NCBI GenBank assembly: GCA_017483225.1
Contig: JAFULF010000009.1
Location: 1 to 64,000 of the forward strand
Source of the DNA: Alistipes sp.
Lineage (GTDB): Bacteria; Bacteroidota; Bacteroidia; Bacteroidales; Rikenellaceae
Reading direction: 5' to 3'
DNA length: 64,000 nt
How positions within the stretch are numbered: the stretch's first letter is position 1; the number at the start of each line of letters is the position of its first letter. Positions 1-64,000 of this stretch are shown piece after piece. The notes under the pieces are model-generated. The model saw nothing but the letters and a program-made list of their open reading frames with translations, searched no databases and was not told where the DNA came from. Made by a program: the position numbers and the translations under genes.

Positions 1-80
1 CAACGCTGTGAACTCCGCCAAATGCCCTTACGGACCACATCAGAACTCCCGCAACGAGAGCACCTTTTTGTCCATAATAA
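1..80 (-). pseudogene. Left-edge partial reading frame with zinc-ribbon motif, possible transposase
   Basis: Reading leftward from about position 80, one frame encodes K-R-C-S-R-C-G-S-S-D-V-V-R-K-G, a CxxC zinc-ribbon start like the N-termini of IS1/IS1595-type transposases. The frame lacks an in-frame ATG: the nearby ATG at 75-73 reads MDKK and then hits a stop, and the two frames meet at a run of five A. It may be a frameshifted transposase or a programmed-frameshift start. A good -7 box lies just upstream (91-100). The gene runs off the window, so family and integrity are uncertain. Confidence 0.3.
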
Positions 81-90
81 TTATAAATAC

Positions 91-100
91 TGCAAATATA
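91..100 (-). promoter_or_regulatory. -7 promoter box for the left-edge gene
   Basis: On the minus strand this reads TATATTTGCA, matching the Bacteroidetes -7 consensus TAnnTTTG. It lies about 16 nt upstream of the ATG at 75-73. Confidence 0.45.
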
Positions 101-147
101 CTATATCTCAGATATTTACCCCCTTTCGCAGGTCTCTTTTTTGACCA

Positions 148-684
148 TTAAGCCAATTTCTCAATGATTTTAATTTGGGTAGAAATGCGTTCATCAAGTA
201 AATTGAGAAAGATAGATATTTTCCTTTGTTCAAACAAAGAGGGATATGAGATTTTTAATTGTCTTAAATCATCATTGTAAATTCTTACAATCGTAGTTGT
301 ATTTAATTTTGACCAATCGACCCTTGAAATGAAATGATAAAGAAATGTATTATCAAACTTATTTGCGGGATTGTCAATCCAAACTATGTTCGAGTCTTGG
401 TAATACGAGTCATTTCCATCAAATATTATAGCCTTTCCTACTGTGCCGGCACAAGTAATCATAACCTCTCCTTTTCTTGGATAGTTGTACTTTGCTCTAT
501 ATGCCTCAAATAACTCGTAGGAAATGTAAGCGTCAGGAACACTTCCGATAGTGCCAATCTTATAGAAAGGTACTCCGTATTCAGAGTTTGTTTGAGAAGC
601 AAGAATTCTTTTACACATCAAGACATTGCAGGTTGTACCTAAAAGTTCTTTCTCCCACTCCCCGCTGAACTCTGGGAATCTCAA
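148..684 (-). pseudogene. hsdS: Truncated type I restriction specificity subunit (half HsdS)
   Basis: The 178-residue product is one target-recognition domain plus the start of the first conserved helix. It begins N-V-P-N-L-R-F-P-E-F-S-G-E-W (read through a TTG at 684; the frame is open to about 708) and ends in L-L-D-E-R-I-S-T-Q-I-K-I-I-E-K-L before a stop. A full HsdS is about 400 residues with two such domains. No ATG start is visible, so it is probably a silent or broken cassette. The stop falls next to GGTC(A6)GAGACC-like sequence that could be the edge of an insertion sequence. Its sequence does not match the intact hsdS at 4464, so it came from another system. Confidence 0.7.
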
Positions 685-919
685 ATTTGGAACATTGAGG
701 ACTCTACTTCACTCTTTCTTATTATGAACTTTTTGAATTTGTTTGCGAAATTATTTTTCAGTCTATTTTGTGGCTATTTCCTCTTCTAATTTGAGGCGTA
801 TAGTGGTGCCTATACAACGATAATTAGAATGGGAAAGAGTCGTAAAGAGCATAAAAGAATGAGATAAATAAATTTCAAATAGTTTCTTAATATTCGGGGG
901 ATTTACAAAAATTAGCACT

Positions 920-1846
920 ATGGAAAATTTCACAGAATTTAGAAAGGTTGTCGAGCTGTGGCAAGCCGACAAACAGCAGTATGTAAAGAAGTCAACTTTT
1001 GCGGCATACTCGCTATTGATTACAAACCATCTCCTTCCTGCATTTGCCGCCAAAGTAGATATCCAAGAGGAGGATGTTCAGCAGTTTGTATTTGCGAAAC
1101 TCGATGAGGGGTTGAGCCAGAAGTCCGTCAAGGATATTCTGATTGTGTTGAAGATGGTGTTGCGGTTTGGCGTTAAGTACAATCTGATTGCACATCGCCA
1201 GATAGATATTCGTTTCCCAACAGAACGCGAGAGGCAGGAGGTGGAGGTGTTGAGCAAGGCAAACCAACGCAAAATTATGGAGTTTGTAAAAAGCAACTTT
1301 ACATTCCAAAATCTGGGAATCTACATTTGTCTGAGTGCGGGACTTCGTATAGGTGAGGTGTGTGCATTGACCTGGGACGACATTGATGCAGAGCAGGGCG
1401 TGATATATGTAACCAAGACAATCCAACGCATCTACCTTGTTGGCGAGATAGAGAAACGGACGGAGGTGATTATTGATACCCCAAAGTCTAAAAACTCGAT
1501 ACGAGAAATACCGATGACACGAGATTTACTGCGGATAGTCAAGCCGCTCAAAAAAGTAGTTAACGGCTCGTTCTATGTACTTACGAATTCTGCAACACCT
1601 ACAGAGCCTCGCACATATCGCAACTACTATAAGCGACTGATGCGTCAGCTTGATATCCCTGCGTTGAAGTTCCACGGACTGCGTCACAGCTTTGCCACTC
1701 GCTGTATTGAGAGCAATTGCGACTATAAAACCGTCAGCGTTCTGCTGGGACACTCAAACATAAGCACAACACTCAACCTCTATGTGCATCCAAATATGGA
1801 ACAGAAGAAGCGATGTGTCGAGCAGATGTTTAAGGCGTTGAGGTGA
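920..1846 (+). CDS. Tyrosine recombinase (phage-integrase family)
   Basis: This is a complete 308-residue tyrosine recombinase. Residues 1-100 form the SAM-like core-binding domain. The catalytic domain shows R143 (AGLRIGEV), a likely K189, H252-x-x-R255 (HGLRHSF), H278 (LLGHSN) and the nucleophile Y288 (TLNLYVHP). Small recombinases of this size next to hsdS genes in Bacteroidales often invert specificity-gene segments, and here a half hsdS lies just upstream in opposite orientation. I could not find matching inverted repeats between that half gene and the intact hsdS, so its substrate is unknown. ATG start at 920. Confidence 0.85.
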   Translation: MENFTEFRKVVELWQADKQQYVKKSTFAAYSLLITNHLLPAFAAKVDIQEEDVQQFVFAKLDEGLSQKSVKDILIVLKMVLRFGVKYNLIAHRQIDIRFPTERERQEVEVLSKANQRKIMEFVKSNFTFQNLGIYICLSAGLRIGEVCALTWDDIDAEQGVIYVTKTIQRIYLVGEIEKRTEVIIDTPKSKNSIREIPMTRDLLRIVKPLKKVVNGSFYVLTNSATPTEPRTYRNYYKRLMRQLDIPALKFHGLRHSFATRCIESNCDYKTVSVLLGHSNISTTLNLYVHPNMEQKKRCVEQMFKALR

Positions 1847-2038
1847 TATATGTATGTAGAGTTATGGATAGAGTGTGGATTGCAAATACATAATATTTAC
1901 AAAGTACCTTATTCCTGATTAGCAAATGAATATAACCATATTTGTTCCATATTGATAAAAATAAACTACCTATTTCGTTTATAGCAAAATTTTTCATATC
2001 TTTATGACAGATTATTGCGAATAAATAACACAACATAT

Positions 2039-2227
2039 ATGAATAGAATAAAGGAAGTCCTTGAAGCAAAGGGAATTAAGCAGACTTGGCTCGCCGAACA
2101 GCTCGGCAAAAGTTTCAGTATTGTCAATGCTTATGCGTGCAACCGCCGCCAACCGAGCCTCGAACAATTGTTCGAAATCGCCAAAATTCTTCAAGTAGAG
2201 CCTAAAGATTTAATCGCAAATAAATAG
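2039..2227 (+). CDS. XRE-family helix-turn-helix regulator
   Basis: This 62-residue protein is essentially one HTH_3 domain (MNRIKEVLEAKGIKQTWLAE, then Q-L-G-K-S as turn and recognition helix). The ATG at 2039 is preferred over an upstream TTG because the domain begins there. It ends 8 nt before the methyltransferase-nuclease gene and is probably the first gene of that operon. Small XRE proteins in this position typically control expression of restriction-modification genes. That role here is inferred from context. Confidence 0.85.
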   Translation: MNRIKEVLEAKGIKQTWLAEQLGKSFSIVNAYACNRRQPSLEQLFEIAKILQVEPKDLIANK

Positions 2228-2235
2228 AACGAGAT

Positions 2236-4470
2236 ATGGAACTCAAAATCACCAGTAATAAGATATTTGCACCTCTCAAAAACAAAGAACTTGTTTTGAC
2301 TCCAGAGGAGCGTGTGCGTCAGGAATACATTTGTCGCTTAGTGAATCACTATGGCTATGACTTATCGCAAATGGAACAGGAGTTACAGGTAAACAACTCT
2401 CATCGTGGTCAGGGTAAGGCGCGAGCTGATATTGTTGTGTGGAAGTCTGCCTCGGCTAAAAGTAACGAAGATGCAGCAACGATTATCGTTGAGTGCAAAG
2501 CGGAGCATATTACTATTCGTGAGGAAGATTACTTCCAAGGCTACAACTACGCGGCTTGGGCTGGTGCCGATTTCTTTGTAACGACCAATCTCAAAGAAAC
2601 GCGAGTTTTCAAAGTAAACAAAGGTAAGTTGCCCAAGCGTTTGGAGGAGATTGTGGATATTCCAAAGGCTGATGAGCTGACTAATGCCAAGAAGTTAAAA
2701 GAGTTGTTGAGCCAAACTAAGGCTTTTACTCGTGAGGAGTTTAGTAAACTGCTTTTTAAGTGCCATAATATTATCCGTAATAACGATAAACTCTCTCCAG
2801 AGGCTGCGTTCGATGAGATAAGCAAGGTGCTGTTTATCAAGATTCGCTATGAGCGTGATAATACCGGCACCCAAATATTCTCTGAGGAGGAGTTTAAGAA
2901 GTTGCGTGAAGCTTACGACAAGACAAAATCGAAACAGAGTTTACCTTTCTATCAACAGTTATTTGAACGCACAAAGGAGGATTATGTAAAAGATGACCTT
3001 TTCGAACCTAACGATACGATCAAAATCAAGGAGGCTAGTTTTGAGGCCATAGTAAAGGAACTAGAAGTTTATAATCTCTCTCGCACTGCCGATGATGTTA
3101 AGGGTATTGCTTTCGAGAAATTCCTTGGCAAGACATTCCGTGGCGAGTTGGGTCAATTCTTCACGCCTCGTACCATTGTGGACTTTATGGTAGCACTTCT
3201 TGATCCTGAGGAGGGAGAGATTATATGCGATCCTTGCTGTGGTAGTGGTGGATTCTTGATTAAGGCGTTCGAATATGTGCGTGAGAAGATTGAAAATGAT
3301 ATCCAGAAAGCAAAGGAGCAGATTAAGGCACAGCTTTTTGATGAAAAATATGATTCTTTAAGTGACAAGAAAAAAACCGAGATTGACGAGCGTGTCGATG
3401 AATATTTCACCATTCTCAATAAAGAACTCGATACTATTCACACTGATAGTCGTTTGCAGCATCTGTCAAGTGATTGCATCTTCGGTACTGATGCCAACCC
3501 TCGCATGGCCCGTACAGCCAAGATGAATATGATTATGCACGGTGATGGGCACGGTGGCGTACATCATAGAGATGGTTTGTTGAATGTTAATGGAATTTTT
3601 GAAAATCGCTTTGATGTAATTTTAACAAATCCTCCTTTTGGCTCACGAGTTGAAAAAACTTTGAAAATAACAGAGGCTGATATGGAGACGAATAGCCAGA
3701 AGATAGCGGCTTATGAAAAAAAGTACGGGGAGGAAACATACCATAAGGCTATGTCTCAAGTAAATGACCATATTGGAGAGCCAATCCTCAACCTCTACGA
3801 TTCAGGCAAACTCAGTGGCTTAACCGAAGTGTTGTTTATCGAGCGTTGTTTGCGATTGCTCAAACCGGGTGGTCGCTTGGGTATCGTATTGCCTGAGGGC
3901 GTATTGAATAATACTCAACTCCAAAGCGTGCGCGAACTCTTTGAGGGTATGGCAAAGATTATTTTGATAACCTCTATCCCACAGGATGTCTTTATGGCTT
4001 CGGGCGCAACGGTTAAACCAAGCCTTATGTTCTTCAAGAAGTTTACAATGGAGGAGGTCGTACAATACGAGCAGGCAAAAACTACTGCTTATGAGCAGGT
4101 AACGGCTAAATATACTGAGCAACTTGCCGAACTGAAAGCATTTATTGAGGATAAGAAGAATCTTCGCTCTGAAGTAAAGGTCAAGAAAGCAGAATTGAAA
4201 GCCCTCGAAGCGCAGATTGCAGAGGAGGTTAAGCCTATTATTAAACAACTTTTCGACTACCAGATTCCGATTGCTCAGGTACAGAAGGCGGGCATTACCA
4301 CCACTGGTGCTGAGTGCGAGAACGAGTTGGAAGAGCTACTCAAAGAGTACACGCCTTATCGCAAGGAGAACAAACTATGGGAGGCAACAGCAAAACGCTA
4401 TGAATACAAGGTTGAGAACGACCACCTCTATAAGAAGTTGAACGACAGCGAATGGGAGGAAATATGCTAA
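2236..4470 (+). CDS. hsdM: N6-adenine DNA methyltransferase with N-terminal PD-(D/E)xK domain
   Basis: This 744-residue protein joins two activities. Residues about 25-125 resemble the HsdR N-terminal (HSDR_N_2) nuclease fold, with D65 (ARADIVVW) and E86-C-K88 (VECKAE) as a plausible PD-(D/E)xK site. Residues about 270-620 are an N6_Mtase domain with SAM motif I around 332 (DPCCGSGGF) and catalytic motif IV at about 465 (NPPF). The C-terminus is partly coiled. An ordinary HsdM is about 500 residues without a nuclease. The next gene is an HsdS, and no HsdR helicase exists in the window. This suggests a BcgI-like arrangement in which one chain cuts and methylates with a separate specificity subunit. 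The overlap with hsdS indicates translational coupling. Confidence 0.88.
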   Translation: MELKITSNKIFAPLKNKELVLTPEERVRQEYICRLVNHYGYDLSQMEQELQVNNSHRGQGKARADIVVWKSASAKSNEDAATIIVECKAEHITIREEDYFQGYNYAAWAGADFFVTTNLKETRVFKVNKGKLPKRLEEIVDIPKADELTNAKKLKELLSQTKAFTREEFSKLLFKCHNIIRNNDKLSPEAAFDEISKVLFIKIRYERDNTGTQIFSEEEFKKLREAYDKTKSKQSLPFYQQLFERTKEDYVKDDLFEPNDTIKIKEASFEAIVKELEVYNLSRTADDVKGIAFEKFLGKTFRGELGQFFTPRTIVDFMVALLDPEEGEIICDPCCGSGGFLIKAFEYVREKIENDIQKAKEQIKAQLFDEKYDSLSDKKKTEIDERVDEYFTILNKELDTIHTDSRLQHLSSDCIFGTDANPRMARTAKMNMIMHGDGHGGVHHRDGLLNVNGIFENRFDVILTNPPFGSRVEKTLKITEADMETNSQKIAAYEKKYGEETYHKAMSQVNDHIGEPILNLYDSGKLSGLTEVLFIERCLRLLKPGGRLGIVLPEGVLNNTQLQSVRELFEGMAKIILITSIPQDVFMASGATVKPSLMFFKKFTMEEVVQYEQAKTTAYEQVTAKYTEQLAELKAFIEDKKNLRSEVKVKKAELKALEAQIAEEVKPIIKQLFDYQIPIAQVQKAGITTTGAECENELEELLKEYTPYRKENKLWEATAKRYEYKVENDHLYKKLNDSEWEEIC

Positions 4471-5822
4471 ATGCAATGAAATATATTTCGACAGTCCCAT
4501 TTAGCGGATTGTTCAATTGGAGTGTGCAATATCTGAATGACTCAAAAATCGCATTCAGTAAGGCATACCCAATGATGCGTATCGGCGAGTTCCTGAAACG
4601 CAATAAGACGGCAGTAACTATCGAAGATGATGTGACTTATAAACGACCGCGTATCCGTGTTCGTAATGGAGGCATTTCGCTCAGAGATGAAATTATTGGA
4701 GAAAAAATTGGTACTAAAAGTCAGTTTTTAATTTCCAAAGGGCAATTCTTACTTTCTAAAATTGATGCCCGTAATGGCGCATTTGGAGTTGTGCCAGAGG
4801 AATTGGACGGAGGTGTTATCACTGGTAATTTTTGGACTTTCGATGTTGATTATAGTATTGTGAATCCTCATTATTTAGCACTACTTACAACTACGGATGC
4901 TTTTATCCAATTTTGCGAACAGGCAAGTAATGGCACAACAAATCGCCACTATTTGCAGGAACCTTTATTCCTCAATATCAAAGTTCCTATTCCTTCATTA
5001 GAGGAACAGAATAAGTTGGTGGAGGCATACAATGATATTATGGTTTTCATAAGAATGGAAGAAATGAAAGCCGTTGACATCGATGTGAAGGCTATAGTTA
5101 ATGTTAGAAATGCATTGGGAGTAGCTCTTTATCCAGGGCATATTGAAAAGAAATTAATACACTATAACCATTTTAGTAGTATAGATTCTTGGAGCGTGTC
5201 GCAGATTTTACATGCAGAAAACTCGCCTTTTGGAAAAAGTAAATTCATATGTAAAAAATTATCAGATTTAGCGTTTATAAACCCCAAGACAGACTTATCT
5301 ATGTTGTCAGATGCAGATAATATGTCATTTATTCCCATGGAAGATATATCCGATGACTATGGAGAGTGGGTAGGTAGAAAAACTGGTAGTAAATCTGATA
5401 TAAAAGGATATACTAAATTCCAAGATGGTGATATTATTTGGGCAAAAATAACCCCTTGTATGCAAAATGGCAAATCTACTTTGTTGTCGAACTTAATCAA
5501 TGGGAAAGGATATGGATCAACAGAATTTCATGTTGTTCGTATAAAGTTAAGTGATGTACTACCTCAATACATCCATACTTTATTGCGCCATTTTGATGTG
5601 TTGTCTGATGCTAAAAAATATTTTACAGGATCAGCCGGTCAACAACGAGTTCCAACATCTTACTTGGAGAATCTGCTGATACCGATTCCTCCATTAGATG
5701 TTCAAAAGCAAATAGCAGATGAATACACAAATGGCATTGAACAAGCTAAGCAGGGGTATATGAAGATATACAATTACAAACAAGAATTGAAGAAAAACTT
5801 CGAAACCCAAATTTTTGAGTAG
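4464..5822 (+). CDS. hsdS: Type I-like restriction specificity subunit (HsdS)
   Basis: This 452-residue protein has two target-recognition domains, each followed by a conserved helix: I-P-S-L-E-E-Q-N-K-L-V near residue 190 and I-P-P-L-D-V-Q-K-Q-I near residue 410. Full length indicates an intact S subunit that sets the DNA sequence read by the methyltransferase-nuclease. The start at 4464 is chosen because GGGAGGA lies 6 nt upstream and ATGCTAA overlaps the upstream stop. An in-frame ATG at 4452 is possible. The last codons (ACCCAAATTTTTGAGTAG) recur almost exactly at 6763-6780 in front of the putAbiC-like gene. Confidence 0.88.
   Translation: MLNAMKYISTVPFSGLFNWSVQYLNDSKIAFSKAYPMMRIGEFLKRNKTAVTIEDDVTYKRPRIRVRNGGISLRDEIIGEKIGTKSQFLISKGQFLLSKIDARNGAFGVVPEELDGGVITGNFWTFDVDYSIVNPHYLALLTTTDAFIQFCEQASNGTTNRHYLQEPLFLNIKVPIPSLEEQNKLVEAYNDIMVFIRMEEMKAVDIDVKAIVNVRNALGVALYPGHIEKKLIHYNHFSSIDSWSVSQILHAENSPFGKSKFICKKLSDLAFINPKTDLSMLSDADNMSFIPMEDISDDYGEWVGRKTGSKSDIKGYTKFQDGDIIWAKITPCMQNGKSTLLSNLINGKGYGSTEFHVVRIKLSDVLPQYIHTLLRHFDVLSDAKKYFTGSAGQQRVPTSYLENLLIPIPPLDVQKQIADEYTNGIEQAKQGYMKIYNYKQELKKNFETQIFE
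5804..5821 (+). repeat. Direct repeat, copy 1, flanking the AlbA_2 gene
   Basis: AACCCAAATTTTTGAGTA, the 3' end of hsdS. It matches 17 of 18 nt of copy 2 at 6763-6780. The two copies bracket the AlbA_2 gene. Confidence 0.8.
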
Positions 5823-5823
5823 A

Positions 5824-6720
5824 ATGGATTTCTTTGAAAAAGAAGAATATAACATTGATGATATAACTGCCCTAATTGATAATGAGGCAGAAGAGTCTGT
5901 ACATCTTGATTTTAAGGCGGCAGGAGCATTGAGCAAGGATGATAAGAAAAAGACTGAAATTGCAAAAGATGTATCCGCATTTGCTAATTCTGATGGTGGT
6001 ATTATTGTGTATGGAATAGAGGAGCAAGAGCACAAAGCCCACGCTTTATCATACATAGATGGAAATACATACACTAAAGAGTGGTTAGAACAAGTTATAC
6101 AAGATAATATTCAAAGACGAATAGAAGGGTTGGAGATATTCCCAATCCGAGATAATCAAGATATAACCAAATCAATTTATATTGTTAAGATTCCTCGCAG
6201 TAGCAACACTCCTCATATGAGTGCAGACAAATGTTACTACAAACGCAATAACTTCCGTTCGGTCAAAATGGAAGAGTATGAGGTCAGGGATTTGTTTTAT
6301 AGAGAATCTACCCCTAATTTATTGATTACCTCATATCGCTTTTATATAAAAATGAAGACTCAAGACTTTACTCAATTTGGCTTTGTTGCACAAATCGCTA
6401 ATAGTAGTAATACAATCGCCACTATGTATAAGTTGAACTGCTATATTATCAACTATACAAGATATGATTCGGTTTCATGGGATAGAATGGAGAGCGATAT
6501 GAATTATACATTATTGGATAATCATAGAATGAAAATATTTCAACTAGGTAAATATCCCCTATTCCCCAATGAGGCTATTGATATGCTTCGTTTTACTTTA
6601 GATGTTAAGAGAGAAGATGTTAAAGCATTTATAAATAATGCTACAATAGAATTACTTTTAATGTTTGGCAATAAAACAGATAAGTTGTCATTCTCCGTAA
6701 AAGAGATTTTAGAAAGGTGA
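5824..6720 (+). CDS. AlbA_2 / Schlafen-like putative nucleic-acid-binding protein
   Basis: The 298-residue product carries an N-terminal AlbA_2 domain (residues about 15-150): E-S-V-H-L-D-F-K-A, then K-D-V-S-A-F-A-N-S-D-G-G-I-I-V-Y-G-I-E-E, the family hallmark. AlbA_2 domains occur in Schlafen-type proteins and in many bacterial defence and regulatory proteins. The C-terminal half (150-298) is mostly beta-like and not recognised. The ATG at 5824 follows the hsdS stop by 1 nt; an upstream TTG at 5815 is less likely. The gene lies between two 18-nt direct repeats made of the hsdS 3' end, so it looks like a cassette inserted into the operon. Confidence 0.78.
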   Translation: MDFFEKEEYNIDDITALIDNEAEESVHLDFKAAGALSKDDKKKTEIAKDVSAFANSDGGIIVYGIEEQEHKAHALSYIDGNTYTKEWLEQVIQDNIQRRIEGLEIFPIRDNQDITKSIYIVKIPRSSNTPHMSADKCYYKRNNFRSVKMEEYEVRDLFYRESTPNLLITSYRFYIKMKTQDFTQFGFVAQIANSSNTIATMYKLNCYIINYTRYDSVSWDRMESDMNYTLLDNHRMKIFQLGKYPLFPNEAIDMLRFTLDVKREDVKAFINNATIELLLMFGNKTDKLSFSVKEILER

Positions 6721-6762
6721 TAAGTAGTGCTATAATGCGAATATTGTAAAACAAATATGTTT

Positions 6763-6780
6763 AACCCAAATTTTCGAGTA
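6763..6780 (+). repeat. Direct repeat, copy 2: vestigial hsdS 3' end
   Basis: AACCCAAATTTTCGAGTA. Read with the following A it encodes T-Q-I-F-E-stop, identical to the HsdS C-terminus. It sits 3 nt before the ATG at 6784, just as copy 1 sits 2 nt before the AlbA_2 ATG. Confidence 0.8.
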
Positions 6781-6783
6781 AAT

Positions 6784-7698
6784 ATGTGTAAGGACAAATC
6801 AAATAATAAGTCTTCGGAAGAATCAAAGAATGATCTTTGGAGGACATTGATATATGCAGGATTGGCAGTTTTTGCAATATGGCTATTATCTTGGGGCCTT
6901 ATTGACCTATGTATATCTGAATGTGATGATAGAGGCACTTTTGGCGATAAGTTCGGTGCTGTAAACGCTCTATTCTCTGGTTTAGCATTTGCTGGATTGA
7001 TTGTAACTTTACTCTATCAAAAAGAGGAACTCAAATTACAACGAGAAGAATTGGCACAAACCAGAGAGGAACTAAAAGGACAACGAGAGGAGTTTGAAGA
7101 GCAGAACAAAACGATGAAACGCCAGCGCTTCGAAAACACATTCTTCAATATGTTGTCGTTACAACAAGAGATAGTTGCTAATTTATCATTTGAGTACTAT
7201 GCAAGTCCCAATATCCGTCCACATAATATTCCTGAAGAAATATTTTATCGGGGAGTGCCTAAGGGTCAGTTCCATGGCAGAGAAGTTTTTGAGGGCATAT
7301 ACAAACATGCAGTTATAGAATATAATGGGATTCGTTATTTAGATGGCATTTACAAATTATTATCAAATTCAGGGTATGCGATATATTCTAACATAAGTAT
7401 CACGACTCGTTTTGATCATTATTTTAGACATTTATATCGTATTGTTAAGTATGTGGATTCAAGTGATCTAATATCGGACGATGAAAGATATGAATATGCG
7501 TGCATCGCTCGTAGTCAGTTATCTGACTATGAATTAGTAATGCTATTTTACAATTGTTTGACAGCCAACGGACGAGCAAAATTCAAACCGCTGATTGAGA
7601 AATATTCAATTTTCAATAATTTGCGAGAGGAACTTCTAGCGAAGAGGGAGCACAAAAAAGAATATAGCGAAAAAGCATACGACCGATACGCTAAATAA
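6784..7698 (+). CDS. putAbiC-like membrane protein (putative phage abortive infection)
   Basis: This protein of about 304 residues has a membrane segment near residues 17-40 (L-A-V-F-A-I-W-L-L-S-W-G-L-I) and a second hydrophobic stretch (A-L-F-S-G-L-A-F-A-G-L-I-V-T-L-L). A coiled coil rich in E, Q and R follows, then F-E-N-T-F-F-N-M-L-S-L-Q-Q-E-I-V. This order matches the putAbiC family, linked to phage abortive infection. The ATG at 6784 is preferred over 6757: the stretch before it is a copied hsdS tail whose stop sits directly ahead, as at the AlbA_2 start. A role as membrane effector or sensor in this operon is inferred. Confidence 0.75.
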   Translation: MCKDKSNNKSSEESKNDLWRTLIYAGLAVFAIWLLSWGLIDLCISECDDRGTFGDKFGAVNALFSGLAFAGLIVTLLYQKEELKLQREELAQTREELKGQREEFEEQNKTMKRQRFENTFFNMLSLQQEIVANLSFEYYASPNIRPHNIPEEIFYRGVPKGQFHGREVFEGIYKHAVIEYNGIRYLDGIYKLLSNSGYAIYSNISITTRFDHYFRHLYRIVKYVDSSDLISDDERYEYACIARSQLSDYELVMLFYNCLTANGRAKFKPLIEKYSIFNNLREELLAKREHKKEYSEKAYDRYAK

Positions 7699-7713
7699 TT
7701 AAAATATAGCGAC

Positions 7714-8298
7714 ATGAGCGATATAACATTAGGATCTTTGATTCAAGAGCATAAAGAGAGACTTAAAGGTCTTAAGTACCATAACACCTTTATTCCATAT
7801 TATGACTTTGACAATATGGATAATTATCATTTATGGGTCGAAACGACAAAACGATATATTAGACAACATTTTCCTAATGACCCTGCAATAAAAGAATTTG
7901 AAACGCTTAGCACAAAAGAGATTGAACCGGAACAACAGAAAAGATTGGTAGCAATAATAGCAGCATTGGCAATAATTCCTGCATCAGCACCTCATCAACG
8001 AACAAAAACTACTCATAAGGAAGTTGATAAAGGTGTAAACATAACTATCAACAACACAAACAGCCAATCCCAAAGCCAAGAGCAATCGATGGCTGTGGAG
8101 TTGTTTATCGAGGCAATAAAAGATGATTTGACAGGTCGCCAAATTAAGGAGTTGAAATCCGTTGTAGCTGAAGCCGACAACGATTTGCAAAAGGCTCGCC
8201 CAAGCATCATAGCCAAACTCAAAGAATTCGGCACCGATGTCGCCTCAAATATTGTCGCCAACCTTTTGACTAACCCAATGATTTGGGGTGGATTGTAA
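7714..8298 (+). CDS. Unknown 194-residue protein between AbiC-like and ATPase genes
   Basis: I do not recognise the family. The N-terminal part (1-75) is charged and probably helical. A hydrophobic patch follows (V-A-I-I-A-A-L-A-I-I-P-A-S-A, about 78-91). A polar linker rich in N, Q and S comes next (N-I-T-I-N-N-T-N-S-Q-S-Q-S-Q). The C-terminal half is helical and ends with F-G-T-D-V-A-S-N-I-V-A-N-L-L-T-N-P-M-I-W, an amphipathic tail. It starts 15 nt after the AbiC-like gene and ends 20 nt before the ATPase ATG. The tight packing suggests a shared function. A small effector or adaptor is possible but unproven. Confidence 0.75.
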   Translation: MSDITLGSLIQEHKERLKGLKYHNTFIPYYDFDNMDNYHLWVETTKRYIRQHFPNDPAIKEFETLSTKEIEPEQQKRLVAIIAALAIIPASAPHQRTKTTHKEVDKGVNITINNTNSQSQSQEQSMAVELFIEAIKDDLTGRQIKELKSVVAEADNDLQKARPSIIAKLKEFGTDVASNIVANLLTNPMIWGGL

Positions 8299-8318
8299 AC
8301 ATTATAAAACTACTAACC

Positions 8319-10010
8319 ATGAAACTACAACGACTACATATTAAAGGTTTTCGTAATATAGACGATTTGGACTTTGATTTATCGAATCAAAATGGCTTGT
8401 CTGTGCTAATAGGTAATAATGGTAGCGGCAAGAGTAACATTCTTGAAGCAATTGTTGCTATTTTTGCTAGCTTATACAGTAAGTCAAAAAGATTTACTCC
8501 TTCTTTTGATTACGAGGTTGAATATACTATACAAGAAACCTATATCAAAGTCACAAAACTGGGAGAGAAGATATCTGTCAATGATACAGAAGTTAGCAAG
8601 AAAGAGCTATCCAAGCTATTATTACCTAAGAATGTGATTGCATGTTATAGCGGAGAAACTCTACGCTTGCAAGAAACTTATTTTAAGCCTTTCCGCAGGC
8701 ATTATGTTCATGATATAATACGCAACAAGAGTGAATTAAATAGTTTGAAATTACTATTTATCAATAAAGACATGTGGGATATATCTCTATTGGTATTATT
8801 CCTGCATGATTTTGATGTATTTAAAGAGATTGAGGACTTCTGCCACAATGTATTAAATATAAAAAGAATTACATCTATTAATTTTGAACTTGCCCCCAAG
8901 CACCTTACCAAAACAAACGCTGCAAAACAATTAATTGATGCCATATCTCCTAATGGGGATAAGTCTGTTGTCAAAACAGTAGAGGAATTTAGTAATATAA
9001 TAGATAGGTTAGGAATGACTTCAATGAAAGAAGTATTCATGGCCTTATATGTAGGACTATATTCTCACGGGATTAAAAGCATAGACATTGAATTAGAATC
9101 ACAAAATGGCAAAATATTTAAAGCGAATTTGCTAAGTGAAGGAGAGAAAAAGCTATTGTCGGTATTCACAATGCTTGAAGTATTGGGCGATGAAAGTTCG
9201 TTAATGATATATGATGAACCTGATTCGCAGATTCATATTTCAAGAAAATCTGAAATCAAGAAGTTGGTGGAGAGATATGATAATAGACAACATATTATCA
9301 CAACACACTCGCCTACGCTGGCATCTGCGTTTTTCGATTCATCAGAACATCTCAATTGTCTTACCAAGAACACAAACGGATTCACTGAAAAAATAGATAA
9401 AGATAAGTATGCCTTAATTGCTGAATTGACAGACAATATTTGGAATGTCAGCGATCAAAGCACATTCCTTGCATCCAACAAGCCAATAACACTGCTAGTA
9501 GAAGGCAAAACGGATAAAATTCATATTGAAGAAGCATTCAGAAGGCTTAGAGGAGATTATCCCGAATTAGATTTTGATGTATTTCATTTTGGAGGGGCTA
9601 CCAATATACCTCAGTTTACGACAGGATTGAAGACCTGTGAAATAGATTTCAGCAACCGAATTATTATTGCAGTATTTGATAACGATAAAGAGGGGCGTGA
9701 TTGCTGTAACCAAACACAAGTAAAATATACCAAAGGTAAAAAGAACAAATATGGTTTGTATGCTCTGACATTACCGCTAAAATCTGACGGAACAATCGAA
9801 AATATGTACGACCAATCAAAGTATGATACTGCATTTAAAACTGCTGTTGCTCGAAATGCTTTTAGCGGAATAGTTTCAGAATATGCAGAGATCATTACCA
9901 AACAGGCTAAAATTGAACTCTCGAATAATGTACAAGAATTTGCTGATAATGATTTTGATAAATTCAAACCCTTATTTGACTTAATCAAAGAGATAAAACA
10001 GTTATTATAA
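8319..10010 (+). CDS. OLD-like AAA ATPase with C-terminal TOPRIM nuclease domain
   Basis: The 563-residue protein has an SMC/RecF-like ATPase with Walker A at 32-39 (GNNGSGKS), a signature-like S-E-G-E-K-K-L-L, Walker B D299-E300 (LMIYDEPD) and an H-loop (TTHSPTLAS). A TOPRIM domain follows with E395 (VEGKTD) and D454-N-D456 (FDNDKEG). This is the architecture of overcoming-lysogenization-defect (OLD) nucleases, which act in phage defence. The ATG at 8319 fits the domain start (MKLQRLHIKGFRNI); an upstream in-frame start at 8283 would overlap the previous gene. It is followed after 2 nt by a GIY-YIG gene, a likely partner. Confidence 0.87.
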   Translation: MKLQRLHIKGFRNIDDLDFDLSNQNGLSVLIGNNGSGKSNILEAIVAIFASLYSKSKRFTPSFDYEVEYTIQETYIKVTKLGEKISVNDTEVSKKELSKLLLPKNVIACYSGETLRLQETYFKPFRRHYVHDIIRNKSELNSLKLLFINKDMWDISLLVLFLHDFDVFKEIEDFCHNVLNIKRITSINFELAPKHLTKTNAAKQLIDAISPNGDKSVVKTVEEFSNIIDRLGMTSMKEVFMALYVGLYSHGIKSIDIELESQNGKIFKANLLSEGEKKLLSVFTMLEVLGDESSLMIYDEPDSQIHISRKSEIKKLVERYDNRQHIITTHSPTLASAFFDSSEHLNCLTKNTNGFTEKIDKDKYALIAELTDNIWNVSDQSTFLASNKPITLLVEGKTDKIHIEEAFRRLRGDYPELDFDVFHFGGATNIPQFTTGLKTCEIDFSNRIIIAVFDNDKEGRDCCNQTQVKYTKGKKNKYGLYALTLPLKSDGTIENMYDQSKYDTAFKTAVARNAFSGIVSEYAEIITKQAKIELSNNVQEFADNDFDKFKPLFDLIKEIKQLL

Positions 10011-10012
10011 TT

Positions 10013-10840
10013 ATGGGCAAAACAGTAACTACATACTTAATTGATGGAGATCCGAAGGGAACTCAATACGCATTCATTAGCAACAAGATTTGCCAGATGT
10101 TTGTTGTTCCACGCTCAAATCTTGCATATCTCAATACGCAGGAGAAGTTGCAGAAACCTGCATTTTACATACTGTTAGGTGAAGACGAAGCAACAAAGCC
10201 TCAGGCATATATCGGAGAAACCGAGAATTTCCGTGAGCGTGTGAAAGATCATGATAGCAAGAAATCGTTTTGGCAAAAAGCTCTCATATTCGTATCGAAA
10301 GATGCCGATATGACTAAAGCCGATGTGCAGTATTTGGAACATAAGGCAGTAGCAGAGGCAAAGAAAGCCAATGCGTTTGTACTGAGTGATAATAAGCAGA
10401 CGCCCAAGGCCCCAAATTTGCCCGAATATCAGCAGGACTCAATGGATGAATTTTTTGAGGATGTAAAATTCTTAGCCTCGTTCATCGGTTGCAATATCTT
10501 AGAGGTTTCTCAACCAAAGGTAGAGCATATCTTCTACGCCAAAGGTAGAGGTTGCGATGCGAAAGGCTTTTATAGTTCTAATGGTTTTACTGTGTTGAAA
10601 GGCAGCGTAATCGCCAAAACTACCGTGCCTTCGCTTAAATGGAACGATAAGCGCAATAGTATAGCCAGCGAGTACACCGCATTAGAAAGCGACAAACTTG
10701 TTATGACTTCTGATAAGACATTTGCAAGTCCAAGTACAGCCGCTTCATTCTGTTTAGGACGACCATCAAATGGCTGGGCGGATTGGAAAGATCAGGAAGG
10801 GAACACTTTAGATTCGGTTTATAGAACGCAGTTAGAGTAA
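10013..10840 (+). CDS. GIY-YIG nuclease with C-terminal DUF4357
   Basis: The 275-residue product has a GIY-YIG-type domain at about 48-125 (A-F-Y-I-L-L-G then A-Y-I-G-E-T-E-N-F-R-E-R-V-K-D-H). The C-terminal DUF4357 domain (about 200-270) is recognised from F-A-S-P-S-T-A-A-S-F-C-L-G-R-P-S-N-G-W. Such proteins are common orphan nucleases in bacterial islands. Here the start lies 2 nt after the ATPase-TOPRIM stop, so the two are almost certainly co-translated. GIY-YIG enzymes cut DNA; the actual substrate is unknown. Confidence 0.85.
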   Translation: MGKTVTTYLIDGDPKGTQYAFISNKICQMFVVPRSNLAYLNTQEKLQKPAFYILLGEDEATKPQAYIGETENFRERVKDHDSKKSFWQKALIFVSKDADMTKADVQYLEHKAVAEAKKANAFVLSDNKQTPKAPNLPEYQQDSMDEFFEDVKFLASFIGCNILEVSQPKVEHIFYAKGRGCDAKGFYSSNGFTVLKGSVIAKTTVPSLKWNDKRNSIASEYTALESDKLVMTSDKTFASPSTAASFCLGRPSNGWADWKDQEGNTLDSVYRTQLE

Positions 10841-10888
10841 TGGACATACTACTACTATTGATTGGGCATACAATCAGAGTTGATTCCA

Positions 10889-10896
10889 TATATTTG
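10889..10896 (+). promoter_or_regulatory. -7 box upstream of the DUF1016 gene
   Basis: TATATTTG, a full match to TAnnTTTG, 21 nt before the ATG at 10918. No well-spaced -33 element is obvious. It suggests that the DUF1016 gene can be expressed separately from the upstream operon. Confidence 0.5.
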
Positions 10897-10917
10897 CATA
10901 ACATTTAATATCAAAAT

Positions 10918-11952
10918 ATGAGCAAGGATATAATTGTGAAAGATTCGGTAATAGTAACAGATGATTACTATCTGTTAGTAGATAATATATCTACATTGTG
11001 GGCTGGTGCCAAAGCAAAAGCTATCACGGCAGTAAATACTGAATTGTTAGAGGCTAACTGGCAAACAGGTAAGTATATCGTAGAGTTCGAGCAAGGTGGA
11101 AAAGTTAGAGCCGAATATGGTAAACAGCTACTTGTAAATCTTGCAAAGGATCTCACCATAAAGAATGGTCGCGGTTTTAGTCGTTCCAACTTGCTGTATA
11201 TGAGAAAGTTTTACCTATCATTTCCAAAAAGTGAGACAGTGTCTCACATATTGACTTGGAGCCATTACTTTGAAATTCTCAAATGTGATGACCCATTGGA
11301 GATGCAATTCTATATGAAACAATGCATTAATGAGGGGTGGAGAGTGCGCGAGTTGAAGCGACAAATGAAAAGTTGCCTTTTTCAGCGCTTGGCTTTAAGT
11401 ACCGATAAAGACGGGATTTTGGCATTGGCTGATCGTGGGCATCAGGTTATGCAACCACAGGATATTATTCGCGATCCATTCGTACTCGAATTTACGGGGC
11501 TTCCGCAAAAGAAGAGATACAAAGAGAGTGAATTGGAGAGTGCTTTGAAGGCTAATATGGAGCAATTCCTATTAGAGCTTGGGAGAGGTTTTGCATTTAT
11601 TGGTCGTCAGTATCAGATGCATATTGGTAGCCGCATATTTAAGGTGGATATGGTATTCTATCACTGTATCCTTAAATGCTATGTGCTTATTGATTTGAAG
11701 CGAGCAGAAATTAAACATAGTGATGTCGGTCAGATGAACCTATATCTCAATTATTTCCAAACAGAGATATGTCAACCTGATGACAATCCACCTATCGGCA
11801 TTGTGCTTGGAGCGAGAAAAGATGAATTGTTGATGGAATATGCTTTGCAAGGGATTACCAACCAATTGTTTGCAGCCAAGTATCAGCTATATCTACCTAA
11901 GCGAGAAGAATTGCAAGCGCAGTTGGATGCACTTCTTGACTGCGAGGAGTAA
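10918..11952 (+). CDS. DUF1016 (YhcG-type) PDDEXK nuclease-domain protein
   Basis: This 344-residue protein has the two-part DUF1016 architecture. An N-terminal helical domain spans residues about 15-170 (A-N-W-Q-T-G-K-Y-I-V-E-F-E-Q-G-G and F-S-R-S-N-L-L-Y-M-R-K-F-Y). The C-terminal PD-(D/E)xK fold includes D-P-F-V-L-E-F-T-G-L, F-K-V-D-M-V-F-Y and L-I-D-L-K-R. The length is typical. The family is frequent in defence islands and mobile elements, but its biochemistry is poorly known. It is separated from the GIY-YIG gene by 77 nt with its own -7 box and is followed by a strong terminator. Confidence 0.88.
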   Translation: MSKDIIVKDSVIVTDDYYLLVDNISTLWAGAKAKAITAVNTELLEANWQTGKYIVEFEQGGKVRAEYGKQLLVNLAKDLTIKNGRGFSRSNLLYMRKFYLSFPKSETVSHILTWSHYFEILKCDDPLEMQFYMKQCINEGWRVRELKRQMKSCLFQRLALSTDKDGILALADRGHQVMQPQDIIRDPFVLEFTGLPQKKRYKESELESALKANMEQFLLELGRGFAFIGRQYQMHIGSRIFKVDMVFYHCILKCYVLIDLKRAEIKHSDVGQMNLYLNYFQTEICQPDDNPPIGIVLGARKDELLMEYALQGITNQLFAAKYQLYLPKREELQAQLDALLDCEE

Positions 11953-11983
11953 GTTGCTTAGGTGGTTAGTGAGTACAATGCAT

Positions 11984-12025
11984 AAGAATCCGTTGGTAAG
12001 TATTTATTGCCAACGGATTCTTTAA
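11984..12025 (+). terminator. Rho-independent terminator after the defence operon
   Basis: Perfect 13-bp arms AAGAATCCGTTGG (11984-11996) and CCAACGGATTCTT (12010-12022), then TTT. It separates the plus-strand defence genes from the convergent minus-strand cluster. Confidence 0.8.
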
Positions 12026-12043
12026 CACATGATTTCTAATTAC

Positions 12044-13126
12044 CTAATAATCACCACTTGCTGCTACACACATGGCAGCACGGGTGAACTCCTCAGGGAA
12101 ATGGGTTTTGAGGTAGGCGGTTGTATAGGCGAGGTAGGCGAGCACCACAGCGTGAGCCTTCGGGTAAGCATACAATCCCTGTTCGGTCATCGTTTGCCAA
12201 CTCGCTTCGCCATATTTTGCCACCCAGCGAGGGCGGTACAACTCCAATTTTTCGGTCTGTTTCTTGCCAACTGCACGGCGCAAATCATCCGCCTCAGTCT
12301 CGCTAAATCCGCACGCCATTGCATCACGCATTATCTCCTCCTGAAAGCAATATCGTGAATTGTTGTCGCTAAACATCTCAAACGCACCACACCAATGTAT
12401 GGCACAAAGGCGCACCAAGTCATCAAACGAGGTGGGTGGATTAAAATACATCTCATTTACTAACCTTCTGCGATTTAGGCAATAGATTCCCGCCAAGTCG
12501 CCATAGTGGAACGAGCGATAAGTCTCAGCATCGTCGAGCGGTATTCGCAAATCGCAGCCATTTGCCAAGTCGGACAGCATCAATCCGCACTTATCCCAAA
12601 TCTCGTGGTTTGTTCGACTAATAAGCCCTGCGATGTTTGATGCTACAAGTGTTATGTTATGCCCCTCGCTCTCATCGCAAGCAATCGCCTGCTCCAAATC
12701 TCGCAGATGAGATGGGCGCAAAATCTTACCAATAAGCAACTCAACCTCAATAAACTTTGGGCTATTCTCGGGCATAAATCGGGCAAACATAAGATCGTGC
12801 TTGATAGGGTCTATATTCGTGATTCGCAAGCAATAAAAGACTAACGAGGCAGAAAAGACTCCACGACCTGCGATATATGATATTCCCAACAGACTCATCT
12901 GCTCGGTCATATTCACCACACCGAGTAGATACTCCACATATTCACATCTCTCAAAAACCGCTATCTCGTGGTCGATGCGTTGCAGATACTCTTCTCGGTT
13001 TTCGGGAGTTAATAGGCCTCTCTCTTCTGCATTGTCAATAACAATTTTACGCAGATACTTTGCTGGCGATTTTGCAAATCTCTTGGGGAGCTTCAAACAT
13101 GGAATGTTAATCTTGTATTCGTTCAT
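12044..13126 (-). CDS. DnaE-like protein lacking polymerase catalytic motifs
   Basis: This 360-residue protein resembles a shrunken DNA polymerase III alpha subunit. Recognisable pieces, in order, are G-R-G-V-F-S-A-S-L-V-F-Y-C-L-R-I-T-N-I-D-P-I-K-H (the alpha GRGSxxGSLVAY...ITDIDPL region), Y-R-S-F-H-Y-G-D-L-A-G-I-Y-C-L, the segment around F-Q-E-E-I-M-R-D-A-M, R-R-A-V-G-K-K-Q, and K-A-H-A-V-V-L-A-Y-L-A-Y-T-T-A-Y-L-K. The catalytic PDxDxDF after RFLNPE is replaced by E-N-S-P-K-F-I-E-V-E, the second FDFLGL motif is gone, and no PHP or tau-binding domain is present. It cannot be an active polymerase. Its start overlaps the FtsK-gamma gene by 20 nt, in one operon with the SprT-like gene. Confidence 0.75.
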   Translation of the reverse strand: MNEYKINIPCLKLPKRFAKSPAKYLRKIVIDNAEERGLLTPENREEYLQRIDHEIAVFERCEYVEYLLGVVNMTEQMSLLGISYIAGRGVFSASLVFYCLRITNIDPIKHDLMFARFMPENSPKFIEVELLIGKILRPSHLRDLEQAIACDESEGHNITLVASNIAGLISRTNHEIWDKCGLMLSDLANGCDLRIPLDDAETYRSFHYGDLAGIYCLNRRRLVNEMYFNPPTSFDDLVRLCAIHWCGAFEMFSDNNSRYCFQEEIMRDAMACGFSETEADDLRRAVGKKQTEKLELYRPRWVAKYGEASWQTMTEQGLYAYPKAHAVVLAYLAYTTAYLKTHFPEEFTRAAMCVAASGDY

Positions 13127-13316
13127 TGTTACTCTCTTTTTGGGTTAATACTCCCGACACCTCGATTTGTCGGATAATACGGTTTGCTCGGTTAAAGCCG
13201 ATGCAGAACTTCTCGCTAATGCCCGAAGCGGTCAATCTTTTCTGTCCTCGAGCATACGCTACGACCTCGTCAAACAGCGGGTCGCAGTTGCTCTTGTCAA
13301 ATGTTCCGTTATTCAT
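13107..13316 (-). CDS. Stand-alone FtsK gamma-type winged-helix protein (copy 1)
   Basis: The 69-residue protein matches the DNA-binding gamma domain of FtsK: D-P-L-F-D-E-V-V-A-Y-A, then F-C-I-G-F-N-R-A-N-R-I-I-R-Q-I-E-V-S-G-V. In FtsK this winged helix reads KOPS sequences. Here there is no motor domain. The gene lies between the SprT-like and DnaE-like genes, overlapping both, so the three are co-translated. It could be a sequence-specific DNA-binding adaptor; this is inference. Confidence 0.8.
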   Translation of the reverse strand: MNNGTFDKSNCDPLFDEVVAYARGQKRLTASGISEKFCIGFNRANRIIRQIEVSGVLTQKESNNERIQD

Positions 13317-13785
13317 CTTCTTGCTTTATTATTTTGTTGATATAGTTATCGTTGTAAAGCCCTTTCTCTATCGCCTTAGCCATAAGAGCCGAGTAGATGC
13401 GCCAGAAGTTTTGTCCGTGAGGAGAGTCCTTCTTGCCACTGCGACGATGCTCGGTAAAATGGATATGGTGGGCGTATTCGTGGATAGCTATCTCCTCCAA
13501 CGAGTGGACATCGCCCCAGCCACCGTGAATCGTTATATTCCGCTTTGCTGGCACATAGTAGCCCATACGGCTCTTGGGGCGTTGCATCGTAACACGCAAT
13601 TCGAAAGCAACCTGCGGGCGGTAGATTTTCAACAACATCCATTTCAGATGCGTGGCAACTTTGGCTGTCGGGTCGGTTGAGCGATATGGCTTCTCGCAAA
13701 GTTTCGCAGGTTGTTCCTCGGCGGTCAGCTCGCTCCAGACGGCTCTAATCTCCGCCCATACTCTATGTAAAGCATCTAATTTCAT
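13309..13785 (-). CDS. SprT-like zinc metalloprotease
   Basis: The 158-residue protein carries a metalloprotease HExxH site at H102-E-Y-A-H106 and a downstream H123 (S-P-H-G-Q-N-F-W), the layout of SprT/Spartan-like domains. Those proteins degrade DNA-protein crosslinks or act on DNA-bound proteins. No zinc-ribbon tail is visible. It is the first gene of a three-gene operon with the FtsK-gamma protein and the DnaE-like protein, driven by a promoter with the island palindrome (13808-13824). The grouping suggests DNA transactions during island transfer or stress. Confidence 0.8.
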   Translation of the reverse strand: MKLDALHRVWAEIRAVWSELTAEEQPAKLCEKPYRSTDPTAKVATHLKWMLLKIYRPQVAFELRVTMQRPKSRMGYYVPAKRNITIHGGWGDVHSLEEIAIHEYAHHIHFTEHRRSGKKDSPHGQNFWRIYSALMAKAIEKGLYNDNYINKIIKQEDE

Positions 13786-13789
13786 AGTG

Positions 13790-13824
13790 CAAAGCTACCG
13801 TGTTATACTGACAAATTGTGGCAG
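13790..13824 (-). promoter_or_regulatory. Promoter and operator O1 (SprT operon)
   Basis: The minus-strand -7 box TAGCTTTG is at 13790-13797. Ten nt upstream lies the palindrome CTGACAAATTGTGGCAG (13808-13824, plus-strand reading), covering the -33 region. The -7 box is 4 nt from the ATG, so the transcript is nearly leaderless. Confidence 0.8.
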
Positions 13825-13826
13825 TG

Positions 13827-14108
13827 TTATTCAAAATGCGATAGTTCTTGTTCGAGTTCGGCAATTTTCTCTGCACCTGCTTCGAGGTCGTCGCAAAACA
13901 GCCCCGCAAACGAGCAGTTGCAGAGCATTTCGATATCGGCCTCGGTTATTGGGCGAGGAAAACCGCAGTCGGCGTATGGTTGCATCTTCCGCCACACGGC
14001 ACTAATGAGCGACTCGCCCGTGCGAATTTCGAGCCGAGGCTCTCGCTGCGCAAAATAGTAGAATAGCATCTCTCGGTGGAGCGCCTCGCAGAGTTCTTCT
14101 TTTGTCAT
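13827..14108 (-). CDS. Unknown 93-residue protein
   Basis: No family recognised. The product is acidic and mostly helical (MTKEELCEALHREMLFYYFA, with three cysteines near residues 53-72 in A-D-C-G-F... and C-N-C-S-F-A-G-L-F-C). A C-terminal E-rich helix ends at H-F-E. The gene is monocistronic, with the island palindrome promoter O5 directly upstream, which supports that it is real. Confidence 0.7.
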   Translation of the reverse strand: MTKEELCEALHREMLFYYFAQREPRLEIRTGESLISAVWRKMQPYADCGFPRPITEADIEMLCNCSFAGLFCDDLEAGAEKIAELEQELSHFE

Positions 14109-14132
14109 AGATCATTGGTTTTGATTTTGCGA

Positions 14133-14167
14133 CAAAAGTAAAACCCCTCTCTGCCATATTAGGACAG
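14133..14167 (-). promoter_or_regulatory. Promoter and operator O5 (93-residue gene)
   Basis: Minus-strand -7 box TACTTTTG at 14133-14140. The palindrome CTGCCATATTAGGACAG lies at 14151-14167, exactly 10 nt away. It overlaps the stop codon of the upstream gene. Confidence 0.8.
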
Positions 14168-14743
14168 ATAGAGAGACGAACATTCAGATCTTGTAATCCA
14201 ATATGCCAATTTTTCAATAAGTTTGGTAAATACATCATACGCTTTGTCTAAATCTACATAACCATAATTATTGATGCGTTGTAGCGGTTGGTGATATGGC
14301 GGGATATCGTAACTTTCACTATTGTTACTGTCGTCATATGACATCAACCCATACTCATACCTACATTTATCAAAAGCTTTAAGTTCTATTTGAACATAAC
14401 TTAAACTATTACTATCTAATTCTACTCGGATAGTGTTATTATCCGCTTCAACACCTCTTGCAGTAGAAGCAATATTATAAATATCTTCCCAAAGCCTATC
14501 GTGCCATAATTTGGTTAAGTGTGCAAGATAATAATCTGCTCGTTTTTTCATTTCTTGTATTTCTCGCTCTATAATATCTATCTGTGTCTCTTTTTCTGGT
14601 GTTACATTTCCTAGTTCCTCCATTGTGGTCGCGAGTTCCTCGATTTCGAGATTCTTTTGGGCAATTTCTTCTAATATAGCATTTATGTTTGCTAATGGGT
14701 CGTACTGCGAAAAATCAAATTCAGCGTAAAGTAAATCTTCCAT
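14159..14743 (-). CDS. Unknown 194-residue coiled-coil protein
   Basis: No family recognised. Residues about 18-75 form a long acidic helix or coiled coil (I-L-E-E-I-A-Q-K-N-L-E-I-E-E-L, then I-I-E-R-E-I-Q-E-M-K-K-R-A). The C-terminal half is Y- and D-rich (Y-E-Y-G-L-M-S-Y-D-D-S-N-N-S). It is transcribed from its own palindrome promoter O6 and is flanked by similarly organised single genes. Confidence 0.7.
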   Translation of the reverse strand: MEDLLYAEFDFSQYDPLANINAILEEIAQKNLEIEELATTMEELGNVTPEKETQIDIIEREIQEMKKRADYYLAHLTKLWHDRLWEDIYNIASTARGVEADNNTIRVELDSNSLSYVQIELKAFDKCRYEYGLMSYDDSNNSESYDIPPYHQPLQRINNYGYVDLDKAYDVFTKLIEKLAYWITRSECSSLYLS

Positions 14744-14777
14744 AGGCTTTGTATTGATTTTAGGTTTTATTATGTGA

Positions 14778-14812
14778 CAAATGTAAAACCCCTCTCTGCC
14801 ACATCAGGACAG
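14778..14812 (-). promoter_or_regulatory. Promoter and operator O6 (194-residue gene)
   Basis: Minus-strand -7 box TACATTTG at 14778-14785. The palindrome CTGCCACATCAGGACAG lies at 14796-14812, 10 nt upstream. The arms extend to CCCCTCTCTG / CAGAGAGGGG, a perfect 10-bp inverted repeat (14790-14819 region). Confidence 0.85.
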
Positions 14813-14841
14813 AGAGGGGTGTTCTTGCGTATTTTCGTTTT

Positions 14842-15093
14842 CTATTTCTGCCACTCGGCGAGTTTTTGTTCCAACTCCTTGACAGTGCAGAGTACAGCTC
14901 GGGGCTTGCATCGTACCGCCTCGCCAATAATGCCTGCCGCCTCCAACTGTGAAATGATGCGACTTGCACGATTGTAGCCGAGTTCAAAATCTCGTTGCAG
15001 AGCACTCGCCTGTGCCTTGCCAGTTTCTACCACATATTTCGCCACCTCAACAAACAGAGGGTCATCCTTCGAAAAATCAAATTTCTGTTCCAT
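14842..15093 (-). CDS. Stand-alone FtsK gamma-type winged-helix protein (copy 2)
   Basis: The 83-residue protein matches the FtsK gamma domain better than copy 1: D-D-P-L-F-V-E-V-A-K-Y-V-V-E-T-G-K, then L-Q-R-D-F-E-L-G-Y-N-R-A-S-R-I-I-S-Q-L-E-A-A-G-I. A short basic/acidic helical tail follows. There is no translocase motor. It starts 20 nt after the PLD gene and is the last gene of the operon that also encodes the WYL regulator and the Mrr-like nuclease. Confidence 0.85.
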   Translation of the reverse strand: MEQKFDFSKDDPLFVEVAKYVVETGKAQASALQRDFELGYNRASRIISQLEAAGIIGEAVRCKPRAVLCTVKELEQKLAEWQK

Positions 15094-15113
15094 AGGTTAT
15101 GTATTTATTTTGG

Positions 15114-15641
15114 TTATCTTATCCTGTCTCCACAGTAGGCCTTGCGTTTGCAGGCTTTGCAGTGTTCGCCCGACCAAACCGCGTTGAAATGGTCAGCAGC
15201 GGCATCTACCAACGCAAGGTCATCGATCAGAATGCCCGCCTCGAAGTTGCGTTTGCCATCAGACTTCATACCGATGCCTGCACCCGTAAGGTTTGCTGAG
15301 CCGACATAGGCCACCTCACAATCAAAAATCATCATTTTGAAATGGACTCTCGGACAGAGTTTGCGTTGCAACTTCCGAATCAGCGCAGGGTATCTGTCGA
15401 AATCCTCCCGAAAATTTGGTCCTGGCTCTTTGGCGTGCAGAAGTCGCACCTCCACACCCCGCCTGACGAGCAAATCCAGCACCGCAAGGAATGGCTGACT
15501 ACCTGAGCCGACCTTCACATAGAGGTCTTTGATATCGGCCGTACCAATCACAAGCGAATGCTTTACACTCGCCACCCGCGCCAGCACCTCATTGTAGTGC
15601 GCTATGTCGGAGATGTAGGTGGTCATAAGACTATTGCTCAA
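15114..15641 (-). CDS. Phospholipase D-like nuclease, single HKD motif
   Basis: This 175-residue PLD-superfamily protein has one complete HKD motif: H100-x-K102-x4-D107-x6-G-S-x-N117 (HFKMMIFD ... YVGSAN). One-motif enzymes of this size (Nuc, BfiI nuclease domain) act as dimers and cut DNA. Its start overlaps the Mrr-like gene by 11 nt, so the two nuclease genes are translationally coupled. A role in restriction or DNA processing is inferred. Confidence 0.82.
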   Translation of the reverse strand: MSNSLMTTYISDIAHYNEVLARVASVKHSLVIGTADIKDLYVKVGSGSQPFLAVLDLLVRRGVEVRLLHAKEPGPNFREDFDRYPALIRKLQRKLCPRVHFKMMIFDCEVAYVGSANLTGAGIGMKSDGKRNFEAGILIDDLALVDAAADHFNAVWSGEHCKACKRKAYCGDRIR

Positions 15642-16650
15642 TATAAGGGAAATTGCGTGCTATTCGTTTGAGACCTATTTGAACTAAAATATCTTTTAAC
15701 TCCTCTCCCATAATAAGTGTGATATTATTCTCTTTGCACAATGAAACCAATTCTATGTTGTGCTCTTTTTCAGCTTGTGTTACAATTAATATCTTTTCTA
15801 TGAGTTTGTCGCCATCTTTATCCCAATAAGTGGCCTTGTTTGTTTGACTGACAATATCTCGTATATTCCATACCGTATTTTTATAGTCTTTTATTTGAAT
15901 AGCAATTATATAATTGATTTGCGATAGTGGATTTGAAAATTTTATAACAACATCAGTTCCGTGCTCTACTTCTGTGATACCGCCAGTTCTTTCAATCGTG
16001 AATATCGGTTCTGGAAACAACTCTTTCAATCCGCACACTAACGCATCTTCCCACTCCGATGATTGGAATTGTTTTTGAAGATCTTGGAATAAAATGTCGG
16101 AAAAATCAGACTTGTTGAAAATCTGTTTGTAAGAACTCTCGATTGTTCCAGCCAGACGATTCTCTACACTATGATAGTTTCTCAATGCTTTCTCATTACC
16201 TCTCGATTCTATAATTTTCTCAATATCACCGGAAAGGTAATTTATATTCCAAAAACGACCAGGATTTTTTAGCGTTGAGCGAATGTCTCCGGAAACGACT
16301 TCGCTATGACGATTGAACACACACTTTACCTCGCCTGGGAAAATATGCCCAAAATCTTTAAGTTTTTCATTTATCTCAAATTTATAGCCACTTTTCCAAT
16401 CCTCTGTTGCTTCAACTATTGCCACATAGTTCCATTCTGGCAATCTTGGCACTAACAGATAATCGCCCTTTTTTACCTCAAACATTCTGCGATTCTTTGC
16501 AGCACCACCATCGTATGTCATGTTAAGCAAATCCTGTCCTTCATGATAGCCCCAACCTTGGTGCAATCTTCCAAGATTTAACTCTTTTGCAAAATACTCA
16601 ATGTGATCGGTACAAATTCTATAACCCCAATAGTTTTTCTTCCTTTCCAT
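15631..16650 (-). CDS. Mrr-like restriction endonuclease with N-terminal reader-like domain
   Basis: The 339-residue protein has a C-terminal Mrr-type PD-(D/E)xK fold with D233 (E-H-G-T-D-V-V-I-K-F) and Q252-x-K254 (A-I-Q-I-K-D-Y). The N-terminal part (1-110: W-G-Y-R-I-C, then K-K-G-D-Y-L-L-V-P-R-L-P-E-W and F-G-H-I-F-P-G-E) looks like a beta-barrel reader of the kind found in modification-dependent enzymes. A type IV-like enzyme that cuts modified DNA is therefore likely, but the reader assignment is by eye. It lies 31 nt downstream of the WYL regulator and overlaps the PLD gene. Confidence 0.75.
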   Translation of the reverse strand: MERKKNYWGYRICTDHIEYFAKELNLGRLHQGWGYHEGQDLLNMTYDGGAAKNRRMFEVKKGDYLLVPRLPEWNYVAIVEATEDWKSGYKFEINEKLKDFGHIFPGEVKCVFNRHSEVVSGDIRSTLKNPGRFWNINYLSGDIEKIIESRGNEKALRNYHSVENRLAGTIESSYKQIFNKSDFSDILFQDLQKQFQSSEWEDALVCGLKELFPEPIFTIERTGGITEVEHGTDVVIKFSNPLSQINYIIAIQIKDYKNTVWNIRDIVSQTNKATYWDKDGDKLIEKILIVTQAEKEHNIELVSLCKENNITLIMGEELKDILVQIGLKRIARNFPYIEQ

Positions 16651-16681
16651 ATATTATTATATCGTTTAGATAATTAACGCT

Positions 16682-17620
16682 TTACTTTTTATAAACCTTA
16701 AACTTATACTTTGGAGGGTTGAGGTGGTCATGGTAGATACTCTCCATATCGCAAACCTCTATATCAATCTCTTCTCGCAATGCCTTTGGCGCAAGCACCT
16801 CGATCGAGCCACCCATCGACAGCAACTTCTGCCTAAAATCAAAGGTCGGACATAGGCGGTACTCGAAGATCGAATACTCCTCGTTGCGTTCCACCTCAAC
16901 CTGCGTGTGGTGCAGTGGCAGGGTGCGAAGATACTTGCTCTGCCACGAATCGACCTTCAACGCCACAGGCTCGACAGCGAACTCTTCATCGCCGATGATT
17001 ATACCGTAGTAGTCCTCGAAGAACTTTGCCGCATCGAACTTCTTGGGCAGTTTGAATTTGCGCTCGGTTGGCTCCAACGCCTTTATTCGGTCAAGGGCAT
17101 AGATACGCAGTTTGTCGCTCATTCCGAGCATATACCACCTCTGCTCAAAGAGTTTCACGCAGTAAGGCTCCACCTCGAAGGTCGAAGGTTCCGACTTGCC
17201 GAAGCTCTGGTAGGTCATCGAGAGCGCCACATCCTCACGCATAGCCTCAACAATGGGCGTAAGGTATTGCTGTCCCGAAGGCACATCTTCCAAGAGGATA
17301 CGACCTTTGAGGTCTTGGCTCTCGTGCAGCACGCTACTCACGGAGAAGGTCTGCAACAGCCACTTACGCATCGCCATATTGTCGATGCCCTCGCGATTGG
17401 CAACCACATAGCCACGCTGCGCACGGTCATACTTGATATCGATATCGAACAACTCCATCACCGCCTCTTTGTAGCGGTGGAAGGTGCGTTCACCCAACTC
17501 CTCGCCACGCCCAAAGTGCAGTTCGTAGCGGTGTTGGAGGTCGGCAAGCGAAATGGGGCCTCGGTTGTATATGGTCGAAACAAACCACACATAACGGTTG
17601 ATAAGTCCTGCGGTACTCAT
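16682..17620 (-). CDS. WYL-domain transcriptional regulator
   Basis: The 312-residue protein has an N-terminal winged HTH (residues about 5-75), a central WYL domain (about 130-210: Y-C-V-K-L-F-E-Q-R-W-Y-M-L-G-M-S) and a C-terminal WCX-like extension. This is the architecture of BrxR/CapW-type regulators that control defence genes and bind inverted repeats. The upstream neighbour is a small membrane protein whose promoter carries the island palindrome O2. The WYL protein is thus probably autoregulated and is the best local candidate for binding all six palindromes. It has a weak promoter-like TAACTTTA of its own at 17641-17648. Confidence 0.85.
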   Translation of the reverse strand: MSTAGLINRYVWFVSTIYNRGPISLADLQHRYELHFGRGEELGERTFHRYKEAVMELFDIDIKYDRAQRGYVVANREGIDNMAMRKWLLQTFSVSSVLHESQDLKGRILLEDVPSGQQYLTPIVEAMREDVALSMTYQSFGKSEPSTFEVEPYCVKLFEQRWYMLGMSDKLRIYALDRIKALEPTERKFKLPKKFDAAKFFEDYYGIIIGDEEFAVEPVALKVDSWQSKYLRTLPLHHTQVEVERNEEYSIFEYRLCPTFDFRQKLLSMGGSIEVLAPKALREEIDIEVCDMESIYHDHLNPPKYKFKVYKK

Positions 17621-17650
17621 AATGGTCGTAATTTTAGGTAAAGTTACAAA

Positions 17651-17890
17651 TTATAATCGAATCCAACGCTCGGGCGAGGATAAAAAGTGCATCAGCACCG
17701 CTCCGATAACGACTCCAATCGCTACGGCAATTGCTATTTGTTTTCGTTGTCGTTGCTTGTTTTCGGGAAATGAGTCGGCACATTGTTGCCAATGCTCTGC
17801 CGTAAAAGGCTTGTTTGCAATGCTTTCCACCAACTGCTCACTAAATGATTTTTCCTTGCGATTTTGCTCGCTTGTTTTCTTCTGTTCCAT
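17651..17890 (-). CDS. Small single-pass membrane protein
   Basis: The 79-residue product has a charged N-terminal half (1-50) and one membrane helix at about 53-71 (I-A-I-A-V-A-I-G-V-V-I-G-A-V-L-M-H-F-L), leaving a short W-I-R-L tail. No family recognised. It is the first gene after promoter O2 and leads into the WYL, Mrr, PLD and FtsK-gamma genes. Confidence 0.7.
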   Translation of the reverse strand: MEQKKTSEQNRKEKSFSEQLVESIANKPFTAEHWQQCADSFPENKQRQRKQIAIAVAIGVVIGAVLMHFLSSPERWIRL

Positions 17891-17915
17891 AATCTTTGCT
17901 ATTTAATTTTTGTTG

Positions 17916-17953
17916 CAAAGGTATAATGCTACACTGTCAAATTGCGACAGTGT
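17916..17953 (-). promoter_or_regulatory. Promoter and operator O2 (WYL/Mrr/PLD operon)
   Basis: Minus-strand -7 box TACCTTTG at 17916-17923. Ten nt upstream is CTGTCAAATTGCGACAG (17934-17950), extended by ACA and TGT to 8-bp perfect outer arms (17931-17953). This is the most symmetric operator of the set. Confidence 0.87.
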
Positions 17954-17967
17954 AAAATTATGTCAGC

Positions 17968-17993
17968 AAAAAAAAGAGCCGATTACTCGACTC
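17968..17993 (-). terminator. Terminator of the W-repeat gene
   Basis: On the minus strand, GAGTCGA / TCGGCTC (one G-T pair) with a GTAA loop is followed by eight T (plus-strand A run 17968-17975). It lies 22 nt after the stop at 18016. Confidence 0.65.
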
Positions 17994-18015
17994 CTAAACA
18001 TCCGAAAAATGTTTA

Positions 18016-18537
18016 CTATCCCATAATATCCTCGACCAACTCATCGAAACGCTTTTCAACAAGAGCATCCCAGAGGTTAGAACCCTGAAACTCCTTCGCA
18101 GGAATAAACTCCTTGTAACGCTCCACAAAATCGGGCGTATAGAGTTCCTCATCGTGCCAACGATTGATAATTCGCTCCCAATCCCACTTGTCAGCAAACT
18201 TATCAAGTAAGGCATACGAGAGTTTTAGGTTGCTATTATCCAACAACTCATGCCAGTCCCATCGGTCGGCAAACTGCTCAATAATCTTTGGAGTGAGCAA
18301 TCCCTCGGGAGCGTAGCCCGACAATACTTTCCAATCGATATAACCCTTGAAGTTTTCGAGTATTGATGCAGTCCAGAGCATTTCGGTATTCTCCGATAAG
18401 ACGTCCCAGTCAATCTCACTGCGATACTTGCGGAGCAACTCCTCGTTCCACTTAAACTCGCGCGACAACTTCTTCCACGCCTCTTTGTTCAACTCCTGTG
18501 CGACGATTGCATCTGCAAAACTCTTCTTTGTTTCCAT
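18016..18537 (-). CDS. Tryptophan-rich tandem-repeat protein
   Basis: The 173-residue protein contains about four tandem units of roughly 25 residues, each close to I-I-E-x-F-x-D-x-W-D-W-x-x-L-S-x-N. The clearest W-centred parts are E-I-D-W-D-V-L-S, Y-I-D-W-K-V-L-S, R-W-D-W-H-E-L-L and K-W-D-W-E-R-I-I. Such helical repeats suggest a protein-binding solenoid. No enzyme motif is seen and I cannot name the family. It is a single gene with its own palindrome promoter O3 and terminator. Confidence 0.75.
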   Translation of the reverse strand: METKKSFADAIVAQELNKEAWKKLSREFKWNEELLRKYRSEIDWDVLSENTEMLWTASILENFKGYIDWKVLSGYAPEGLLTPKIIEQFADRWDWHELLDNSNLKLSYALLDKFADKWDWERIINRWHDEELYTPDFVERYKEFIPAKEFQGSNLWDALVEKRFDELVEDIMG

Positions 18538-18579
18538 AATTTCTAATTTTTAATGGTTAATACTACTTGTTTGATGGTG

Positions 18580-18614
18580 CAAAGTTGAGGTTTCACACTG
18601 CCACTTTGCGTCAG
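18580..18614 (-). promoter_or_regulatory. Promoter and operator O3 (W-repeat gene)
   Basis: Minus-strand -7-like CAACTTTG (7 of 8 to consensus) at 18580-18587. The palindrome CTGCCACTTTGCGTCAG lies at 18598-18614, exactly 10 nt away. Confidence 0.78.
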
Positions 18615-18622
18615 AGTGAAGT

Positions 18623-19660
18623 TTATTTTCTCACAAACTCATATAACTCGTGCAGGTAGTCGTCGATGTTTTCGTCAATGTAGAAACAATCTTTCCGCGG
18701 TTGCCAATGCAAATACACCTTATCCGAGAATAGGTCTTTACTCTTTTCCACATTCGACATATCCTCGGTAAGGCTATCGAAATAGTCCTTGAAATAGCTT
18801 TGCGTACGATTGTAAATCTCTTGCCCGAGTCGGATGTGAGGTGCACAATTTTGCTCAGCCTCGCGCACAAACTTCGCTCGAAACTCCTCAAACGGACAAC
18901 GCTTCCACCATTTCCAACCGCTGCCATCTTGCTCCTCCCAATGCTGATGCGAGACCTTGACCTCCACGCAAAAGTCGTTCATACGCAGAATGTCGGGAAT
19001 CGAGTAGGGCTTGTGGCAACTCAAATCGTGAATGGCGTGGCAGATGCAGAGGCGGCTTAACATATCGGCTGCGGGCTGCACCAACTCATACCAAGTTGTG
19101 CCATCGTTGAGGTCGTCTTTTATTCCTAACTCTTCGCGGCTCATCTCGGGGCGATAGTCAGCTGGCGAGCGGAGACACCAGCAATGCTCTACCTCTTCCA
19201 ATGTCAGAGGCTCACAGGTATAGAGCCAATCAATCACGCAAAACATCTCGTAGAAATACGAGCCATAGTAGTCGTCATTCGCCATCGGCAAAACAGCCCC
19301 ATATCCATTGGGTGAAAATCGGAGAGAGCCCTCAACCTCCACATCGTCATCAAATTCGGGGTTATAGGTAGCGGTTGCCATTTTGCGATAGAGCGCCTCG
19401 GTGCGAGCATACATTTTCTGCGTGAGGTCGTACAAACGACTGTTCACCTGCTCCATACGCACCACCTCCTCGGGCGTAGCAACAAACATCTTATCAAGCA
19501 GATGTTTGCGCTTCCAGATTAGGCGTTCCACCTGCTCGCATTTGCGTTGCGAGCGAGTCCACTCCATATTAAACTCCACATTCTTGCCCGTGATGGCAAG
19601 AATCTTCTCTTCGATTTTCTGCACCTGCGCTCGCAAGTGAGTATATTCTTTGTTTTTCAT
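18623..19660 (-). CDS. Unknown 345-residue protein
   Basis: No family recognised. The N-terminus (1-95) is a basic coiled coil (V-Q-K-I-E-E-K-I-L-A-I-T, then R-K-H-L-L-D-K-M-F). The rest is rich in W, Y, C and acidic residues (I-D-W-L-Y-T-C-E-P, H-C-W-C-L-R-S, W-K-W-W-K-R-C). ATG 19660 (MKNKEYTHL) is chosen because the palindrome promoter O4 ends just upstream; a longer frame would start inside the operator. It is monocistronic. Confidence 0.7.
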   Translation of the reverse strand: MKNKEYTHLRAQVQKIEEKILAITGKNVEFNMEWTRSQRKCEQVERLIWKRKHLLDKMFVATPEEVVRMEQVNSRLYDLTQKMYARTEALYRKMATATYNPEFDDDVEVEGSLRFSPNGYGAVLPMANDDYYGSYFYEMFCVIDWLYTCEPLTLEEVEHCWCLRSPADYRPEMSREELGIKDDLNDGTTWYELVQPAADMLSRLCICHAIHDLSCHKPYSIPDILRMNDFCVEVKVSHQHWEEQDGSGWKWWKRCPFEEFRAKFVREAEQNCAPHIRLGQEIYNRTQSYFKDYFDSLTEDMSNVEKSKDLFSDKVYLHWQPRKDCFYIDENIDDYLHELYEFVRK

Positions 19661-19683
19661 AATAAATGGTATGTAATTTTCGG

Positions 19684-19718
19684 CAAAACTACATCCCAAC
19701 AATGCCAAATTTCGTCAG
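19684..19718 (-). promoter_or_regulatory. Promoter and operator O4 (345-residue gene)
   Basis: Minus-strand -7 box TAGTTTTG at 19684-19691. The palindrome ATGCCAAATTTCGTCAG lies at 19702-19718, 10 nt away, with one base off the consensus outer arm. Confidence 0.75.
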
Positions 19719-19724
19719 TGCAGA

Positions 19725-20942
19725 TTATTCCCCCATAATCGCAGCGACTTTGTTCATCTCTTGGGCGAGAGATTCGTTCATAATGTGAGCGTAGTGGAGT
19801 GTCATTCGGGTATTCGTATGTCCGAGCATCTTCGATACATTCTCCAACTTTACATTATTCGCCAGCGTGATTGTCGTGGCAAATGTATAGCGGGCGGTAT
19901 GCATCGTAAGGTGCTTTTTAATGCCGCAAAAGTCAGCAATCTCTTTCAAGTACGAATTCATCTTCTGATTTGCGTATACCGGAAAGACCGTTTTATTTGC
20001 CCGACACATCGGGTGATTGCGATACTTCTCAATCAGTTGTAGCGGATACTCCAACAGCGGCACAAAGAACTCTACCTCGGTCTTTTGGCGTTGCTTGTGA
20101 ATCCATTTGCGTCCGTGTGCATCTTCCGTAATATGCTCGGGACGCAGGTTATAGACATCGATAAACGCCAAGCCTGTATAGCAGCAAAAGATAAATATAT
20201 CACGCACCATATTGAGTCGCTCTATGCCGAACTCCTTGGTGCGAATGGTATTTACCTCCTCAATCGTCAGGAAATCCTTGACGACCTTCTTCTCCGAGAA
20301 CTTGATGCCCGCAAATGGATTCGCCGTTATCCAACCGTTGGCGATAGCAAGATTGACCACCTTTTTCAGACACTTCATATAGCGAATCATCGTATTTTGC
20401 GCCACACGCTTCTCAATCTTCAAGAACGCCTCAAAATCACGAATCATTTCGCCGTTGAGGTTCTTGATAGGGAAGTCCGACACTTTGGTCTTGCGGGACA
20501 TCATCTCCTTGAAATAACGCAGACAAAGGCGATAACGGCTCAATGTAACCGCATCGAACTCGATGCCCACCAACTGCGCCATTCGCTCGTTATGCTCCTC
20601 AAAAGTGGCGTAGAACATCTTTTGGCTGATATGCTTGCCCTGCAAATACTCCTTGATTGTCAGTGGGTCGGCATAACCATCGCGCTCAACTAACTCTTTG
20701 TGAATCTCGTATGCTCGTGTTCGCAGCGATTCGAGATGGCGGTTAATCTCAATCGGGATAGGGCCTTTGCCAACGGCACGCTCTTTTTTGCTATCCCATA
20801 TGTTTGCAGGCACTTTACGCAGCGTGCTCATCTCTGTAAATCTGCCATTTACGGTAATGCGCATTGAAATTGGCGACTCGCCACTCTTTCCCAAACGCGA
20901 CTTGCGAATTAGGAAAAGGATTGAAAATGTACTCTTTATCAT
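19725..20942 (-). CDS. Island tyrosine integrase (Bacteroidetes type)
   Basis: The 405-residue integrase has an arm-type DNA-binding domain (1-90), a SAM-like core-binding domain (100-200) and a catalytic domain. The catalytic domain has H-T-A-R-Y-T-F-A-T, K-M-L-G-H-T-N and the likely nucleophile in T-L-H-Y-A-H-I. As in many Bacteroidetes element integrases, the first catalytic Arg position reads T-G-L-A-F-I-D-V instead of TGLR. ATG 20942 (MIKSTFSIL) fits the domain start. The gene lies beside the 3' end of tRNA-Phe, the usual position for an island integrase. It lacks the island palindrome. Confidence 0.88.
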   Translation of the reverse strand: MIKSTFSILFLIRKSRLGKSGESPISMRITVNGRFTEMSTLRKVPANIWDSKKERAVGKGPIPIEINRHLESLRTRAYEIHKELVERDGYADPLTIKEYLQGKHISQKMFYATFEEHNERMAQLVGIEFDAVTLSRYRLCLRYFKEMMSRKTKVSDFPIKNLNGEMIRDFEAFLKIEKRVAQNTMIRYMKCLKKVVNLAIANGWITANPFAGIKFSEKKVVKDFLTIEEVNTIRTKEFGIERLNMVRDIFIFCCYTGLAFIDVYNLRPEHITEDAHGRKWIHKQRQKTEVEFFVPLLEYPLQLIEKYRNHPMCRANKTVFPVYANQKMNSYLKEIADFCGIKKHLTMHTARYTFATTITLANNVKLENVSKMLGHTNTRMTLHYAHIMNESLAQEMNKVAAIMGE

Positions 20943-21027
20943 AACTCTAAATATTAAAAAATGGTGCAATTCGCAACCAGATAAAGAGTAGTGTAAAATC
21001 TTGAAAATTGGTTAATTAGACGCTAAT

Positions 21028-21064
21028 TCAGGAACACTTTTGAAAAATCGAAAAGTGTTCCTGA
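21028..21064. repeat. 14-bp inverted repeat beside the integrase
   Basis: TCAGGAACACTTTT (21028-21041) and AAAAGTGTTCCTGA (21051-21064) are perfect arms around a 9-nt loop, between the integrase start and the tRNA-Phe terminator. It may be an integrase-binding arm site, an attachment-region element or a hairpin. Confidence 0.6.
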
Positions 21065-21108
21065 TTTGCACACTTTCAGTTGCTCCGAAACACCCTAAAT
21101 GGGTACAT

Positions 21109-21153
21109 AACACAAAAAGAAAAACGCCGTATTTTGTTGAAATACAGCGTTTT
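21109..21153 (-). terminator. Terminator of tRNA-Phe
   Basis: On the minus strand, AAAACGCTGTATTT / AAATACGGCGTTTT (one mismatch) is followed by TCTTTTTG. It starts 25 nt after the tRNA 3' end. Confidence 0.7.
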
Positions 21154-21177
21154 GACTAAATTGTCATTTTCTTCAAG

Positions 21178-21250
21178 TGGTGCCACCAGGAATCGAACCG
21201 GGGACACAAGGATTTTCAGTCCTTTGCTCTACCAACTGAGCTATGGCACC
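21178..21250 (-). tRNA. tRNA-Phe (GAA)
   Basis: On the minus strand a 73-nt cloverleaf is visible. The acceptor arms GGTGCCA and TGGCACC are followed by discriminator A. The D-arm is GCTC...GAGC, the anticodon stem AAGGA/TCCTT surrounds loop CTGAAAA (anticodon GAA), and the T-loop is TTCGATT. The T-stem has one apparent mismatch. CCA is not encoded. The integrase lies at its 3' side, marking the probable insertion site of the island. Confidence 0.95.
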
Positions 21251-21285
21251 AACATCTTGCAGTGGGTTATTTCCAATTGCGAGTG

Positions 21286-21316
21286 CAAAGGTAGCGCAAA
21301 AATTTAATTATGCAAA
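21286..21316 (-). promoter_or_regulatory. Promoter of tRNA-Phe
   Basis: On the minus strand TTTG (21316-21313), a 19-nt spacer and TACCTTTG (21293-21286) form an ideal Bacteroidetes promoter about 36 nt upstream of the tRNA. Confidence 0.8.
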
Positions 21317-21652
21317 CTTTTTCTTGAAAAATATTAAGAAATCTCCAAAATTGCTCCTTCACAGGGGCTACTATACGATTATGCAAACACCATCATCGCT
21401 CCATTGATGCAGATTTCAGTTACATATTATTACTCTCTATTATCTGGTCAAGCATATGTTCCAACTCTGCGGACAACTTCCAATCATTACCAATATGTAT
21501 CTCCACTCCTTTTCGGTTAAGGCCTTTCAGATTAATCAGCAGAGTATAATCGTGAATCAGTTGGTCAAACCGGCAACTCTCTTGTCGGAATTATGCATTT
21601 ATGAAAAGCACCATGAAACTTACGTGATTTTCACACGTCCCCTAATTGTCGG
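21317..21652. other. Gene-free stretch between the tRNA-Phe promoter and the DUF4405 gene
   Basis: I see no convincing coding region, RNA gene or repeat here. Open frames lack domain content. Confidence 0.5.
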
Positions 21653-22090
21653 TTATCGCTTCGGGCGGAGGCCTTTGAGCAGGACTTTCAGGCGCCGGAG
21701 GATATGGATGGCAAAGATTGCCAGCGAAATGATGCCGACGTAGTAGTGGAAAATCCCGATATGAGAGAGGGGGACGTCGGGAATGATGAGTGCCAGAAGG
21801 CCCGACACCACGAGCACCACAAACAGCAGAGTAACCACCACCGTAAGTTTGCTCTTCTTGCCAAACGGCTTGTTCAGCAGGCTCTTATACCATCCCCAAT
21901 GCATATAGACGTGCAGTGCCGCCACAGTCACAAATCCGAGCGTTGCAAGGATATGTGCCACAGCCCAATTATGCCAAACCGAGTGGCTGCCAAAATGACT
22001 CGATGCGTGCATCCCAAAGCCGCTCACCCCTGTCATAACAAAGAAGACAAGCAACACCAAATCCGTAACGAACAATCTATTTAACTTCAT
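21653..22090 (-). CDS. DUF4405 membrane protein, cytochrome-b-like
   Basis: This 145-residue protein has four membrane helices (about 7-25, 42-62, 80-102, 112-132). Several histidines sit near helix ends (V-W-H-N-W-A-V-A-H, A-L-H-V-Y-M-H-W, I-F-H-Y-Y), as in small cytochrome-b-type DUF4405 proteins. Heme binding is inferred from the spacing. It is a single gene with a near-perfect promoter and is not part of the island. Confidence 0.8.
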   Translation of the reverse strand: MKLNRLFVTDLVLLVFFVMTGVSGFGMHASSHFGSHSVWHNWAVAHILATLGFVTVAALHVYMHWGWYKSLLNKPFGKKSKLTVVVTLLFVVLVVSGLLALIIPDVPLSHIGIFHYYVGIISLAIFAIHILRRLKVLLKGLRPKR

Positions 22091-22107
22091 CTCTTCCTAT
22101 TTTTTCG

Positions 22108-22137
22108 CAAATATACGAATTTCCCCCAAAAAAGCAA
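22108..22137 (-). promoter_or_regulatory. Promoter of the DUF4405 gene
   Basis: On the minus strand TTG (22137-22135), a 19-nt spacer and TATATTTG (22115-22108). The ATG follows at 22090. Confidence 0.75.
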
Positions 22138-22304
22138 CTCGCCTACCCAGCCCAAAGTAGCGACCACAGAGTACACAATATCGGCCTCCTCAATCGAGAT
22201 GGGAGAGTACACCCTCTCATTATATAGTGGAGACAATCATTATCTGTTGAAAGTCGTATTTAGCACTCTCGGGGCAACAAAACAGAGAATATGTTTATAT
22301 ACAC
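22138..22304. other. Gene-free stretch ending in an orphan terminator
   Basis: No coding region is seen between the DUF4405 promoter and the plus-strand terminator at 22305. The terminator has no obvious upstream plus-strand gene, so a small RNA is possible, but no good promoter is visible. Confidence 0.35.
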
Positions 22305-22347
22305 AGGGGCTTGCCTGATAAAATTATCGGGTAAGCCCCTTTTTTTA
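22305..22347 (+). terminator. Orphan rho-independent terminator
   Basis: AGGGGCTTGCCTGATA and TATCGGGTAAGCCCCT form a 16-bp stem (G-T pairs and mismatch inside) followed by seven T at 22341-22347. It sits upstream of the WecD-like gene promoter and may insulate it. Confidence 0.8.
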
Positions 22348-22380
22348 TACCAAATCAGCAATAAAATCATTCAAAAATAG

Positions 22381-22388
22381 TATCTTTG
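22381..22388 (+). promoter_or_regulatory. -7 box for the WecD/WecE/GT operon
   Basis: TATCTTTG, full match to the Bacteroidetes -7 consensus, 57 nt before the ATG at 22446. Confidence 0.6.
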
Positions 22389-22445
22389 CGAGGATATATG
22401 ACCACTCTCGCATATAAATTAGAGAGTCTTAACGCAAAATGATTT

Positions 22446-23189
22446 ATGCCGCATAGCAAGGAGATAGTCTGTCTGCACTTAACGTGGGACACAGAGTTTT
22501 TCGGACAGAAAATAGGTCTGATACGATGTTACACACACGCAGAGCAGTCGCAGATTGCATTGGTTCTCGACAAATTCCGCCAAGACAAGTTCGACCTTGT
22601 ATATGTAATGCTCGAAGGCGAAACACTATTAGACGAATCCTTTTGCAAGCAATTCGGAGGTCAACTTGTGGATATAAAGTATATTTTCGGACGCAGCATA
22701 GAGCCGAAGTCGCCACTCCCGAAGGAGAGCAACGTGCTTGACTACACAGGCGACGGCACAGAGTTGCACGAACTTGCCTACGCTGCCGGTTGGTGTTCAC
22801 GATACAAAAACGACAACCACTTCTCGCAGGAGGTCTTCGAGCGATTCTATCGCACTTGGATTGCAAACTCACTGAACGGTAATATGGCAGATGGTGTATA
22901 TATCATCAATGGAGAGAATGGCACACCAAAAGGTTTTGCCACACTCAAAATATCCAATGAGGAGGCCTCTATCGGTCTGATAGCCGTAGATGCAGATAGT
23001 AGAGGGAAGGGAATAGGCAAAAAACTTATAAACCACATGGTCGGTGTGGCACAACAGAGAGGATGCAAGCGTATGAGCGTTGCAACACAAAAACACAACA
23101 AGGATGCAGTGGCATTCTACAAGAGTTGCGACATGAGCCTTATTGAGAGTTGCTCAATATACCATTTTTGGCTGGATAAAGAAGATTAA
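22446..23189 (+). CDS. wecD: GNAT acetyltransferase, WecD/RffC-like (dTDP-fucosamine acetyltransferase)
   Basis: The 247-residue protein begins with the WecD-like L-x-W-D-T-E-F-F-G-Q-K-I-G segment. It has a C-terminal GNAT domain with the acetyl-CoA motif V-D-A-D-S-R-G-K-G-I-G-K-K-L and A-V-A-F-Y-K-S-C-D. WecD acetylates dTDP-4-amino-4,6-dideoxygalactose to dTDP-Fuc4NAc. The next gene, 6 nt downstream, is the matching transaminase, which supports this substrate. Bacteroidales do not make enterobacterial common antigen, so the sugar probably goes into another surface glycan or protein glycan. Confidence 0.82.
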   Translation: MPHSKEIVCLHLTWDTEFFGQKIGLIRCYTHAEQSQIALVLDKFRQDKFDLVYVMLEGETLLDESFCKQFGGQLVDIKYIFGRSIEPKSPLPKESNVLDYTGDGTELHELAYAAGWCSRYKNDNHFSQEVFERFYRTWIANSLNGNMADGVYIINGENGTPKGFATLKISNEEASIGLIAVDADSRGKGIGKKLINHMVGVAQQRGCKRMSVATQKHNKDAVAFYKSCDMSLIESCSIYHFWLDKED

Positions 23190-23195
23190 GATTAT

Positions 23196-24329
23196 ATGAC
23201 ACCTTTTAATAAACCGTATATTACAGGTAAGGAGACTCACTACCTCTACCAAGCAGTGCAGGCCGGCAAATTATCCGGAAACGGAATATTTACACAACGT
23301 TGCCACCAATATTTCACAGAGCGTTACGGCTTCAAAAAGGCCCTATTGACTACATCTTGCACCGATGCTTTAGAGATGGCTGCAATGCTGTGCGATCTCA
23401 AAGAAGGAGATGAGGTTATTATTCCATCTTACACCTTTGTCTCTACTGCGTTGGCTTTTATACGTGAGGGCGCAACCGTAATATTTGCCGATAGCCAAGA
23501 GGAGAACCCGAATCTGGATGCGAACAAGATTGAATCGCTAATCACTGAGCGAACCAAAGTGATTGTTCCCGTACACTATGCAGGCGTTGCATGCGATATG
23601 GACAAAATCATGGAGTTGGCAGAGCGATATAATCTGATTGTGGTAGAGGATGCTGCGCAAGCAATTGACTCTTACTATAAAGGACGCCCTTTGGGATCGA
23701 TAGGACACCTCGCAACATTCTCTTTCCATGAGACCAAAAATATCATAGCGGGAGAGGGTGGTTTATTAGCAATAAACGACGAACGATTCAAGTTGCGTGC
23801 CGAGATATTATGGGAGAAGGGCACAAATCGCTCTCAATTCTTCCGTGGTGAAGTCAATAAATACGGATGGGTAGATACCGGCTCATCATTTCTTCCTTCG
23901 GAGATTATAGCAGCCTTCTTATTTGCCCAATTAGAGGAGTTGGATAACATTCAGAACAGACGCAAAGATCTGTGGAACAAATATAGAGAGGGATTGCAGG
24001 AGTTAGCAGATAGCGAAAAGATACGTCTGCCTCAAATCCCCGAATATGCAACCAACAATGCTCACATGTTCTACATTATCTGCTCCTCACTTGAAGAGAG
24101 AAGTGCACTGATTGCATACTTAAAAGAGAGAGGCATAATGGCCGTATTCCACTATCTAAGCCTACACAAGAGCAAGTTTTACACAAGTAATTTTTCCCTA
24201 CGGCCAGAACTTCCTGTGGCAGACTTATATACCGATTGTTTAGTACGACTTCCTCTCTTCTATGAGTTGGAGATGGATATGGTGGAGACTATCGTAGGAG
24301 ATATTGTTAATTTCTACAAAAACCGTTAA
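23196..24329 (+). CDS. wecE: dTDP-4-amino-4,6-dideoxygalactose transaminase (WecE/RffA)
   Basis: The 377-residue PLP enzyme of the DegT/DnrJ/EryC1/StrS family has the same length as E. coli WecE (376). Visible motifs are L-L-T-T-S-C-T-D-A-L-E-M-A, V-V-E-D-A-A-Q-A-I-D and the PLP lysine in S-F-H-E-T-K-N-I-I-A-G-E-G-G. It aminates dTDP-4-keto-6-deoxyglucose to dTDP-Fuc4N. It lies between the acetyltransferase and a glycosyltransferase, making a three-gene Fuc4NAc synthesis and transfer set. RmlA/RmlB-type enzymes must be elsewhere. Confidence 0.92.
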   Translation: MTPFNKPYITGKETHYLYQAVQAGKLSGNGIFTQRCHQYFTERYGFKKALLTTSCTDALEMAAMLCDLKEGDEVIIPSYTFVSTALAFIREGATVIFADSQEENPNLDANKIESLITERTKVIVPVHYAGVACDMDKIMELAERYNLIVVEDAAQAIDSYYKGRPLGSIGHLATFSFHETKNIIAGEGGLLAINDERFKLRAEILWEKGTNRSQFFRGEVNKYGWVDTGSSFLPSEIIAAFLFAQLEELDNIQNRRKDLWNKYREGLQELADSEKIRLPQIPEYATNNAHMFYIICSSLEERSALIAYLKERGIMAVFHYLSLHKSKFYTSNFSLRPELPVADLYTDCLVRLPLFYELEMDMVETIVGDIVNFYKNR

Positions 24330-24348
24330 ACACAAAGAGAGACTGTTT

Positions 24349-25629
24349 ATGCGTATCCTTTTAATATCAAGTCAGCCTAAATCTCATTCTGCAAATCTGG
24401 GAGAGGATTTGATGGAGGCACTACGTCTAAATGGCCACGATGTTGATTTTATACATCACAGTTTTTACAACGTCACTCACAAACTATCTTTCTTTGAACG
24501 ACTCCGCAGATCCCTGCGAAAGAAAAAGAGTAGATTAAACATTAAATTCAAGAGATTCCTGCACAGATATCCATTTACTCCGAATGATGATATCAAACTT
24601 GTCAATATAGATGAAAGGCATCCTATGATAGATGCAAAGGGTTTGCTATCCAAAATTCAATACAAGTACGATTTAGTTATCTCCCTCTTTTGCGAGGATA
24701 TGATAAACTCTAACACCTTCGAAAGGCTATACAAGAAATTAAGTTGTCCCATCTTAATTTATGCAGTAGATATGGCCCCTATTACAGGAGGCTGTTTCTA
24801 CTTTATGCATTGTACCAATTATCAATCCGGTTGCGGTAACTGCCCAATCTATGGTGGCATTTATAAGAGAGACCAAACACACCTAAATTGGCTACACAAG
24901 CGACGTATATTCAACTCTATACCTTGCTATTTCTTAGGCAACAGTTGGATGCTCGCTCACGCACAAAAGAGCAATTTATTCGCCCCCGAAAGGCTTAAAT
25001 ACGCTCTGATGCCTATCAACGAAAATCTGTTCAAACCCGTAGATAGAGTTGAAGCTCGCAAGACTCTAAATATTGGAACAGAGAAGCGATTTGTCATATT
25101 CGCAGGAGCCTCTATGATATTGGAAAAACGCAAAGGATTTGCAGAGTTGCGCCAATCCTTAAAGATATTCTCCGACAGCCTGACCACGGAAGAGAAGAGC
25201 AATGTTGTTATAATATTTGCCGGAAACATCAATAACGATTTACAATCATTCTTCGATATTGATGTAATACAAACAGGTTTCCTCTCAACAAATCAACTCA
25301 TAACAGCGTACTCCGCAGCGGATGTTTTCCTGTCACCATCTCTGGGCGACGCAGGTCCAACGATGGTGAATCAGTCTGTCATGTGCGGAACTCCGGTAGT
25401 TGCATTCTCCACAGGTATAGCAATCGATATTATAGAGAACGGCGGCGCCGGATATGTCGCAAAAATGAAAGATGTGGAGGATTTTGCACGAGGCATTCGA
25501 TACATCTATGATATTGTCGGCACAAGTGGATACCGAGAATTAAGAGAGAATTCTCGTAAAATTGCAGAGGAAAAATGCTCAATTCGTGCTGTTTCTGCAC
25601 AAATTGATACAATAATTAAGGAATTATAA
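24349..25629 (+). CDS. Glycosyltransferase, GT4-like
   Basis: The 427-residue protein has a GT-B fold pattern. The N-terminus reads M-R-I-L-L-I-S-S-Q-P. A cysteine-rich stretch at about 145-165 (T-G-G-C-F-Y, S-G-C-G-N-C-P) is typical of WcaC-like family 4 enzymes. A C-terminal donor-binding motif G-D-A-G-P-T-M-V-N-Q-S-V-M-C-G-T-P-V-V-A-F is also present. ATG 24349 is chosen because it begins the first beta strand; an upstream frame overlaps wecE. It probably transfers Fuc4NAc or another sugar of the same glycan. Codon use is more AT-rich than in the downstream genes. Confidence 0.82.
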   Translation: MRILLISSQPKSHSANLGEDLMEALRLNGHDVDFIHHSFYNVTHKLSFFERLRRSLRKKKSRLNIKFKRFLHRYPFTPNDDIKLVNIDERHPMIDAKGLLSKIQYKYDLVISLFCEDMINSNTFERLYKKLSCPILIYAVDMAPITGGCFYFMHCTNYQSGCGNCPIYGGIYKRDQTHLNWLHKRRIFNSIPCYFLGNSWMLAHAQKSNLFAPERLKYALMPINENLFKPVDRVEARKTLNIGTEKRFVIFAGASMILEKRKGFAELRQSLKIFSDSLTTEEKSNVVIIFAGNINNDLQSFFDIDVIQTGFLSTNQLITAYSAADVFLSPSLGDAGPTMVNQSVMCGTPVVAFSTGIAIDIIENGGAGYVAKMKDVEDFARGIRYIYDIVGTSGYRELRENSRKIAEEKCSIRAVSAQIDTIIKEL

Positions 25630-25666
25630 AAGATATGCACTATCTTTAACGTGTAAAGTGATTCAT

Positions 25667-26611
25667 ATGACTTGGATTTTACTCATAATAGGTTTTATAC
25701 TGCTCACAGTAGGTGCAACCTGGCTCACAAACGGCTCGGCAACCATTGCCAAGCGGTTGCGCATATCGGAGTATGTAATCGGAATGACGATTGTTGCCGT
25801 AGGCACATCGCTCCCCGAACTTACCGTCAGTGCCGCATCCACACTCGCCGGCAATACCGATATCGCCATCGGCAACGTCGTAGGTTCAAACATATTCAAC
25901 GTATTCCTGATTTTGGGCGTCTGTTCGCTCATTGCGCCGATACTGTTTACTCGTGATAACATCCGCCGTGACGTGCCTATATGCGTTGCGACTTCGTTAT
26001 TATTGGCCGTGATGGTTTGGAACGGCTCGCTCTCACGCATCGAGGGAGTTGTGATGTTGCTGCTCTACGTCGCCGTCCTATGGTACTCATTCCGAGGCGA
26101 CAATAACGCCGAGGCGACAAGCACCTCGGAGGCGGGCACCGAGCCTGACGAGACCTCCGACTTCTCGTGGTTACGCTCCGGCGGAATGGTCGTATTGGGC
26201 CTCTGCGGTCTTATTTATGGCGCAAACCTTACGCTCGACTCCGCCGTACAGATAGCCCGCTCGATGGGTGTCAGTGAGGCGATTATAGCCATAACGCTGC
26301 TTGCCGGAGGCACATCCCTGCCGGAACTTGCGGCGAGCGTGGCCTCGATGCTCAAAGGGCACACGGCACTTGCGTTGGGCAACGTGCTCGGCTCGAATAT
26401 CGCCAACATACTCCTCATCTTGGGCTCCTGCTCGGTGATAGCACCGCTGCATATGAGCGGGGTGACAATGGTAGATGTGGCGATGGCGGTAGCGGCAGCC
26501 GTGGCGGTGATGCTATCGGCACTTATGGTGGGACATCGTCGCATAATGTGGTGCGAGGGTATCCTCTATTTGCTCTGTTACGGGGCGTATGTTTGGTATC
26601 TTGTAAAATAG
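25667..26611 (+). CDS. Calcium/sodium antiporter (CaCA family, YrbG-like)
   Basis: The 314-residue membrane protein has the two alpha repeats of the family: G-T-S-L-P-E-L-T-V-S-A plus G-N-V-V-G-S-N-I-F-N in the first half, and G-G-T-S-L-P-E-L-A-A-S-V plus G-N-V-L-G-S-N-I-A-N in the second. About ten membrane helices surround an acidic loop near residue 150. It exchanges Ca2+ for Na+ or K+. ATG 25667 follows a GTG at 25658 that I consider less likely. Two further genes follow at 7 nt and -1 nt spacing. Confidence 0.92.
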   Translation: MTWILLIIGFILLTVGATWLTNGSATIAKRLRISEYVIGMTIVAVGTSLPELTVSAASTLAGNTDIAIGNVVGSNIFNVFLILGVCSLIAPILFTRDNIRRDVPICVATSLLLAVMVWNGSLSRIEGVVMLLLYVAVLWYSFRGDNNAEATSTSEAGTEPDETSDFSWLRSGGMVVLGLCGLIYGANLTLDSAVQIARSMGVSEAIIAITLLAGGTSLPELAASVASMLKGHTALALGNVLGSNIANILLILGSCSVIAPLHMSGVTMVDVAMAVAAAVAVMLSALMVGHRRIMWCEGILYLLCYGAYVWYLVK

Positions 26612-26618
26612 TCAGAAT

Positions 26619-27902
26619 ATGGATAGACAGCAGATTTCGGATATTGTTGCTCTAATTCGTCGGGAGGTTGTTCCTGCAATAGGTTGCACGGAGCCTATCG
26701 CCGTAGCGTTGTGCGTAACCAAGGCTTGCGAGGCGCTCGGTCGTCGTCCCGAGGAGATTGAGGTCACGCTCAGCCCCAACATCTACAAGAATGCGATGGG
26801 CGTGGGCATCCCGAATACGGGTATGACCGGACTACCTATCGCCGTGGCTCTCGGTGCCACCATAGGCAACTCCGAATATGGCTTGGAGGTGCTGCGCAAC
26901 ACCACGACGGAGAGCGTAGCAGAGGCCAAAAACTATATGGAGCAGGCGCAGATACGCATAGATATCGACCGAGAGACGGGCAAGATGCTCTACATCCGTG
27001 TAGAGGTTGCTGCCGCCGGCGAGCGTGCCGTAGCAGAGATTGCCGACACGCACACCCGCTTCACACGCATCGAGCGCAACGGCGAGGTGCTCTACTCGGC
27101 AGAGGAGGGTACAAGTGGCGGAGATGGCTCCGAGGCGGAGGTTGAGCTGACACTGCGCACGGTATATGACTTTGCTATGGAGGCACCTTTGGAGGAGGTG
27201 GAGTTCCTGTGGAGGTCGGCAGAGCTCAACGTCGGTGCTGCGGAGGTATCTTTCGAGGGGTCGTATGGCCACGGGCTGGGTCGTCTGCTGCACGAGAAGG
27301 CGGAGGGCAGCATCTTCGGCAACACGCTCTTCACCAAGATTCTCTCCTACACCAGCGGTGCCTGCGATGCACGTATGAGCGGTGCTATGGTACCCGTGAT
27401 GAGCAACTCCGGCAGTGGCAATCAGGGCATATCGGCGACGGTGCCGGTGGTGATGTTCGGCCGTGAGCACGGCGCATCACGAGAGCAGCTGCTGCGTGCC
27501 TTGACCCTGAGCCACCTCACCGTAATATATATAAAGCAGAGCCTCGGCCGTCTGTCGGCACTCTGCGGCTGTGTGGTTGCCGCTACGGGTTCAAGCTGCG
27601 GCATCACATACCTGATGGGCGGAGGCTACGAGGAGGTGACCTACGCCGTGAAGAATATGGTTGCCAACATTACGGGTATGATTTGCGACGGAGCCAAGCC
27701 GAGCTGCTCGCTCAAAGTGACCAGCGGTGTGGCTACGGCGGTGCTCTCGGCAGCACTGGCGATGGAGCATCGCCACACAACATCACTCGAAGGCATCATC
27801 GACGACGACGTAGATTGCTGCATCCGCAACCTCACGACCATAGGTCGTTGCGGTATGCGTGAGACCGATAAACTGATACTAAAAATAATGACCGAGAAGT
27901 AA
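26619..27902 (+). CDS. L-cysteine desulfidase / serine dehydratase alpha-like (CyuA/YhaM family)
   Basis: The 427-residue protein matches the UPF0597/CyuA family: A-I-G-C-T-E-P-I-A-V-A-L near residue 20, G-V-G-I-P-N-T-G-M-T-G, S-G-S-G-N-Q-G-I-S-A-T-V-P-V, and C-terminal conserved cysteines (G-M-I-C-D-G-A-K-P-S-C). Members bind an Fe-S cluster and degrade L-cysteine to pyruvate, ammonia and sulfide. It lies 7 nt after the antiporter, and its stop overlaps the next ATG (TAATG). Confidence 0.88.
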   Translation: MDRQQISDIVALIRREVVPAIGCTEPIAVALCVTKACEALGRRPEEIEVTLSPNIYKNAMGVGIPNTGMTGLPIAVALGATIGNSEYGLEVLRNTTTESVAEAKNYMEQAQIRIDIDRETGKMLYIRVEVAAAGERAVAEIADTHTRFTRIERNGEVLYSAEEGTSGGDGSEAEVELTLRTVYDFAMEAPLEEVEFLWRSAELNVGAAEVSFEGSYGHGLGRLLHEKAEGSIFGNTLFTKILSYTSGACDARMSGAMVPVMSNSGSGNQGISATVPVVMFGREHGASREQLLRALTLSHLTVIYIKQSLGRLSALCGCVVAATGSSCGITYLMGGGYEEVTYAVKNMVANITGMICDGAKPSCSLKVTSGVATAVLSAALAMEHRHTTSLEGIIDDDVDCCIRNLTTIGRCGMRETDKLILKIMTEK

Positions 27903-29191
27903 TGAAACGACTACTACTGCTTTTTATCGCCCTTGCGACCACAATCATTGCCGTGGCACAGAGTGCGGCGGAGATAAAGGCTATGGATGCGGATTACAGT
28001 TACGAACTCTACCGCCCATACCCTGTCGAGAGGGTTGCCGACGCACCTCGCACCAAGGCACCAAAGGGCTTCGAGCCCTTCTACATCAGCACATTGGCTC
28101 GTCACGGCTCACGCCACCACTCCTCCGCCAAGACATACACTCGCATTAGCAAGGTGTTTGAGCAGGCGCACGACAATGGGGAACTCACACCGCTCGGAGA
28201 ACGTTTCCGCACCGACTGGCTCACCCTCGCCTACGCAGCGGAGAATCGTGCCGGCGAGCTCACGCAGTTGGGTCAGGAGCAACATCGTGGCATTATGCGC
28301 CGCATCTACAACTCCTATCCGGAGATATTCTCGACAAAGGGTGGTCGTCGATGCTTCGTGGACTGCCGCTCGACAATCGTTCCGAGGTGCATCCTCTCGA
28401 TGGCATCTGCCGTAGCGGAGCTCAAACGCCTCAACCCGAAGGTGGAGGTGCGTATGGAGTCGAGCGAGGCGAACACATACCTGAAAGCATACGAGGGGCT
28501 GAACAGCATCGCAAAGCACTCGGTGCCGCTGAGCGACTCGCTGCGCCGTGCCTATATGCCCGATGCGTCGGCATTCATCGCACGTCTGTTCAAGCCGGGT
28601 AGCAGGTGTGTGGCAGAGATGAAGAGCCAACAGGATTTTATGTACAATATGTTCCTCGGCGTGGGCATCCTCGGCTCTACACCTCACCCGCAGGTCAAGG
28701 AGTTCTCCTACGTATTCACCGAGGAGGAGCAGGCTGCCGTATGGCGTGCCTCGAACATCCGTCGTTACGCCCTCACGGGCCCATCCAAGAGTTATGCGCA
28801 CCACATTCTGGGCGGCATCAAACCCTTTGTACGCAATGTCATCAGCACGGCCGACCGTGCCATCGCCGAGGGTGACGAGCAGGCTACACTGCGCTTTGCC
28901 CACGACGTGACGGTGATTCCGTTTGCCGCATTCGTAGGCATCCCCTCGTGCAACGTCATAACCGACGACTTCGACAACGTATCGTACAAGTGGCAGATAA
29001 ACAGGGTAACACCTATGGCTGCCAACATACAACTCGTATTCTACCGCAACAAGGCAGGCGAGGTGCTCGTCAAGGTGTTGCACAACGAGTATGAGCAGCA
29101 GTTGGACAAGGCTGTCGGAGAGGCTGTCAATGGCGTATATTACCGTTGGAGCGACCTGCGCCGATACCTGATGGATAAACTTGAACAATAG
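27902..29191 (+). CDS. Secreted histidine-type phosphatase
   Basis: The 429-residue protein has a signal peptide (1-19, ending A-V-A-Q). The histidine acid phosphatase motif R67-H-G-S-R71-H-H forms a phospho-histidine intermediate, and a distal F-A-H-D-V supplies the proton donor. The length fits the MINPP/phytase-like branch, so inositol phosphates or other phosphoesters are possible substrates. It is translationally coupled to the CyuA-like gene. Confidence 0.87.
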   Translation: MKRLLLLFIALATTIIAVAQSAAEIKAMDADYSYELYRPYPVERVADAPRTKAPKGFEPFYISTLARHGSRHHSSAKTYTRISKVFEQAHDNGELTPLGERFRTDWLTLAYAAENRAGELTQLGQEQHRGIMRRIYNSYPEIFSTKGGRRCFVDCRSTIVPRCILSMASAVAELKRLNPKVEVRMESSEANTYLKAYEGLNSIAKHSVPLSDSLRRAYMPDASAFIARLFKPGSRCVAEMKSQQDFMYNMFLGVGILGSTPHPQVKEFSYVFTEEEQAAVWRASNIRRYALTGPSKSYAHHILGGIKPFVRNVISTADRAIAEGDEQATLRFAHDVTVIPFAAFVGIPSCNVITDDFDNVSYKWQINRVTPMAANIQLVFYRNKAGEVLVKVLHNEYEQQLDKAVGEAVNGVYYRWSDLRRYLMDKLEQ

Positions 29192-29220
29192 AATTATAAA
29201 CGCTAAACACGTACTTAATA

Positions 29221-30507
29221 ATGTTAAAGAAACTCTTTGGTTTTGACCCCGCTACGATGAATATTCGTACCGAGGTTATGTCGGGACTCACAACCTTCCT
29301 GACAATGGCCTACATCTTGGCCGTAAATCCCAACGTCCTCGCCTCGACAGGAATGGATAAGGGAGCACTGTTTACCACTACCGCACTCGTCTCGGCACTC
29401 GCTACGCTGCTGATGGCCGTGCTTGCCAAGCTGCCGTTTGCCTTGGGACCCGGTATGGGCCTCAATGCATTCTTCGCCTACACCATCTGTGCGATGATGG
29501 GTTACTCGTGGCAATTTGCCCTGACTGCCGTATTTATAGAGGGACTTATCTTCATCCTACTCACGCTGACCAACTTGCGTGAGAAGATTGTATATATATT
29601 ACCGGAGACAATCCGTGATGCCATAAGCGCAGGTATAGGTCTGTTTATCGCCTTCATCGGCTTACAGAATGCCAAAATCATCATACCAAGCGAGGCAACC
29701 CTCGTAAGATTGGGCGACATTACAAGCGGTTCGGCTCTGCTCGGCATCATCGGCATCGTCATCACCTCCGTACTACTTGCGAAGAAGGTGCGTGGCGCAC
29801 TGCTCATCGGCATCCTGCTCACGACCCTCATCGGTATCCCTATGGGCGTTACAAATATGAACGGCATTTTCAGCACCCCGCCATCCATCGAGCCTATATT
29901 CTGTAAGTTCGAGTGGTCAAACATCTTCACGAAAGATATGTTTGTCATCGTATTTACGCTGCTCTTTGTCGATTTGTTCGACACGATTGGCACCCTTATC
30001 GGCGTCTGCAACCGTGCCAACATCGCCGACTCGGAGGGTCGCATCCCTCGCTTGAAGGAGGCGTTCCTCGTTGATGCCATCGGCACAACCGGCGGTGCAA
30101 TTATGGGTAGCAGCACCGTGACCACCTTCGTAGAGAGCGCAGCAGGCGTGGAGGAGGGAGGCCGAAGTGGTCTGACCGCCTTCGTGACGGCACTCTGTTT
30201 CTTCGCCGCCTTGATATTTGCGCCATTCTTCCTCTCCATTCCGGGTGCAGCAACCGCTCCGGTACTGATTCTGGTCGGCCTGATGATGATGAACTCGGTA
30301 ATGCGAATAGACTTCTCGAACTACTCGGAGGCTATCCCTGCATTCATCTGCATCCTCTTTATGCCTCTGGCATACAGCATCTCCGATGGTATCGTTCTCG
30401 GACACCTCTCCTACATACTTATCAATGTATGCTGCGGCAATTTCCGCAAGGTAAGTATCGGAATGGTGTTACTCGGCTGCTTCTTCCTGATGAAATTCTT
30501 GCTGTAA
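29221..30507 (+). CDS. NCS2-family purine permease (AzgA/PbuG-like)
   Basis: The 428-residue membrane protein has the N-terminal signature E-V-M-S-G-L-T-T-F-L-T-M-A-Y-I-L-A-V-N-P and G-P-G-M-G-L-N-A-F-F-A-Y. Further motifs are L-F-D-T-I-G-T-L-I-G-V and E-S-A-A-G-V-E-E-G-G-R-S-G-L-T-A. These define the AzgA-type NCS2 carriers, which import hypoxanthine, guanine or adenine with protons. It lies 29 nt after the phosphatase gene, and the four genes from 25667 may be one transcript. Confidence 0.93.
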   Translation: MLKKLFGFDPATMNIRTEVMSGLTTFLTMAYILAVNPNVLASTGMDKGALFTTTALVSALATLLMAVLAKLPFALGPGMGLNAFFAYTICAMMGYSWQFALTAVFIEGLIFILLTLTNLREKIVYILPETIRDAISAGIGLFIAFIGLQNAKIIIPSEATLVRLGDITSGSALLGIIGIVITSVLLAKKVRGALLIGILLTTLIGIPMGVTNMNGIFSTPPSIEPIFCKFEWSNIFTKDMFVIVFTLLFVDLFDTIGTLIGVCNRANIADSEGRIPRLKEAFLVDAIGTTGGAIMGSSTVTTFVESAAGVEEGGRSGLTAFVTALCFFAALIFAPFFLSIPGAATAPVLILVGLMMMNSVMRIDFSNYSEAIPAFICILFMPLAYSISDGIVLGHLSYILINVCCGNFRKVSIGMVLLGCFFLMKFLL

Positions 30508-30560
30508 GATAACCATCTGATAGCGAGAGGCAAAAGCCGCCACAAGCAACTAAACCGTTA

Positions 30561-30642
30561 TCGTATAACGATATAGACAATTTTTCGGCCGAAAAATATC
30601 TCGTAAAAAGGGATGTTTTTTGGCCGAAAATTTTTACTTTTG
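30561..30642 (+). promoter_or_regulatory. Palindrome cluster and -7 box upstream of the nitronate monooxygenase-like gene
   Basis: Three palindromes precede the gene. They are TATCGT-ATA-ACGATA near 30560-30574, the perfect 18-bp ATTTTTCGGCCGAAAAAT at 30580-30597, and an imperfect TTTTTGGCCGAAAA centred at 30623, 35 bp further on. The -7 box TACTTTTG is at 30635-30642. The last palindrome overlaps the promoter, as expected of an operator. Confidence 0.6.
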
Positions 30643-30690
30643 TGCCGTTGCGTTCCGTGTTGGAGCGCACTAACTCACATAAATATTATA

Positions 30691-31773
30691 ATGAAAGCGT
30701 TGAAGATTGGAGACCTTCTGGCACGTGTACCTATCGTGCAAGGAGGTATGGGAGTAGGAATTTCTATGTCACGTCTGGCATCTGCCGTAGCCAACGAGGG
30801 TGGTATCGGTGTCATATCTGCTGCCGGCTTAGGGCTTATCTACAAAGATTATTCGCAAGATTTCGACAAGGCAACCTTGTGGGGATTAGCACAGGAAATT
30901 CGCAAAGCAAAGGAGGCTGCGAAGGCCTCAAAGGGAGTTATTGGTGTAAACATTATGGTTGCGATGACCGATTTTGCCTCTTTGGTCAAGACCGCCATTG
31001 CCGAGAAGGTGGATATCATCTTCTCCGGTGCAGGTCTGCCGCTGAATCTGCCATCGTTCCTGACCGAGGGGTCGAAGACCAAGCTTGCACCTATTGTATC
31101 GAGCGCACGTGCGTTGAAGGTTATCTGCCGCCGCTGGATTGGCGAGTATGGCTATATTCCTGATGCCGTTGTCGTTGAGGGCCCGAAGGCGGGTGGCCAC
31201 CTCGGATTCAGCAACGAGCAGCTCTCCGACGAGAACTGCACATTGGAGAGCATCCTTCCGGAGGTTGTCTCGGAGGTCAAGGAGTTGGAGCAGGAGCACG
31301 GCAAGCAGATTCCGGTTATCGCCGGGGGCGGTGTCTTCACCGGCGAGGATATCCACAACATCCTCTCGCTCGGAGCCAGCGCCGTACAGATGGGCACAAG
31401 ATTTGTGGCTACCGAGGAGTGCGATGCTTCGCAGGAGTTCAAGCAGGCATACGTCAATGCCACGAAGGATGATGTGCAGATTATCCAGTCGCCGGTAGGT
31501 ATGCCGGGACGTGCCGTGCACAACAGCTTCCTGGATAAGGTCAAGGCGGGACTCACCAAGCCAAAGGCTTGTCCGTTCCACTGCATCAAGACCTGCAATA
31601 TGGTCGATTCGCCATACTGCATTATGCTTGCGCTCTATAATGCCTACCGAGGCCGTATGGACCACGGCTACGCCTTCTGCGGCTCAAATGCGTGGAGGGT
31701 CGATAAGATACTCTCGGTCAAGGAGCTCTTTGCCACACTTAAAAGCGAGTATGCGGCTGTGACGGCAAAATAG
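30691..31773 (+). CDS. Nitronate monooxygenase / FabK-like flavin oxidoreductase
   Basis: The 360-residue TIM-barrel flavoprotein starts with L-A-R-V-P-I-V-Q-G-G-M-G-V-G-I-S. It has G-P-K-A-G-G-H-L-G, I-P-V-I-A-G-G-G-V-F-T-G and A-S-A-V-Q-M-G-T-R-F-V-A-T-E-E-C as FMN-binding signatures. A C-terminal cysteine cluster (C-P-F-H-C-I-K-T-C) resembles iron-sulfur-associated members. It could be a nitronate monooxygenase or an enoyl-ACP reductase-type enzyme. ATG 30691 is preferred because the longer frame would start inside the promoter region. Confidence 0.83.
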   Translation: MKALKIGDLLARVPIVQGGMGVGISMSRLASAVANEGGIGVISAAGLGLIYKDYSQDFDKATLWGLAQEIRKAKEAAKASKGVIGVNIMVAMTDFASLVKTAIAEKVDIIFSGAGLPLNLPSFLTEGSKTKLAPIVSSARALKVICRRWIGEYGYIPDAVVVEGPKAGGHLGFSNEQLSDENCTLESILPEVVSEVKELEQEHGKQIPVIAGGGVFTGEDIHNILSLGASAVQMGTRFVATEECDASQEFKQAYVNATKDDVQIIQSPVGMPGRAVHNSFLDKVKAGLTKPKACPFHCIKTCNMVDSPYCIMLALYNAYRGRMDHGYAFCGSNAWRVDKILSVKELFATLKSEYAAVTAK

Positions 31774-31794
31774 AGGAGAAATAGAGAATAAAAG

Positions 31795-31825
31795 ACGCCT
31801 GCGAGAATAATCGTAGGCGTTTTTT
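31795..31825 (+). terminator. Terminator after the nitronate monooxygenase-like gene
   Basis: ACGCCTGCGA / TCGTAGGCGT (one mismatch) around a 6-nt loop, then TTTTT. The MFS promoter begins directly after it. Confidence 0.75.
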
Positions 31826-31827
31826 AT

Positions 31828-31835
31828 TACTTTTG
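31828..31835 (+). promoter_or_regulatory. -7 box of the MFS gene
   Basis: TACTTTTG, 22 nt before the ATG at 31858. Confidence 0.6.
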
Positions 31836-31857
31836 CACCGTAAAACTTACATAGGTT

Positions 31858-33072
31858 ATGAGCACAACAAGCAGCCGAGACCGGCTCTTCACAAGAGATT
31901 ATATAGCGATGTGTCTGGCGGGATTTATGATTTCGTTCTCGTTCTTCCTGCTGGTGCCGACACTGCCACTCTACCTCAAATCGACCTTCGACATAGGCCA
32001 GACAATGGTGGGCGTGGTGCTCTCGTGCTACGTTGTTGCCGTGTTGAGCATCCGACCTTTGGCCGGATTTGTCGCCGATACCCTACCCCGCAAGCGGGTC
32101 TATATGGTGGCATATACCCTCTTTGTTGCCGCCTTCATCGCCTACTTCTTCGTCACGAAGTCGCTCTCGATGTTTATCCTGCTGCGCATCCTGCACGGCT
32201 TCGCCTTCGGTATGCTCACCACCGCCGCCAATACGCTCGTCATAGATATTATGCCCTCCTCACGTCGTGGCGAGGGGCTGGGATACTACGGCGTGACCAA
32301 CAATCTGGCTATGGCCTTCGGCCCTATGGTGGGTCTGTTTATCGTCGGGGCGGGTGACTTTGAGGCCCTCTTCGCCACCTCGCTCACTATGGGAGCCGTC
32401 GGGCTATGCCTCGCCGCCTCGGTGCGTGTGGCCCGCAAGAGTGTCGCCGAGCCACGGAAGATGCCGCTCTCGACCGACCGTTTCTTCTTGAAGGAGGGCA
32501 TCCACGCCTGCATCTCATTCTTCCTGATAGCAATTCCCTACGGTATGACGACGAGCTATATGGCTCTCTATGCCGCCGAATCGGGTATCACGGTGGCCTC
32601 GGGGCTCTTCTTTACCGTGATGGCGGCAGGTCTTATCACCTCCCGCCTAAGCTCCGGCATGCGTGTCGATAGGGGCTACATCACACAGACCATACGCACG
32701 GGCATCCTCATCGCACTGCTCGGTGCCATCGGCGAGGCATCGCTCTCGCACGTGGCAACGTGGGGTCACATCGCAGGAGATACCCTCTACTTCGCCACCG
32801 CCTTCCTCTTCGGATATGGCTTCGGCACGATATTTCCGGCATATAACACCCTCTTTATCAACCTTGCGCCGGCCTCACGCCGTGCCACCGCCAATGCCAC
32901 ATACCTCACGGGGTGGGACGTGGGCATCGGCAGCGGAATGTTGCTCGGCGGCTGGATTTCGGAGTACGGCTACGCATACTGCTACACGGTCGGTGCGGTG
33001 CTCATTCTGCTGTCGCTACTCTACTTCGTCGGCAAGGTTACGCCCCACTTCAACAGACACCGATTGAGGTAG
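31858..33072 (+). CDS. MFS transporter
   Basis: The 404-residue protein has 12 predicted membrane helices with the MFS motif A between helices 2 and 3 (R-P-L-A-G-F-V-A-D-T-L-P-R-K-R) and a long cytoplasmic loop near residue 195-210. It resembles drug or metabolite exporters, but the substrate cannot be told from sequence alone. Confidence 0.9.
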   Translation: MSTTSSRDRLFTRDYIAMCLAGFMISFSFFLLVPTLPLYLKSTFDIGQTMVGVVLSCYVVAVLSIRPLAGFVADTLPRKRVYMVAYTLFVAAFIAYFFVTKSLSMFILLRILHGFAFGMLTTAANTLVIDIMPSSRRGEGLGYYGVTNNLAMAFGPMVGLFIVGAGDFEALFATSLTMGAVGLCLAASVRVARKSVAEPRKMPLSTDRFFLKEGIHACISFFLIAIPYGMTTSYMALYAAESGITVASGLFFTVMAAGLITSRLSSGMRVDRGYITQTIRTGILIALLGAIGEASLSHVATWGHIAGDTLYFATAFLFGYGFGTIFPAYNTLFINLAPASRRATANATYLTGWDVGIGSGMLLGGWISEYGYAYCYTVGAVLILLSLLYFVGKVTPHFNRHRLR

Positions 33073-33394
33073 GATTAGCATAATCTTGCAAAAAAATGTA
33101 CTTTTTTTAGACTTTTTTTGTCAAAAAGAGAACGATAATACGCATTTTTTCCTATCTTTGCTACTCAATAGGTTAGTTTTTATATGGAAAAATGATGCAA
33201 GGCAGTAGGTTGAAATATCTTGCGACTCGCTCGCAATCCGCTCGGGGGGGGGATTTTGCGCCTTTTACTTCGAGCATCACTTTAATTGCTTCCGCACATA
33301 TTAATAGCACGGTATGCGACCTCGCAGGAGGCTTCGCAAGCTTTGCTATATCCCTACCTGAACGGAGTACAACACACATTATTTGAGTTAGGTT
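33073..33394. other. Leader region with -7 box and G9 tract
   Basis: No certain gene. A -7 box TATCTTTG is at 33153-33160, so the small ORF at 33395 has a leader of about 230 nt. The leader contains nine G at 33244-33252. A 64-codon frame (33192-33386) crosses the tract but has no recognisable content. Confidence 0.5.
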
Positions 33395-33538
33395 ATGCAA
33401 AAGGTTTTTCACAAATGTTCCTACACTGCTCCCGTCGTTGATGTATGGGAGTCGGAGGTTGAACGAGGTTTTGAACTCTCTGTGCCCAACACGGGTGACC
33501 ACGAAAGTGGCGATTCTTTTTACGAGGGCGAGGATTAA
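33395..33538 (+). CDS. Small acidic ORF (47 residues) preceding a fimbrillin-like lipoprotein
   Basis: The frame encodes MQKVFHKCSYTAPVVDVWES, then E-V-E-R-G-F-E-L-S-V-P-N-T-G-D, and an acidic tail ending Y-E-G-E-D. The middle V-D-V-W-E-S-E-V-E-R-G-F-E-L-S parallels V-L-E-V-E-E-W-P-V-E-A-G-F-G-E-S in the small ORF at 50342-50518, which also precedes a large lipoprotein gene. The stop is 19 nt before the next ATG. The conserved P-x2-[DE]-V core, spacing and position in both loci argue that it is translated. Function unknown. Confidence 0.65.
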   Translation: MQKVFHKCSYTAPVVDVWESEVERGFELSVPNTGDHESGDSFYEGED

Positions 33539-33557
33539 ACAAGAAAGGAGAGCGACT

Positions 33558-35837
33558 ATGAAGAGAAAGTTTTTTACCTATCTGAGCATCATGGCGGGTG
33601 CTATGCTCAGTGGCGGCTGCTTCCAGCCAAATGAGGAGCAGATACCTCACAACGAGGGCCGCACGGTCAGCATCACTGCGGGACAGAGCGAGGTTACACG
33701 TGCATACGTGAGTAGCGTGGGTGCCTCCGAGAGCACTACGCAGGCGGGCTACTCGCTGGTGTGGGACGCAGAGGATGCCATCGGCGTATATCTCTCCGGC
33801 CCGACTACCGAGAGCAACTGCAAGTTCACCTCCACCTCCGGCAAGGGGGCGAGCGAGGCGACCTTCACGGGCAAGTTTCAGTCGGATGCTACCTCCGGCA
33901 CACACACCTACTACGCATACTCGCCATACAATGCCAATGCGGGTAGCGACCCTACCGCCGTATCGGGCGCATTGAGTGCTACGCAGATACAGAGCAACAC
34001 CGAGGGTACGCATATCGGCAAGTATATGTTGGAGATAGCCAAGGCGACAGCCTCCGACAACGGCGGCACCTCGCTGACCTTCCAAAACCAATTCTCGATA
34101 CTCAACTTCAAGATTAAGTACCGAGCGCAGGACGCAGTGCTCAACGGCGCAAAGGTCTCCAATGTCCGAGTGTATGCAGCCTCGGAGATTGTGACCGACT
34201 CAAATGAGAACAAGTCGGCAACCCCTCTGCACGCATCCACCTACAACTTTGCGGGCAACTACACCGTCAATTTGGAGTCACAAACAGTTACTATGGCGAC
34301 CTCCTCGTATAGCTGGATTGTGGATTGCGTAGTGCAGGGCGATAATGTTGTCAGCAGCACTACCGACGACGGTGCCCTTGACGTATGGGTTGTGGTAAAC
34401 CCAGTAAACCTCAATGGCGTAAAACTCGTTGCCGAGATTATTACCGACAAGGGTACCTTCCTTACCTCCCGCTCAATCACAAGCAATGGCGGTCAGTTGA
34501 AGCCAAATGCAGTCTATGTCCTGCCGGCAACCATCAAACTGCCGAAGATTACCCCTAATATGTTCCCGCTGTGGACGGAGGGCGATAGTTTCTTCTCGAC
34601 GCTGATTCTCGACAATGGCGTTAATACGCTCCCAAGCGATGCCGCAAGCGCAGTAGAGTTGAAACCATCCAACTGCTTTATGGTTCAGCCGAACACCCTC
34701 TATAAGTTCAATGCAAATATCCGAGGCCGTGGAGCTGCGGGCTTGGAGGCTATGGGCATCACCACCGATAGCATTATCGGCGACTATGCAGTAACTGCCG
34801 AGGGCCGACTTACCACATCGTTGGCCGACGAGAGTTGGTTGTATTTCAAGACCTCAACCACCGGCAATGCCGTAGTATCGCTCTACTTCGGTGGTACGGT
34901 ACTTTGGAGCTGGCATATCTGGTCGCTGAACGATACACCAAGCGATGTTCAGGTAGCCGCAAATGTTCATATGCTTGACCGAAATCTGGGTGCAACGACA
35001 ATTGCTCCAACGGCAACCGGAACAAACAATAATGCCTTCTACAACGAAACAGCTGCAGGTTTATACTACTGCTGGGGCATTAACACCCCATATCCGGGTT
35101 ATCCTACCGGCAATTTAAGAGTATCAAGTGCAACTTATGGCGTTAATATGCGTAGTGCAACCACTGCTCTTACCAATATCTTCTACTATAATGGCACCTC
35201 GTCAGGAGTGGAAACAACGACTCGTCTGGTAATACCTTCCTCAGGGCTATCTACGACAATTATGGTTCCTCAGTCCCCTGCCGACCTAACCTCAAACAGC
35301 GAGATAAACACTGCCACAGATGCATATCTGCGTATGTGGGGATACTCGGAGGATGGTGTCTATAAGAAGACGGCATTTGACCCGTGCCCTTATGGATATA
35401 TGGTTCCTAATAGCGACCTGCTTGGATGTAATAGTGATAGATATCAAATAGATGGCATTGAAACAAATACTATCATACACAAATGCGCACCTCTGTACTA
35501 TAATGATGTAATCACTACCTATCTCCCGAAAATGGGCATTGTGGGATTATTAAATACCGACAACGAGTGGAAGATACAAAACCCGGCCGCTGGATATTAT
35601 TGGACAGCCACACCGGCCGAGGTTTCGCAGAATGGTTCGGTAATAAGCACATCAACCTGGAACCAAGAGACTGGCAAATTTCAATCGAAGTTTGAGAATG
35701 AGTGTAATAATCGCCGTGCTATGTCGCACTATTTTGAAACAGGTGTTACACATTTCCCATTTGCTATCAGCCGTTTCCAAGGCTTGCCGGTACGTTGTGT
35801 ACGCTGTCCGGAGGAGAGTGGCTCGCCGACAAAGTAA
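33558..35837 (+). CDS. Fimbrillin-family lipoprotein with C-terminal FISUMP-like domain
   Basis: The 759-residue product has a lipoprotein signal peptide (MKRKFFTYLSIMAGAMLSGG then C21). The N-terminal half resembles fimbrillin-like proteins (V-W-D-A-E-D-A-I-G-V-Y-L, then repeated beta strands). The C-terminal half resembles the FISUMP/Fib_succ_major domain: M-L-D-R-N-L-G-A-T, Y-Y-C-W-G, F-D-P-C-P-Y-G-Y-M-V-P, and Y-W-T-A-T near the end. It is probably anchored in the outer membrane and surface-exposed. ATG 33558 has AAAGGAG upstream and gives the signal peptide. Confidence 0.83.
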   Translation: MKRKFFTYLSIMAGAMLSGGCFQPNEEQIPHNEGRTVSITAGQSEVTRAYVSSVGASESTTQAGYSLVWDAEDAIGVYLSGPTTESNCKFTSTSGKGASEATFTGKFQSDATSGTHTYYAYSPYNANAGSDPTAVSGALSATQIQSNTEGTHIGKYMLEIAKATASDNGGTSLTFQNQFSILNFKIKYRAQDAVLNGAKVSNVRVYAASEIVTDSNENKSATPLHASTYNFAGNYTVNLESQTVTMATSSYSWIVDCVVQGDNVVSSTTDDGALDVWVVVNPVNLNGVKLVAEIITDKGTFLTSRSITSNGGQLKPNAVYVLPATIKLPKITPNMFPLWTEGDSFFSTLILDNGVNTLPSDAASAVELKPSNCFMVQPNTLYKFNANIRGRGAAGLEAMGITTDSIIGDYAVTAEGRLTTSLADESWLYFKTSTTGNAVVSLYFGGTVLWSWHIWSLNDTPSDVQVAANVHMLDRNLGATTIAPTATGTNNNAFYNETAAGLYYCWGINTPYPGYPTGNLRVSSATYGVNMRSATTALTNIFYYNGTSSGVETTTRLVIPSSGLSTTIMVPQSPADLTSNSEINTATDAYLRMWGYSEDGVYKKTAFDPCPYGYMVPNSDLLGCNSDRYQIDGIETNTIIHKCAPLYYNDVITTYLPKMGIVGLLNTDNEWKIQNPAAGYYWTATPAEVSQNGSVISTSTWNQETGKFQSKFENECNNRRAMSHYFETGVTHFPFAISRFQGLPVRCVRCPEESGSPTK

Positions 35838-35860
35838 CAGTCCTCTCGGAAGAGTATATC

Positions 35861-35902
35861 AAAATATATCCCGCCTAATCTGCATTAGGCGGGATATATT
35901 TT
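35861..35902. terminator. Strong terminator after the fimbrillin-like gene
   Basis: Perfect 19-bp arms AAAATATATCCCGCCTAAT (35861-35879) and ATTAGGCGGGATATATTTT (35884-35902) around CTGC. Confidence 0.88.
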
Positions 35903-36480
35903 AGGGAGGGGGGGGGTGTGCAGGAGAAGGCTTTGCGCAACGTAAGGTCAGGTAAAGTCGAGGAAGGTCACGCAACCTGCGGGTGCTGTAAGGTCGAGTA
36001 GGGGCAGGCGCAGAAGTAACACCCTACCCCGCTATCCAATCTCCCACAACCACCTTAATTAACCTTACCTGACCTTATCGACCTTAATTGACCTTTCGCC
36101 CTGCGTGGGTATCGAAAACGATACCCCCCCAGGGGGGGGGCAAGCAATGGCATTGAATGGCAGCGCCGACAAGTCAGCTTAATGACATTGGCGCAACGGG
36201 CTTGGCGCAACAATAAAGGTTGTTAAAGGCAATTAAAGGTTATTAAGGTGAGCGTAAACGAGTTGTGACAAGGTCGTAAGAATCCGCAATCTCTCGGCGC
36301 AACATTAACAACCCTTAATAGCCCTTAACTCCCTTAATAACCCTTAAACTCGTGCGCTCCTTTTGCGCAACGTAAGGTCAAGTAAGGTCAGGTAAGGTCA
36401 ATTAAGGTTAAGCGCAAAGGGAATTTAGGGAATTTAAGGGTAGTAATCTTGGCATCCCTTAAACTCCCCAATCTCATTAA
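35903..36480. repeat. Composite intergenic repeat R1
   Basis: No gene. The block holds a G9 tract (35908-35916) and an AAGGTCA/TGACCTT-rich segment (about 35940-36095) with the core CTATCCAATCTCCC. A hairpin GGGTATCG-AAAA-CGATACCC (36109-36128) is followed by a second G9 (36132-36140). Next come AATGGCATTGAATGGCAGCG, GGCGCAACGGG, and arms AAGGTTGTTAAAGG / TTAACAACCCTT. The same modules recur at 53240-53440 (inverted) and 63355-63900. Confidence 0.8.
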
Positions 36481-36503
36481 ATTCACTACCCTACTACACA
36501 AAA

Positions 36504-36624
36504 AAAATCATTTTAAGTGATGAGTTGCAACGCTCGCCGATAGGCTCGGCGATGGGACATACTTAGCGTATTTCCCATTGCCGAGAATGAGGTAGCGGAA
36601 GCAAATTGCTCTTAAAATGATTTT
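36504..36624. repeat. MITE-like element, 14-bp perfect terminal inverted repeats
   Basis: AAAATCATTTTAAG (36504-36517) and CTTAAAATGATTTT (36611-36624) bracket about 93 bp with an inner CGCCGA/TCGGCG hairpin. No coding capacity. Confidence 0.6.
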
Positions 36625-36644
36625 CTACCCACCTGCACAACCCA

Positions 36645-36847
36645 AAAAATCATTTTAAGGAGGGGATTTCAACGCCGTCGAGTATGGTTTGGTGGGAGCA
36701 TAATCTGCGATTATGAGATTTTTATATTTATATTCCCTCCAAACCTCCCTTTGACAAAGGGAGGCTTTGTCGCTTCGCTCCGAAGTTGTATGTGACCATC
36801 AAACCACACGCAGACAAAGGAAGAAATCACCCCTTAAAATGGTTTTT
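36645..36847. repeat. Second MITE-like element reaching the aspS stop codon
   Basis: AAAAATCATTTTAAGG (36645-36660) and CCTTAAAATGGTTTTT (36832-36847) match 15 of 16 as inverted repeats; the same end sequence is used by the preceding element. Inside is a perfect hairpin CCTCCCTTTG-A-CAAAGGGAGG (36744-36764). The right arm overlaps the stop codon of aspS. Confidence 0.55.
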
Positions 36848-38600
36848 ACTCGGGTTTTACAAGCGACAGATACAACTCCTCCAACTGCTCAGGCGCAATC
36901 GGCGACGGGCCATCGAGCATAACATCTCGGCCGGCGTTGTTCTTCGGGAAGGCGATATAGTCACGGATAGACTCCGAGCCTCCGAAGAGTGAGCAAAGGC
37001 GGTCGAAACCGAATGCGAGGCCTCCGTGTGGCGGTGCGCCATACTTAAAGGCGTTGATGAGGAATCCGAACTGCGCCTCCGCCTGCTCCGGCGTGAAGCC
37101 GAGGCACTTGAAGATAAGCGACTGCAACTGCGCATCGTGGATACGGATAGAGCCACCGCCCAACTCGGTACCATTACATACGAAGTCGTAGGCGTTGGCA
37201 CGCACACGTGCGGGGTCGCTCTCCAAATACTGCACATCCTCAGGCTTTGGCGAGGTGAATGGGTGGTGCATAGCGTAGAAGCGCTGTGTCTCCTCGTCCC
37301 ACTCGAACATAGGGAAGTCGATAACCCAGAGCGGTGCGAACTTCTTCGGGTCACGCAGGCCGAGCTGCTCGGCAACCTCCAAGCGGAGCGTGCAGAGTTG
37401 CGAGAGCACCTTGAACTTCTTGCCGCACATAACGAGGCAGAGGTCGCCCTCCTTCGCCCCGAGGCGCTCGGCAATGGCGTGCAAATCCTCCGGCGAGAAG
37501 AACTTATCGACCGAGGACTTGATGCCTCCACCCTGCTCCAAGCGAATCCATACCAGGCCCTTGGCACCCACCTGTGGGCGCTTAACGAAGTCGGTGAGAG
37601 CATCTATCTGCTTGCGGGTATAGGTAGCGCAGCCCGTTGCGGCGAAGCCCACGACGTACTCCGCATCGTCGAAGACGGAGAAGGAGTGACCGTGAGCGAG
37701 GTCGGTGATGTCGGCGAACTCCATACCGAAGCGCAGGTCCGGCTTATCGGAGCCGTACTTCTCCATAGCCTCAATCCACGGCATACGGCGCAGAGGCTCG
37801 TTGAACTCCACGTCGAGCACGCTCTTGAACATATGCTTTGCCCAGCGCTCGAAAATCGAGAGTACATCCTCCTGCTCCACAAACGACATCTCGCAGTCAA
37901 TCTGCGTGAACTCCGGCTGACGGTCGGCACGCAGGTCCTCGTCACGGAAGCAACGCACAATCTGGAAGTAGCGGTCGTAGCCCGCAACCATAAGCAGCTG
38001 CTTCAAGGTCTGCGGCGACTGCGGCAGGGCGTAGAACTCGTTAGGGTTCATACGGCTTGGCACCACGAAGTCACGTGCACCCTCCGGCGTCGATTTGATA
38101 AGGTATGGGGTCTCCACTTCGAGGAAGCCCTCGCTGTCGAGGAAGCGGCGAATCTCCTGAGCCATCTTGTGGCGCAGAATCATATTGCGCTGCAATGGCG
38201 GACGGCGAAGGTCGAGGTAGCGGTACTTCATACGCAGGTCGTCGCCACCGTCGGAGTTCTCCTCAATAGTGAACGGAGGCAGAACCGACTCGGTGAGTAT
38301 GTTAATCTCGGAGGCAGCAACCTCGATATCTCCGGTAGCCATCTTCGGATTCTTGGACTCACGCTCGATAACCTTTCCTGTCACCTGAATAACGAACTCA
38401 CGACCAAGACGTGCGGCATTGGCACGGGTCTGCTCGGCAGAGTGCTCCTCAACAACAATCTGCGTAATGCCGTAGCGGTCTCGCAGGTCGATAAAGGTCA
38501 TTGCTCCGAGGTTACGCACCTTCTGCACCCAGCCCGCCAAAGTGACTGTCTGATTTACATTTGCGGCTCTCAATTCACCGCAGGTATGACTTCTATACAT
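36846..38600 (-). CDS. aspS: Aspartate--tRNA ligase
   Basis: The 584-residue class II aminoacyl-tRNA synthetase has an N-terminal OB-fold (Y-R-S-H-T-C-G-E-L, then [18 protein letters not shown]). The catalytic domain includes R-Y-L-D-L-R-R and [28 protein letters not shown] as motif 2, an inserted GAD domain and motif 3 G-L-A-F-G-F-D-R-L. It charges tRNA-Asp. It is divergent from tadA with only 69 nt between them. Confidence 0.97.
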
Positions 38601-38631
38601 ACGTTTTGTTATATTTTATTGTTTTATTTCG

Positions 38632-38639
38632 TATCTTTG
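38632..38639 (+). promoter_or_regulatory. -7 box of tadA
   Basis: TATCTTTG, 30 nt before the ATG, with TTTG at 38605-38608 as a possible -33 element (spacing 23, slightly long). Confidence 0.55.
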
Positions 38640-38669
38640 CAATAAGTAACCCGCAAAATTAATAAAATT

Positions 38670-39116
38670 ATGGAAGTATCTGCGCAAACAGACGAAAAAT
38701 ATATGCGTTTGGCAATAAAAGAGGCTTTGGAGGCGTTAGAAAGTGAGGAGGTACCCATCGGAGCGGTGATTATTGCCGGCGATTCGATTGTCGGCCGAGG
38801 CCACAATCTGGTCGAAACACTTACCGACGTGACCGCCCACGCCGAGATTCAGGCGATAACGGCGGCGGCATCGACCCTCGGCGGGAAATACCTTACCGAC
38901 TGCACGCTATATGTGACGGTGGAGCCGTGTGTGATGTGTGCCGGAGCGTTGGCGTGGAGCCAGATAGGGCGCATAGTATATGGTGCGGCAGACCCAAAAC
39001 GTGGTTACAGCCGCTTCGGAGCAGGGCTACTGCACCCTCGCACAAGTGTCACCGCCGGCGTACTCGCCTCGGAGTGCGAGCGACTTATGAGTGATTTTTT
39101 CACGAAATTAAGATAG
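38670..39116 (+). CDS. tadA: tRNA adenosine(34) deaminase
   Basis: The 148-residue zinc deaminase has H57-A-E59 and P-C87-V-M-C90 as the catalytic and zinc-binding residues. Its length is typical of TadA, which converts A34 to inosine in tRNA-Arg. Related cytidine/guanine deaminases share the fold, but the motifs around R-N/G-H-N and the size favour TadA. Confidence 0.9.
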   Translation: MEVSAQTDEKYMRLAIKEALEALESEEVPIGAVIIAGDSIVGRGHNLVETLTDVTAHAEIQAITAAASTLGGKYLTDCTLYVTVEPCVMCAGALAWSQIGRIVYGAADPKRGYSRFGAGLLHPRTSVTAGVLASECERLMSDFFTKLR

Positions 39117-39119
39117 ATA

Positions 39120-39150
39120 TTTGATTTGTTTCATAAAAACACTATCTTTG
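39120..39150 (+). promoter_or_regulatory. Promoter of the TPR gene
   Basis: TTTG (39120-39123), a 19-nt spacer and TATCTTTG (39143-39150) form a consensus Bacteroidetes promoter. It gives a leader of about 60 nt. Confidence 0.75.
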
Positions 39151-39216
39151 CAAATTGTTGAAACATAACGAACCAAACTCGCAAAAAATAAAATTTAACA
39201 AAAGGTATTTTATATT

Positions 39217-40197
39217 ATGAAAAAATTATTTGTAATCGTAGCCGCAATGTTTGCATTTGCAACCGTATCGGCACAAAGTTCGAATGAGGTCATCACCAAG
39301 TACAACGAGGGTGTAGCCGCAATCGGTACAAAGGAGTGGTCAAAGGCTGCTGCTGCCTTGGAGGCAGTTGTAAAGGGCGGTATGGACTCGGAGGACAATC
39401 AGGTACTCAACTGCGTGACAACCGCAAAGAAGTACATCCCTACCTGCTACCAGCGTCTTGGCACATCCGCTGCCGCAAAGAAGCAGTATGACGAGGCTAT
39501 CTCCTACCTGACAAAGGCTGCCGAGAAGGCTGAGCTGTGGGGCGACTCGCAGGCAAAGATTAAGTCGAACCAGATTCTTGCGAAGGTTTATCAGGTGCAG
39601 GGTGGTGAGGCTTTCAACGCCGAGGATTACGCTACCGCCGTTGCCGTATTCGAGAAGGGCTACGCTGCCAACCACCGCAATACAGAGATGGCACTCAACC
39701 TCGCAGAGAGCTACTTCAAGCTCAACGAGTATCAGAAGGGTATGGATGTCTGCACCAACATCTGCGGTATGAACCCATCCCGCTACGCTGACGCTATCGC
39801 TGCGGCAAAGGCGAAGATGGCCCTCTACACCAACAACGAGGTGGCTCGTATGCAGCAGGCCGGCGACCAGGATGGCATTATCGCTATGGCTGATGCAATG
39901 CTCGCTACCGACCCTACTTCGGCATTGGCAGAGAAGATTCGTTTGCAGGCTTACAACAACAAGAAGGAGTACGACAAGGTTCTCGAACTTGGTGACAATG
40001 CCGCTTTGGCACAGACCGATGCCGAGGAGCAGAGCGACGTTTACTTCATCATCGGTGCCGCTTACAATGCGAAGTACAACGCAGGTGGCAACAAGGATGC
40101 CGCTTTGAAGGCGAAGGCCGTCGAGTACTTGCAGAAGGTTGCTGCCGGCAACAGCGTAGAGGCTGCGAAGGCTGCGCTTACAGAGTTGACAAAATAA
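39217..40197 (+). CDS. Periplasmic tetratricopeptide-repeat protein
   Basis: The 326-residue protein has a signal peptide (1-20, ending V-S-A-Q). TPR-like helical repeats follow (W-S-K-A-A-A-A-L-E-A, Y-D-E-A-I-S-Y-L-T-K-A-A, Y-A-T-A-V-A-V-F-E-K-G-Y, and Y-L-Q-K-V-A near the end). It probably mediates protein contacts in the periplasm; no specific partner is evident. Codon use suggests strong expression. Confidence 0.85.
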   Translation: MKKLFVIVAAMFAFATVSAQSSNEVITKYNEGVAAIGTKEWSKAAAALEAVVKGGMDSEDNQVLNCVTTAKKYIPTCYQRLGTSAAAKKQYDEAISYLTKAAEKAELWGDSQAKIKSNQILAKVYQVQGGEAFNAEDYATAVAVFEKGYAANHRNTEMALNLAESYFKLNEYQKGMDVCTNICGMNPSRYADAIAAAKAKMALYTNNEVARMQQAGDQDGIIAMADAMLATDPTSALAEKIRLQAYNNKKEYDKVLELGDNAALAQTDAEEQSDVYFIIGAAYNAKYNAGGNKDAALKAKAVEYLQKVAAGNSVEAAKAALTELTK

Positions 40198-40216
40198 TCC
40201 ACTCGACATAAGTAAT

Positions 40217-40255
40217 AAAGATTGCCGGCATCGCTTGTCGGCAATCTTTATTTTA
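40217..40255 (+). terminator. Terminator of the TPR gene
   Basis: Perfect 11-bp arms AAAGATTGCCG (40217-40227) and CGGCAATCTTT (40239-40249), followed by ATTTTATT. Confidence 0.85.
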
Positions 40256-40264
40256 TTATATTTG
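40235..40264 (+). promoter_or_regulatory. Promoter nested in the TPR terminator
   Basis: TTG (40235-40237), 19 nt, TATATTTG (40257-40264). The -33 element lies in the terminator loop, and the start codon (40271) falls where transcription should begin, suggesting a leaderless mRNA. Confidence 0.6.
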
Positions 40265-40270
40265 TATCGT

Positions 40271-41185
40271 ATGAAACGTATAGCACTATACATAGTCATC
40301 GCTCTCGTTGCTGCCTCGTGCGGCGGCAGGGCGAAGGAGTCACGTCGGAGCGCACCGAAGGTGTACCGCTTTCAGTACGTCACACCCCCGCCTCACGCCA
40401 CGCAACAGCAGCGGCTGCTCTATATGGAGGAGCACTATTGGGACAAGTTCGACTTCTGCGACACGACATTCATCTCGAAGGTCGATACTGCCGAGATGAT
40501 GAGGGCCTTTGCGGGCTACTTCCTCAACTTCGTACGTCCCGACGATGCGAGGCCTATGCAGCGGCTGATAAAGAGGAGTGCCGTGAGTGAGCCTATGTTC
40601 AAATACTTCGTGATGCTCGCCGAGAGGCTCTTCCACGACCCCAACTCCCCATACCGCAACGACGAGCAGTACATCCCCGTCTTGGAGGCGCAGATAGCCT
40701 CGCCATACTATGACGAGTACGAGCGTATGGTGCCGCAGTACGACCTGCACACCGCCCTGCAAAACCGTATAGGCCACCCTGCCAACGACTTCAAGTACAC
40801 CGTGGCATCGGGTCGCACGTCGAACCTCTACTCCGTGCGCTCGCCATACACACTTATATATATAAATAACCCCGGCTGCCCGATGTGTCGTGAGATTCAG
40901 CAGGCGATAGAGGCCTCGCCACTGCTCTCTCGTATGATTGCCGGCGGCGAGTTGTGCGTGCTCGGCATATATCCCGACAAGGAGCTCGACGAGTGGCGCA
41001 ACCACCCTCTCCCCGCCTCGTGGGTGAACGCCTACGACAAGGGGTGCGTGATTGAGCAGAAGCGACTCTACGACCTGCGGGCAATACCTGCCCTATATCT
41101 GCTCGATAGTCGGAAGCGGGTGCTGGTCAAGGATTCGACATCCGTCGCAGAGATTGAGGCGGTAATCAACGCCCTTTCTGAATAG
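40271..41185 (+). CDS. DUF5106-type lipoprotein with thioredoxin-like domain
   Basis: The 304-residue protein has a lipoprotein signal (MKRIALYIVIALVAAS then C18). The N-terminal helical region is DUF5106-like (Y-M-E-E-H-Y-W-D-K-F-D-F-C-D). A C-terminal thioredoxin-like fold has the redox pair C-P-M-C (N-N-P-G-C-P-M-C-R-E-I) and the cis-proline region R-A-I-P-A-L-Y-L-L-D. It probably acts as a periplasmic thiol-disulfide protein. ATG 40271 gives the signal peptide; an upstream frame lies in the promoter. Confidence 0.83.
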   Translation: MKRIALYIVIALVAASCGGRAKESRRSAPKVYRFQYVTPPPHATQQQRLLYMEEHYWDKFDFCDTTFISKVDTAEMMRAFAGYFLNFVRPDDARPMQRLIKRSAVSEPMFKYFVMLAERLFHDPNSPYRNDEQYIPVLEAQIASPYYDEYERMVPQYDLHTALQNRIGHPANDFKYTVASGRTSNLYSVRSPYTLIYINNPGCPMCREIQQAIEASPLLSRMIAGGELCVLGIYPDKELDEWRNHPLPASWVNAYDKGCVIEQKRLYDLRAIPALYLLDSRKRVLVKDSTSVAEIEAVINALSE

Positions 41186-41240
41186 GTTTTGCTTATGCAG
41201 GTATAGAAAAATATAATTTTTATCTTTGGAAATAAATACA

Positions 41241-41248
41241 TACCTTTG
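41241..41248 (+). promoter_or_regulatory. -7 box of the rubrerythrin gene
   Basis: TACCTTTG, 50 nt before the ATG at 41299. Confidence 0.6.
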
Positions 41249-41298
41249 CAGTAGCAAAACAAAAATAACGGAAGTTAAACTTTTAAAACTTAAATATT

Positions 41299-41850
41299 AT
41301 GGCAAAGAAATGGCGTTGTACCGTATGTGGTTATATTCATGAGGGGAATGAGGCTCCGGAGAGATGCCCGTTGTGTAAGGTTCCTGCCAACAAGTTCGTC
41401 GAGGTAGAGGAGCAGTCGGAGAATCTGGAATTTGTGACCGAGCACAAACTCGGCGATGGTCTGGGTGCTGACCCTGAGCTCTTGGAGGGTTTGAAGAACC
41501 ACTTTATGGGCGAGTGTACCGAGGTGGGAATGTATCTGGCGATGAGCCGTCAGGCAGACCGTGAGGGCTACCCCGAGATTGCTGAGGCATACAAGCGTTA
41601 CGCTTGGGAGGAGGCGGAGCACGCAGCCAAGTTCGCAGAGTTGCTCGGCGAGGTGGTATGGGACACCAAGACCAACCTCTACAAGAGAATGAATGCCGAG
41701 AGTGGCGCTTGCGAGGACAAGTTCCGTCTGGCCCGTCTGGCCAAGGAGCAGAATCTGGATGCCGTACACGACACCGTGCACGAGATGGCAAAGGATGAGG
41801 CTCGCCACGGAAAGGGCTTTGAGGGGCTGTACAAGCGATACTTCAAGTAG
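41299..41850 (+). CDS. Rubrerythrin with N-terminal rubredoxin-like domain
   Basis: The 183-residue protein has a rubredoxin-like iron site (C7-x2-C10, C23-x2-C26) at the N-terminus. The diiron ferritin-like four-helix bundle follows ([24 protein letters not shown]). This order is that of reverse rubrerythrins, which reduce peroxide in anaerobes. It is a single gene with a strong -7 box. Confidence 0.92.
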
Positions 41851-41939
41851 CAAACGAGGAGCGACTATAAACTTTTTGGAAGATGAGTGGTACAGGTTTA
41901 TGCCTGTGCTGCTCATTCTCCGTAATAAAATACTAACAG

Positions 41940-43592
41940 ATGAAGACTTCAACAAAATGTATGCTTGGGCTGTCGATGCTCACCCCGCTGGCAGCCACGG
42001 CAAAGGAGCGACCAAACATCGTATTCTTCCTTGTGGACGATATGGGTTGGATGGATAGCAGCGTCGCCTATGGCGAGGAGGTATATCCCAACAATATGCG
42101 CTACCACACGCCGAATATGGCACGTTTGGCGGAGCAGGGTGTGATTATGACCAACGCATACGCCTGCCCGGTATCTACGCCGACACGTACCTCGATGCTC
42201 ACGGGAGTAAGTGCGGCGCACTCTCACATCACCAACTGGACCTCGGCGATGCGGGATATGCCGAGCGATGGCGCAGGAGGTGCCATCACCTCGGTCACGG
42301 GCGTAAGCAACGACCAGGGCAGCGACCTTGTGCGCCCCGAGTGGAACATAAACGGAATGAGTCCTGTGGAGGGTGTGCCACACACGCTGCACGCTACCCC
42401 GCTGCCACAGATTCTGCGTGATGCGGGCTACTTCACCATCCACGTCGGCAAGGCCCACTGGGCATCGGCCGGCACCCCCGGCGCAAGCCCTTACAATATG
42501 GGCTTCGTGGTGAATGTCACGGGCAACGTGGCGGGTATGCCTCGCAGCTACCTGAGCGAGGACAACTACGGCAACCAGCCCGACAAGTGGACCTTTATGG
42601 CAGTGCAGAATATGACCGAGTACTACGGCACGGGGGTACATCTGACGGAGGCACTCACACGTGAGGCGCTCAAAACGCTCGACTACCCTATCAAGCACAA
42701 CCAGCCGTTCTACCTCTACTTTGCGCACTACGCCACGCACACGCCGATACAGCGTGACCCTCGCTTCATCCAGAAGTACCTCGATGCGGGTATGGACGAG
42801 GGGCAGGCACGCTACGCCTCGATGGTCGAGGGTGTGGACAAGAGCCTCGGCGACGTGATGGACTTCTTGGAGGCCAACAATCTGGACAAGAACACCATCA
42901 TTATCTTTATGACCGACAATGGCGGCAATGCCGAGAATAGGGCAAAGGGCGGCGTGCGCTTTATGCACAACCTGCCTCTGCGCAACGGCAAGGGCTCCTG
43001 CTACAAGGGCGGCATCCGTGTACCCCTCGCCTTTAAGTGGAGCGGCAAGATTGCCCCTGCAACACGTGTAAACACCCCTGTCATCTGCGAGGATATGTTC
43101 CCTACCATTCTCGAAATGGCCGGCATCCGCAACTACCGCACCGTGCAGAGTGTCGATGGCGAGAGCCTTGTGCCTCTGATTACCAAGGGGTCGAAGGTGG
43201 CGGCCAAGGCTGCGAGCAAGGGTGAGATAACCAACCAGAAGGAGGCAAACTCGCTCGTTATCGGGCAGGAGGTGTCGGGTATCGACCCCGAGCGCACCCT
43301 TGTCTTCCACTATCCGCACAAGTGGAAGGGCTACGACTTGGAGGATATCGACTTTTTGAGCGCAGTGCGCAAGGGCGAGTGGAAACTCATCTACCGCCTG
43401 CGTAGCGGCAAGATGGAGCTGTACAACCTGCGCACCGACATCGGCGAGCAACACGACCTCTCGGCCAAGCATCCGGAGAAGGTGCAGGAGTTGGCCAAGG
43501 CGTTGAGCAACCGCCTGCGTGAGTGGCAGGCCCCTATGCCTATCGTGCGCAGCACGGGCAAGGCAGTACCTATGCCGGACGAGGTGCTGTAA
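41940..43592 (+). CDS. Secreted serine-type sulfatase
   Basis: The 550-residue protein has a signal peptide (1-21) and the sulfatase fold. Metal ligands are D33-D34 (F-L-V-D-D-M-G-W), the active-site signature is S79-T-P-T-R83 (A-C-P-V-S-T-P-T-R-T-S-M-L-T-G), and a distal metal site is M-T-D-N-G-G-N. The signature serine must be converted to formylglycine by an anaerobic sulfatase-maturating enzyme, not in the window. It likely removes sulfate from host or dietary glycans. Confidence 0.92.
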   Translation: MKTSTKCMLGLSMLTPLAATAKERPNIVFFLVDDMGWMDSSVAYGEEVYPNNMRYHTPNMARLAEQGVIMTNAYACPVSTPTRTSMLTGVSAAHSHITNWTSAMRDMPSDGAGGAITSVTGVSNDQGSDLVRPEWNINGMSPVEGVPHTLHATPLPQILRDAGYFTIHVGKAHWASAGTPGASPYNMGFVVNVTGNVAGMPRSYLSEDNYGNQPDKWTFMAVQNMTEYYGTGVHLTEALTREALKTLDYPIKHNQPFYLYFAHYATHTPIQRDPRFIQKYLDAGMDEGQARYASMVEGVDKSLGDVMDFLEANNLDKNTIIIFMTDNGGNAENRAKGGVRFMHNLPLRNGKGSCYKGGIRVPLAFKWSGKIAPATRVNTPVICEDMFPTILEMAGIRNYRTVQSVDGESLVPLITKGSKVAAKAASKGEITNQKEANSLVIGQEVSGIDPERTLVFHYPHKWKGYDLEDIDFLSAVRKGEWKLIYRLRSGKMELYNLRTDIGEQHDLSAKHPEKVQELAKALSNRLREWQAPMPIVRSTGKAVPMPDEVL

Positions 43593-43598
43593 GAGAGT

Positions 43599-43636
43599 GG
43601 TAATGATGCAAAAAGTGCGCTTTTTGCATCATTACC
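43599..43636. terminator. Terminator 1 between convergent genes
   Basis: Perfect 17-bp arms GGTAATGATGCAAAAAG and CTTTTTGCATCATTACC around TGCG. Confidence 0.85.
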
Positions 43637-43653
43637 TTAAATATTGATTTGCA

Positions 43654-43697
43654 AACAGATAGCGGAGCAATCCTTTCGGGTTGCTCCGCTATCTGTT
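43654..43697. terminator. Terminator 2 between convergent genes
   Basis: Perfect 17-bp arms AACAGATAGCGGAGCAA and TTGCTCCGCTATCTGTT around a 10-nt loop. It serves the giant minus-strand gene or both. Confidence 0.8.
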
Positions 43698-43734
43698 CAT
43701 CTATGGAGCGGTGCAAACCACCGCCCCACTCTGT

Positions 43735-46700
43735 TTAGTATGCACTCTTTATCGAAGTCCAGTCGAGGCCATTCGCATCCGACTTCGAGCGACCCCACTC
43801 CGTGAATGTATCACAGATGTAGATACAGCCGCCTGTCACATCGGTTCCGTTCGCAATCGCAGCCTGAACATTCGCATCCGTACCATAACAAGGCGGGATA
43901 GCACGCACCTTCACACCCGTACCGGTAATTCCAGACAACTCGTTTGTCAAGTCGCCATACCAGATATGGTGACACGAGCTCTGGTAACCGCTGGTCGAGT
44001 ATCCACCGCCCCAATTATTGCCGTTACGGTTAGTGATATAGGTGTTTGGCTCTACGGCATTGCTCCACCACCACCAATCGACGTCGTTACGTATGCGCCA
44101 TCCATCAGAAGGCTCTGCTGCACCGCTTGCTTTCGTTTCTCCATCAGGGGTAATCAAGAAATCATCTTTCTCTGACACAGTGAACTTAAACGAACTCCAA
44201 TCAGGCGCTTGCTCTATGATACCATTAGTAATACGCTTCATATTAACCCACTTTTTGAGTGCAGGGTCATAGAGTTGTACAACCCAGTCGCCACTCAATT
44301 CGCCAGGAACACCACCTTGGTTGTGCGACATAAAGACGTTGGCAATAACACGTTTCTTGGTTGCATTAAATCTATACCTTGACATATAGGTACCCGTTGT
44401 GCTACCCGGAGCCCAATATATACGCATATTATTCTTCCAATTGCTCTTCATTGAGCCGGTTGTACCAATAGCCTTGTAGCGCTGCAACTTCGCACGTGGG
44501 CCCTCAAATGTGTAGATGGCATATCCCGCAGGGGAACCATCGGCAGACATACTGAGATTCCAGAACTGACCACAAGCCGCACCGTGGATAATCTCCGTCA
44601 CATAGTCACCACCCGCAGTCGGGTACTTCGTGTGTACATAGGTCTGGTTCTTGTGGGTGTGTCCCGAGAAGATATATGCGTGCTGGAACTTCTGCAACTC
44701 GGTCAGCGTATCGTCGTAGTGACGAGTCTTGTTGTGGTTCGAGCCGGAGTCGGTAGCACCTCCACGGAACGGAATATGAACGCAGAGAACAACTCCCTTG
44801 CTCTTATCCACGTGCGAAAGGTCATTGCGCAACCATGTAAACTCCTCGTCGGTAAAGCCTGCCATATAGTCACTTGCCCCGAGTGAGGCTCCTGCATCAC
44901 TCTTAACAATGACGTTATTCATCACGACAATATGCATATCGCCTCGGTCGAACGAGATACGTGTAGGGCCGAATGTCTCCTTAAATGCCGAAATGCTTGG
45001 CGATGTGTCGCTATCACTCTGATACCAGTCGTGGTTACCCGGTGCGGTGTACCAATATACGCCGGTATCGCCAACCTCCATAGCCGCCTTCATCTTCGCC
45101 TTATGAGCATCCGGAGCATTCCAAGTAACATCGCCCAGCACAACACCATACGCCTGACCGGTGCCGGCAGAGGAGTTAACAGCCGAGTTCCACGAAGCTG
45201 CTCTTGTCTTCAAATCAGGAGCAACATAGGTCGAGAATCGTGACAAGCAGAGGTCATTGTGCTCTCCACCCGATGCCTCGTGAGTCTGTGGGTCGGCCAT
45301 CACAAACAAGAACCACTTATTCTGCTTGCCGGTTGTAGCATTATACTCTCTATGGGTCGTAGCCGTCATCTTCGCACCGAGGGTGAAGTCCTTGGCGTAG
45401 TCGCCCGCATCCGGATTCAGGTTCTTGTCGCCCACCTTGTAGTATGTTACCGGCAGACCCGTTCTCGCACGACCAATCTCGTTACCGGCAGGGGTTGTAT
45501 AATACACATACTCAGGCTTGTAAACATCCGGTTCGTAGAGAATCTGGTATCGACCACGAGAGTTGGTCTTAACAACGTGGTAGCCATCCGTAACCATAAC
45601 GCCTACGGCAGGAGTTGTTCCGTCAGCCTCCCAGATATATCCGGTGAGGTACTTGTTATCGGTATCCTCCTCCAATATCACCTGAATATCGTCGAGGAAA
45701 AAGCGGCTTTGTCCAGCAGAGCTACGATTACCGCCGATAGAGATACGGCAGTCGCTTGTAACCTGCGTAAGCACCACCTCATACTCTGTCCAAGCACCCG
45801 GATTGGTCAGTGTGAGCGCCTGCGACGATACGGTAGCACCCTCTGTCATACGATATGCCAAGTATGGAGCCTCGGTTGTCGCCTCATAAGTAGTTGCAGA
45901 GTTATTATCAAACGCCTTAACGATAATATCGTTCTCTGCCACCTTATTTTCACCCGAGGTAACCTCCGTATATGGCGCAGCCTTGAAGCGTACCCTTACG
46001 TTCCAAACCTCACCGTCCGGAATCATAGTGAGCAGCGGAGTGATAATACCCGCCTTATTGCTTCCGTTACCAAGTTTAATATAGCCCGGCTTCATCAATA
46101 TACGGCTCGCACCATCATCGCTCCAATAGCGCCAGTCCTGCATACCGAGGTCATCAATAATACCGCCAAGGGTCGAGAATAGTGTCACATCCTTGTCGCA
46201 CAAGCTACGGGCAAAGTCGTAGTTATCGGTCTTTGTATAAGGGTTATCGCCCTCCGCCTTGTAGTTGACGGTAGGATTAGAATCCGCACGATAATAACCA
46301 CAGGCATATCCCGCAGTATCGCCTCCATAGTAGAAGTCGCCGAAGTTCTCGAAAATCATCGTGTTACCCTTCATCACCTGCGTAGGGTCGGTAACAGGAG
46401 CCTTGCCCTGATATGCGCTCGGAGTGGTCGAAACGGCAATCGAGTTGCTCTTCTTGCCCGTTGTCGTATCGCTAACCACGACGTAGTATGTAGTCGCAGG
46501 TTCAAGACCTCCAAACGTAAATCGGGTAGGCTGTGCGTGCAAAACATTCTTGCTATCCGACACCGCAAAGTGACCTGCCGCCGTAATATTGCCGCTGCTA
46601 TCCTTTGTCACGGCATTCAGCGACGATGCTAAATAGAGGTCAGTGCAAGCCTCGTCACGATAGAGATATACCTTGTAGTTATGGGTAATATCTATCGTTG

Positions 46701-49700
46701 TAAAGTCGTAATCCGGAGCGTTCAACTTCGGATTGAGTGCCAGATAATCCTTATCCTTGTTGGACTCGGTAACCGTCCAGCCGATATTGAGCGTTGTATC
46801 GGTAGCACGAACAACACCCACAGCAATCTCGGCATTCGAGAGCAGGTCAATCTTCACATCGTCGATATGCCAACGGTTGTTCGCCGCAAGGTCATCGGTA
46901 CGACCGTCACCGAATGCGATACGTGCACCCTGCGGAACATAATCGAACTGCAAGGTAATATCCTGCCATACGGAGTTGTTATCGCCTTCGAGGGTCAATG
47001 TCTTGGTATCGACAACCGTATAACCCGTAAGTTGGTAATCCGAGCCAACCGAACCTCCCGTGAGGAGACGTACTGCAATAGCCTTCTCTTTCGATTCATC
47101 ACTACTCAACGCTTTTGATGCAGTACCATACGGACAAGCCTTGAACGACACTCGCAACGAGGATTTTCCTGCCGGCATATTGGTAAGCGATGGTGTCACA
47201 AACCAGTTACGAGCTGCCTTAGTGCCTATCTGAACATATCCGGGACGAATACTTACCGTTGGTGTAGCCGTCGTTGTATCCGGGTCATTATCAACCCACG
47301 ACCAATTGCCGAAGCCCATCTCATCAACCTGTTCGAGGGTAGTATCAAACATAAGGGTACTTGCGGAACATCCATTTGCATAATAAGCACCGGTAGTATG
47401 TTCTACCTCTCCTGCGCTCGATAGACTGTAAATACCGGTTCCTGCATACTTATGCTTATATCCGGCAGAACGAGTAGAGTGGTCACCGCCATACAGACAC
47501 GTTTCAAAGTTCTCGAACAGAAGCATCTGTCCCGAGACTGCGGTCTCGGTCAATGGCACAACCTCCTTACGCAATGCAACCGAAGCGGTAGTCGAAGCCT
47601 CCAAATAGTCGCTCTCTACACCATCAGTCGTATTCCATACCTTAAAGTAATATTTAGTGGAAGGAGTAAGACCTGTAAATATCCAACGCATCGGTTTTTG
47701 TAAATCAGAATATAGTAAAGCACTACTGCCATCTTTTACAACTTTATTAAGTTTACCGAGTAGTGTCTTATTCTCGTCATAGATAGCCACTGCATAGGTA
47801 TCTGCAACCTCATTATCCGTAGAGTCTGTTCCAAAATGTAGGTTCTGGTCCGGATATGCGCTTGCCATTGTCGGGATATTTGCCGTATTCGACGACCAGG
47901 CAAAGGCGAGCGTGGTATCGGTAGCACGCACAAGCTTCGCAACCAGAGGTGTGCTCTCGACGAGCTTCACACATACATCATCCAAGAGGAAGCGGCTGTT
48001 GGCATCCTTCTCCGGACGGTTGGCCGAGAATGCGATGCGTGAGGTAGGCAAAACACCCGTCAGGCGTACCGTATATTTGTACCAAGTGTATTGGCTACCC
48101 TGCAACGTAATCTCCCTGCGGTCAGAGACCGTGAAGCCCGAGAGGGTGTTATAGTCGTTGTGAGATTCCCAGCGGGTATTGAGGTCAGTGGTAGCATCGT
48201 CATAGAAGAAGGTACCGCCATCAAGTACCTCGACAGCGATAGGCCGCTCGCCGTCATCCATAACATCCGCACCATAAGGGCACGCCCAGAACTCGACATC
48301 AACCGTAGCAGGGCCAGTGAACGAAATCTTACCCGTCTGGGTAGCCGTACCCGTGGCGTTGAGTTGAGGGGTAATCATCTTCGTATGCTTATAGTGGGCA
48401 CCCACCTTCACATAGCCGGCACGCATAAGCACGCAGTTCTCCGTAAGGTCAGGGTTATACCAAGCCCAATCTTTCAGCGCAGGCGAGCGGCGATCAGGGT
48501 CGGCAACGGTGCCGTGAACCAGCTGTTGCATAGTGTCGAAGAGGCCCGTCTCCAAGCCGGAATAGCATACAAACCAATCTGAGCCACCACCATAAGCGCC
48601 AGAGAGCAGACCCTCACGGTTAGGCATAATAAGGTTCTGCACATCGTTAGCATATGGCGTACCATAGACATTCATAGTCGCCTCAGCCGTGTTCTCACAG
48701 TACCTACGATTGTAGTTCGAGTAGCCGGCCGAACGGGTCGAGTAGTCACCTCCCAGAACGCAGTCGCTGAAATCCTCAAAGAGTATCGTATTGGCATCCA
48801 GACCCGGGTCAGCCAGCGTGCGCATATGGCGAGGGTGTTCGAGTACAACCCAATTCTCGCTGTCGAAGTAGGTCGGGTCAGCAGAATCGGTATCGCTCCA
48901 CTTATCCGGCGTCATATACTTGATACGCAGGTAGTAGTCGGTATCCGGCTTCAAGCCCGTGAAGCAGAAACGCTGCGGGCGGGTAGTGTTGTTGAAGAGC
49001 TCATTCAACGACGAGGCATCATTCTGATAGCGGTAGCAGGCATTGTCCTTGATAAGCCAAGCAACAGCGAGGTTCGAAGGCGAAGTAGAGGTGCCTGCCG
49101 AGCCATTGCCGCCATTGATAGTGGTGCTCTCGTAGTCCCACGCCGTCCAGAGTTCGAGCAGATAGACGTTGCCCTTCTCGCTCTTATAGTTGGCCTTGGT
49201 ATTTGGAGCAAGCTCACTCAAATATGGAGAGTTATCCACGTTGGTAGTCCACGACACGGCGAGAGTCGATACCGTAGGGCGTACCAGAGCGGTAAAGATG
49301 TTCGACTTTTCGAGTTCGAGGTTCAGCGTAGGCAGAACGACAACCGTGTTCTGCTTCGTGGAGCAATCGACACCATTGGTCATCAGTGGCTGCTCCATAT
49401 AGTAGTTGTTCTCGCAGAAGAAGGTGACCGTAAGACCCTTCTCGTAGTTCTGGGCAGGGATGCAGACGTAGAACTCGCCCGTCTCGCCCTGTGCCAGGCT
49501 ATAACCATTCACACCATCGACACGGCAGTCGAGGTTGAGGAACGACTCGGCACCCGGAGCCATCGTGACGCTCTTCTCGTAGATTGGGTTGCCCTCGGCA
49601 TCGGTCTGCTCGGTATTCACGAACTTGGCAACAGCAGCACCCCACATCAACTCGCCGTTGTTACCCTTGATGTTGATATGGTTGAGCTTGATGTCGATAC

Positions 49701-50325
49701 CATCGCTATCCGTGTTGCACAACTTGATACGTAACACCGTAAATGGGTTGGAGAAACGGAAGGTCGAGAGCGACGTATCCGAGTTCGGCAGCCAGTGGCC
49801 GAGCAACAGAGGGTAGCGGAAAGGACACTCGCCGTCGGCAGCATCAATGAGAGTCTGCTCCGGCAGAGTAACCTTGAACTCACGGTTGCCGATATTGCCG
49901 CTCGTGTAGTCGTTCACGTCGCTGCTTGCCTGCTTCGGATAGAGAGCGTACTGCTCGCCGTCGGTATGAATCTTCGGCTCCACGGCAAAGAGGGCCGAGG
50001 CGTTGTTGTCACGGAACGAGATAGCACTACCCGCAACAATCTGCGGCGTGGTCTGGCCCGCATTAAACTTCAAAATAGTAAGGTTGTCGCCCTCGTGCCA
50101 TACGGAGCGGAAACTTGTCACCGAGGCACTCTCGGCATTCAGAGCATCATCATCGTGGATTCCGGCACGTGTCTCGTCAATCTCGTACAAATCTACCGAG
50201 AACTGCGAAATCGAGCCGTTGAACTCTACGATTGGCACCAAATTATCCTCAACCCAAGAGGTACAGGATGCGCACAACATCGTCGCTGCGACGAGGATGG
50301 CAGAAATTATCTTATTCGTTCTCAT
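43735..50325 (-). CDS. Giant 2196-residue lipoprotein: fimbrillin-like, triple FN3/jelly-roll modules, metallophosphoesterase
   Basis: The protein starts with a lipoprotein signal (MRTNKIISAILVAATMLCAS then C). Residues about 25-340 are fimbrillin-like. Three tandem modules follow (about 347-795, 797-1165, 1170-1548). Each has an FN3-like part (V-R-A-T-D-T-T-L-x-x-x-W) and a jelly-roll-like part marked by F-E-[DN]-F, G-G-D and S-T-R-S-A-G-Y (degenerate in module 3). A MetallophosN-like domain (about 1560) leads into a calcineurin-like phosphoesterase (M-A-D-P-Q, G-D-V-T-W, G-N-H-D-W, S-G-H-T-H; about 1675-1990) and a MetallophosC-like tail. The usual DxH reads D-P-Q. ATG 50325 has GGGAGGA upstream. 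Confidence 0.85.
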   Translation of the reverse strand: MRTNKIISAILVAATMLCASCTSWVEDNLVPIVEFNGSISQFSVDLYEIDETRAGIHDDDALNAESASVTSFRSVWHEGDNLTILKFNAGQTTPQIVAGSAISFRDNNASALFAVEPKIHTDGEQYALYPKQASSDVNDYTSGNIGNREFKVTLPEQTLIDAADGECPFRYPLLLGHWLPNSDTSLSTFRFSNPFTVLRIKLCNTDSDGIDIKLNHINIKGNNGELMWGAAVAKFVNTEQTDAEGNPIYEKSVTMAPGAESFLNLDCRVDGVNGYSLAQGETGEFYVCIPAQNYEKGLTVTFFCENNYYMEQPLMTNGVDCSTKQNTVVVLPTLNLELEKSNIFTALVRPTVSTLAVSWTTNVDNSPYLSELAPNTKANYKSEKGNVYLLELWTAWDYESTTINGGNGSAGTSTSPSNLAVAWLIKDNACYRYQNDASSLNELFNNTTRPQRFCFTGLKPDTDYYLRIKYMTPDKWSDTDSADPTYFDSENWVVLEHPRHMRTLADPGLDANTILFEDFSDCVLGGDYSTRSAGYSNYNRRYCENTAEATMNVYGTPYANDVQNLIMPNREGLLSGAYGGGSDWFVCYSGLETGLFDTMQQLVHGTVADPDRRSPALKDWAWYNPDLTENCVLMRAGYVKVGAHYKHTKMITPQLNATGTATQTGKISFTGPATVDVEFWACPYGADVMDDGERPIAVEVLDGGTFFYDDATTDLNTRWESHNDYNTLSGFTVSDRREITLQGSQYTWYKYTVRLTGVLPTSRIAFSANRPEKDANSRFLLDDVCVKLVESTPLVAKLVRATDTTLAFAWSSNTANIPTMASAYPDQNLHFGTDSTDNEVADTYAVAIYDENKTLLGKLNKVVKDGSSALLYSDLQKPMRWIFTGLTPSTKYYFKVWNTTDGVESDYLEASTTASVALRKEVVPLTETAVSGQMLLFENFETCLYGGDHSTRSAGYKHKYAGTGIYSLSSAGEVEHTTGAYYANGCSASTLMFDTTLEQVDEMGFGNWSWVDNDPDTTTATPTVSIRPGYVQIGTKAARNWFVTPSLTNMPAGKSSLRVSFKACPYGTASKALSSDESKEKAIAVRLLTGGSVGSDYQLTGYTVVDTKTLTLEGDNNSVWQDITLQFDYVPQGARIAFGDGRTDDLAANNRWHIDDVKIDLLSNAEIAVGVVRATDTTLNIGWTVTESNKDKDYLALNPKLNAPDYDFTTIDITHNYKVYLYRDEACTDLYLASSLNAVTKDSSGNITAAGHFAVSDSKNVLHAQPTRFTFGGLEPATTYYVVVSDTTTGKKSNSIAVSTTPSAYQGKAPVTDPTQVMKGNTMIFENFGDFYYGGDTAGYACGYYRADSNPTVNYKAEGDNPYTKTDNYDFARSLCDKDVTLFSTLGGIIDDLGMQDWRYWSDDGASRILMKPGYIKLGNGSNKAGIITPLLTMIPDGEVWNVRVRFKAAPYTEVTSGENKVAENDIIVKAFDNNSATTYEATTEAPYLAYRMTEGATVSSQALTLTNPGAWTEYEVVLTQVTSDCRISIGGNRSSAGQSRFFLDDIQVILEEDTDNKYLTGYIWEADGTTPAVGVMVTDGYHVVKTNSRGRYQILYEPDVYKPEYVYYTTPAGNEIGRARTGLPVTYYKVGDKNLNPDAGDYAKDFTLGAKMTATTHREYNATTGKQNKWFLFVMADPQTHEASGGEHNDLCLSRFSTYVAPDLKTRAASWNSAVNSSAGTGQAYGVVLGDVTWNAPDAHKAKMKAAMEVGDTGVYWYTAPGNHDWYQSDSDTSPSISAFKETFGPTRISFDRGDMHIVVMNNVIVKSDAGASLGASDYMAGFTDEEFTWLRNDLSHVDKSKGVVLCVHIPFRGGATDSGSNHNKTRHYDDTLTELQKFQHAYIFSGHTHKNQTYVHTKYPTAGGDYVTEIIHGAACGQFWNLSMSADGSPAGYAIYTFEGPRAKLQRYKAIGTTGSMKSNWKNNMRIYWAPGSTTGTYMSRYRFNATKKRVIANVFMSHNQGGVPGELSGDWVVQLYDPALKKWVNMKRITNGIIEQAPDWSSFKFTVSEKDDFLITPDGETKASGAAEPSDGWRIRNDVDWWWWSNAVEPNTYITNRNGNNWGGGYSTSGYQSSCHHIWYGDLTNELSGITGTGVKVRAIPPCYGTDANVQAAIANGTDVTGGCIYICDTFTEWGRSKSDANGLDWTSIKSAY

Positions 50326-50341
50326 AATCACTCCTCCCTCT

Positions 50342-50518
50342 TTATCCCCAAGGATTAAACTCGGAGCCGGTGCCGCCGCCCCACTCCTCTTTGTCCTGGT
50401 CATCAATGTCGCCGTCAGGTAACGACTCCCCGAAGCCTGCCTCGACGGGCCACTCTTCGACTTCGAGTACAGGAGGTACGTACCCCCCCCCGTTAAATGC
50501 TCTTAAATTACTCTTCAT
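50342..50518 (-). CDS. Small acidic ORF (58 residues) with in-frame G9 tract, preceding the giant lipoprotein
   Basis: The frame reads MKSNLRAFNGGGYVPPVLEV, then E-E-W-P-V-E-A-G-F-G-E-S-L-P-D-G-D-I-D-D, and ends F-N-P-W-G. It resembles the 47-residue ORF at 33395-33538 in its P-x-[VL]-x-V, V-E-x-G-F-x-x-S core and acidic tail. Its stop is 16 nt before the lipoprotein ATG. Codons 10-12 are a run of nine G (50483-50491 as C on the plus strand). One-base slippage there would frameshift the peptide, so it could be phase-variable. Confidence 0.65.
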   Translation of the reverse strand: MKSNLRAFNGGGYVPPVLEVEEWPVEAGFGESLPDGDIDDQDKEEWGGGTGSEFNPWG

Positions 50519-50795
50519 TTGTATTGTTGGTCTTTTGTTGTTATTTTCGTTTCAGCCTCTCATTTTGCAATAAAATCCACACAGCGGGACCAAAATATGC
50601 AAAAATCGGACACACACTTTTACGTTAGTAAATTTCACCCCTATCGAAGATTTTAGTAACGCACCCAAATATCAAAAACGCTCCACAGCGCAATTTGGCG
50701 CAACATCCAATACCTTCAAGAGGATATTCCAACAAATATATAAAAAAATAATCTATCATTGTACTCCTTTTTTAATATTTTTTGTGTTTTTTCAC
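50519..50795. other. Upstream region of the giant lipoprotein operon
   Basis: No gene seen. The region is AT-rich and must hold the minus-strand promoter. The best -7-like match is GATTTTTG near 50600 (7 of 8), which I do not consider secure. Confidence 0.4.
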
Positions 50796-50830
50796 AGAAA
50801 AAGAGGATTGCCCGCTTTTTCGAGCAATCC
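50796..50830 (-). terminator. Terminator of the ClpA-type gene
   Basis: On the minus strand GGATTGC / GCAATCC arms (50830-50824 and 50811-50805) surround a 12-nt loop and are followed by TCTTTTTCTG. Confidence 0.75.
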
Positions 50831-50855
50831 CCCTTATGCATAAATATTTATATCG

Positions 50856-53135
50856 CTATGAAGCGACTCTCCACTCCCCGTTTTCGACCGTGACCGTGAC
50901 CATATCGCCCGGAGCAACCACCCCGTCAAGAATCATCTCCGACACGGGAAATTCGACCCTCGCAGCAATCTCCCGCTTCAAGGCTCGGGCACCATATTTA
51001 GGCTCGAAGGCCCGCTGCGACAACTCCCGACGGGCAGAGTCGGTCACACGAAGAGCATATCCCAGAGCCTCGATGCGACGGACAACAGCGTCGAGTTCCA
51101 AATCGACAATGTGCTGCACATCCTCGCCCGAGAGGTGACGAAAAAAGAGAATCTCATCAACCCTGTTGAGAAACTCCGGCGAGAAGCACCTCTCCAAAGC
51201 CTTGCGATACTCGGCATCGGCACTCTGCGACGGCGTGGGGTTGCTCTGCGTGGAGTAACCCACCTGCCCCCGCCCCGAGGCAACCTCCCTCTGCCCGACG
51301 TTGGAGGTCATCACGATAATCGTATTGCGGAAATCGACCTTGCGCCCCGCACCATCGGTCAGCCACCCCTCGTCGAAGATTTGCAGCATCACGTTGAAGA
51401 TGTCGGGGTGGGCCTTCTCAATCTCATCCAGAAGCACCACCGAGTAGGGGTGACGGCGCACCGCCTCGCTCAACCCGCCACCCTCGCCATAGCCCACATA
51501 GCCGGGCGGCGAGCCGATGAGGCGGGCGACATTGTGACGCTCGCCATACTCCGACATATCGAGCCGTATGAGAGCATCACGGTCGGGCGTGAGCCATCCG
51601 GCCAACTCCTTGGCAAGCAAGGTCTTACCCACACCCGTAGGGCCCACGAACATAAACACGCCCACGGGGCGGTGCGCATCTTTCAGACCGGCACGGGAGC
51701 GGCGCACAGACCTCGCCACGGCACGCACCGCCGCCGCCTGACCGACCACCTTCGAGGCGAGGTACTCCTCCAAGTGTTGCAGCCGCTCGCTCTCGCTGCC
51801 TGCGACACGCTCCGCAGGCACCCCCGTAACCGACGTTACAGTGTGTGCCACATCCTCAGCAGTGACCGCACGCTCCGCCCTACTGCCCTCGGCGAGAGCG
51901 AGTTGCAGCCTTGCACCCGTCTCGTCGAGCAGGTCAATAGCCTTGTCGGGCAGGTGGCGGTCGGTAATGTATCGTACCGACAGGTCGATGCACGAGCAGA
52001 GCGACTCCTCCGTATATTTCACGCCGTGGTGCGCCTCGTACACGGGGCGTATGTTGCGCAGAATCTCCAACGTCTGCTCTGAGGTTGCCGGCTCGACCAT
52101 AACCCGCTGAAAGCGACGTTCCAGAGCGGCATCGTGCTCGATATTCTCACGGTACTCGTCGAGCGTCGTGGCACCAATGGTGCGCACCTGTCCACGTGCG
52201 AGTGCCGGCTTCAAGATATTGGCCGTATCGAGGCTCCCCTGCGTAGCGCCGGCACCAACGATGGTGTGTATCTCGTCGATAAAGATGATGGTATTTTGCA
52301 TTCGCCGCAACTCGTCGAGCAGCTGCTGCATACGCTCCTCGAACTCGCCCCGGAACTTCGTGCCGGCGACCAGCGACGAGACATCCAATGCCACAATACT
52401 CTTACCTGCAAGGCTTTGCGGCACGTCACCCGACACTATGCGTAGGGCCAGCCCCTCGACGATGGCGCTCTTGCCGACACCCGCCTCACCGACCAGCACG
52501 GGGTTGTTCTTCTTGCGGCGGGAGAGTATCTGCACCACACGCTCAATCTCCCGCTCCCGTCCCACCACGGGGTCCAACGACCTCTCCTCGGCAAGGCGTG
52601 TGAGGTCGGTGCCGAAGCGTGCTACGAGCGACCCCTCCGCAACGCCCGTGCGCTGCAACTCCTCCGTCGGCGACACCACGAGAGGGATGTGCAGCGACGA
52701 CCTGTCCTGCATATCCCGCACCACCGACTCCAAGTCCTGCTCCAACATCTGCGCCGTCAGCCGATACATCGCAAAGATGCGTGACGAGGCGGTGTCGGGG
52801 TCGCCGATGATATCCACGGCAACGTGCGAGGTGGAGATGCGGCGGGCATCGCTGAATCGCTGGCGCAACGCCTCGACATAGTCGGCGAAGAATTGCTCGG
52901 GACGAAGTGCCTCGCTACGCCCCTGCCCTATCTCCCGTTCGAGGCGCAGGGCTATCTGGTAGAGCTCCCAATCTTTGAGGTGGTTGGCAAGCAGACGGTG
53001 CGCCATCGAGTCGTCCGAGCGCAGAAGCGCAAGCATCAGGACATCTTTTAGTGAGTGGTCAATGCCCTGTTTTGAGGTATCGAATATAACCTGTGCGATG
53101 ATGCTCTCCAAGGCTCTCGATATCTTTATATCCAT
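50856..53135 (-). CDS. clpA: ClpA-type AAA+ unfoldase (Clp protease ATP-binding subunit)
   Basis: The 759-residue Hsp100 protein has an N-domain (1-150), AAA1 with Walker A G-E-A-G-V-G-K-S, and AAA2 with G-P-T-G-V-G-K-T and Walker [11 protein letters not shown]. It lacks the ClpB/ClpC coiled middle domain, and its length equals E. coli ClpA (758). The loop after T-S-N-V-G-Q-R (G-Q-V-G-Y-S-T-Q) sits where ClpA binds ClpP. It feeds unfolded proteins to ClpP. AAAGGAG precedes the ATG. Confidence 0.88.
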
Positions 53136-53214
53136 AATTTCTCCTTTGTTTTGTAGTTAATTCGAGGAGATAACGAGCAATATGAGTAAAATATTATGTT
53201 AAGCACAGAATGGT

Positions 53215-53440
53215 TATTGCACAAGGCGGGAGTGGGGTTTGCAGGCCACTCGGGGCGGGTATCGTTTTCGATACCCGCAGGGGGGGGGTAAGGTCAGGTA
53301 AGGTAGTTGTGGGAGATTGGATAGCGGGGCAGGGTATCACATCTGCGCCGGCCCTTACTCGACCTTAAAGCAACCGTAGGTTGCGTGACCTTACTTGACT
53401 TTACTTGACCTTTTGTTTCGCCGAAGCCGAAGCGCAGGCA
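53215..53440. repeat. Composite intergenic repeat R2 (inverted copy)
   Basis: Reverse-complement order of R1: hairpin GGGTATCG-TTTT-CGATACCC (53257-53276), G9 (53280-53288), AAGGTCAGGTAAGGTAGTTG, GGGAGATTGGATAGCGGGG, then GCAACCGTAGGTTGC and TGACCTTACTTGACTTTAC. It fills the gap between the ClpA and PEP-binding genes and holds no gene. Confidence 0.8.
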
Positions 53441-53449
53441 ACAACCCCT

Positions 53450-56401
53450 TTACTTGATTATTCCCTTATTATTTACGCCGTCGATACATATCTCCAAAGG
53501 GTGGTCGAAGCGTACACGGCGCAGGTACTCGGTCTCATAGACGGCAGGCATAGCATCAAGCGTATCGAACGAGAGCACGCCGTCGCCGGCATACGGATTG
53601 ACCGTGATATATCCCACACCGAAGGAGGTCATATTCTGGAAGAAGTGGGTGCCCTGACTCGGCTCGATGCGGAAGTTATCCAATCCGCACTCCACGATAA
53701 CCTTCGCCTCCGAGATATCGCTCCACTTGACAGGCACGCCGAGCCAAGGGTTGCTTGACCCCCAGCGGCCAAAGCCCGCAAGGACATACCCCCGACCCTC
53801 CTTGCGCATAGCGGCGTTGAGTTGAGTGACCTGCTCCGCCATAATCTGTGTCTTGGCGGGGTCGAAGGCCTCGGGGCGGAGATAGACAACATCCGTGACA
53901 CCCTCAACAACGCCCGTGCCGAGTGCGCTCTCGGAATAGACTATCGCCTGCGAGGCATCCACCTTCGACCAGTCGTAGGAGGTCTCGGCGGCAGCGTTGG
54001 CGATAGGGCGAATCTGCAAGACGTTGAATATCGAGAGGCGGCCTCCCCTATCGAGGTTGGCAGCAAACTCTATCTCCACGCAGGTCTTCATCTCCCGCTG
54101 CCCGATTTCGAGCAGGCGGTTGAGAATCTCGGCCAACGGGAAGGTGTCGTATTTAAGTATATGTGCAAAGGTGACAACCTTGATACCCTCCGCAAGCGGC
54201 GAGTCCGTCAGGCGCATACTCTGCATATCGAAGGTCGAGGCGACGTGGCGCAGATTGCGGAAGCCCCCGCAGTCGGCGATGTTTATCTTTTCGAGGTTGA
54301 CGGCATCGTCTATCGAGGTCTTGAAGCGCTCGGGGTGGAGGTTCAGTGCATACATCGTCTGCTGCGTCTCACGCATAGCCAACTCCGTGGTAGATGTTTG
54401 GAGCACATTCTGCGGGTACTTCGGCGAGAAGCGCAGCACCTGCTCGCCATCCACCACCGCCTTACCTAAACCGAAGGCGACCTTGGCGATACCCTCATCG
54501 GCTCGCTCGTAGCCTATCGGGTAGAAGTTGAGCGAGCGGGCAACGCCCGAGAGGGTCGGGAAGAAGTAACCCCTATCCTCCGAGCCGCACACCTCCTCGA
54601 TGACAATCGCCATCTTCTCCTCCGAGATAACATTGGCCGTAGCGGCGATATAGGCACGTGAGGAGGCGAAATATACCGAGGCATAGACACTCTTTATCGC
54701 CTTCGAGAGCAGGCGCAGCTCCTGGTCCTCATTCTCCGTATGGGGAATCATATAGGTAGAGTATATGCCCGCAAACGGCTGAAAATAGGAGTCCTCCAAC
54801 TTCGACGAGGAGCGAATGGCCAGCGGCTTACGCACGTGGCGTATGAAGACACGCAGGGCATCCATCAAATCCTGCGGCAGGGAGGAGGCCACGAACTCCG
54901 AGAGAATCTCCGAGTCAGGAATATCGGCATTGACAACATACTGCAAGCCGTTATCTATGATAAAGCGGTCGAAATACTCGGTGGTGATGACCAACGTGCG
55001 GGGCACCATAACACGCACCTGCTCCCACTCGTTATAGAGGTGGTACTTTTGCAGGATATGGTTCATAAAGGCCAGACCTCTCGCCTTGCCTCCGATAGAG
55101 CCGTTGCCCAGACGGGAGAACCAGATGGCATCGTTGTAGGAGTCGGTCGAGAACTTGGCAACCACGCCCAAGCCCTGCTTGATGCGGTAGTCACGTATCT
55201 GGTCGGTGAGCCACTGGCGTATCGAGGCATCATCGTCGAAGTCGGCGATGGTCATAGCACGCAACGAGTTGCCCAGCGAGAAGATACCTCGTGAGAAGAG
55301 CCACTTCGAGAGGTAGGTCGTCGAGACCACGGCGTGCAGCACATTATCGGGTAGCGAGTGGAGGAGCTTTTCGAGGCCGTAGAGGTCCTGCGCCCTGGCA
55401 ATCTCCTCGCCCGTTTCGGGGTTCACCAGCACGAAATCGCCGAAGCCGAACTCTCGGCCGATATACTCGCCGAGCTCGTGGATGAGCGTCTTGGAGTGCT
55501 TGACGATGAAACCCACGCCGAGTCGCTCCGCCACCTCACGCATACTCTCCTGCGAGGACTGCATAAGGAATGGCATCGCAGGGTTATCTTTGCGGATGAG
55601 ATTGCAGAGGTCGATACCGGCATCGAGCTTCTCCTCGCACGGCTTATCGCTCTTGTGCACCACGAAGCCCACGTCGGAGATTACGCCGAGCAGGTTATTC
55701 TTATATCGCTCGTAGAGCGCAACCGCATCGTCGTAGTTGGTCGCCATAAGAATCTTCGGGCGGGCACGCTTACGCATAATCTGCTGCTGCTCATTGAGCG
55801 CATCTCGGATGGAGGCTCCGTTCTGTTGCAGCACCAGCTTATATATGGCAGGCAGGTAGGTCGAGTAGTAGCGTATCGAGTCCTCGACAAGCAGAATCGC
55901 CTGAACACCCATATCCAGAATGTCGTGCTCGGCATTCATACTATCCTCCAACAACTTGATTATGGCGATGATAAGGTCGGTGGAGTTGTTCCAGCAGAAG
56001 ATATAGTCGATGCAGGAGGTGTCGCCCTCCTCTATCTGGCGGTAAATCTCCTTCGAGAAGTTGGTCAGCAGCACCACCGGCGTTGTTGCGCTGCGCTGCT
56101 TCATCTGCTGCGAGAAGGTATAGACATCCATATCGCCCACGTTGTACATCGTGATAACGACATCGAACACTTCGCTGCGGTCTATCAGCTCCAACGCCTC
56201 GACGGTCGATTCCACACGGGTAATCGAGGGCGGATTACTCAGGTTGAGCTCCGAGTATTCGTGGGTAATCTGCGACTCCAAACGACCATCCTCTTCGAGC
56301 GTATAGCTGTCATAGCTGTTACACACCAGAAGGATTCGTCGAATACGGCAACTCATCAATGTATCGTAATCTGCACCTCGGCTGTTTTGTCGAATATCCA
56401 T
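53450..56401 (-). CDS. PEP/pyruvate-binding protein with two receiver-like domains
   Basis: The 983-residue protein has an N-terminal degenerate receiver-like domain (about 20-150). A second, better receiver (about 170-335) has V-E-D-S, a phospho-acceptor candidate in V-I-S-D-V-G-F and a lysine in F-I-V-K-H-S-K. The C-terminal half is a PPDK_N-type ATP/PEP-binding domain (G-G-K-A-R-G-L-A-F-M, A-I-R-S-S-S-K-L-E-D-S, F-G-L-G-K-A-V-V-D-G-E). The phospho-histidine swivelling domain of PEP synthase is not seen. It may be a phosphorylation-regulated kinase-like protein. Function unproven. Confidence 0.8.
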   Translation of the reverse strand: MDIRQNSRGADYDTLMSCRIRRILLVCNSYDSYTLEEDGRLESQITHEYSELNLSNPPSITRVESTVEALELIDRSEVFDVVITMYNVGDMDVYTFSQQMKQRSATTPVVLLTNFSKEIYRQIEEGDTSCIDYIFCWNNSTDLIIAIIKLLEDSMNAEHDILDMGVQAILLVEDSIRYYSTYLPAIYKLVLQQNGASIRDALNEQQQIMRKRARPKILMATNYDDAVALYERYKNNLLGVISDVGFVVHKSDKPCEEKLDAGIDLCNLIRKDNPAMPFLMQSSQESMREVAERLGVGFIVKHSKTLIHELGEYIGREFGFGDFVLVNPETGEEIARAQDLYGLEKLLHSLPDNVLHAVVSTTYLSKWLFSRGIFSLGNSLRAMTIADFDDDASIRQWLTDQIRDYRIKQGLGVVAKFSTDSYNDAIWFSRLGNGSIGGKARGLAFMNHILQKYHLYNEWEQVRVMVPRTLVITTEYFDRFIIDNGLQYVVNADIPDSEILSEFVASSLPQDLMDALRVFIRHVRKPLAIRSSSKLEDSYFQPFAGIYSTYMIPHTENEDQELRLLSKAIKSVYASVYFASSRAYIAATANVISEEKMAIVIEEVCGSEDRGYFFPTLSGVARSLNFYPIGYERADEGIAKVAFGLGKAVVDGEQVLRFSPKYPQNVLQTSTTELAMRETQQTMYALNLHPERFKTSIDDAVNLEKINIADCGGFRNLRHVASTFDMQSMRLTDSPLAEGIKVVTFAHILKYDTFPLAEILNRLLEIGQREMKTCVEIEFAANLDRGGRLSIFNVLQIRPIANAAAETSYDWSKVDASQAIVYSESALGTGVVEGVTDVVYLRPEAFDPAKTQIMAEQVTQLNAAMRKEGRGYVLAGFGRWGSSNPWLGVPVKWSDISEAKVIVECGLDNFRIEPSQGTHFFQNMTSFGVGYITVNPYAGDGVLSFDTLDAMPAVYETEYLRRVRFDHPLEICIDGVNNKGIIK

Positions 56402-56423
56402 AGTTTCACGCTATTTCTCCCCA

Positions 56424-56431
56424 CAAAATTA
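56424..56431 (-). promoter_or_regulatory. -7 box of the PEP/pyruvate-binding gene
   Basis: On the minus strand TAATTTTG, full match, 22 nt before the ATG at 56401. Confidence 0.6.
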
Positions 56432-56474
56432 ACTTTTTTATCAGTATGCAGGGCACCAAATCGCTAAAAAATAT

Positions 56475-56482
56475 TATTTTTG
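56475..56482 (+). promoter_or_regulatory. -7 box of the C-GCAxxG-C-C gene
   Basis: TATTTTTG, full match, 16 nt before the ATG at 56499. Confidence 0.5.
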
Positions 56483-56498
56483 TAAAAATTTGGATGCA

Positions 56499-56960
56499 AT
56501 GGTCGATACAGAGGAGCGTGTAGAGCGTGCAAAAGCACTCTTTCGGAGCGGTTACAACTGCTCGCAGTCCGTCGTGCTGGCATACGCCGATGTGATAGGT
56601 CTTGACACGGAGTTGGCGGCTACGATATCTGCCCCGTTTGGAGGCGGTATGGGTCGGCTGCGGGAGGTGTGCGGTGCCGTCAGCGGGATGGCGATGGTAG
56701 CAGGTATGCTCGCCCCCTCGCCATCGAACTCCGACCCCGAAGCCAAGCGACAGAACTACGCTCTGGTACAGCACTTTGCCGAGGCATTTCGTGAGCAGAA
56801 CGGCTCGATAGTATGCCGCACGCTGCTCGGCTTGAAGTGCGACAAGGAGGCTCCGGAGCCGTCGCCACGCACCGAGGAGTACTACAAGAAGCGTCCGTGC
56901 GCCGAGTTGGTTGGCGATGCGGCCCGAATCGTAGCAAATTATCTAAACAACATAAAATAA
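56499..56960 (+). CDS. C-GCAxxG-C-C family protein
   Basis: The 153-residue protein carries the family pattern: Y-N-C-S-Q-S-V near residue 20, F-G-G-G-M-G-R-L-R-E-V-C-G-A-V-S-G, and later cysteines (I-V-C-R-T-L-L-G-L-K-C-D, R-P-C-A-E-L-V). These putative redox proteins are often near iron-sulfur or metal metabolism genes. ATG 56499 is used; an upstream TTG is in frame. The RidA gene follows 8 nt later, so both are probably co-transcribed. Confidence 0.87.
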   Translation: MVDTEERVERAKALFRSGYNCSQSVVLAYADVIGLDTELAATISAPFGGGMGRLREVCGAVSGMAMVAGMLAPSPSNSDPEAKRQNYALVQHFAEAFREQNGSIVCRTLLGLKCDKEAPEPSPRTEEYYKKRPCAELVGDAARIVANYLNNIK

Positions 56961-56968
56961 CAGAAGAG

Positions 56969-57346
56969 ATGGAAAAGAAAGTTATTGCCAGCCCTCTGGC
57001 ACCAAAGGCCGTAGGCCCTTACTCACAAGCAATTCAGACCGACAACACCCTCTACGTGTCGGGACAGCTCCCTATCAATCCCGAAACAGGCACTATGGCG
57101 GAGAGCATCGAGGAGCAGACGGCGCAGTCGCTCAAAAATCTGGGCAATATCCTCGCCGAGGCGGGTTTCGGCTTCGAGAATGTGGTCAAGACCACCGTGC
57201 TGCTGGCCGACATCAAGGACTTCGTAGCGATGAATGGCGTATATGCCACCCATTTCAGCGGCGCATTCCCTGCACGTGTCTGCTATCAGGTGGCAGCACT
57301 GCCTATGGGTGCAAAGGTTGAGATTGATGCCGTGGCTGTGAAGTAG
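56969..57346 (+). CDS. ridA: RidA-family enamine/imine deaminase
   Basis: The 125-residue protein has the RidA signatures G-P-Y-S-Q-A-I near residue 16, L-Y-V-S-G-Q-L-P-I-N-P, and the C-terminal F-P-A-R-V-C-Y-Q-V-A-A-L-P with the conserved arginine, then K-V-E-I-D-A-V-A. RidA hydrolyses reactive enamines made by PLP enzymes. ATG 56969 gives the usual length. Confidence 0.93.
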   Translation: MEKKVIASPLAPKAVGPYSQAIQTDNTLYVSGQLPINPETGTMAESIEEQTAQSLKNLGNILAEAGFGFENVVKTTVLLADIKDFVAMNGVYATHFSGAFPARVCYQVAALPMGAKVEIDAVAVK

Positions 57347-57368
57347 GCCGGGCGATAATCGTAAGGTG

Positions 57369-57405
57369 CAGATGGGATGGGCGGACTGCCTACCCCATCT
57401 GTTCT
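57369..57405 (+). terminator. Probable terminator of ridA
   Basis: CAGATGGG (57369-57376) and CCCATCTG (57394-57401) followed by TTCTTTTA. It overlaps the uvrC stop codon on the other strand. Confidence 0.5.
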
Positions 57406-59198
57406 TTTATGCGCAGAGCCTTCGCCCTCCCTACGACTTGTGCTATCTCCTCCACCGAGGCCTTGCGGATATTGGCTGTGGTGCGGAAGGTGCGAAGCAG
57501 CGCAGCGATGCTCTTCTCGCCAACGCCCTCGATACCCTCCAACTCGCTATGTATCATCGCCTTGGTACGCTTTTGTCTATGGAACGTGATACCGAAGCGG
57601 TGCGCCTCATCTCGCAGGTGACATATCACTTTAAGCGGCTCGCCCGTGCGGCTCAGGTAGTATGGCAGAGGGTCATTCGGATAGAAGACCTCCTCCAAGC
57701 GCTTGGCAAGCCCCACGATAGGAATCTTATCTTGCAGGCCGAGCTCGCAGAGGATTGCGTAGGCACTCGACAGCTGCCCCTTACCTCCATCCACGACTAT
57801 CAGGTCGGGCATATCGCTCCCCTCGACCATAAGGCGTGTATAGCGGCGCATTATAATCTCACGCATCGAGGCGAAGTCGTCGGCACCGACCACCGTCTTG
57901 ATGTTGAAGTGGCGGTACTCCTTACGTGAGGGCTTGCCGTCACGGAATACCACGCACGATGCCACGGGATTGGTTCCCTGCAAGTTAGAGTTATCGAAGC
58001 ACTCTATATGGCGAGGCTGCCTCTCCAATCGCAGTTCACGCCGCATAGCCTCCATAAGTCGCTCGGTGTGTCGCTCCGGATTCTTAATCTCCATATTTTT
58101 CAGTCGCTCGGCACGATAGAGCCTTGCCGAGCGCTCGGAGAAGTCGAGCAGGGAGCGTTTCTCGCCTCGCTGCGGAGTGGTAAAGTGAATATTCGGAAAC
58201 AGCTCCTCGTGCGGCAGCATAGGCACGATGACCTCCGAGGCCAATTCGCCTGCGATATTATCCACAATATGCTGAATACCAAGCGTAAGCATCTGTCGCT
58301 CATCCGCCTCGATACCTGCCGAAATCATTATCGTCTGTATCGCCACGACGGAGCCTCCTCTGACACGCACAAAGTTGCAATACGCCTCATCGCCATCGAC
58401 CACGAGCGAGAAGGTGTCGGCGTCGATAATATTTGCACTGACGATGACCGAGCGGGAGCGGTACTTCTCCAACGCTTCGAGGCGGGCCTTGAAGCGCATA
58501 GCACTCTCGAAGCGCAGGGCATCGGATGCACGCTGCATCTCCTCCTCCAAGTAGCGTTTCACGGGTCGTAAGTCACCTTTCAGCACCGACGTTGCCATAG
58601 CGACAAGCTCGGCGTACTCCTCGGCACTCTGCCGCCCGACGCAAGGGCCTTTGCAGTTACCGATATGGTATTGCAGGCAGGTCTTATATCGCCCCTTATC
58701 TATCTGCTCCTGCGACAAGTTGAGTCGGCAGGTGCGCAGCGGAATCACATCCTTGATAAATTCGAGCACCGCCTTCTGCGCCGACACCGAGCCATAGGGG
58801 CCGTAGTATTGCGAGCCGTTGCGCACAAGTTGTCGGGTGGATTGGATGCGCGGGAAGGGCTCATTACCGACACAAATCCACGGGTAGGATTTATCATCTT
58901 TGAGCAGGATGTTATACCGAGGTTGATGGCTCTTTATCAGCGAGTTCTCCAAGAGCAGAGCATCCGTCTCGTTATCCACCACAATATAGCGCAGCGAGGC
59001 TATCTGCCGCACCATAACCCGCACCTTCGGGGTGTGGTCACGACTATCCAGAAAGTAGGAGGATACACGTCGGCGCAAATCCTTCGCCTTGCCTACGTAT
59101 ATAATGCACCCCTTCGCATCCGAGAAGAGGTAACATCCGGGCGAATGGGGCAACGCAGCAACCTGCTCCTTCAAGGTATTTTTGCTCGTCTGGCTCAT
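57390..59198 (-). CDS. uvrC: Excinuclease ABC subunit C
   Basis: The 602-residue protein has an N-terminal GIY-YIG nuclease domain (P-G-C-Y-L-F, then I-I-Y-V-G-K-A-K-D-L-R-R-R-V), a UVR motif near 205, the RNase H-like C-terminal nuclease (E-C-F-D-N-S-N-L-Q-G, D-L-I-V-V-D-G-G-K-G-Q-L) and a terminal HhH region (L-E-G-I-E-G-V-G-E-K-S). It makes both incisions in nucleotide-excision repair. ATG 59198 is used; a TTG 12 nt upstream is in frame. It converges on ridA. Confidence 0.96.
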   Translation of the reverse strand: MSQTSKNTLKEQVAALPHSPGCYLFSDAKGCIIYVGKAKDLRRRVSSYFLDSRDHTPKVRVMVRQIASLRYIVVDNETDALLLENSLIKSHQPRYNILLKDDKSYPWICVGNEPFPRIQSTRQLVRNGSQYYGPYGSVSAQKAVLEFIKDVIPLRTCRLNLSQEQIDKGRYKTCLQYHIGNCKGPCVGRQSAEEYAELVAMATSVLKGDLRPVKRYLEEEMQRASDALRFESAMRFKARLEALEKYRSRSVIVSANIIDADTFSLVVDGDEAYCNFVRVRGGSVVAIQTIMISAGIEADERQMLTLGIQHIVDNIAGELASEVIVPMLPHEELFPNIHFTTPQRGEKRSLLDFSERSARLYRAERLKNMEIKNPERHTERLMEAMRRELRLERQPRHIECFDNSNLQGTNPVASCVVFRDGKPSRKEYRHFNIKTVVGADDFASMREIIMRRYTRLMVEGSDMPDLIVVDGGKGQLSSAYAILCELGLQDKIPIVGLAKRLEEVFYPNDPLPYYLSRTGEPLKVICHLRDEAHRFGITFHRQKRTKAMIHSELEGIEGVGEKSIAALLRTFRTTANIRKASVEEIAQVVGRAKALRIKEQMG

Positions 59199-59256
59199 AT
59201 CTGTCAGCAAAGATATAATTTTCTGTTGATTATACCTATTTTTATATAAATTTAAC

Positions 59257-59264
59257 TACCTTTG
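59257..59264 (+). promoter_or_regulatory. -7 box of the lipoprotein/DUF5723 operon
   Basis: TACCTTTG, 52 nt before the ATG at 59317. Confidence 0.6.
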
Positions 59265-59316
59265 CCTTTTGGGAGAATACTCATTATAGAATCAAAATTA
59301 TAAAATTATAACCCAA

Positions 59317-61746
59317 ATGCGTATGAAAACCTTTTTCAACCTGATTAAGGGTTCTGTCGTCACTCTATGCATCCTGCTAAACGGGGCGTGCGTGGACAAC
59401 TCATTTGTCCTGAATGATGTGAATACGAATGTAACCATTATCAGCGAGAAGACAACCCTGACCGCAGGGTATCTCGAGAACAAAACCGTAGAGACACTGC
59501 TCTCAACCGAGGAGGTCGAGGGGCTGAGCATCGACCAGGAGGGCAACTACCTCTTCTCGTTTGTCGGCGACGGCGACTCCTTCTCATTCGGTGTTTTTGA
59601 CAGCAAATACACCATTCCGGAGAGCGTCACAACGGTCTCGATGGAGTACCCGTCATTCTCCTTGACGGAGCACGAGCACTCGGTGGATGAGGAGTACAAC
59701 ATCGGCGCAACGCTCAACCTCGAAGGCTATACCGGAGGTCTTGGCGGCATTACCACACCGATACCCGTACCTGCCGGATACCACTTTGTGGGTGAGCAGG
59801 ATGCCTCGCTCACATACAACGTCGAGTTCGAGGTGCCACAACAGCTCTCCAATGTGACGAAGGTATATCTCAAACCTACCGTTGAGGGCAATCCGGGTGC
59901 GGAGATTACCGCCACGTTCAAACTCAACGACCTGAACCCATACAACGGAGGTGGTCACGTCAATATCGAGTTGGATGTTCCGGAGGGTTACGAGCTCTAC
60001 GACGAGGATAAGGCGCTTGTGCCGGGCTCACACTACAAGGTACGTGAGCACGACTTTGCCGCAGGCGAGGGCGAGGTGGAGTTCACCTGCTACCTGCGCT
60101 GCGTGACAAACACGAGCAAGATAGAGAACGGGCTGCTGACAATGCCTTGCGAGTTGAAGTACCACATCTCTTACGAGATGGATACCGTAGCCGGCACTAT
60201 TACCAACCCATCGGAGTTAAAGTTGCCGACACTCCACATCGTCAGCAACTTGGAGTACGACGATGCCGAGATTGTGCTCAATGCCACCAACTTCGGAGCG
60301 GAGAACAGCGCCAGCCACGTCGTATCAATCGACGGTCTGACCTCGGAGGTGAAGAGAATCGACAACGTGGACTTCGGCTCCGACTCCGTGCTGCAAATCT
60401 TCGTAGAGGGGCTGGATTGGTTTAGCGAGGAGCTGGCAAACAACGTTCAGATAGAGGCATCGCTGCCTACCTTCCTCAAAATCTCGGGAAGCAGTGCAGG
60501 CACATTCGACACGGCCTCAAACACGCTGACGACCTCGCTCGGCTCACTCAAAAAGGGCATCGCTCTGAATCTGGATGCGATAGCGTTTGGCAGCAATGGT
60601 TTTGAGCCTAAAAATGGCACAATCTCGTTCAACCTTACGATGAACATCAACGCCGGCATCGCCGAGGGCACCACGGTACTCCTGTCGCAGTTGCAGCACG
60701 AGGGCGACGTGAGAATCTCGGCCGGCATCCGTGAGAGCAATATCAGCATCGAGAGCATCAGCGGATTGATAGACTACTCATTCAGGGAGGAGACCTCTTT
60801 CGAGTTTGGCGACGGCATAAGCGAGCTGCCGATAAATATCGAGAAGTTGGACGTATCGCCAATCGTCGAGTTGTGGATTAACAACTCTATCTCCGTGCCG
60901 GTCAGCGCATCGGCTACCATCACACCTGTACGCAACGGCGTAAATGACAGTGATGGTCGAATCACTATCAAGGGCCTTGTAATAAAGCCTGCGACATTTG
61001 AAAACGGAGCCGTACAGAGCACCAAGACACGTATCATCATAGCCGACGAGGATCGTCGTCAGGAGTATGAGGGCGAGGATGTGCAGTTTGTCGCACACAA
61101 CATCGCCACACTCTTTGAGGGCGAATTGCCGGAGAGTGCGAATATCATCATCGAGGCAAACACCAATCCGACACAAGTCTCCACGCTCTACGCCGCCGAT
61201 ATGTATGTCGAGGAGTATGGCTACTCGCTCACACTGCCTCTGGCTTTTGGTAGCGACCTGCTCATAAGTTACGAGGATGACATCGAGATTGGTAACCTAT
61301 TTAGCGACATCTCCCTGCTCGAAGAGGTTACGGCCGACAACATCTCCATCATCGTCAGCACCACGAGCACCCTCCCATTGGAGCTGAGCCTCTCTTCAAC
61401 CCTTCTGAATATCGAAGACAAGGAGTGCGCCGTGCAGCTGAACACCGTTGAGGGTAAGTCGAAGATTGCCGGCTCGCCTGACGGCAAGACACCGGTCAGT
61501 GGCGAGGTGGTACTGAAACTCGACCTCGACAAGAACCAGCCACTGACACAGCTCTCCGAGGTTAACAAGATTCGCTTGAAGGTATCGGCAACGGGCTCTG
61601 CCGCCTCGTCGCTTGTTCCGCTCAAAAAGGAGCAGTATATCGGGGCGAAGGTCAAGGTATGCATCGAGGGCGGTGTCTCGGCAGACATCCGCAAACTCAT
61701 AGAGAAGAATCAGGAGGGCAATGACGAAAACCCTGAGGAGTATTAA
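59317..61746 (+). CDS. Large surface lipoprotein, partner of the DUF5723 barrel
   Basis: The 809-residue protein has a lipoprotein signal ending L-L-N-G-A-C (cysteine about residue 25) and is otherwise beta-rich and acidic. Several segments look repeated (L-P-T-L-H-I-V-S-N, L-P-L-A-F-G, P-L-E-L-S-L-S). I do not recognise a named domain. ATG codons at 59317 and 59323 are both possible. It is followed after 23 nt by an outer-membrane barrel gene, so the two may form a surface complex. Confidence 0.8.
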   Translation: MRMKTFFNLIKGSVVTLCILLNGACVDNSFVLNDVNTNVTIISEKTTLTAGYLENKTVETLLSTEEVEGLSIDQEGNYLFSFVGDGDSFSFGVFDSKYTIPESVTTVSMEYPSFSLTEHEHSVDEEYNIGATLNLEGYTGGLGGITTPIPVPAGYHFVGEQDASLTYNVEFEVPQQLSNVTKVYLKPTVEGNPGAEITATFKLNDLNPYNGGGHVNIELDVPEGYELYDEDKALVPGSHYKVREHDFAAGEGEVEFTCYLRCVTNTSKIENGLLTMPCELKYHISYEMDTVAGTITNPSELKLPTLHIVSNLEYDDAEIVLNATNFGAENSASHVVSIDGLTSEVKRIDNVDFGSDSVLQIFVEGLDWFSEELANNVQIEASLPTFLKISGSSAGTFDTASNTLTTSLGSLKKGIALNLDAIAFGSNGFEPKNGTISFNLTMNINAGIAEGTTVLLSQLQHEGDVRISAGIRESNISIESISGLIDYSFREETSFEFGDGISELPINIEKLDVSPIVELWINNSISVPVSASATITPVRNGVNDSDGRITIKGLVIKPATFENGAVQSTKTRIIIADEDRRQEYEGEDVQFVAHNIATLFEGELPESANIIIEANTNPTQVSTLYAADMYVEEYGYSLTLPLAFGSDLLISYEDDIEIGNLFSDISLLEEVTADNISIIVSTTSTLPLELSLSSTLLNIEDKECAVQLNTVEGKSKIAGSPDGKTPVSGEVVLKLDLDKNQPLTQLSEVNKIRLKVSATGSAASSLVPLKKEQYIGAKVKVCIEGGVSADIRKLIEKNQEGNDENPEEY

Positions 61747-61769
61747 CCCACCAAAGAGCGAGAAATAAG

Positions 61770-63254
61770 ATGAAGAAGATAGTAACACTCATAATCGCTG
61801 TCGCAGCACTCTGCGGCACTGCATTTGCGCAGTCACGCAACTCGTATTTTATGGAGGGCTCGTACTTCCGTACCGATATGAACCCCGCTCTGGCACCTAC
61901 ACGAGGCTTCTTTGCAATGCCGGCAATGGGTGGCGTGGGCTTCAACCTCAATAACAACTTCCTCTCAATCGACAACTTTATCTATCAGCGAGATGGCGAG
62001 TTGGTTACAGGCCTCCACGAGAAGGTGTCGTCGGAGGAGTTTCTGCGCAAACTCCCTAATAGATGCAATGCGGGCGTAAACTTACAGACAAACCTCTTTG
62101 GTTTGGGATTCTATACGGGTCGTCTGTATTGGAACATCGGTGCAAACCTCAAAGTCCAAGCCAACGTATCGTTGCCGTCCGACCTCTTTGTCTTGTGCAA
62201 GAGACTCGGCAATGGCACCTTTGACCTCGGCGCCACGGGCGTAAACGCCAACACCTACTTCGAGACCTACCTCGGCACCTCGATTCCTATTGGCAAGCAC
62301 GTCAGAATCGGTGCACGTGTCAAGTACCTGACAGGCCTGCTCTATGCCGATGTAAACCTCAACAACTCATCCTTGACCCTCGGCGAGGATAAGATAACGG
62401 CAGAGATGCACGCCTCGGGTGTAGTAGCCTCCCCTATACTTCATACAGAGGGTGTTTCATTGCGTGGCAAAGAGGCAATTGAGAATCTCGATTTAGAGCA
62501 ACTTTTTAACCCCGACCTGCTTAATATGCAAATTGAGGGTAGCGATTTCAAGTCGCTGATGAAACCCGTACAGACCGTTTTCCGACAGTTTAAGAGTTGG
62601 GGTCTGGCGGCAGACCTCGGCGTGGAGGTGAGCCTGCTTGACGACCACCTGCGTATCTCGGCAGCAGTCACCGACCTCGGCTTTATCCGCTACCGAAACA
62701 CCCAAACAATCTCGCTCACAGGCTTGAACGGTTCGGCATACTTCAATGGTGTGAACATAGAGAAGATTGACCAAGGAAATGGAACCGACTATGGCTTCGA
62801 GATTGCTGATGGAATAATCGCCAGCAGCGGCAGCCACCATATGACGATGCTCAACTGCACCCTGAATGCAGGTATCGAGTACAACATACTCAATAACCAC
62901 ATCGCCTTCGGTGTGCTCTCGCATACGGAGTTCATCAACAAACACGCATTCCCGGAACTTACCGCATCGGTTAACTTCCGTGCGACAAACTGGCTGACAG
63001 CAACATTCAGCCACACGTTCCTCAACAAGCACGCTCCGGGTGTGCTGGGCTTTGCCCTCAACATCCACCCTCGTGTGCTCAACATCTTCGTAGGATTGGA
63101 CTATATCGACACCCGATTCGGCGTGTATAATATGACAAGCAAGGAGAGCGGAAAGGTTATCCGCATCCCTATCCCTCGTTATATGAACTCTATAAACGCA
63201 TATTTCGGCTTCGGCTTCAACTTCGCCCGTCCGAAGTGGATGCGAGAAAAGTAG
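61770..63254 (+). CDS. DUF5723-type outer-membrane beta-barrel protein
   Basis: The 494-residue protein has a signal peptide (1-20, ending A-F-A-Q), then S-Y-F-M-E-G-S-Y-F-R-T-D-M-N-P-A-L-A-P. Many alternating strands follow with G-F-G-F-N-F-A near the end, as in DUF5723 / PorV-like outer-membrane proteins. A barrel with periplasmic start is likely. It forms an operon with the preceding lipoprotein. Confidence 0.83.
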   Translation: MKKIVTLIIAVAALCGTAFAQSRNSYFMEGSYFRTDMNPALAPTRGFFAMPAMGGVGFNLNNNFLSIDNFIYQRDGELVTGLHEKVSSEEFLRKLPNRCNAGVNLQTNLFGLGFYTGRLYWNIGANLKVQANVSLPSDLFVLCKRLGNGTFDLGATGVNANTYFETYLGTSIPIGKHVRIGARVKYLTGLLYADVNLNNSSLTLGEDKITAEMHASGVVASPILHTEGVSLRGKEAIENLDLEQLFNPDLLNMQIEGSDFKSLMKPVQTVFRQFKSWGLAADLGVEVSLLDDHLRISAAVTDLGFIRYRNTQTISLTGLNGSAYFNGVNIEKIDQGNGTDYGFEIADGIIASSGSHHMTMLNCTLNAGIEYNILNNHIAFGVLSHTEFINKHAFPELTASVNFRATNWLTATFSHTFLNKHAPGVLGFALNIHPRVLNIFVGLDYIDTRFGVYNMTSKESGKVIRIPIPRYMNSINAYFGFGFNFARPKWMREK

Positions 63255-63274
63255 CATAGCGACCCTGACAAGGC

Positions 63275-63313
63275 AACAGCCCGACCCAAGAGATTTGGGT
63301 CGGGCTGTTTTGT
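63275..63313 (+). terminator. Terminator of the lipoprotein/DUF5723 operon
   Basis: Perfect 15-bp arms AACAGCCCGACCCAA (63275-63289) and TTGGGTCGGGCTGTT (63295-63309), then TTGTT. Confidence 0.88.
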
Positions 63314-63354
63314 TGGCAGGGGGCTTAAACTCACTAAACTCCTTAACCGCCCTA

Positions 63355-63900
63355 CCCCAGCCCCACGTGGGTATCGTTTTCGATACCCACGTAGGAGGGA
63401 ACGGTAGGCAAAGAGGGGGGGCAAGCAATGGCAGTGAATGGCAGTGAATGGCAGTGAATGGCAGTGAATGGCAGTGAATGACAACGCCGACTCTCGTCGG
63501 CTTAATGGCATTGGCGCAACGGGATTGGCGCAACGGCAAAGGTTGTTAAAGGTGATTAAAGGGAATTAAAGGTAATTAAGGGAAGCGCAGGCAGTCTCTT
63601 GGCAAGGTCGTAAGAGTCTGCAATCTATTGCGCATCCTTAACAACCCTTAATAACCCTTAACTCCCTTAATAGCCATTATACTCTTGCGCAACGAAAGGT
63701 CAAGTAAAGTCAAGTAAGGTCACGCAACCTGCGGTTGCTTTAAGGTCGAGCGCAGAAGTGATGCCCTACCCCACTATCCAATCTCCCACAACCACCTTAT
63801 CTGACCTTATTTGACCTTATCCGACCTTAATTGACATTACACCCTACGTGGGTATCGTTTTCGATACCCACGTAGGAGGGAACGATGTGCAAAGAGGGGA
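63355..63900. repeat. Composite intergenic repeat R3
   Basis: No gene in this stretch. It contains two copies of the hairpin GGGTATCG-TTTT-CGATACCC (63370-63389 and 63850-63869; the second has 15-bp arms including CCTACGT). Other parts are a G7 tract, five 10-bp tandem repeats (63431-63480), GGCGCAACGGG, AAGGTTGTTAAAGG / TTAACAACCCTT arms, and the AAGGTCAAG / CTATCCAATCTCCC / TGACCTTA module also found in R1 and R2. Confidence 0.8.
63431..63480. repeat. Tandem 10-bp repeat, five copies
   Basis: Five exact copies of GCAGTGAATG. R1 has the same place occupied by about one and a half diverged copies (near 36145-36165), so copy number varies. Confidence 0.9.
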
Positions 63901-64000
63901 TACGCTCCCCCGTATGTGACCATCTGCACAGATAAGGCAAGATGCCAAAAGCCCAACTACCACACACAATAACATCGCAGAGTTGAGGATATTTTGAAGA
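63901..64000. other. Right edge of window, no gene seen
   Basis: About 100 nt after repeat R3 with no recognisable coding or RNA signal. Confidence 0.4.

Follow-up and report, generated by a model that had tools for sequence, protein, structure and literature searches.

Regulators with a WYL domain are common, and to our knowledge few of them have a known operator.

DriD of Caulobacter crescentus is an ssDNA-responsive WYL activator of a LexA-independent DNA damage response; its operator (ATACGAC-N7-GTCGTAT) covers the -35 region, with a spacing to the -10 box that is constant across its promoters, and these have poor -35 elements (PMC12340889). The island promoters that we analyzed in the window, that is, the whole 64,000-nucleotide stretch of Alistipes DNA, resemble this system in several respects. 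A GnC-N7-GnC core with two-fold symmetry is common to both operators, the island operator lies over the -33 region as that of DriD overlaps the -35 region, and each system keeps to one distance, from the -10 box in DriD promoters and from the -7 box here. Both have a site before the regulator's own gene, here ahead of the WYL operon in the window and, in 20 loci, immediately upstream of the WYL gene; the DriD paper does not treat activation of driD itself as established (PMC12340889). Both proteins carry WYL and WCX domains and are related in sequence over this part. The two systems differ in the outer bases of the operator (CTG/CAG here, ATAC/GTAT in DriD), in the Bacteroidota -7 box TAnnTTTG found here, and in the genes served, which are mobile-island genes of varied families here and bapE, recJ, dnaG, and didA for DriD.

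PafBC of mycobacteria, the best PDB profile match of the island WYL protein, is also a WYL activator and compensates for an absent -35 contact ("sigma adaptation"); however, it is a heterodimer or a fused double protein, whereas the island protein is a single protein of 312 aa with one WYL stretch. In PafBC, the HTH of PafB reads a -26 motif, and the polymerase is needed for promoter DNA binding (PMC11804915). SiwR of Mycobacterium smegmatis is a homodimeric WYL activator with a palindrome upstream of the -10 box, although this palindrome is imperfect, spans 19 bp, and lies in the -10 to -35 region, and one adjacent operon was studied (PMC10693628). BrxR and CapW are WYL regulators linked to defence genes, and BrxR sites are inverted repeats (PMC9122601, PMC9122588), but BrxR acts as a repressor, with R-BOX1 on the downstream side of the -10 box, whereas the six island sites lie upstream of the -7 box, and the sequence relation of both to the island protein is weaker than that of DriD or PafBC. 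The LexA-like SOS repressors of Bacteroidetes, from the same phylum, also have palindromic operators, but these are GGA-N5-TCC and CTAA-N5-TTAG rather than CTGnC-N7-GnCAG, and the proteins belong to the S24 peptidase family, not to the WYL regulators (PMC8565304). The earlier note had called the regulon apparently undescribed; under the terms searched, we found no description of a Bacteroidales WYL promoter class in the literature searched, which also gave no match for the WYL domain together with Bacteroides thetaiotaomicron.

Six operator-bearing promoters on the island

All six palindromes reported in the earlier note were found where it had placed them, and in every case (6/6) exactly 10 nt separate the operator from a (T/C)AnnTTTG box. 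The box is a strict TAnnTTTG in five cases, the exception being that at 18580-18587. The promoters, all on the minus strand, are as follows.

13790..13824 (-): operator 13808-13824, 10 nt, -7 box TAGCTTTG (13790-13797); before the SprT-like / 69-aa winged helix / DnaE-like operon
14133..14167 (-): operator 14151-14167, 10 nt, -7 box TACTTTTG; before the 93-aa ORF; duplicated promoter
14778..14812 (-): operator 14796-14812, 10 nt, -7 box TACATTTG; before the 194-aa ORF; duplicated promoter
17916..17950 (-): operator 17934-17950, 10 nt, -7 box TACCTTTG; before the operon of the 79-aa ORF, WYL, 339-aa ORF, PLD, and FtsK-gamma proteins; proposed autoregulation
18580..18614 (-): operator 18598-18614, 10 nt, -7 box CAACTTTG; before the 173-aa ORF
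19684..19718 (-): operator 19702-19718 (one mismatch), 10 nt, -7 box TAGTTTTG; before the 345-aa ORF

The consensus first proposed, CTGNCA-N5-TGNCAG with at most one or two changes, holds for the six sites (0, 1, 1, 1, 1, and 2 mismatches), but CTGnC-N7-GnCAG, read on the transcribed (minus) strand, is the better one, with no mismatch at five sites and one at 19702. The palindrome alone is barely above chance (33 in the window with at most two mismatches against 24.65 expected; 3 of 100 shuffles reached 33). Palindrome and box combined at 10 nt (at most one mismatch) occur six times on the island and nowhere in the rest of the window, far above the level in 1,000 dinucleotide shuffles of 1-21176, where the count was 0 in 989 and 1 in 11. 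Sites 14151 and 14796 lie in a duplicated promoter (57 nt, 84% identical), so the six sites have at most five independent origins; the repeat family of this duplicate also lists 19666-19722, at 61%.

Every minus-strand ORF taken as a gene from 12044 to 19660 lies downstream of a site when ORFs that overlap or lie close together are grouped into operons, and the island site scan found no site at the integrase (19725-20969) or at the plus-strand genes, both as the earlier note had claimed. These genes, together with other features, are the following.

12044..13126 (-): shortened DNA polymerase III alpha-like protein, 360 aa (Pfam 1.1e-18 and 8.1e-12; NCBIfam polc 4.7e-40, below its cut-off)
13107..13316 (-): FtsK-gamma-like winged helix, 69 aa (NCBIfam FtsK 1.6e-10, below its cut-off)
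13309..13785 (-): SprT-like protein (Pfam SprT-like 0.00048, 20.4 bits, below the cut-off of 25.6)
13827..14108 (-): 93-aa protein, nothing above the curated cut-off
14159..14743 (-): 194-aa protein, nothing above the curated cut-off
14842..15093 (-): stand-alone FtsK-gamma winged helix, 83 aa (Pfam FtsK_gamma 3.3e-22)
15114..15641 (-): PLD-like protein (Pfam PLDc_2 8.2e-13)
15631..16650 (-): 339-aa protein of the WYL operon, no match in Pfam, PADLOC, or NCBIfam
16682..17620 (-): WYL-domain transcription factor, 312 aa (Pfam WYL 2.5e-15, WCX 1.6e-07), the proposed operator-binding regulator
17651..17890 (-): 79-aa protein, first in the WYL operon
18016..18537 (-): 173-aa protein, no family match
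18623..19660 (-): 345-aa protein, nothing above the curated cut-off
19725..20969 (-): tyrosine-type integrase without operator, named from the letters and the earlier note, not by family search
21177..21250 (-): tRNA-Phe adjoining the integrase, the likely integration target
2015-2227: XRE protein, a small DNA-binding fold

Defence-type genes are also present on the island.

Fixed spacing and operator letters across Bacteroidales

In B. thetaiotaomicron, TAnnTTTG is the ordinary -7 element of the housekeeping sigma, and the spacer of ordinary -33/-7 promoters varies in length (PMC7366714). We examined window positions 1-21300 together with 80 Bacteroidales loci found through the island WYL protein (1.243 Mb). 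Of 957 non-redundant palindromes with at most one mismatch, 67 had a strict TAnnTTTG at distance 10, and none of the other distances between 0 and 39 accounted for more than 2. With two mismatches the peak was less clean (85 of 8,215 at distance 10, no more than 11 at another distance). A control with the pattern reversed gave 0 of 14 with no mismatch and, at distance 8, 7 of 562 with one and 20 of 6,742 with two. The G, C, G, and C of the GnC-N7-GnC core were present in 71, 71, 70, and 71 of 71 sites, counts favoured by the selection of sites (at most one mismatch in 8). A consensus-free test of the 45 strict boxes found within 200 nt upstream of WYL genes in the 80 loci gave a mean of 2.64 of 5 palindromic pairs at offset 10, against 1.00-1.76 at 30 other offsets; at least four pairs were present in 14 of 45 boxes at offset 10 and in at most 4 of 45 at other offsets, and all five pairs at offset 10 in 1 of 45 only. 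The site and its exact distance are computational observations.

The exact pattern occurs five times in the draft genome of the host (90% complete), always on the island (5/5), so the scan for unrelated promoters turned up none. It is conserved in homologous islands and reaches past the genus. Of the refuting conditions named in the earlier note, the two checked here, occurrence at unrelated promoters and lack of conservation, thus both came out in its favour. Among 180 genomes of the genus, 15 encode a WYL protein of at least 50% identity, and an operator-pattern match was found in 12 of these 15 versus 9 of the 165 others, a conservation and a linkage to WYL genes that are likewise observed. 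There are exceptions in both directions: genome G131 (WYL protein 50% identical) has no listed site within 19.9 kb, the G036 stretch has sites and no WYL gene, and with the strict inner pattern up to 22 of 66 WYL sequences are without a site, an upper figure because identical sites were counted once.

The coherent regulon under one factor described in the earlier note is supported, but it is not private to the island. Sites precede 36 sequence families in Bacteroidales loci. The WYL gene is the most frequent of these, a link inflated in the 80 loci because they were chosen for a WYL gene; 20 of 99 sites with a downstream ORF directly precede it, in 20 loci. Members of the 173-aa and the 345-aa families follow sites in seven loci each, the window included. 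Among held-out plasmid records, of which the best 3 of 25 with a match were examined, four sites with the exact 10-nt distance were present in Prevotella sp. E2-28, upstream of dnaE, an ATP-binding protein, and two further ORFs; Segatella hominis showed a single place with a site, and S. copri none.

A WYL factor as the proposed regulator

Our best reading is a WYL-controlled, probably activated, island regulon that represents one case of a Bacteroidales promoter class. The palindrome is likely the operator of the island's own WYL factor (16682-17620), assisting the housekeeping polymerase. A WYL dimer would read the two GnC half-sites flanking the place where sigma would read the -33 element, and would help the housekeeping RNA polymerase to start at a good -7 box without a usable -33 box. 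Judged from DriD and PafBC, single-stranded DNA would probably be the signal, arising from DNA damage or from the island's own replication or transfer. The WYL operon carries a site, and the switch would therefore feed back on itself. Binding, activation, and the ssDNA signal are what we infer; between activation and repression, which the earlier note had left undecided, the evidence tips towards the former. The operator core, the -33 placement, and the fixed distance match published features of DriD.

The protein itself points the same way. A PDB profile search gave PafBC (2.2e-17) and DriD (8tp8, 1.6e-14, profile 121-297) ahead of CapW (0.0035-0.012) and BrxR (0.022-0.074), so that by profile similarity its nearest solved relatives are activators rather than repressors; the matches cover the WYL-WCX part, with the DNA-binding domain outside. 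Residues 1-116 had no Pfam or PDB match. They fit the place of an HTH, in which the conserved F47-H48-R/N49 may form the recognition helix. With Arg at residue 49, C and G stand at the outer positions in 49 and 48 of 57 sites, respectively; with Asn, they do so in 3 and 2 of 19. The switch occurred once on the tree, so the Fisher values (4e-8 and 1e-8) do not count independent events. One exception, L134, combines an Asn protein with a CTG...CAG site, and another WYL gene is present on its stretch. In the host draft genome, a single WYL match reached an E value of 1e-20 or lower, the 312-aa protein with its one WYL stretch.

Alternatively, and in our judgement improbably, the WYL protein binds the operator but represses, blocking sigma at the -33 region until a signal lifts it, in the way that BrxR and CapW control defence genes. 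Because site and promoter overlap, such blocking could occur, and the position of an autorepressor bound over the -33 region would likewise vary little; a repressor would not, however, need one exact spacing over a whole order. The phage-defence WYL regulators identified so far are repressors (PMC10693628), as BrxR is, and the island has defence-type genes, but the BrxR site (11-bp arms, 5-bp spacer, downstream of the -10 box) is unlike the operator here (PMC9122601), and the WYL-WCX part resembles PafBC and DriD more closely than BrxR and CapW. Moreover, the operator occupies the place of the usual TTG at N20; a TTG at N18-21 was found in 0 of 80 operator sites versus 87 of 392 other promoters, partly by construction because C is fixed at operator position 5, and in the free comparison at N18-19 in 0 of 80 versus 34 of 392.

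We regard it as very unlikely that the palindrome is bound by a different island protein, whether the XRE protein (2015-2227) or the small FtsK-gamma winged helices, although both are small DNA-binding folds. The earlier note had named the WYL and XRE proteins as candidates, and among the 22 stretches fetched by the operator pattern, a WYL relative was found in 14 and an XRE relative in 1, which favours the former over the latter. FtsK-gamma relatives, sought in these 22 stretches and near the genus, were found in 10 of the 22, but L040, L044, L054, and L055 have operator and WYL gene with no FtsK-gamma match, and no gene directly follows a site more often than the WYL gene, partly since the loci were chosen for it. 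A dedicated sigma factor with the palindrome as part of its core promoter would give the exact spacing, yet we consider it slightly less credible still: the -7 box, TAnnTTTG, is the one that the housekeeping sigma ordinarily uses, the two-fold symmetry points to a dimer, the operator letters go with the WYL helix class, and no sigma gene was found among the island proteins searched, a set that took in part of the plus-strand ORFs. Finally, that promoter duplication alone accounts for the six common sites, as the 84% duplicate and its 61% relative might suggest, is largely refuted, since the other promoters have hardly anything in common outside operator and box, and the operator precedes 36 families.

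For the WYL regulon as we read it, a wider view is possible, and we offer it tentatively: Bacteroidales islands and plasmids may carry a class of LexA-independent alarm circuits, in which an ssDNA-sensing WYL activator replaces the -33 contact at promoters that nothing else opens and turns on otherwise silent DNA-processing or conflict genes (DnaE-like, SprT-like, FtsK-like, AAA, MoxR, FtsZ-like, and DUF262 sets), with residue 49 setting the operator letters. If this is true, circuits in one cell could be kept apart through those letters, and a 35-base promoter signature would find hidden gene sets from sequence alone.

In an order of gut bacteria, the operator, its exact promoter place, its change with WYL class, and the candidate controlled genes can be read from sequence, which offers a testable route to the island genes that respond to one signal. 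The findings suggest that a mode of activation known in Caulobacter and mycobacteria, in which the regulator stands in for a missing -33/-35 contact, also works with the unusual promoter of Bacteroidota.

Operator sites on the island

The island half of the window extends from the start of the contig to an integrase gene (19725–20969), which adjoins tRNA-Phe (21177–21250). In a search for an att site, the direct repeats listed for positions 1–21400 (16 nt or longer) included no copy of the tRNA-Phe end. Because the contig starts at window position 1, it may lack the far end of the island. The island genes were arranged as follows.

Minus strand: unit of a SprT-like gene, a 69-aa winged-helix gene, and a shortened DnaE-like gene
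Minus strand: two ORFs without an assigned family, in their own units
Minus strand: operon of a 79-aa protein, the WYL regulator (16682–17620), a 339-aa protein, a PLD protein, and an 83-aa FtsK-gamma protein
Minus strand: two further ORFs without an assigned family, in their own units
Plus strand: type I restriction-modification genes, an AbiP-like gene, AAA genes, and others

One site was located ahead of each of the six minus-strand units. An earlier note had placed palindromes at 13808, 14151, 14796, 17934, 18598, and 19702, and these coordinates were borne out, as was the distance of exactly 10 nt to the -7 box on the minus strand (6/6 sites); the palindrome itself is better given in its minus-strand reading, CTGnC-N7-GnCAG, with one mismatch at 19702. 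The -7 box was TAnnTTTG at five sites and CAACTTTG at one, and two of the six sites were duplicates. The plus-strand defence operon had been said to lack the operator, and the island scan indeed returned no site for the plus-strand genes.

With up to two mismatches allowed, the palindrome by itself was hardly more frequent than expected by chance (33 vs. 24.65 in 64 kb). When it was combined with the box at 10 nt (up to one mismatch), six occurrences were observed in the island and none in the remaining window; among 1000 dinucleotide shuffles of positions 1–21176, 989 contained no such combination and 11 contained one. A scan of the organism's own genome (90% complete, 1.86 Mb in 42 contigs) with CTGnC-N7-GnCAG-N11-AnnTTTG, a pattern that excludes the sixth site with its one mismatch, gave five matches, all on the island and on one strand, and zero in the control. 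At 63418–63484, a short tandem repeat around ATGGCAGTGA produces repeated palindrome-like matches.

Several features of the window are recorded in their own right. The SprT-like start codon lies only 4 nt past the -7 box (13785–13797), as it does in the related stretches L106 and L107, and the transcript would therefore be leaderless or nearly so. The DnaE-like protein (12044–13126, 360 aa), with relatives in 8 of 22 related stretches, retains two separate portions of DNA polymerase III alpha, an NTPase-domain start and a finger end. Two stand-alone FtsK-gamma winged-helix proteins are encoded at 14842–15093 and 13107–13316, and in a related island a 239-aa FtsK/SpoIIIE-like protein lies behind the same operator (L108:6896). 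At 148–1846, a reversed HsdS-like ORF (178 aa) adjoins a recombinase-like gene (920–1846, judged from the letters) and the type I restriction-modification operon, and is perhaps part of a phase-variable specificity locus.

Conservation and the candidate regulator within the genus

Conservation in homologous islands held up: the pattern was matched in 21 of 180 genus genomes, own genome included (39 matches), and the backward control gave 8 matches in 7 of 180. In the larger stretches, individual islands carried several sites, as many as eight under a looser rule by which some may be due to chance. The sites preceded relatives of the window genes and also genes for FtsK-like, KaiC/DnaB-like, and 550–569-aa proteins, a relative of the last being an AAA ATPase in L146 (Pfam). 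In L036 (8274–8382) and L046 (8786–8894), a divergent site pair lay between a 120–127-aa ORF and a 566-aa ORF; no WYL gene was found in the 18 kb of L036.

Of the two regulators that the earlier note had considered, the XRE protein was rejected on linkage, with a relative in 1 of the 22 stretches fetched by the operator (L034–L055), vs. 14 of 22 for the WYL protein. The pattern was present in 12 of 15 genomes encoding a WYL protein of at least 50% identity vs. 9 of 165 others (Fisher, 7e-11, with relatedness ignored). Among the three misses, G079 contained a symmetric variant ahead of the WYL gene (GTGTC...GTCAC, 10 nt, TATCTTTG), G024 a perfect palindrome with TTTCTTTG, and G131 no site among those listed. 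Among the genomes with the pattern and no WYL protein at the 50% level, G075 and G171 carried in the stretch a WYL gene that was partial or more distantly related, and in G064, G121, and G050 relatives of island genes lay on a short contig or close to the end of a contig. G036 had two sites, ahead of genes that resemble those in G090:C11, and its 18-kb stretch yielded no WYL gene. No island context surrounded the matches in G084, G091, G096, and G093:C1, which were taken as chance; in G084, FtsK-gamma matches lay 9.7 kb away from the site.

Operator form and WYL residue 49 beyond the genus

A WYL-alignment scan of named genomes yielded 80 loci (the best of 111), to which the counts beyond the genus refer, from Alistipes and other Rikenellaceae, Phocaeicola, Parabacteroides, Dysgonomonas, Paludibacteraceae, Prevotellaceae, and others. 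Phocaeicola coprocola DSM 17136 is one isolate with such a cluster (locus L122). In the 80 loci and the island, 67 of 957 non-redundant palindromes (one mismatch at most) had a strict TAnnTTTG box at distance 10, and 0 to 2 had one at each other distance from 0 to 39. The corresponding counts were 39 of 133 for exact palindromes, with none at other distances, and 85 of 8215 with two mismatches, with up to 11 elsewhere; because exact palindromes match both strands, many of the 133 face away from the promoter. The reversed-palindrome control gave 0/14 (no mismatch), 7/562 at its best distance, 8 (one mismatch), and 20/6742, also at 8 (two mismatches). In a letter-blind test of 45 TAnnTTTG boxes ahead of WYL genes, palindromic pairs peaked at offset 10 alone, with a mean of 2.64 of five pairs vs. 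1.00–1.76 elsewhere, and all five pairs were present at just one box.

Seventy-one sites gave the fuller consensus CTGnC-RYRW-TTTG-KCAG-TnT followed by TAnYTTTGC, in which the operator half near the -7 box was more strongly fixed than the far half. The outer bases varied with the WYL residue after F47-H48 (residue 49), which in most relatives was either Arg or Asn. Sites of the Arg class had C in 49 and G in 48 of 57 cases as outer bases, and those of the Asn class C in 3 and G in 2 of 19, mostly reading A/G and T/C instead; four more sites belonged to other or unread classes. One exception, L134, combined Asn with one CTG...CAG site and carries a second WYL gene. On a quick tree of 60 WYL proteins, in which 24 of 57 inner branches were weakly supported, Arg and Asn were separated by a single change, so the association counts as one event, and a reading as many events was rejected. 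The link is in agreement with recognition of the operator by the WYL protein, as judged from sequence, and is not independent proof. Compensatory pairing of the variable letters at positions 4 and 14 was rejected, since they combined freely in the 57 Arg-class sites (C/G 16, T/G 12, A/T 7, A/G 6, C/T 6, T/T 5, A/A 3, and T/A 2); the left letter was never G and the right never C.

After the residue-49 site rule was fixed, three annotated plasmid records were picked, the best among 25 that matched (WYL proteins of 41–43% identity); C was also allowed as the first box letter. Prevotella sp. E2-28 contained four sites at exactly 10 nt, ahead of a 390-bp ORF followed by zapA, a 550-aa ATP-binding protein, dnaE, and a further ORF; its WYL protein has Lys at position 49, and its operators start with GTG, ATG, CTG, and ATG and all end with CAC. 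The Segatella hominis plasmid had one site place readable from both strands, the S. copri record had none by the same rule, and the chance estimate under equal base use was about 0.1 site per record. The Segatella WYL proteins have INN in place of FHR or FHN. In L188 (2560–2612), one symmetric operator is flanked on each side by a -7 box at 10 nt (TACCTTTG and CATCTTTG) and possibly serves two divergent promoters; no gene start was listed on the minus side within 250 nt. In viral contigs, no WYL relative was confirmed (19 pattern stretches, 0 by tblastn), and 9 of 50,697 phage records had a WYL match, all of them unannotated human-faecal contigs with at most 43.7% identity.

Candidate target genes and probable mode of activation

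Under a looser rule, 99 of 101 sites had a downstream ORF of at least 50 aa, in 36 sequence families, some of which are short ORFs and maybe not genes. The largest family was that of the WYL gene (20 sites in as many loci, which had been chosen for WYL); others were the 345-, 173-, and 79-aa window families (7 loci each) and a 550–571-aa AAA family (6). A few cases each were found of bpMoxR AAA, FtsZ/tubulin-like, HIRAN, and WG-repeat proteins, of a DnaB protein with sigma-70 region 2 (Pfam), and of a DUF262-type protein (by letters only). In L162 (at 10688), a DnaB-C domain and sigma-70 region 2 occur in one ORF behind an operator. Many operator-linked genes are of DNA-processing or conflict type, a common pathway not being proved. 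The SOS box of E. coli is CTGT-N8-ACAG. A LexA/SOS reading, suggested by the likeness of the sites to this box and by the repair-like genes (SprT-like, DnaE-like), was dropped because the published Bacteroidetes SOS motifs, in the portions consulted, differ (PMC8565304).

TTG was enriched at N19 (25/392) and N20 (44/392) upstream of the -7 box in the remaining promoters of the same loci. This is the usual -33 place. The site promoters had TTG at N18–21 in 0 of 80, partly by construction. Since TTTG at N14, the operator's own letters, occurred in 23 of 392 control promoters, some of these may be weaker sites of the same kind. Profile searches of the PDB with 51 relatives placed the activators PafBC (2.2e-17) and DriD (1.6e-14; structure 8tp8, from excerpts of PMC11804915) on top, and gave 0.0035–0.012 for the repressor CapW and 0.022–0.074 for the repressor BrxR (structure 7qfz, from excerpts of PMC9122601). 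W162, Y163, L176, D177, and R178 in the WYL region were invariant in the 51 relatives, as expected of a putative working ligand groove.

WYL activators are already known as a kind; for the Bacteroidales operator, its placement in TAnnTTTG promoters, and the island gene sets, no description was found in the portions of the literature searched, in keeping with the earlier suggestion of an undescribed regulon. With TA placed at -12/-11 (our own numbering), the operator is centred some 31 nt upstream of the start. Because the operator shares the core GnC-N7-GnC, the position, and the fixed spacing with that of DriD, DriD-like activation appears to be the best account of the sites, and by analogy single-stranded DNA would be the signal for the proposed WYL activator.
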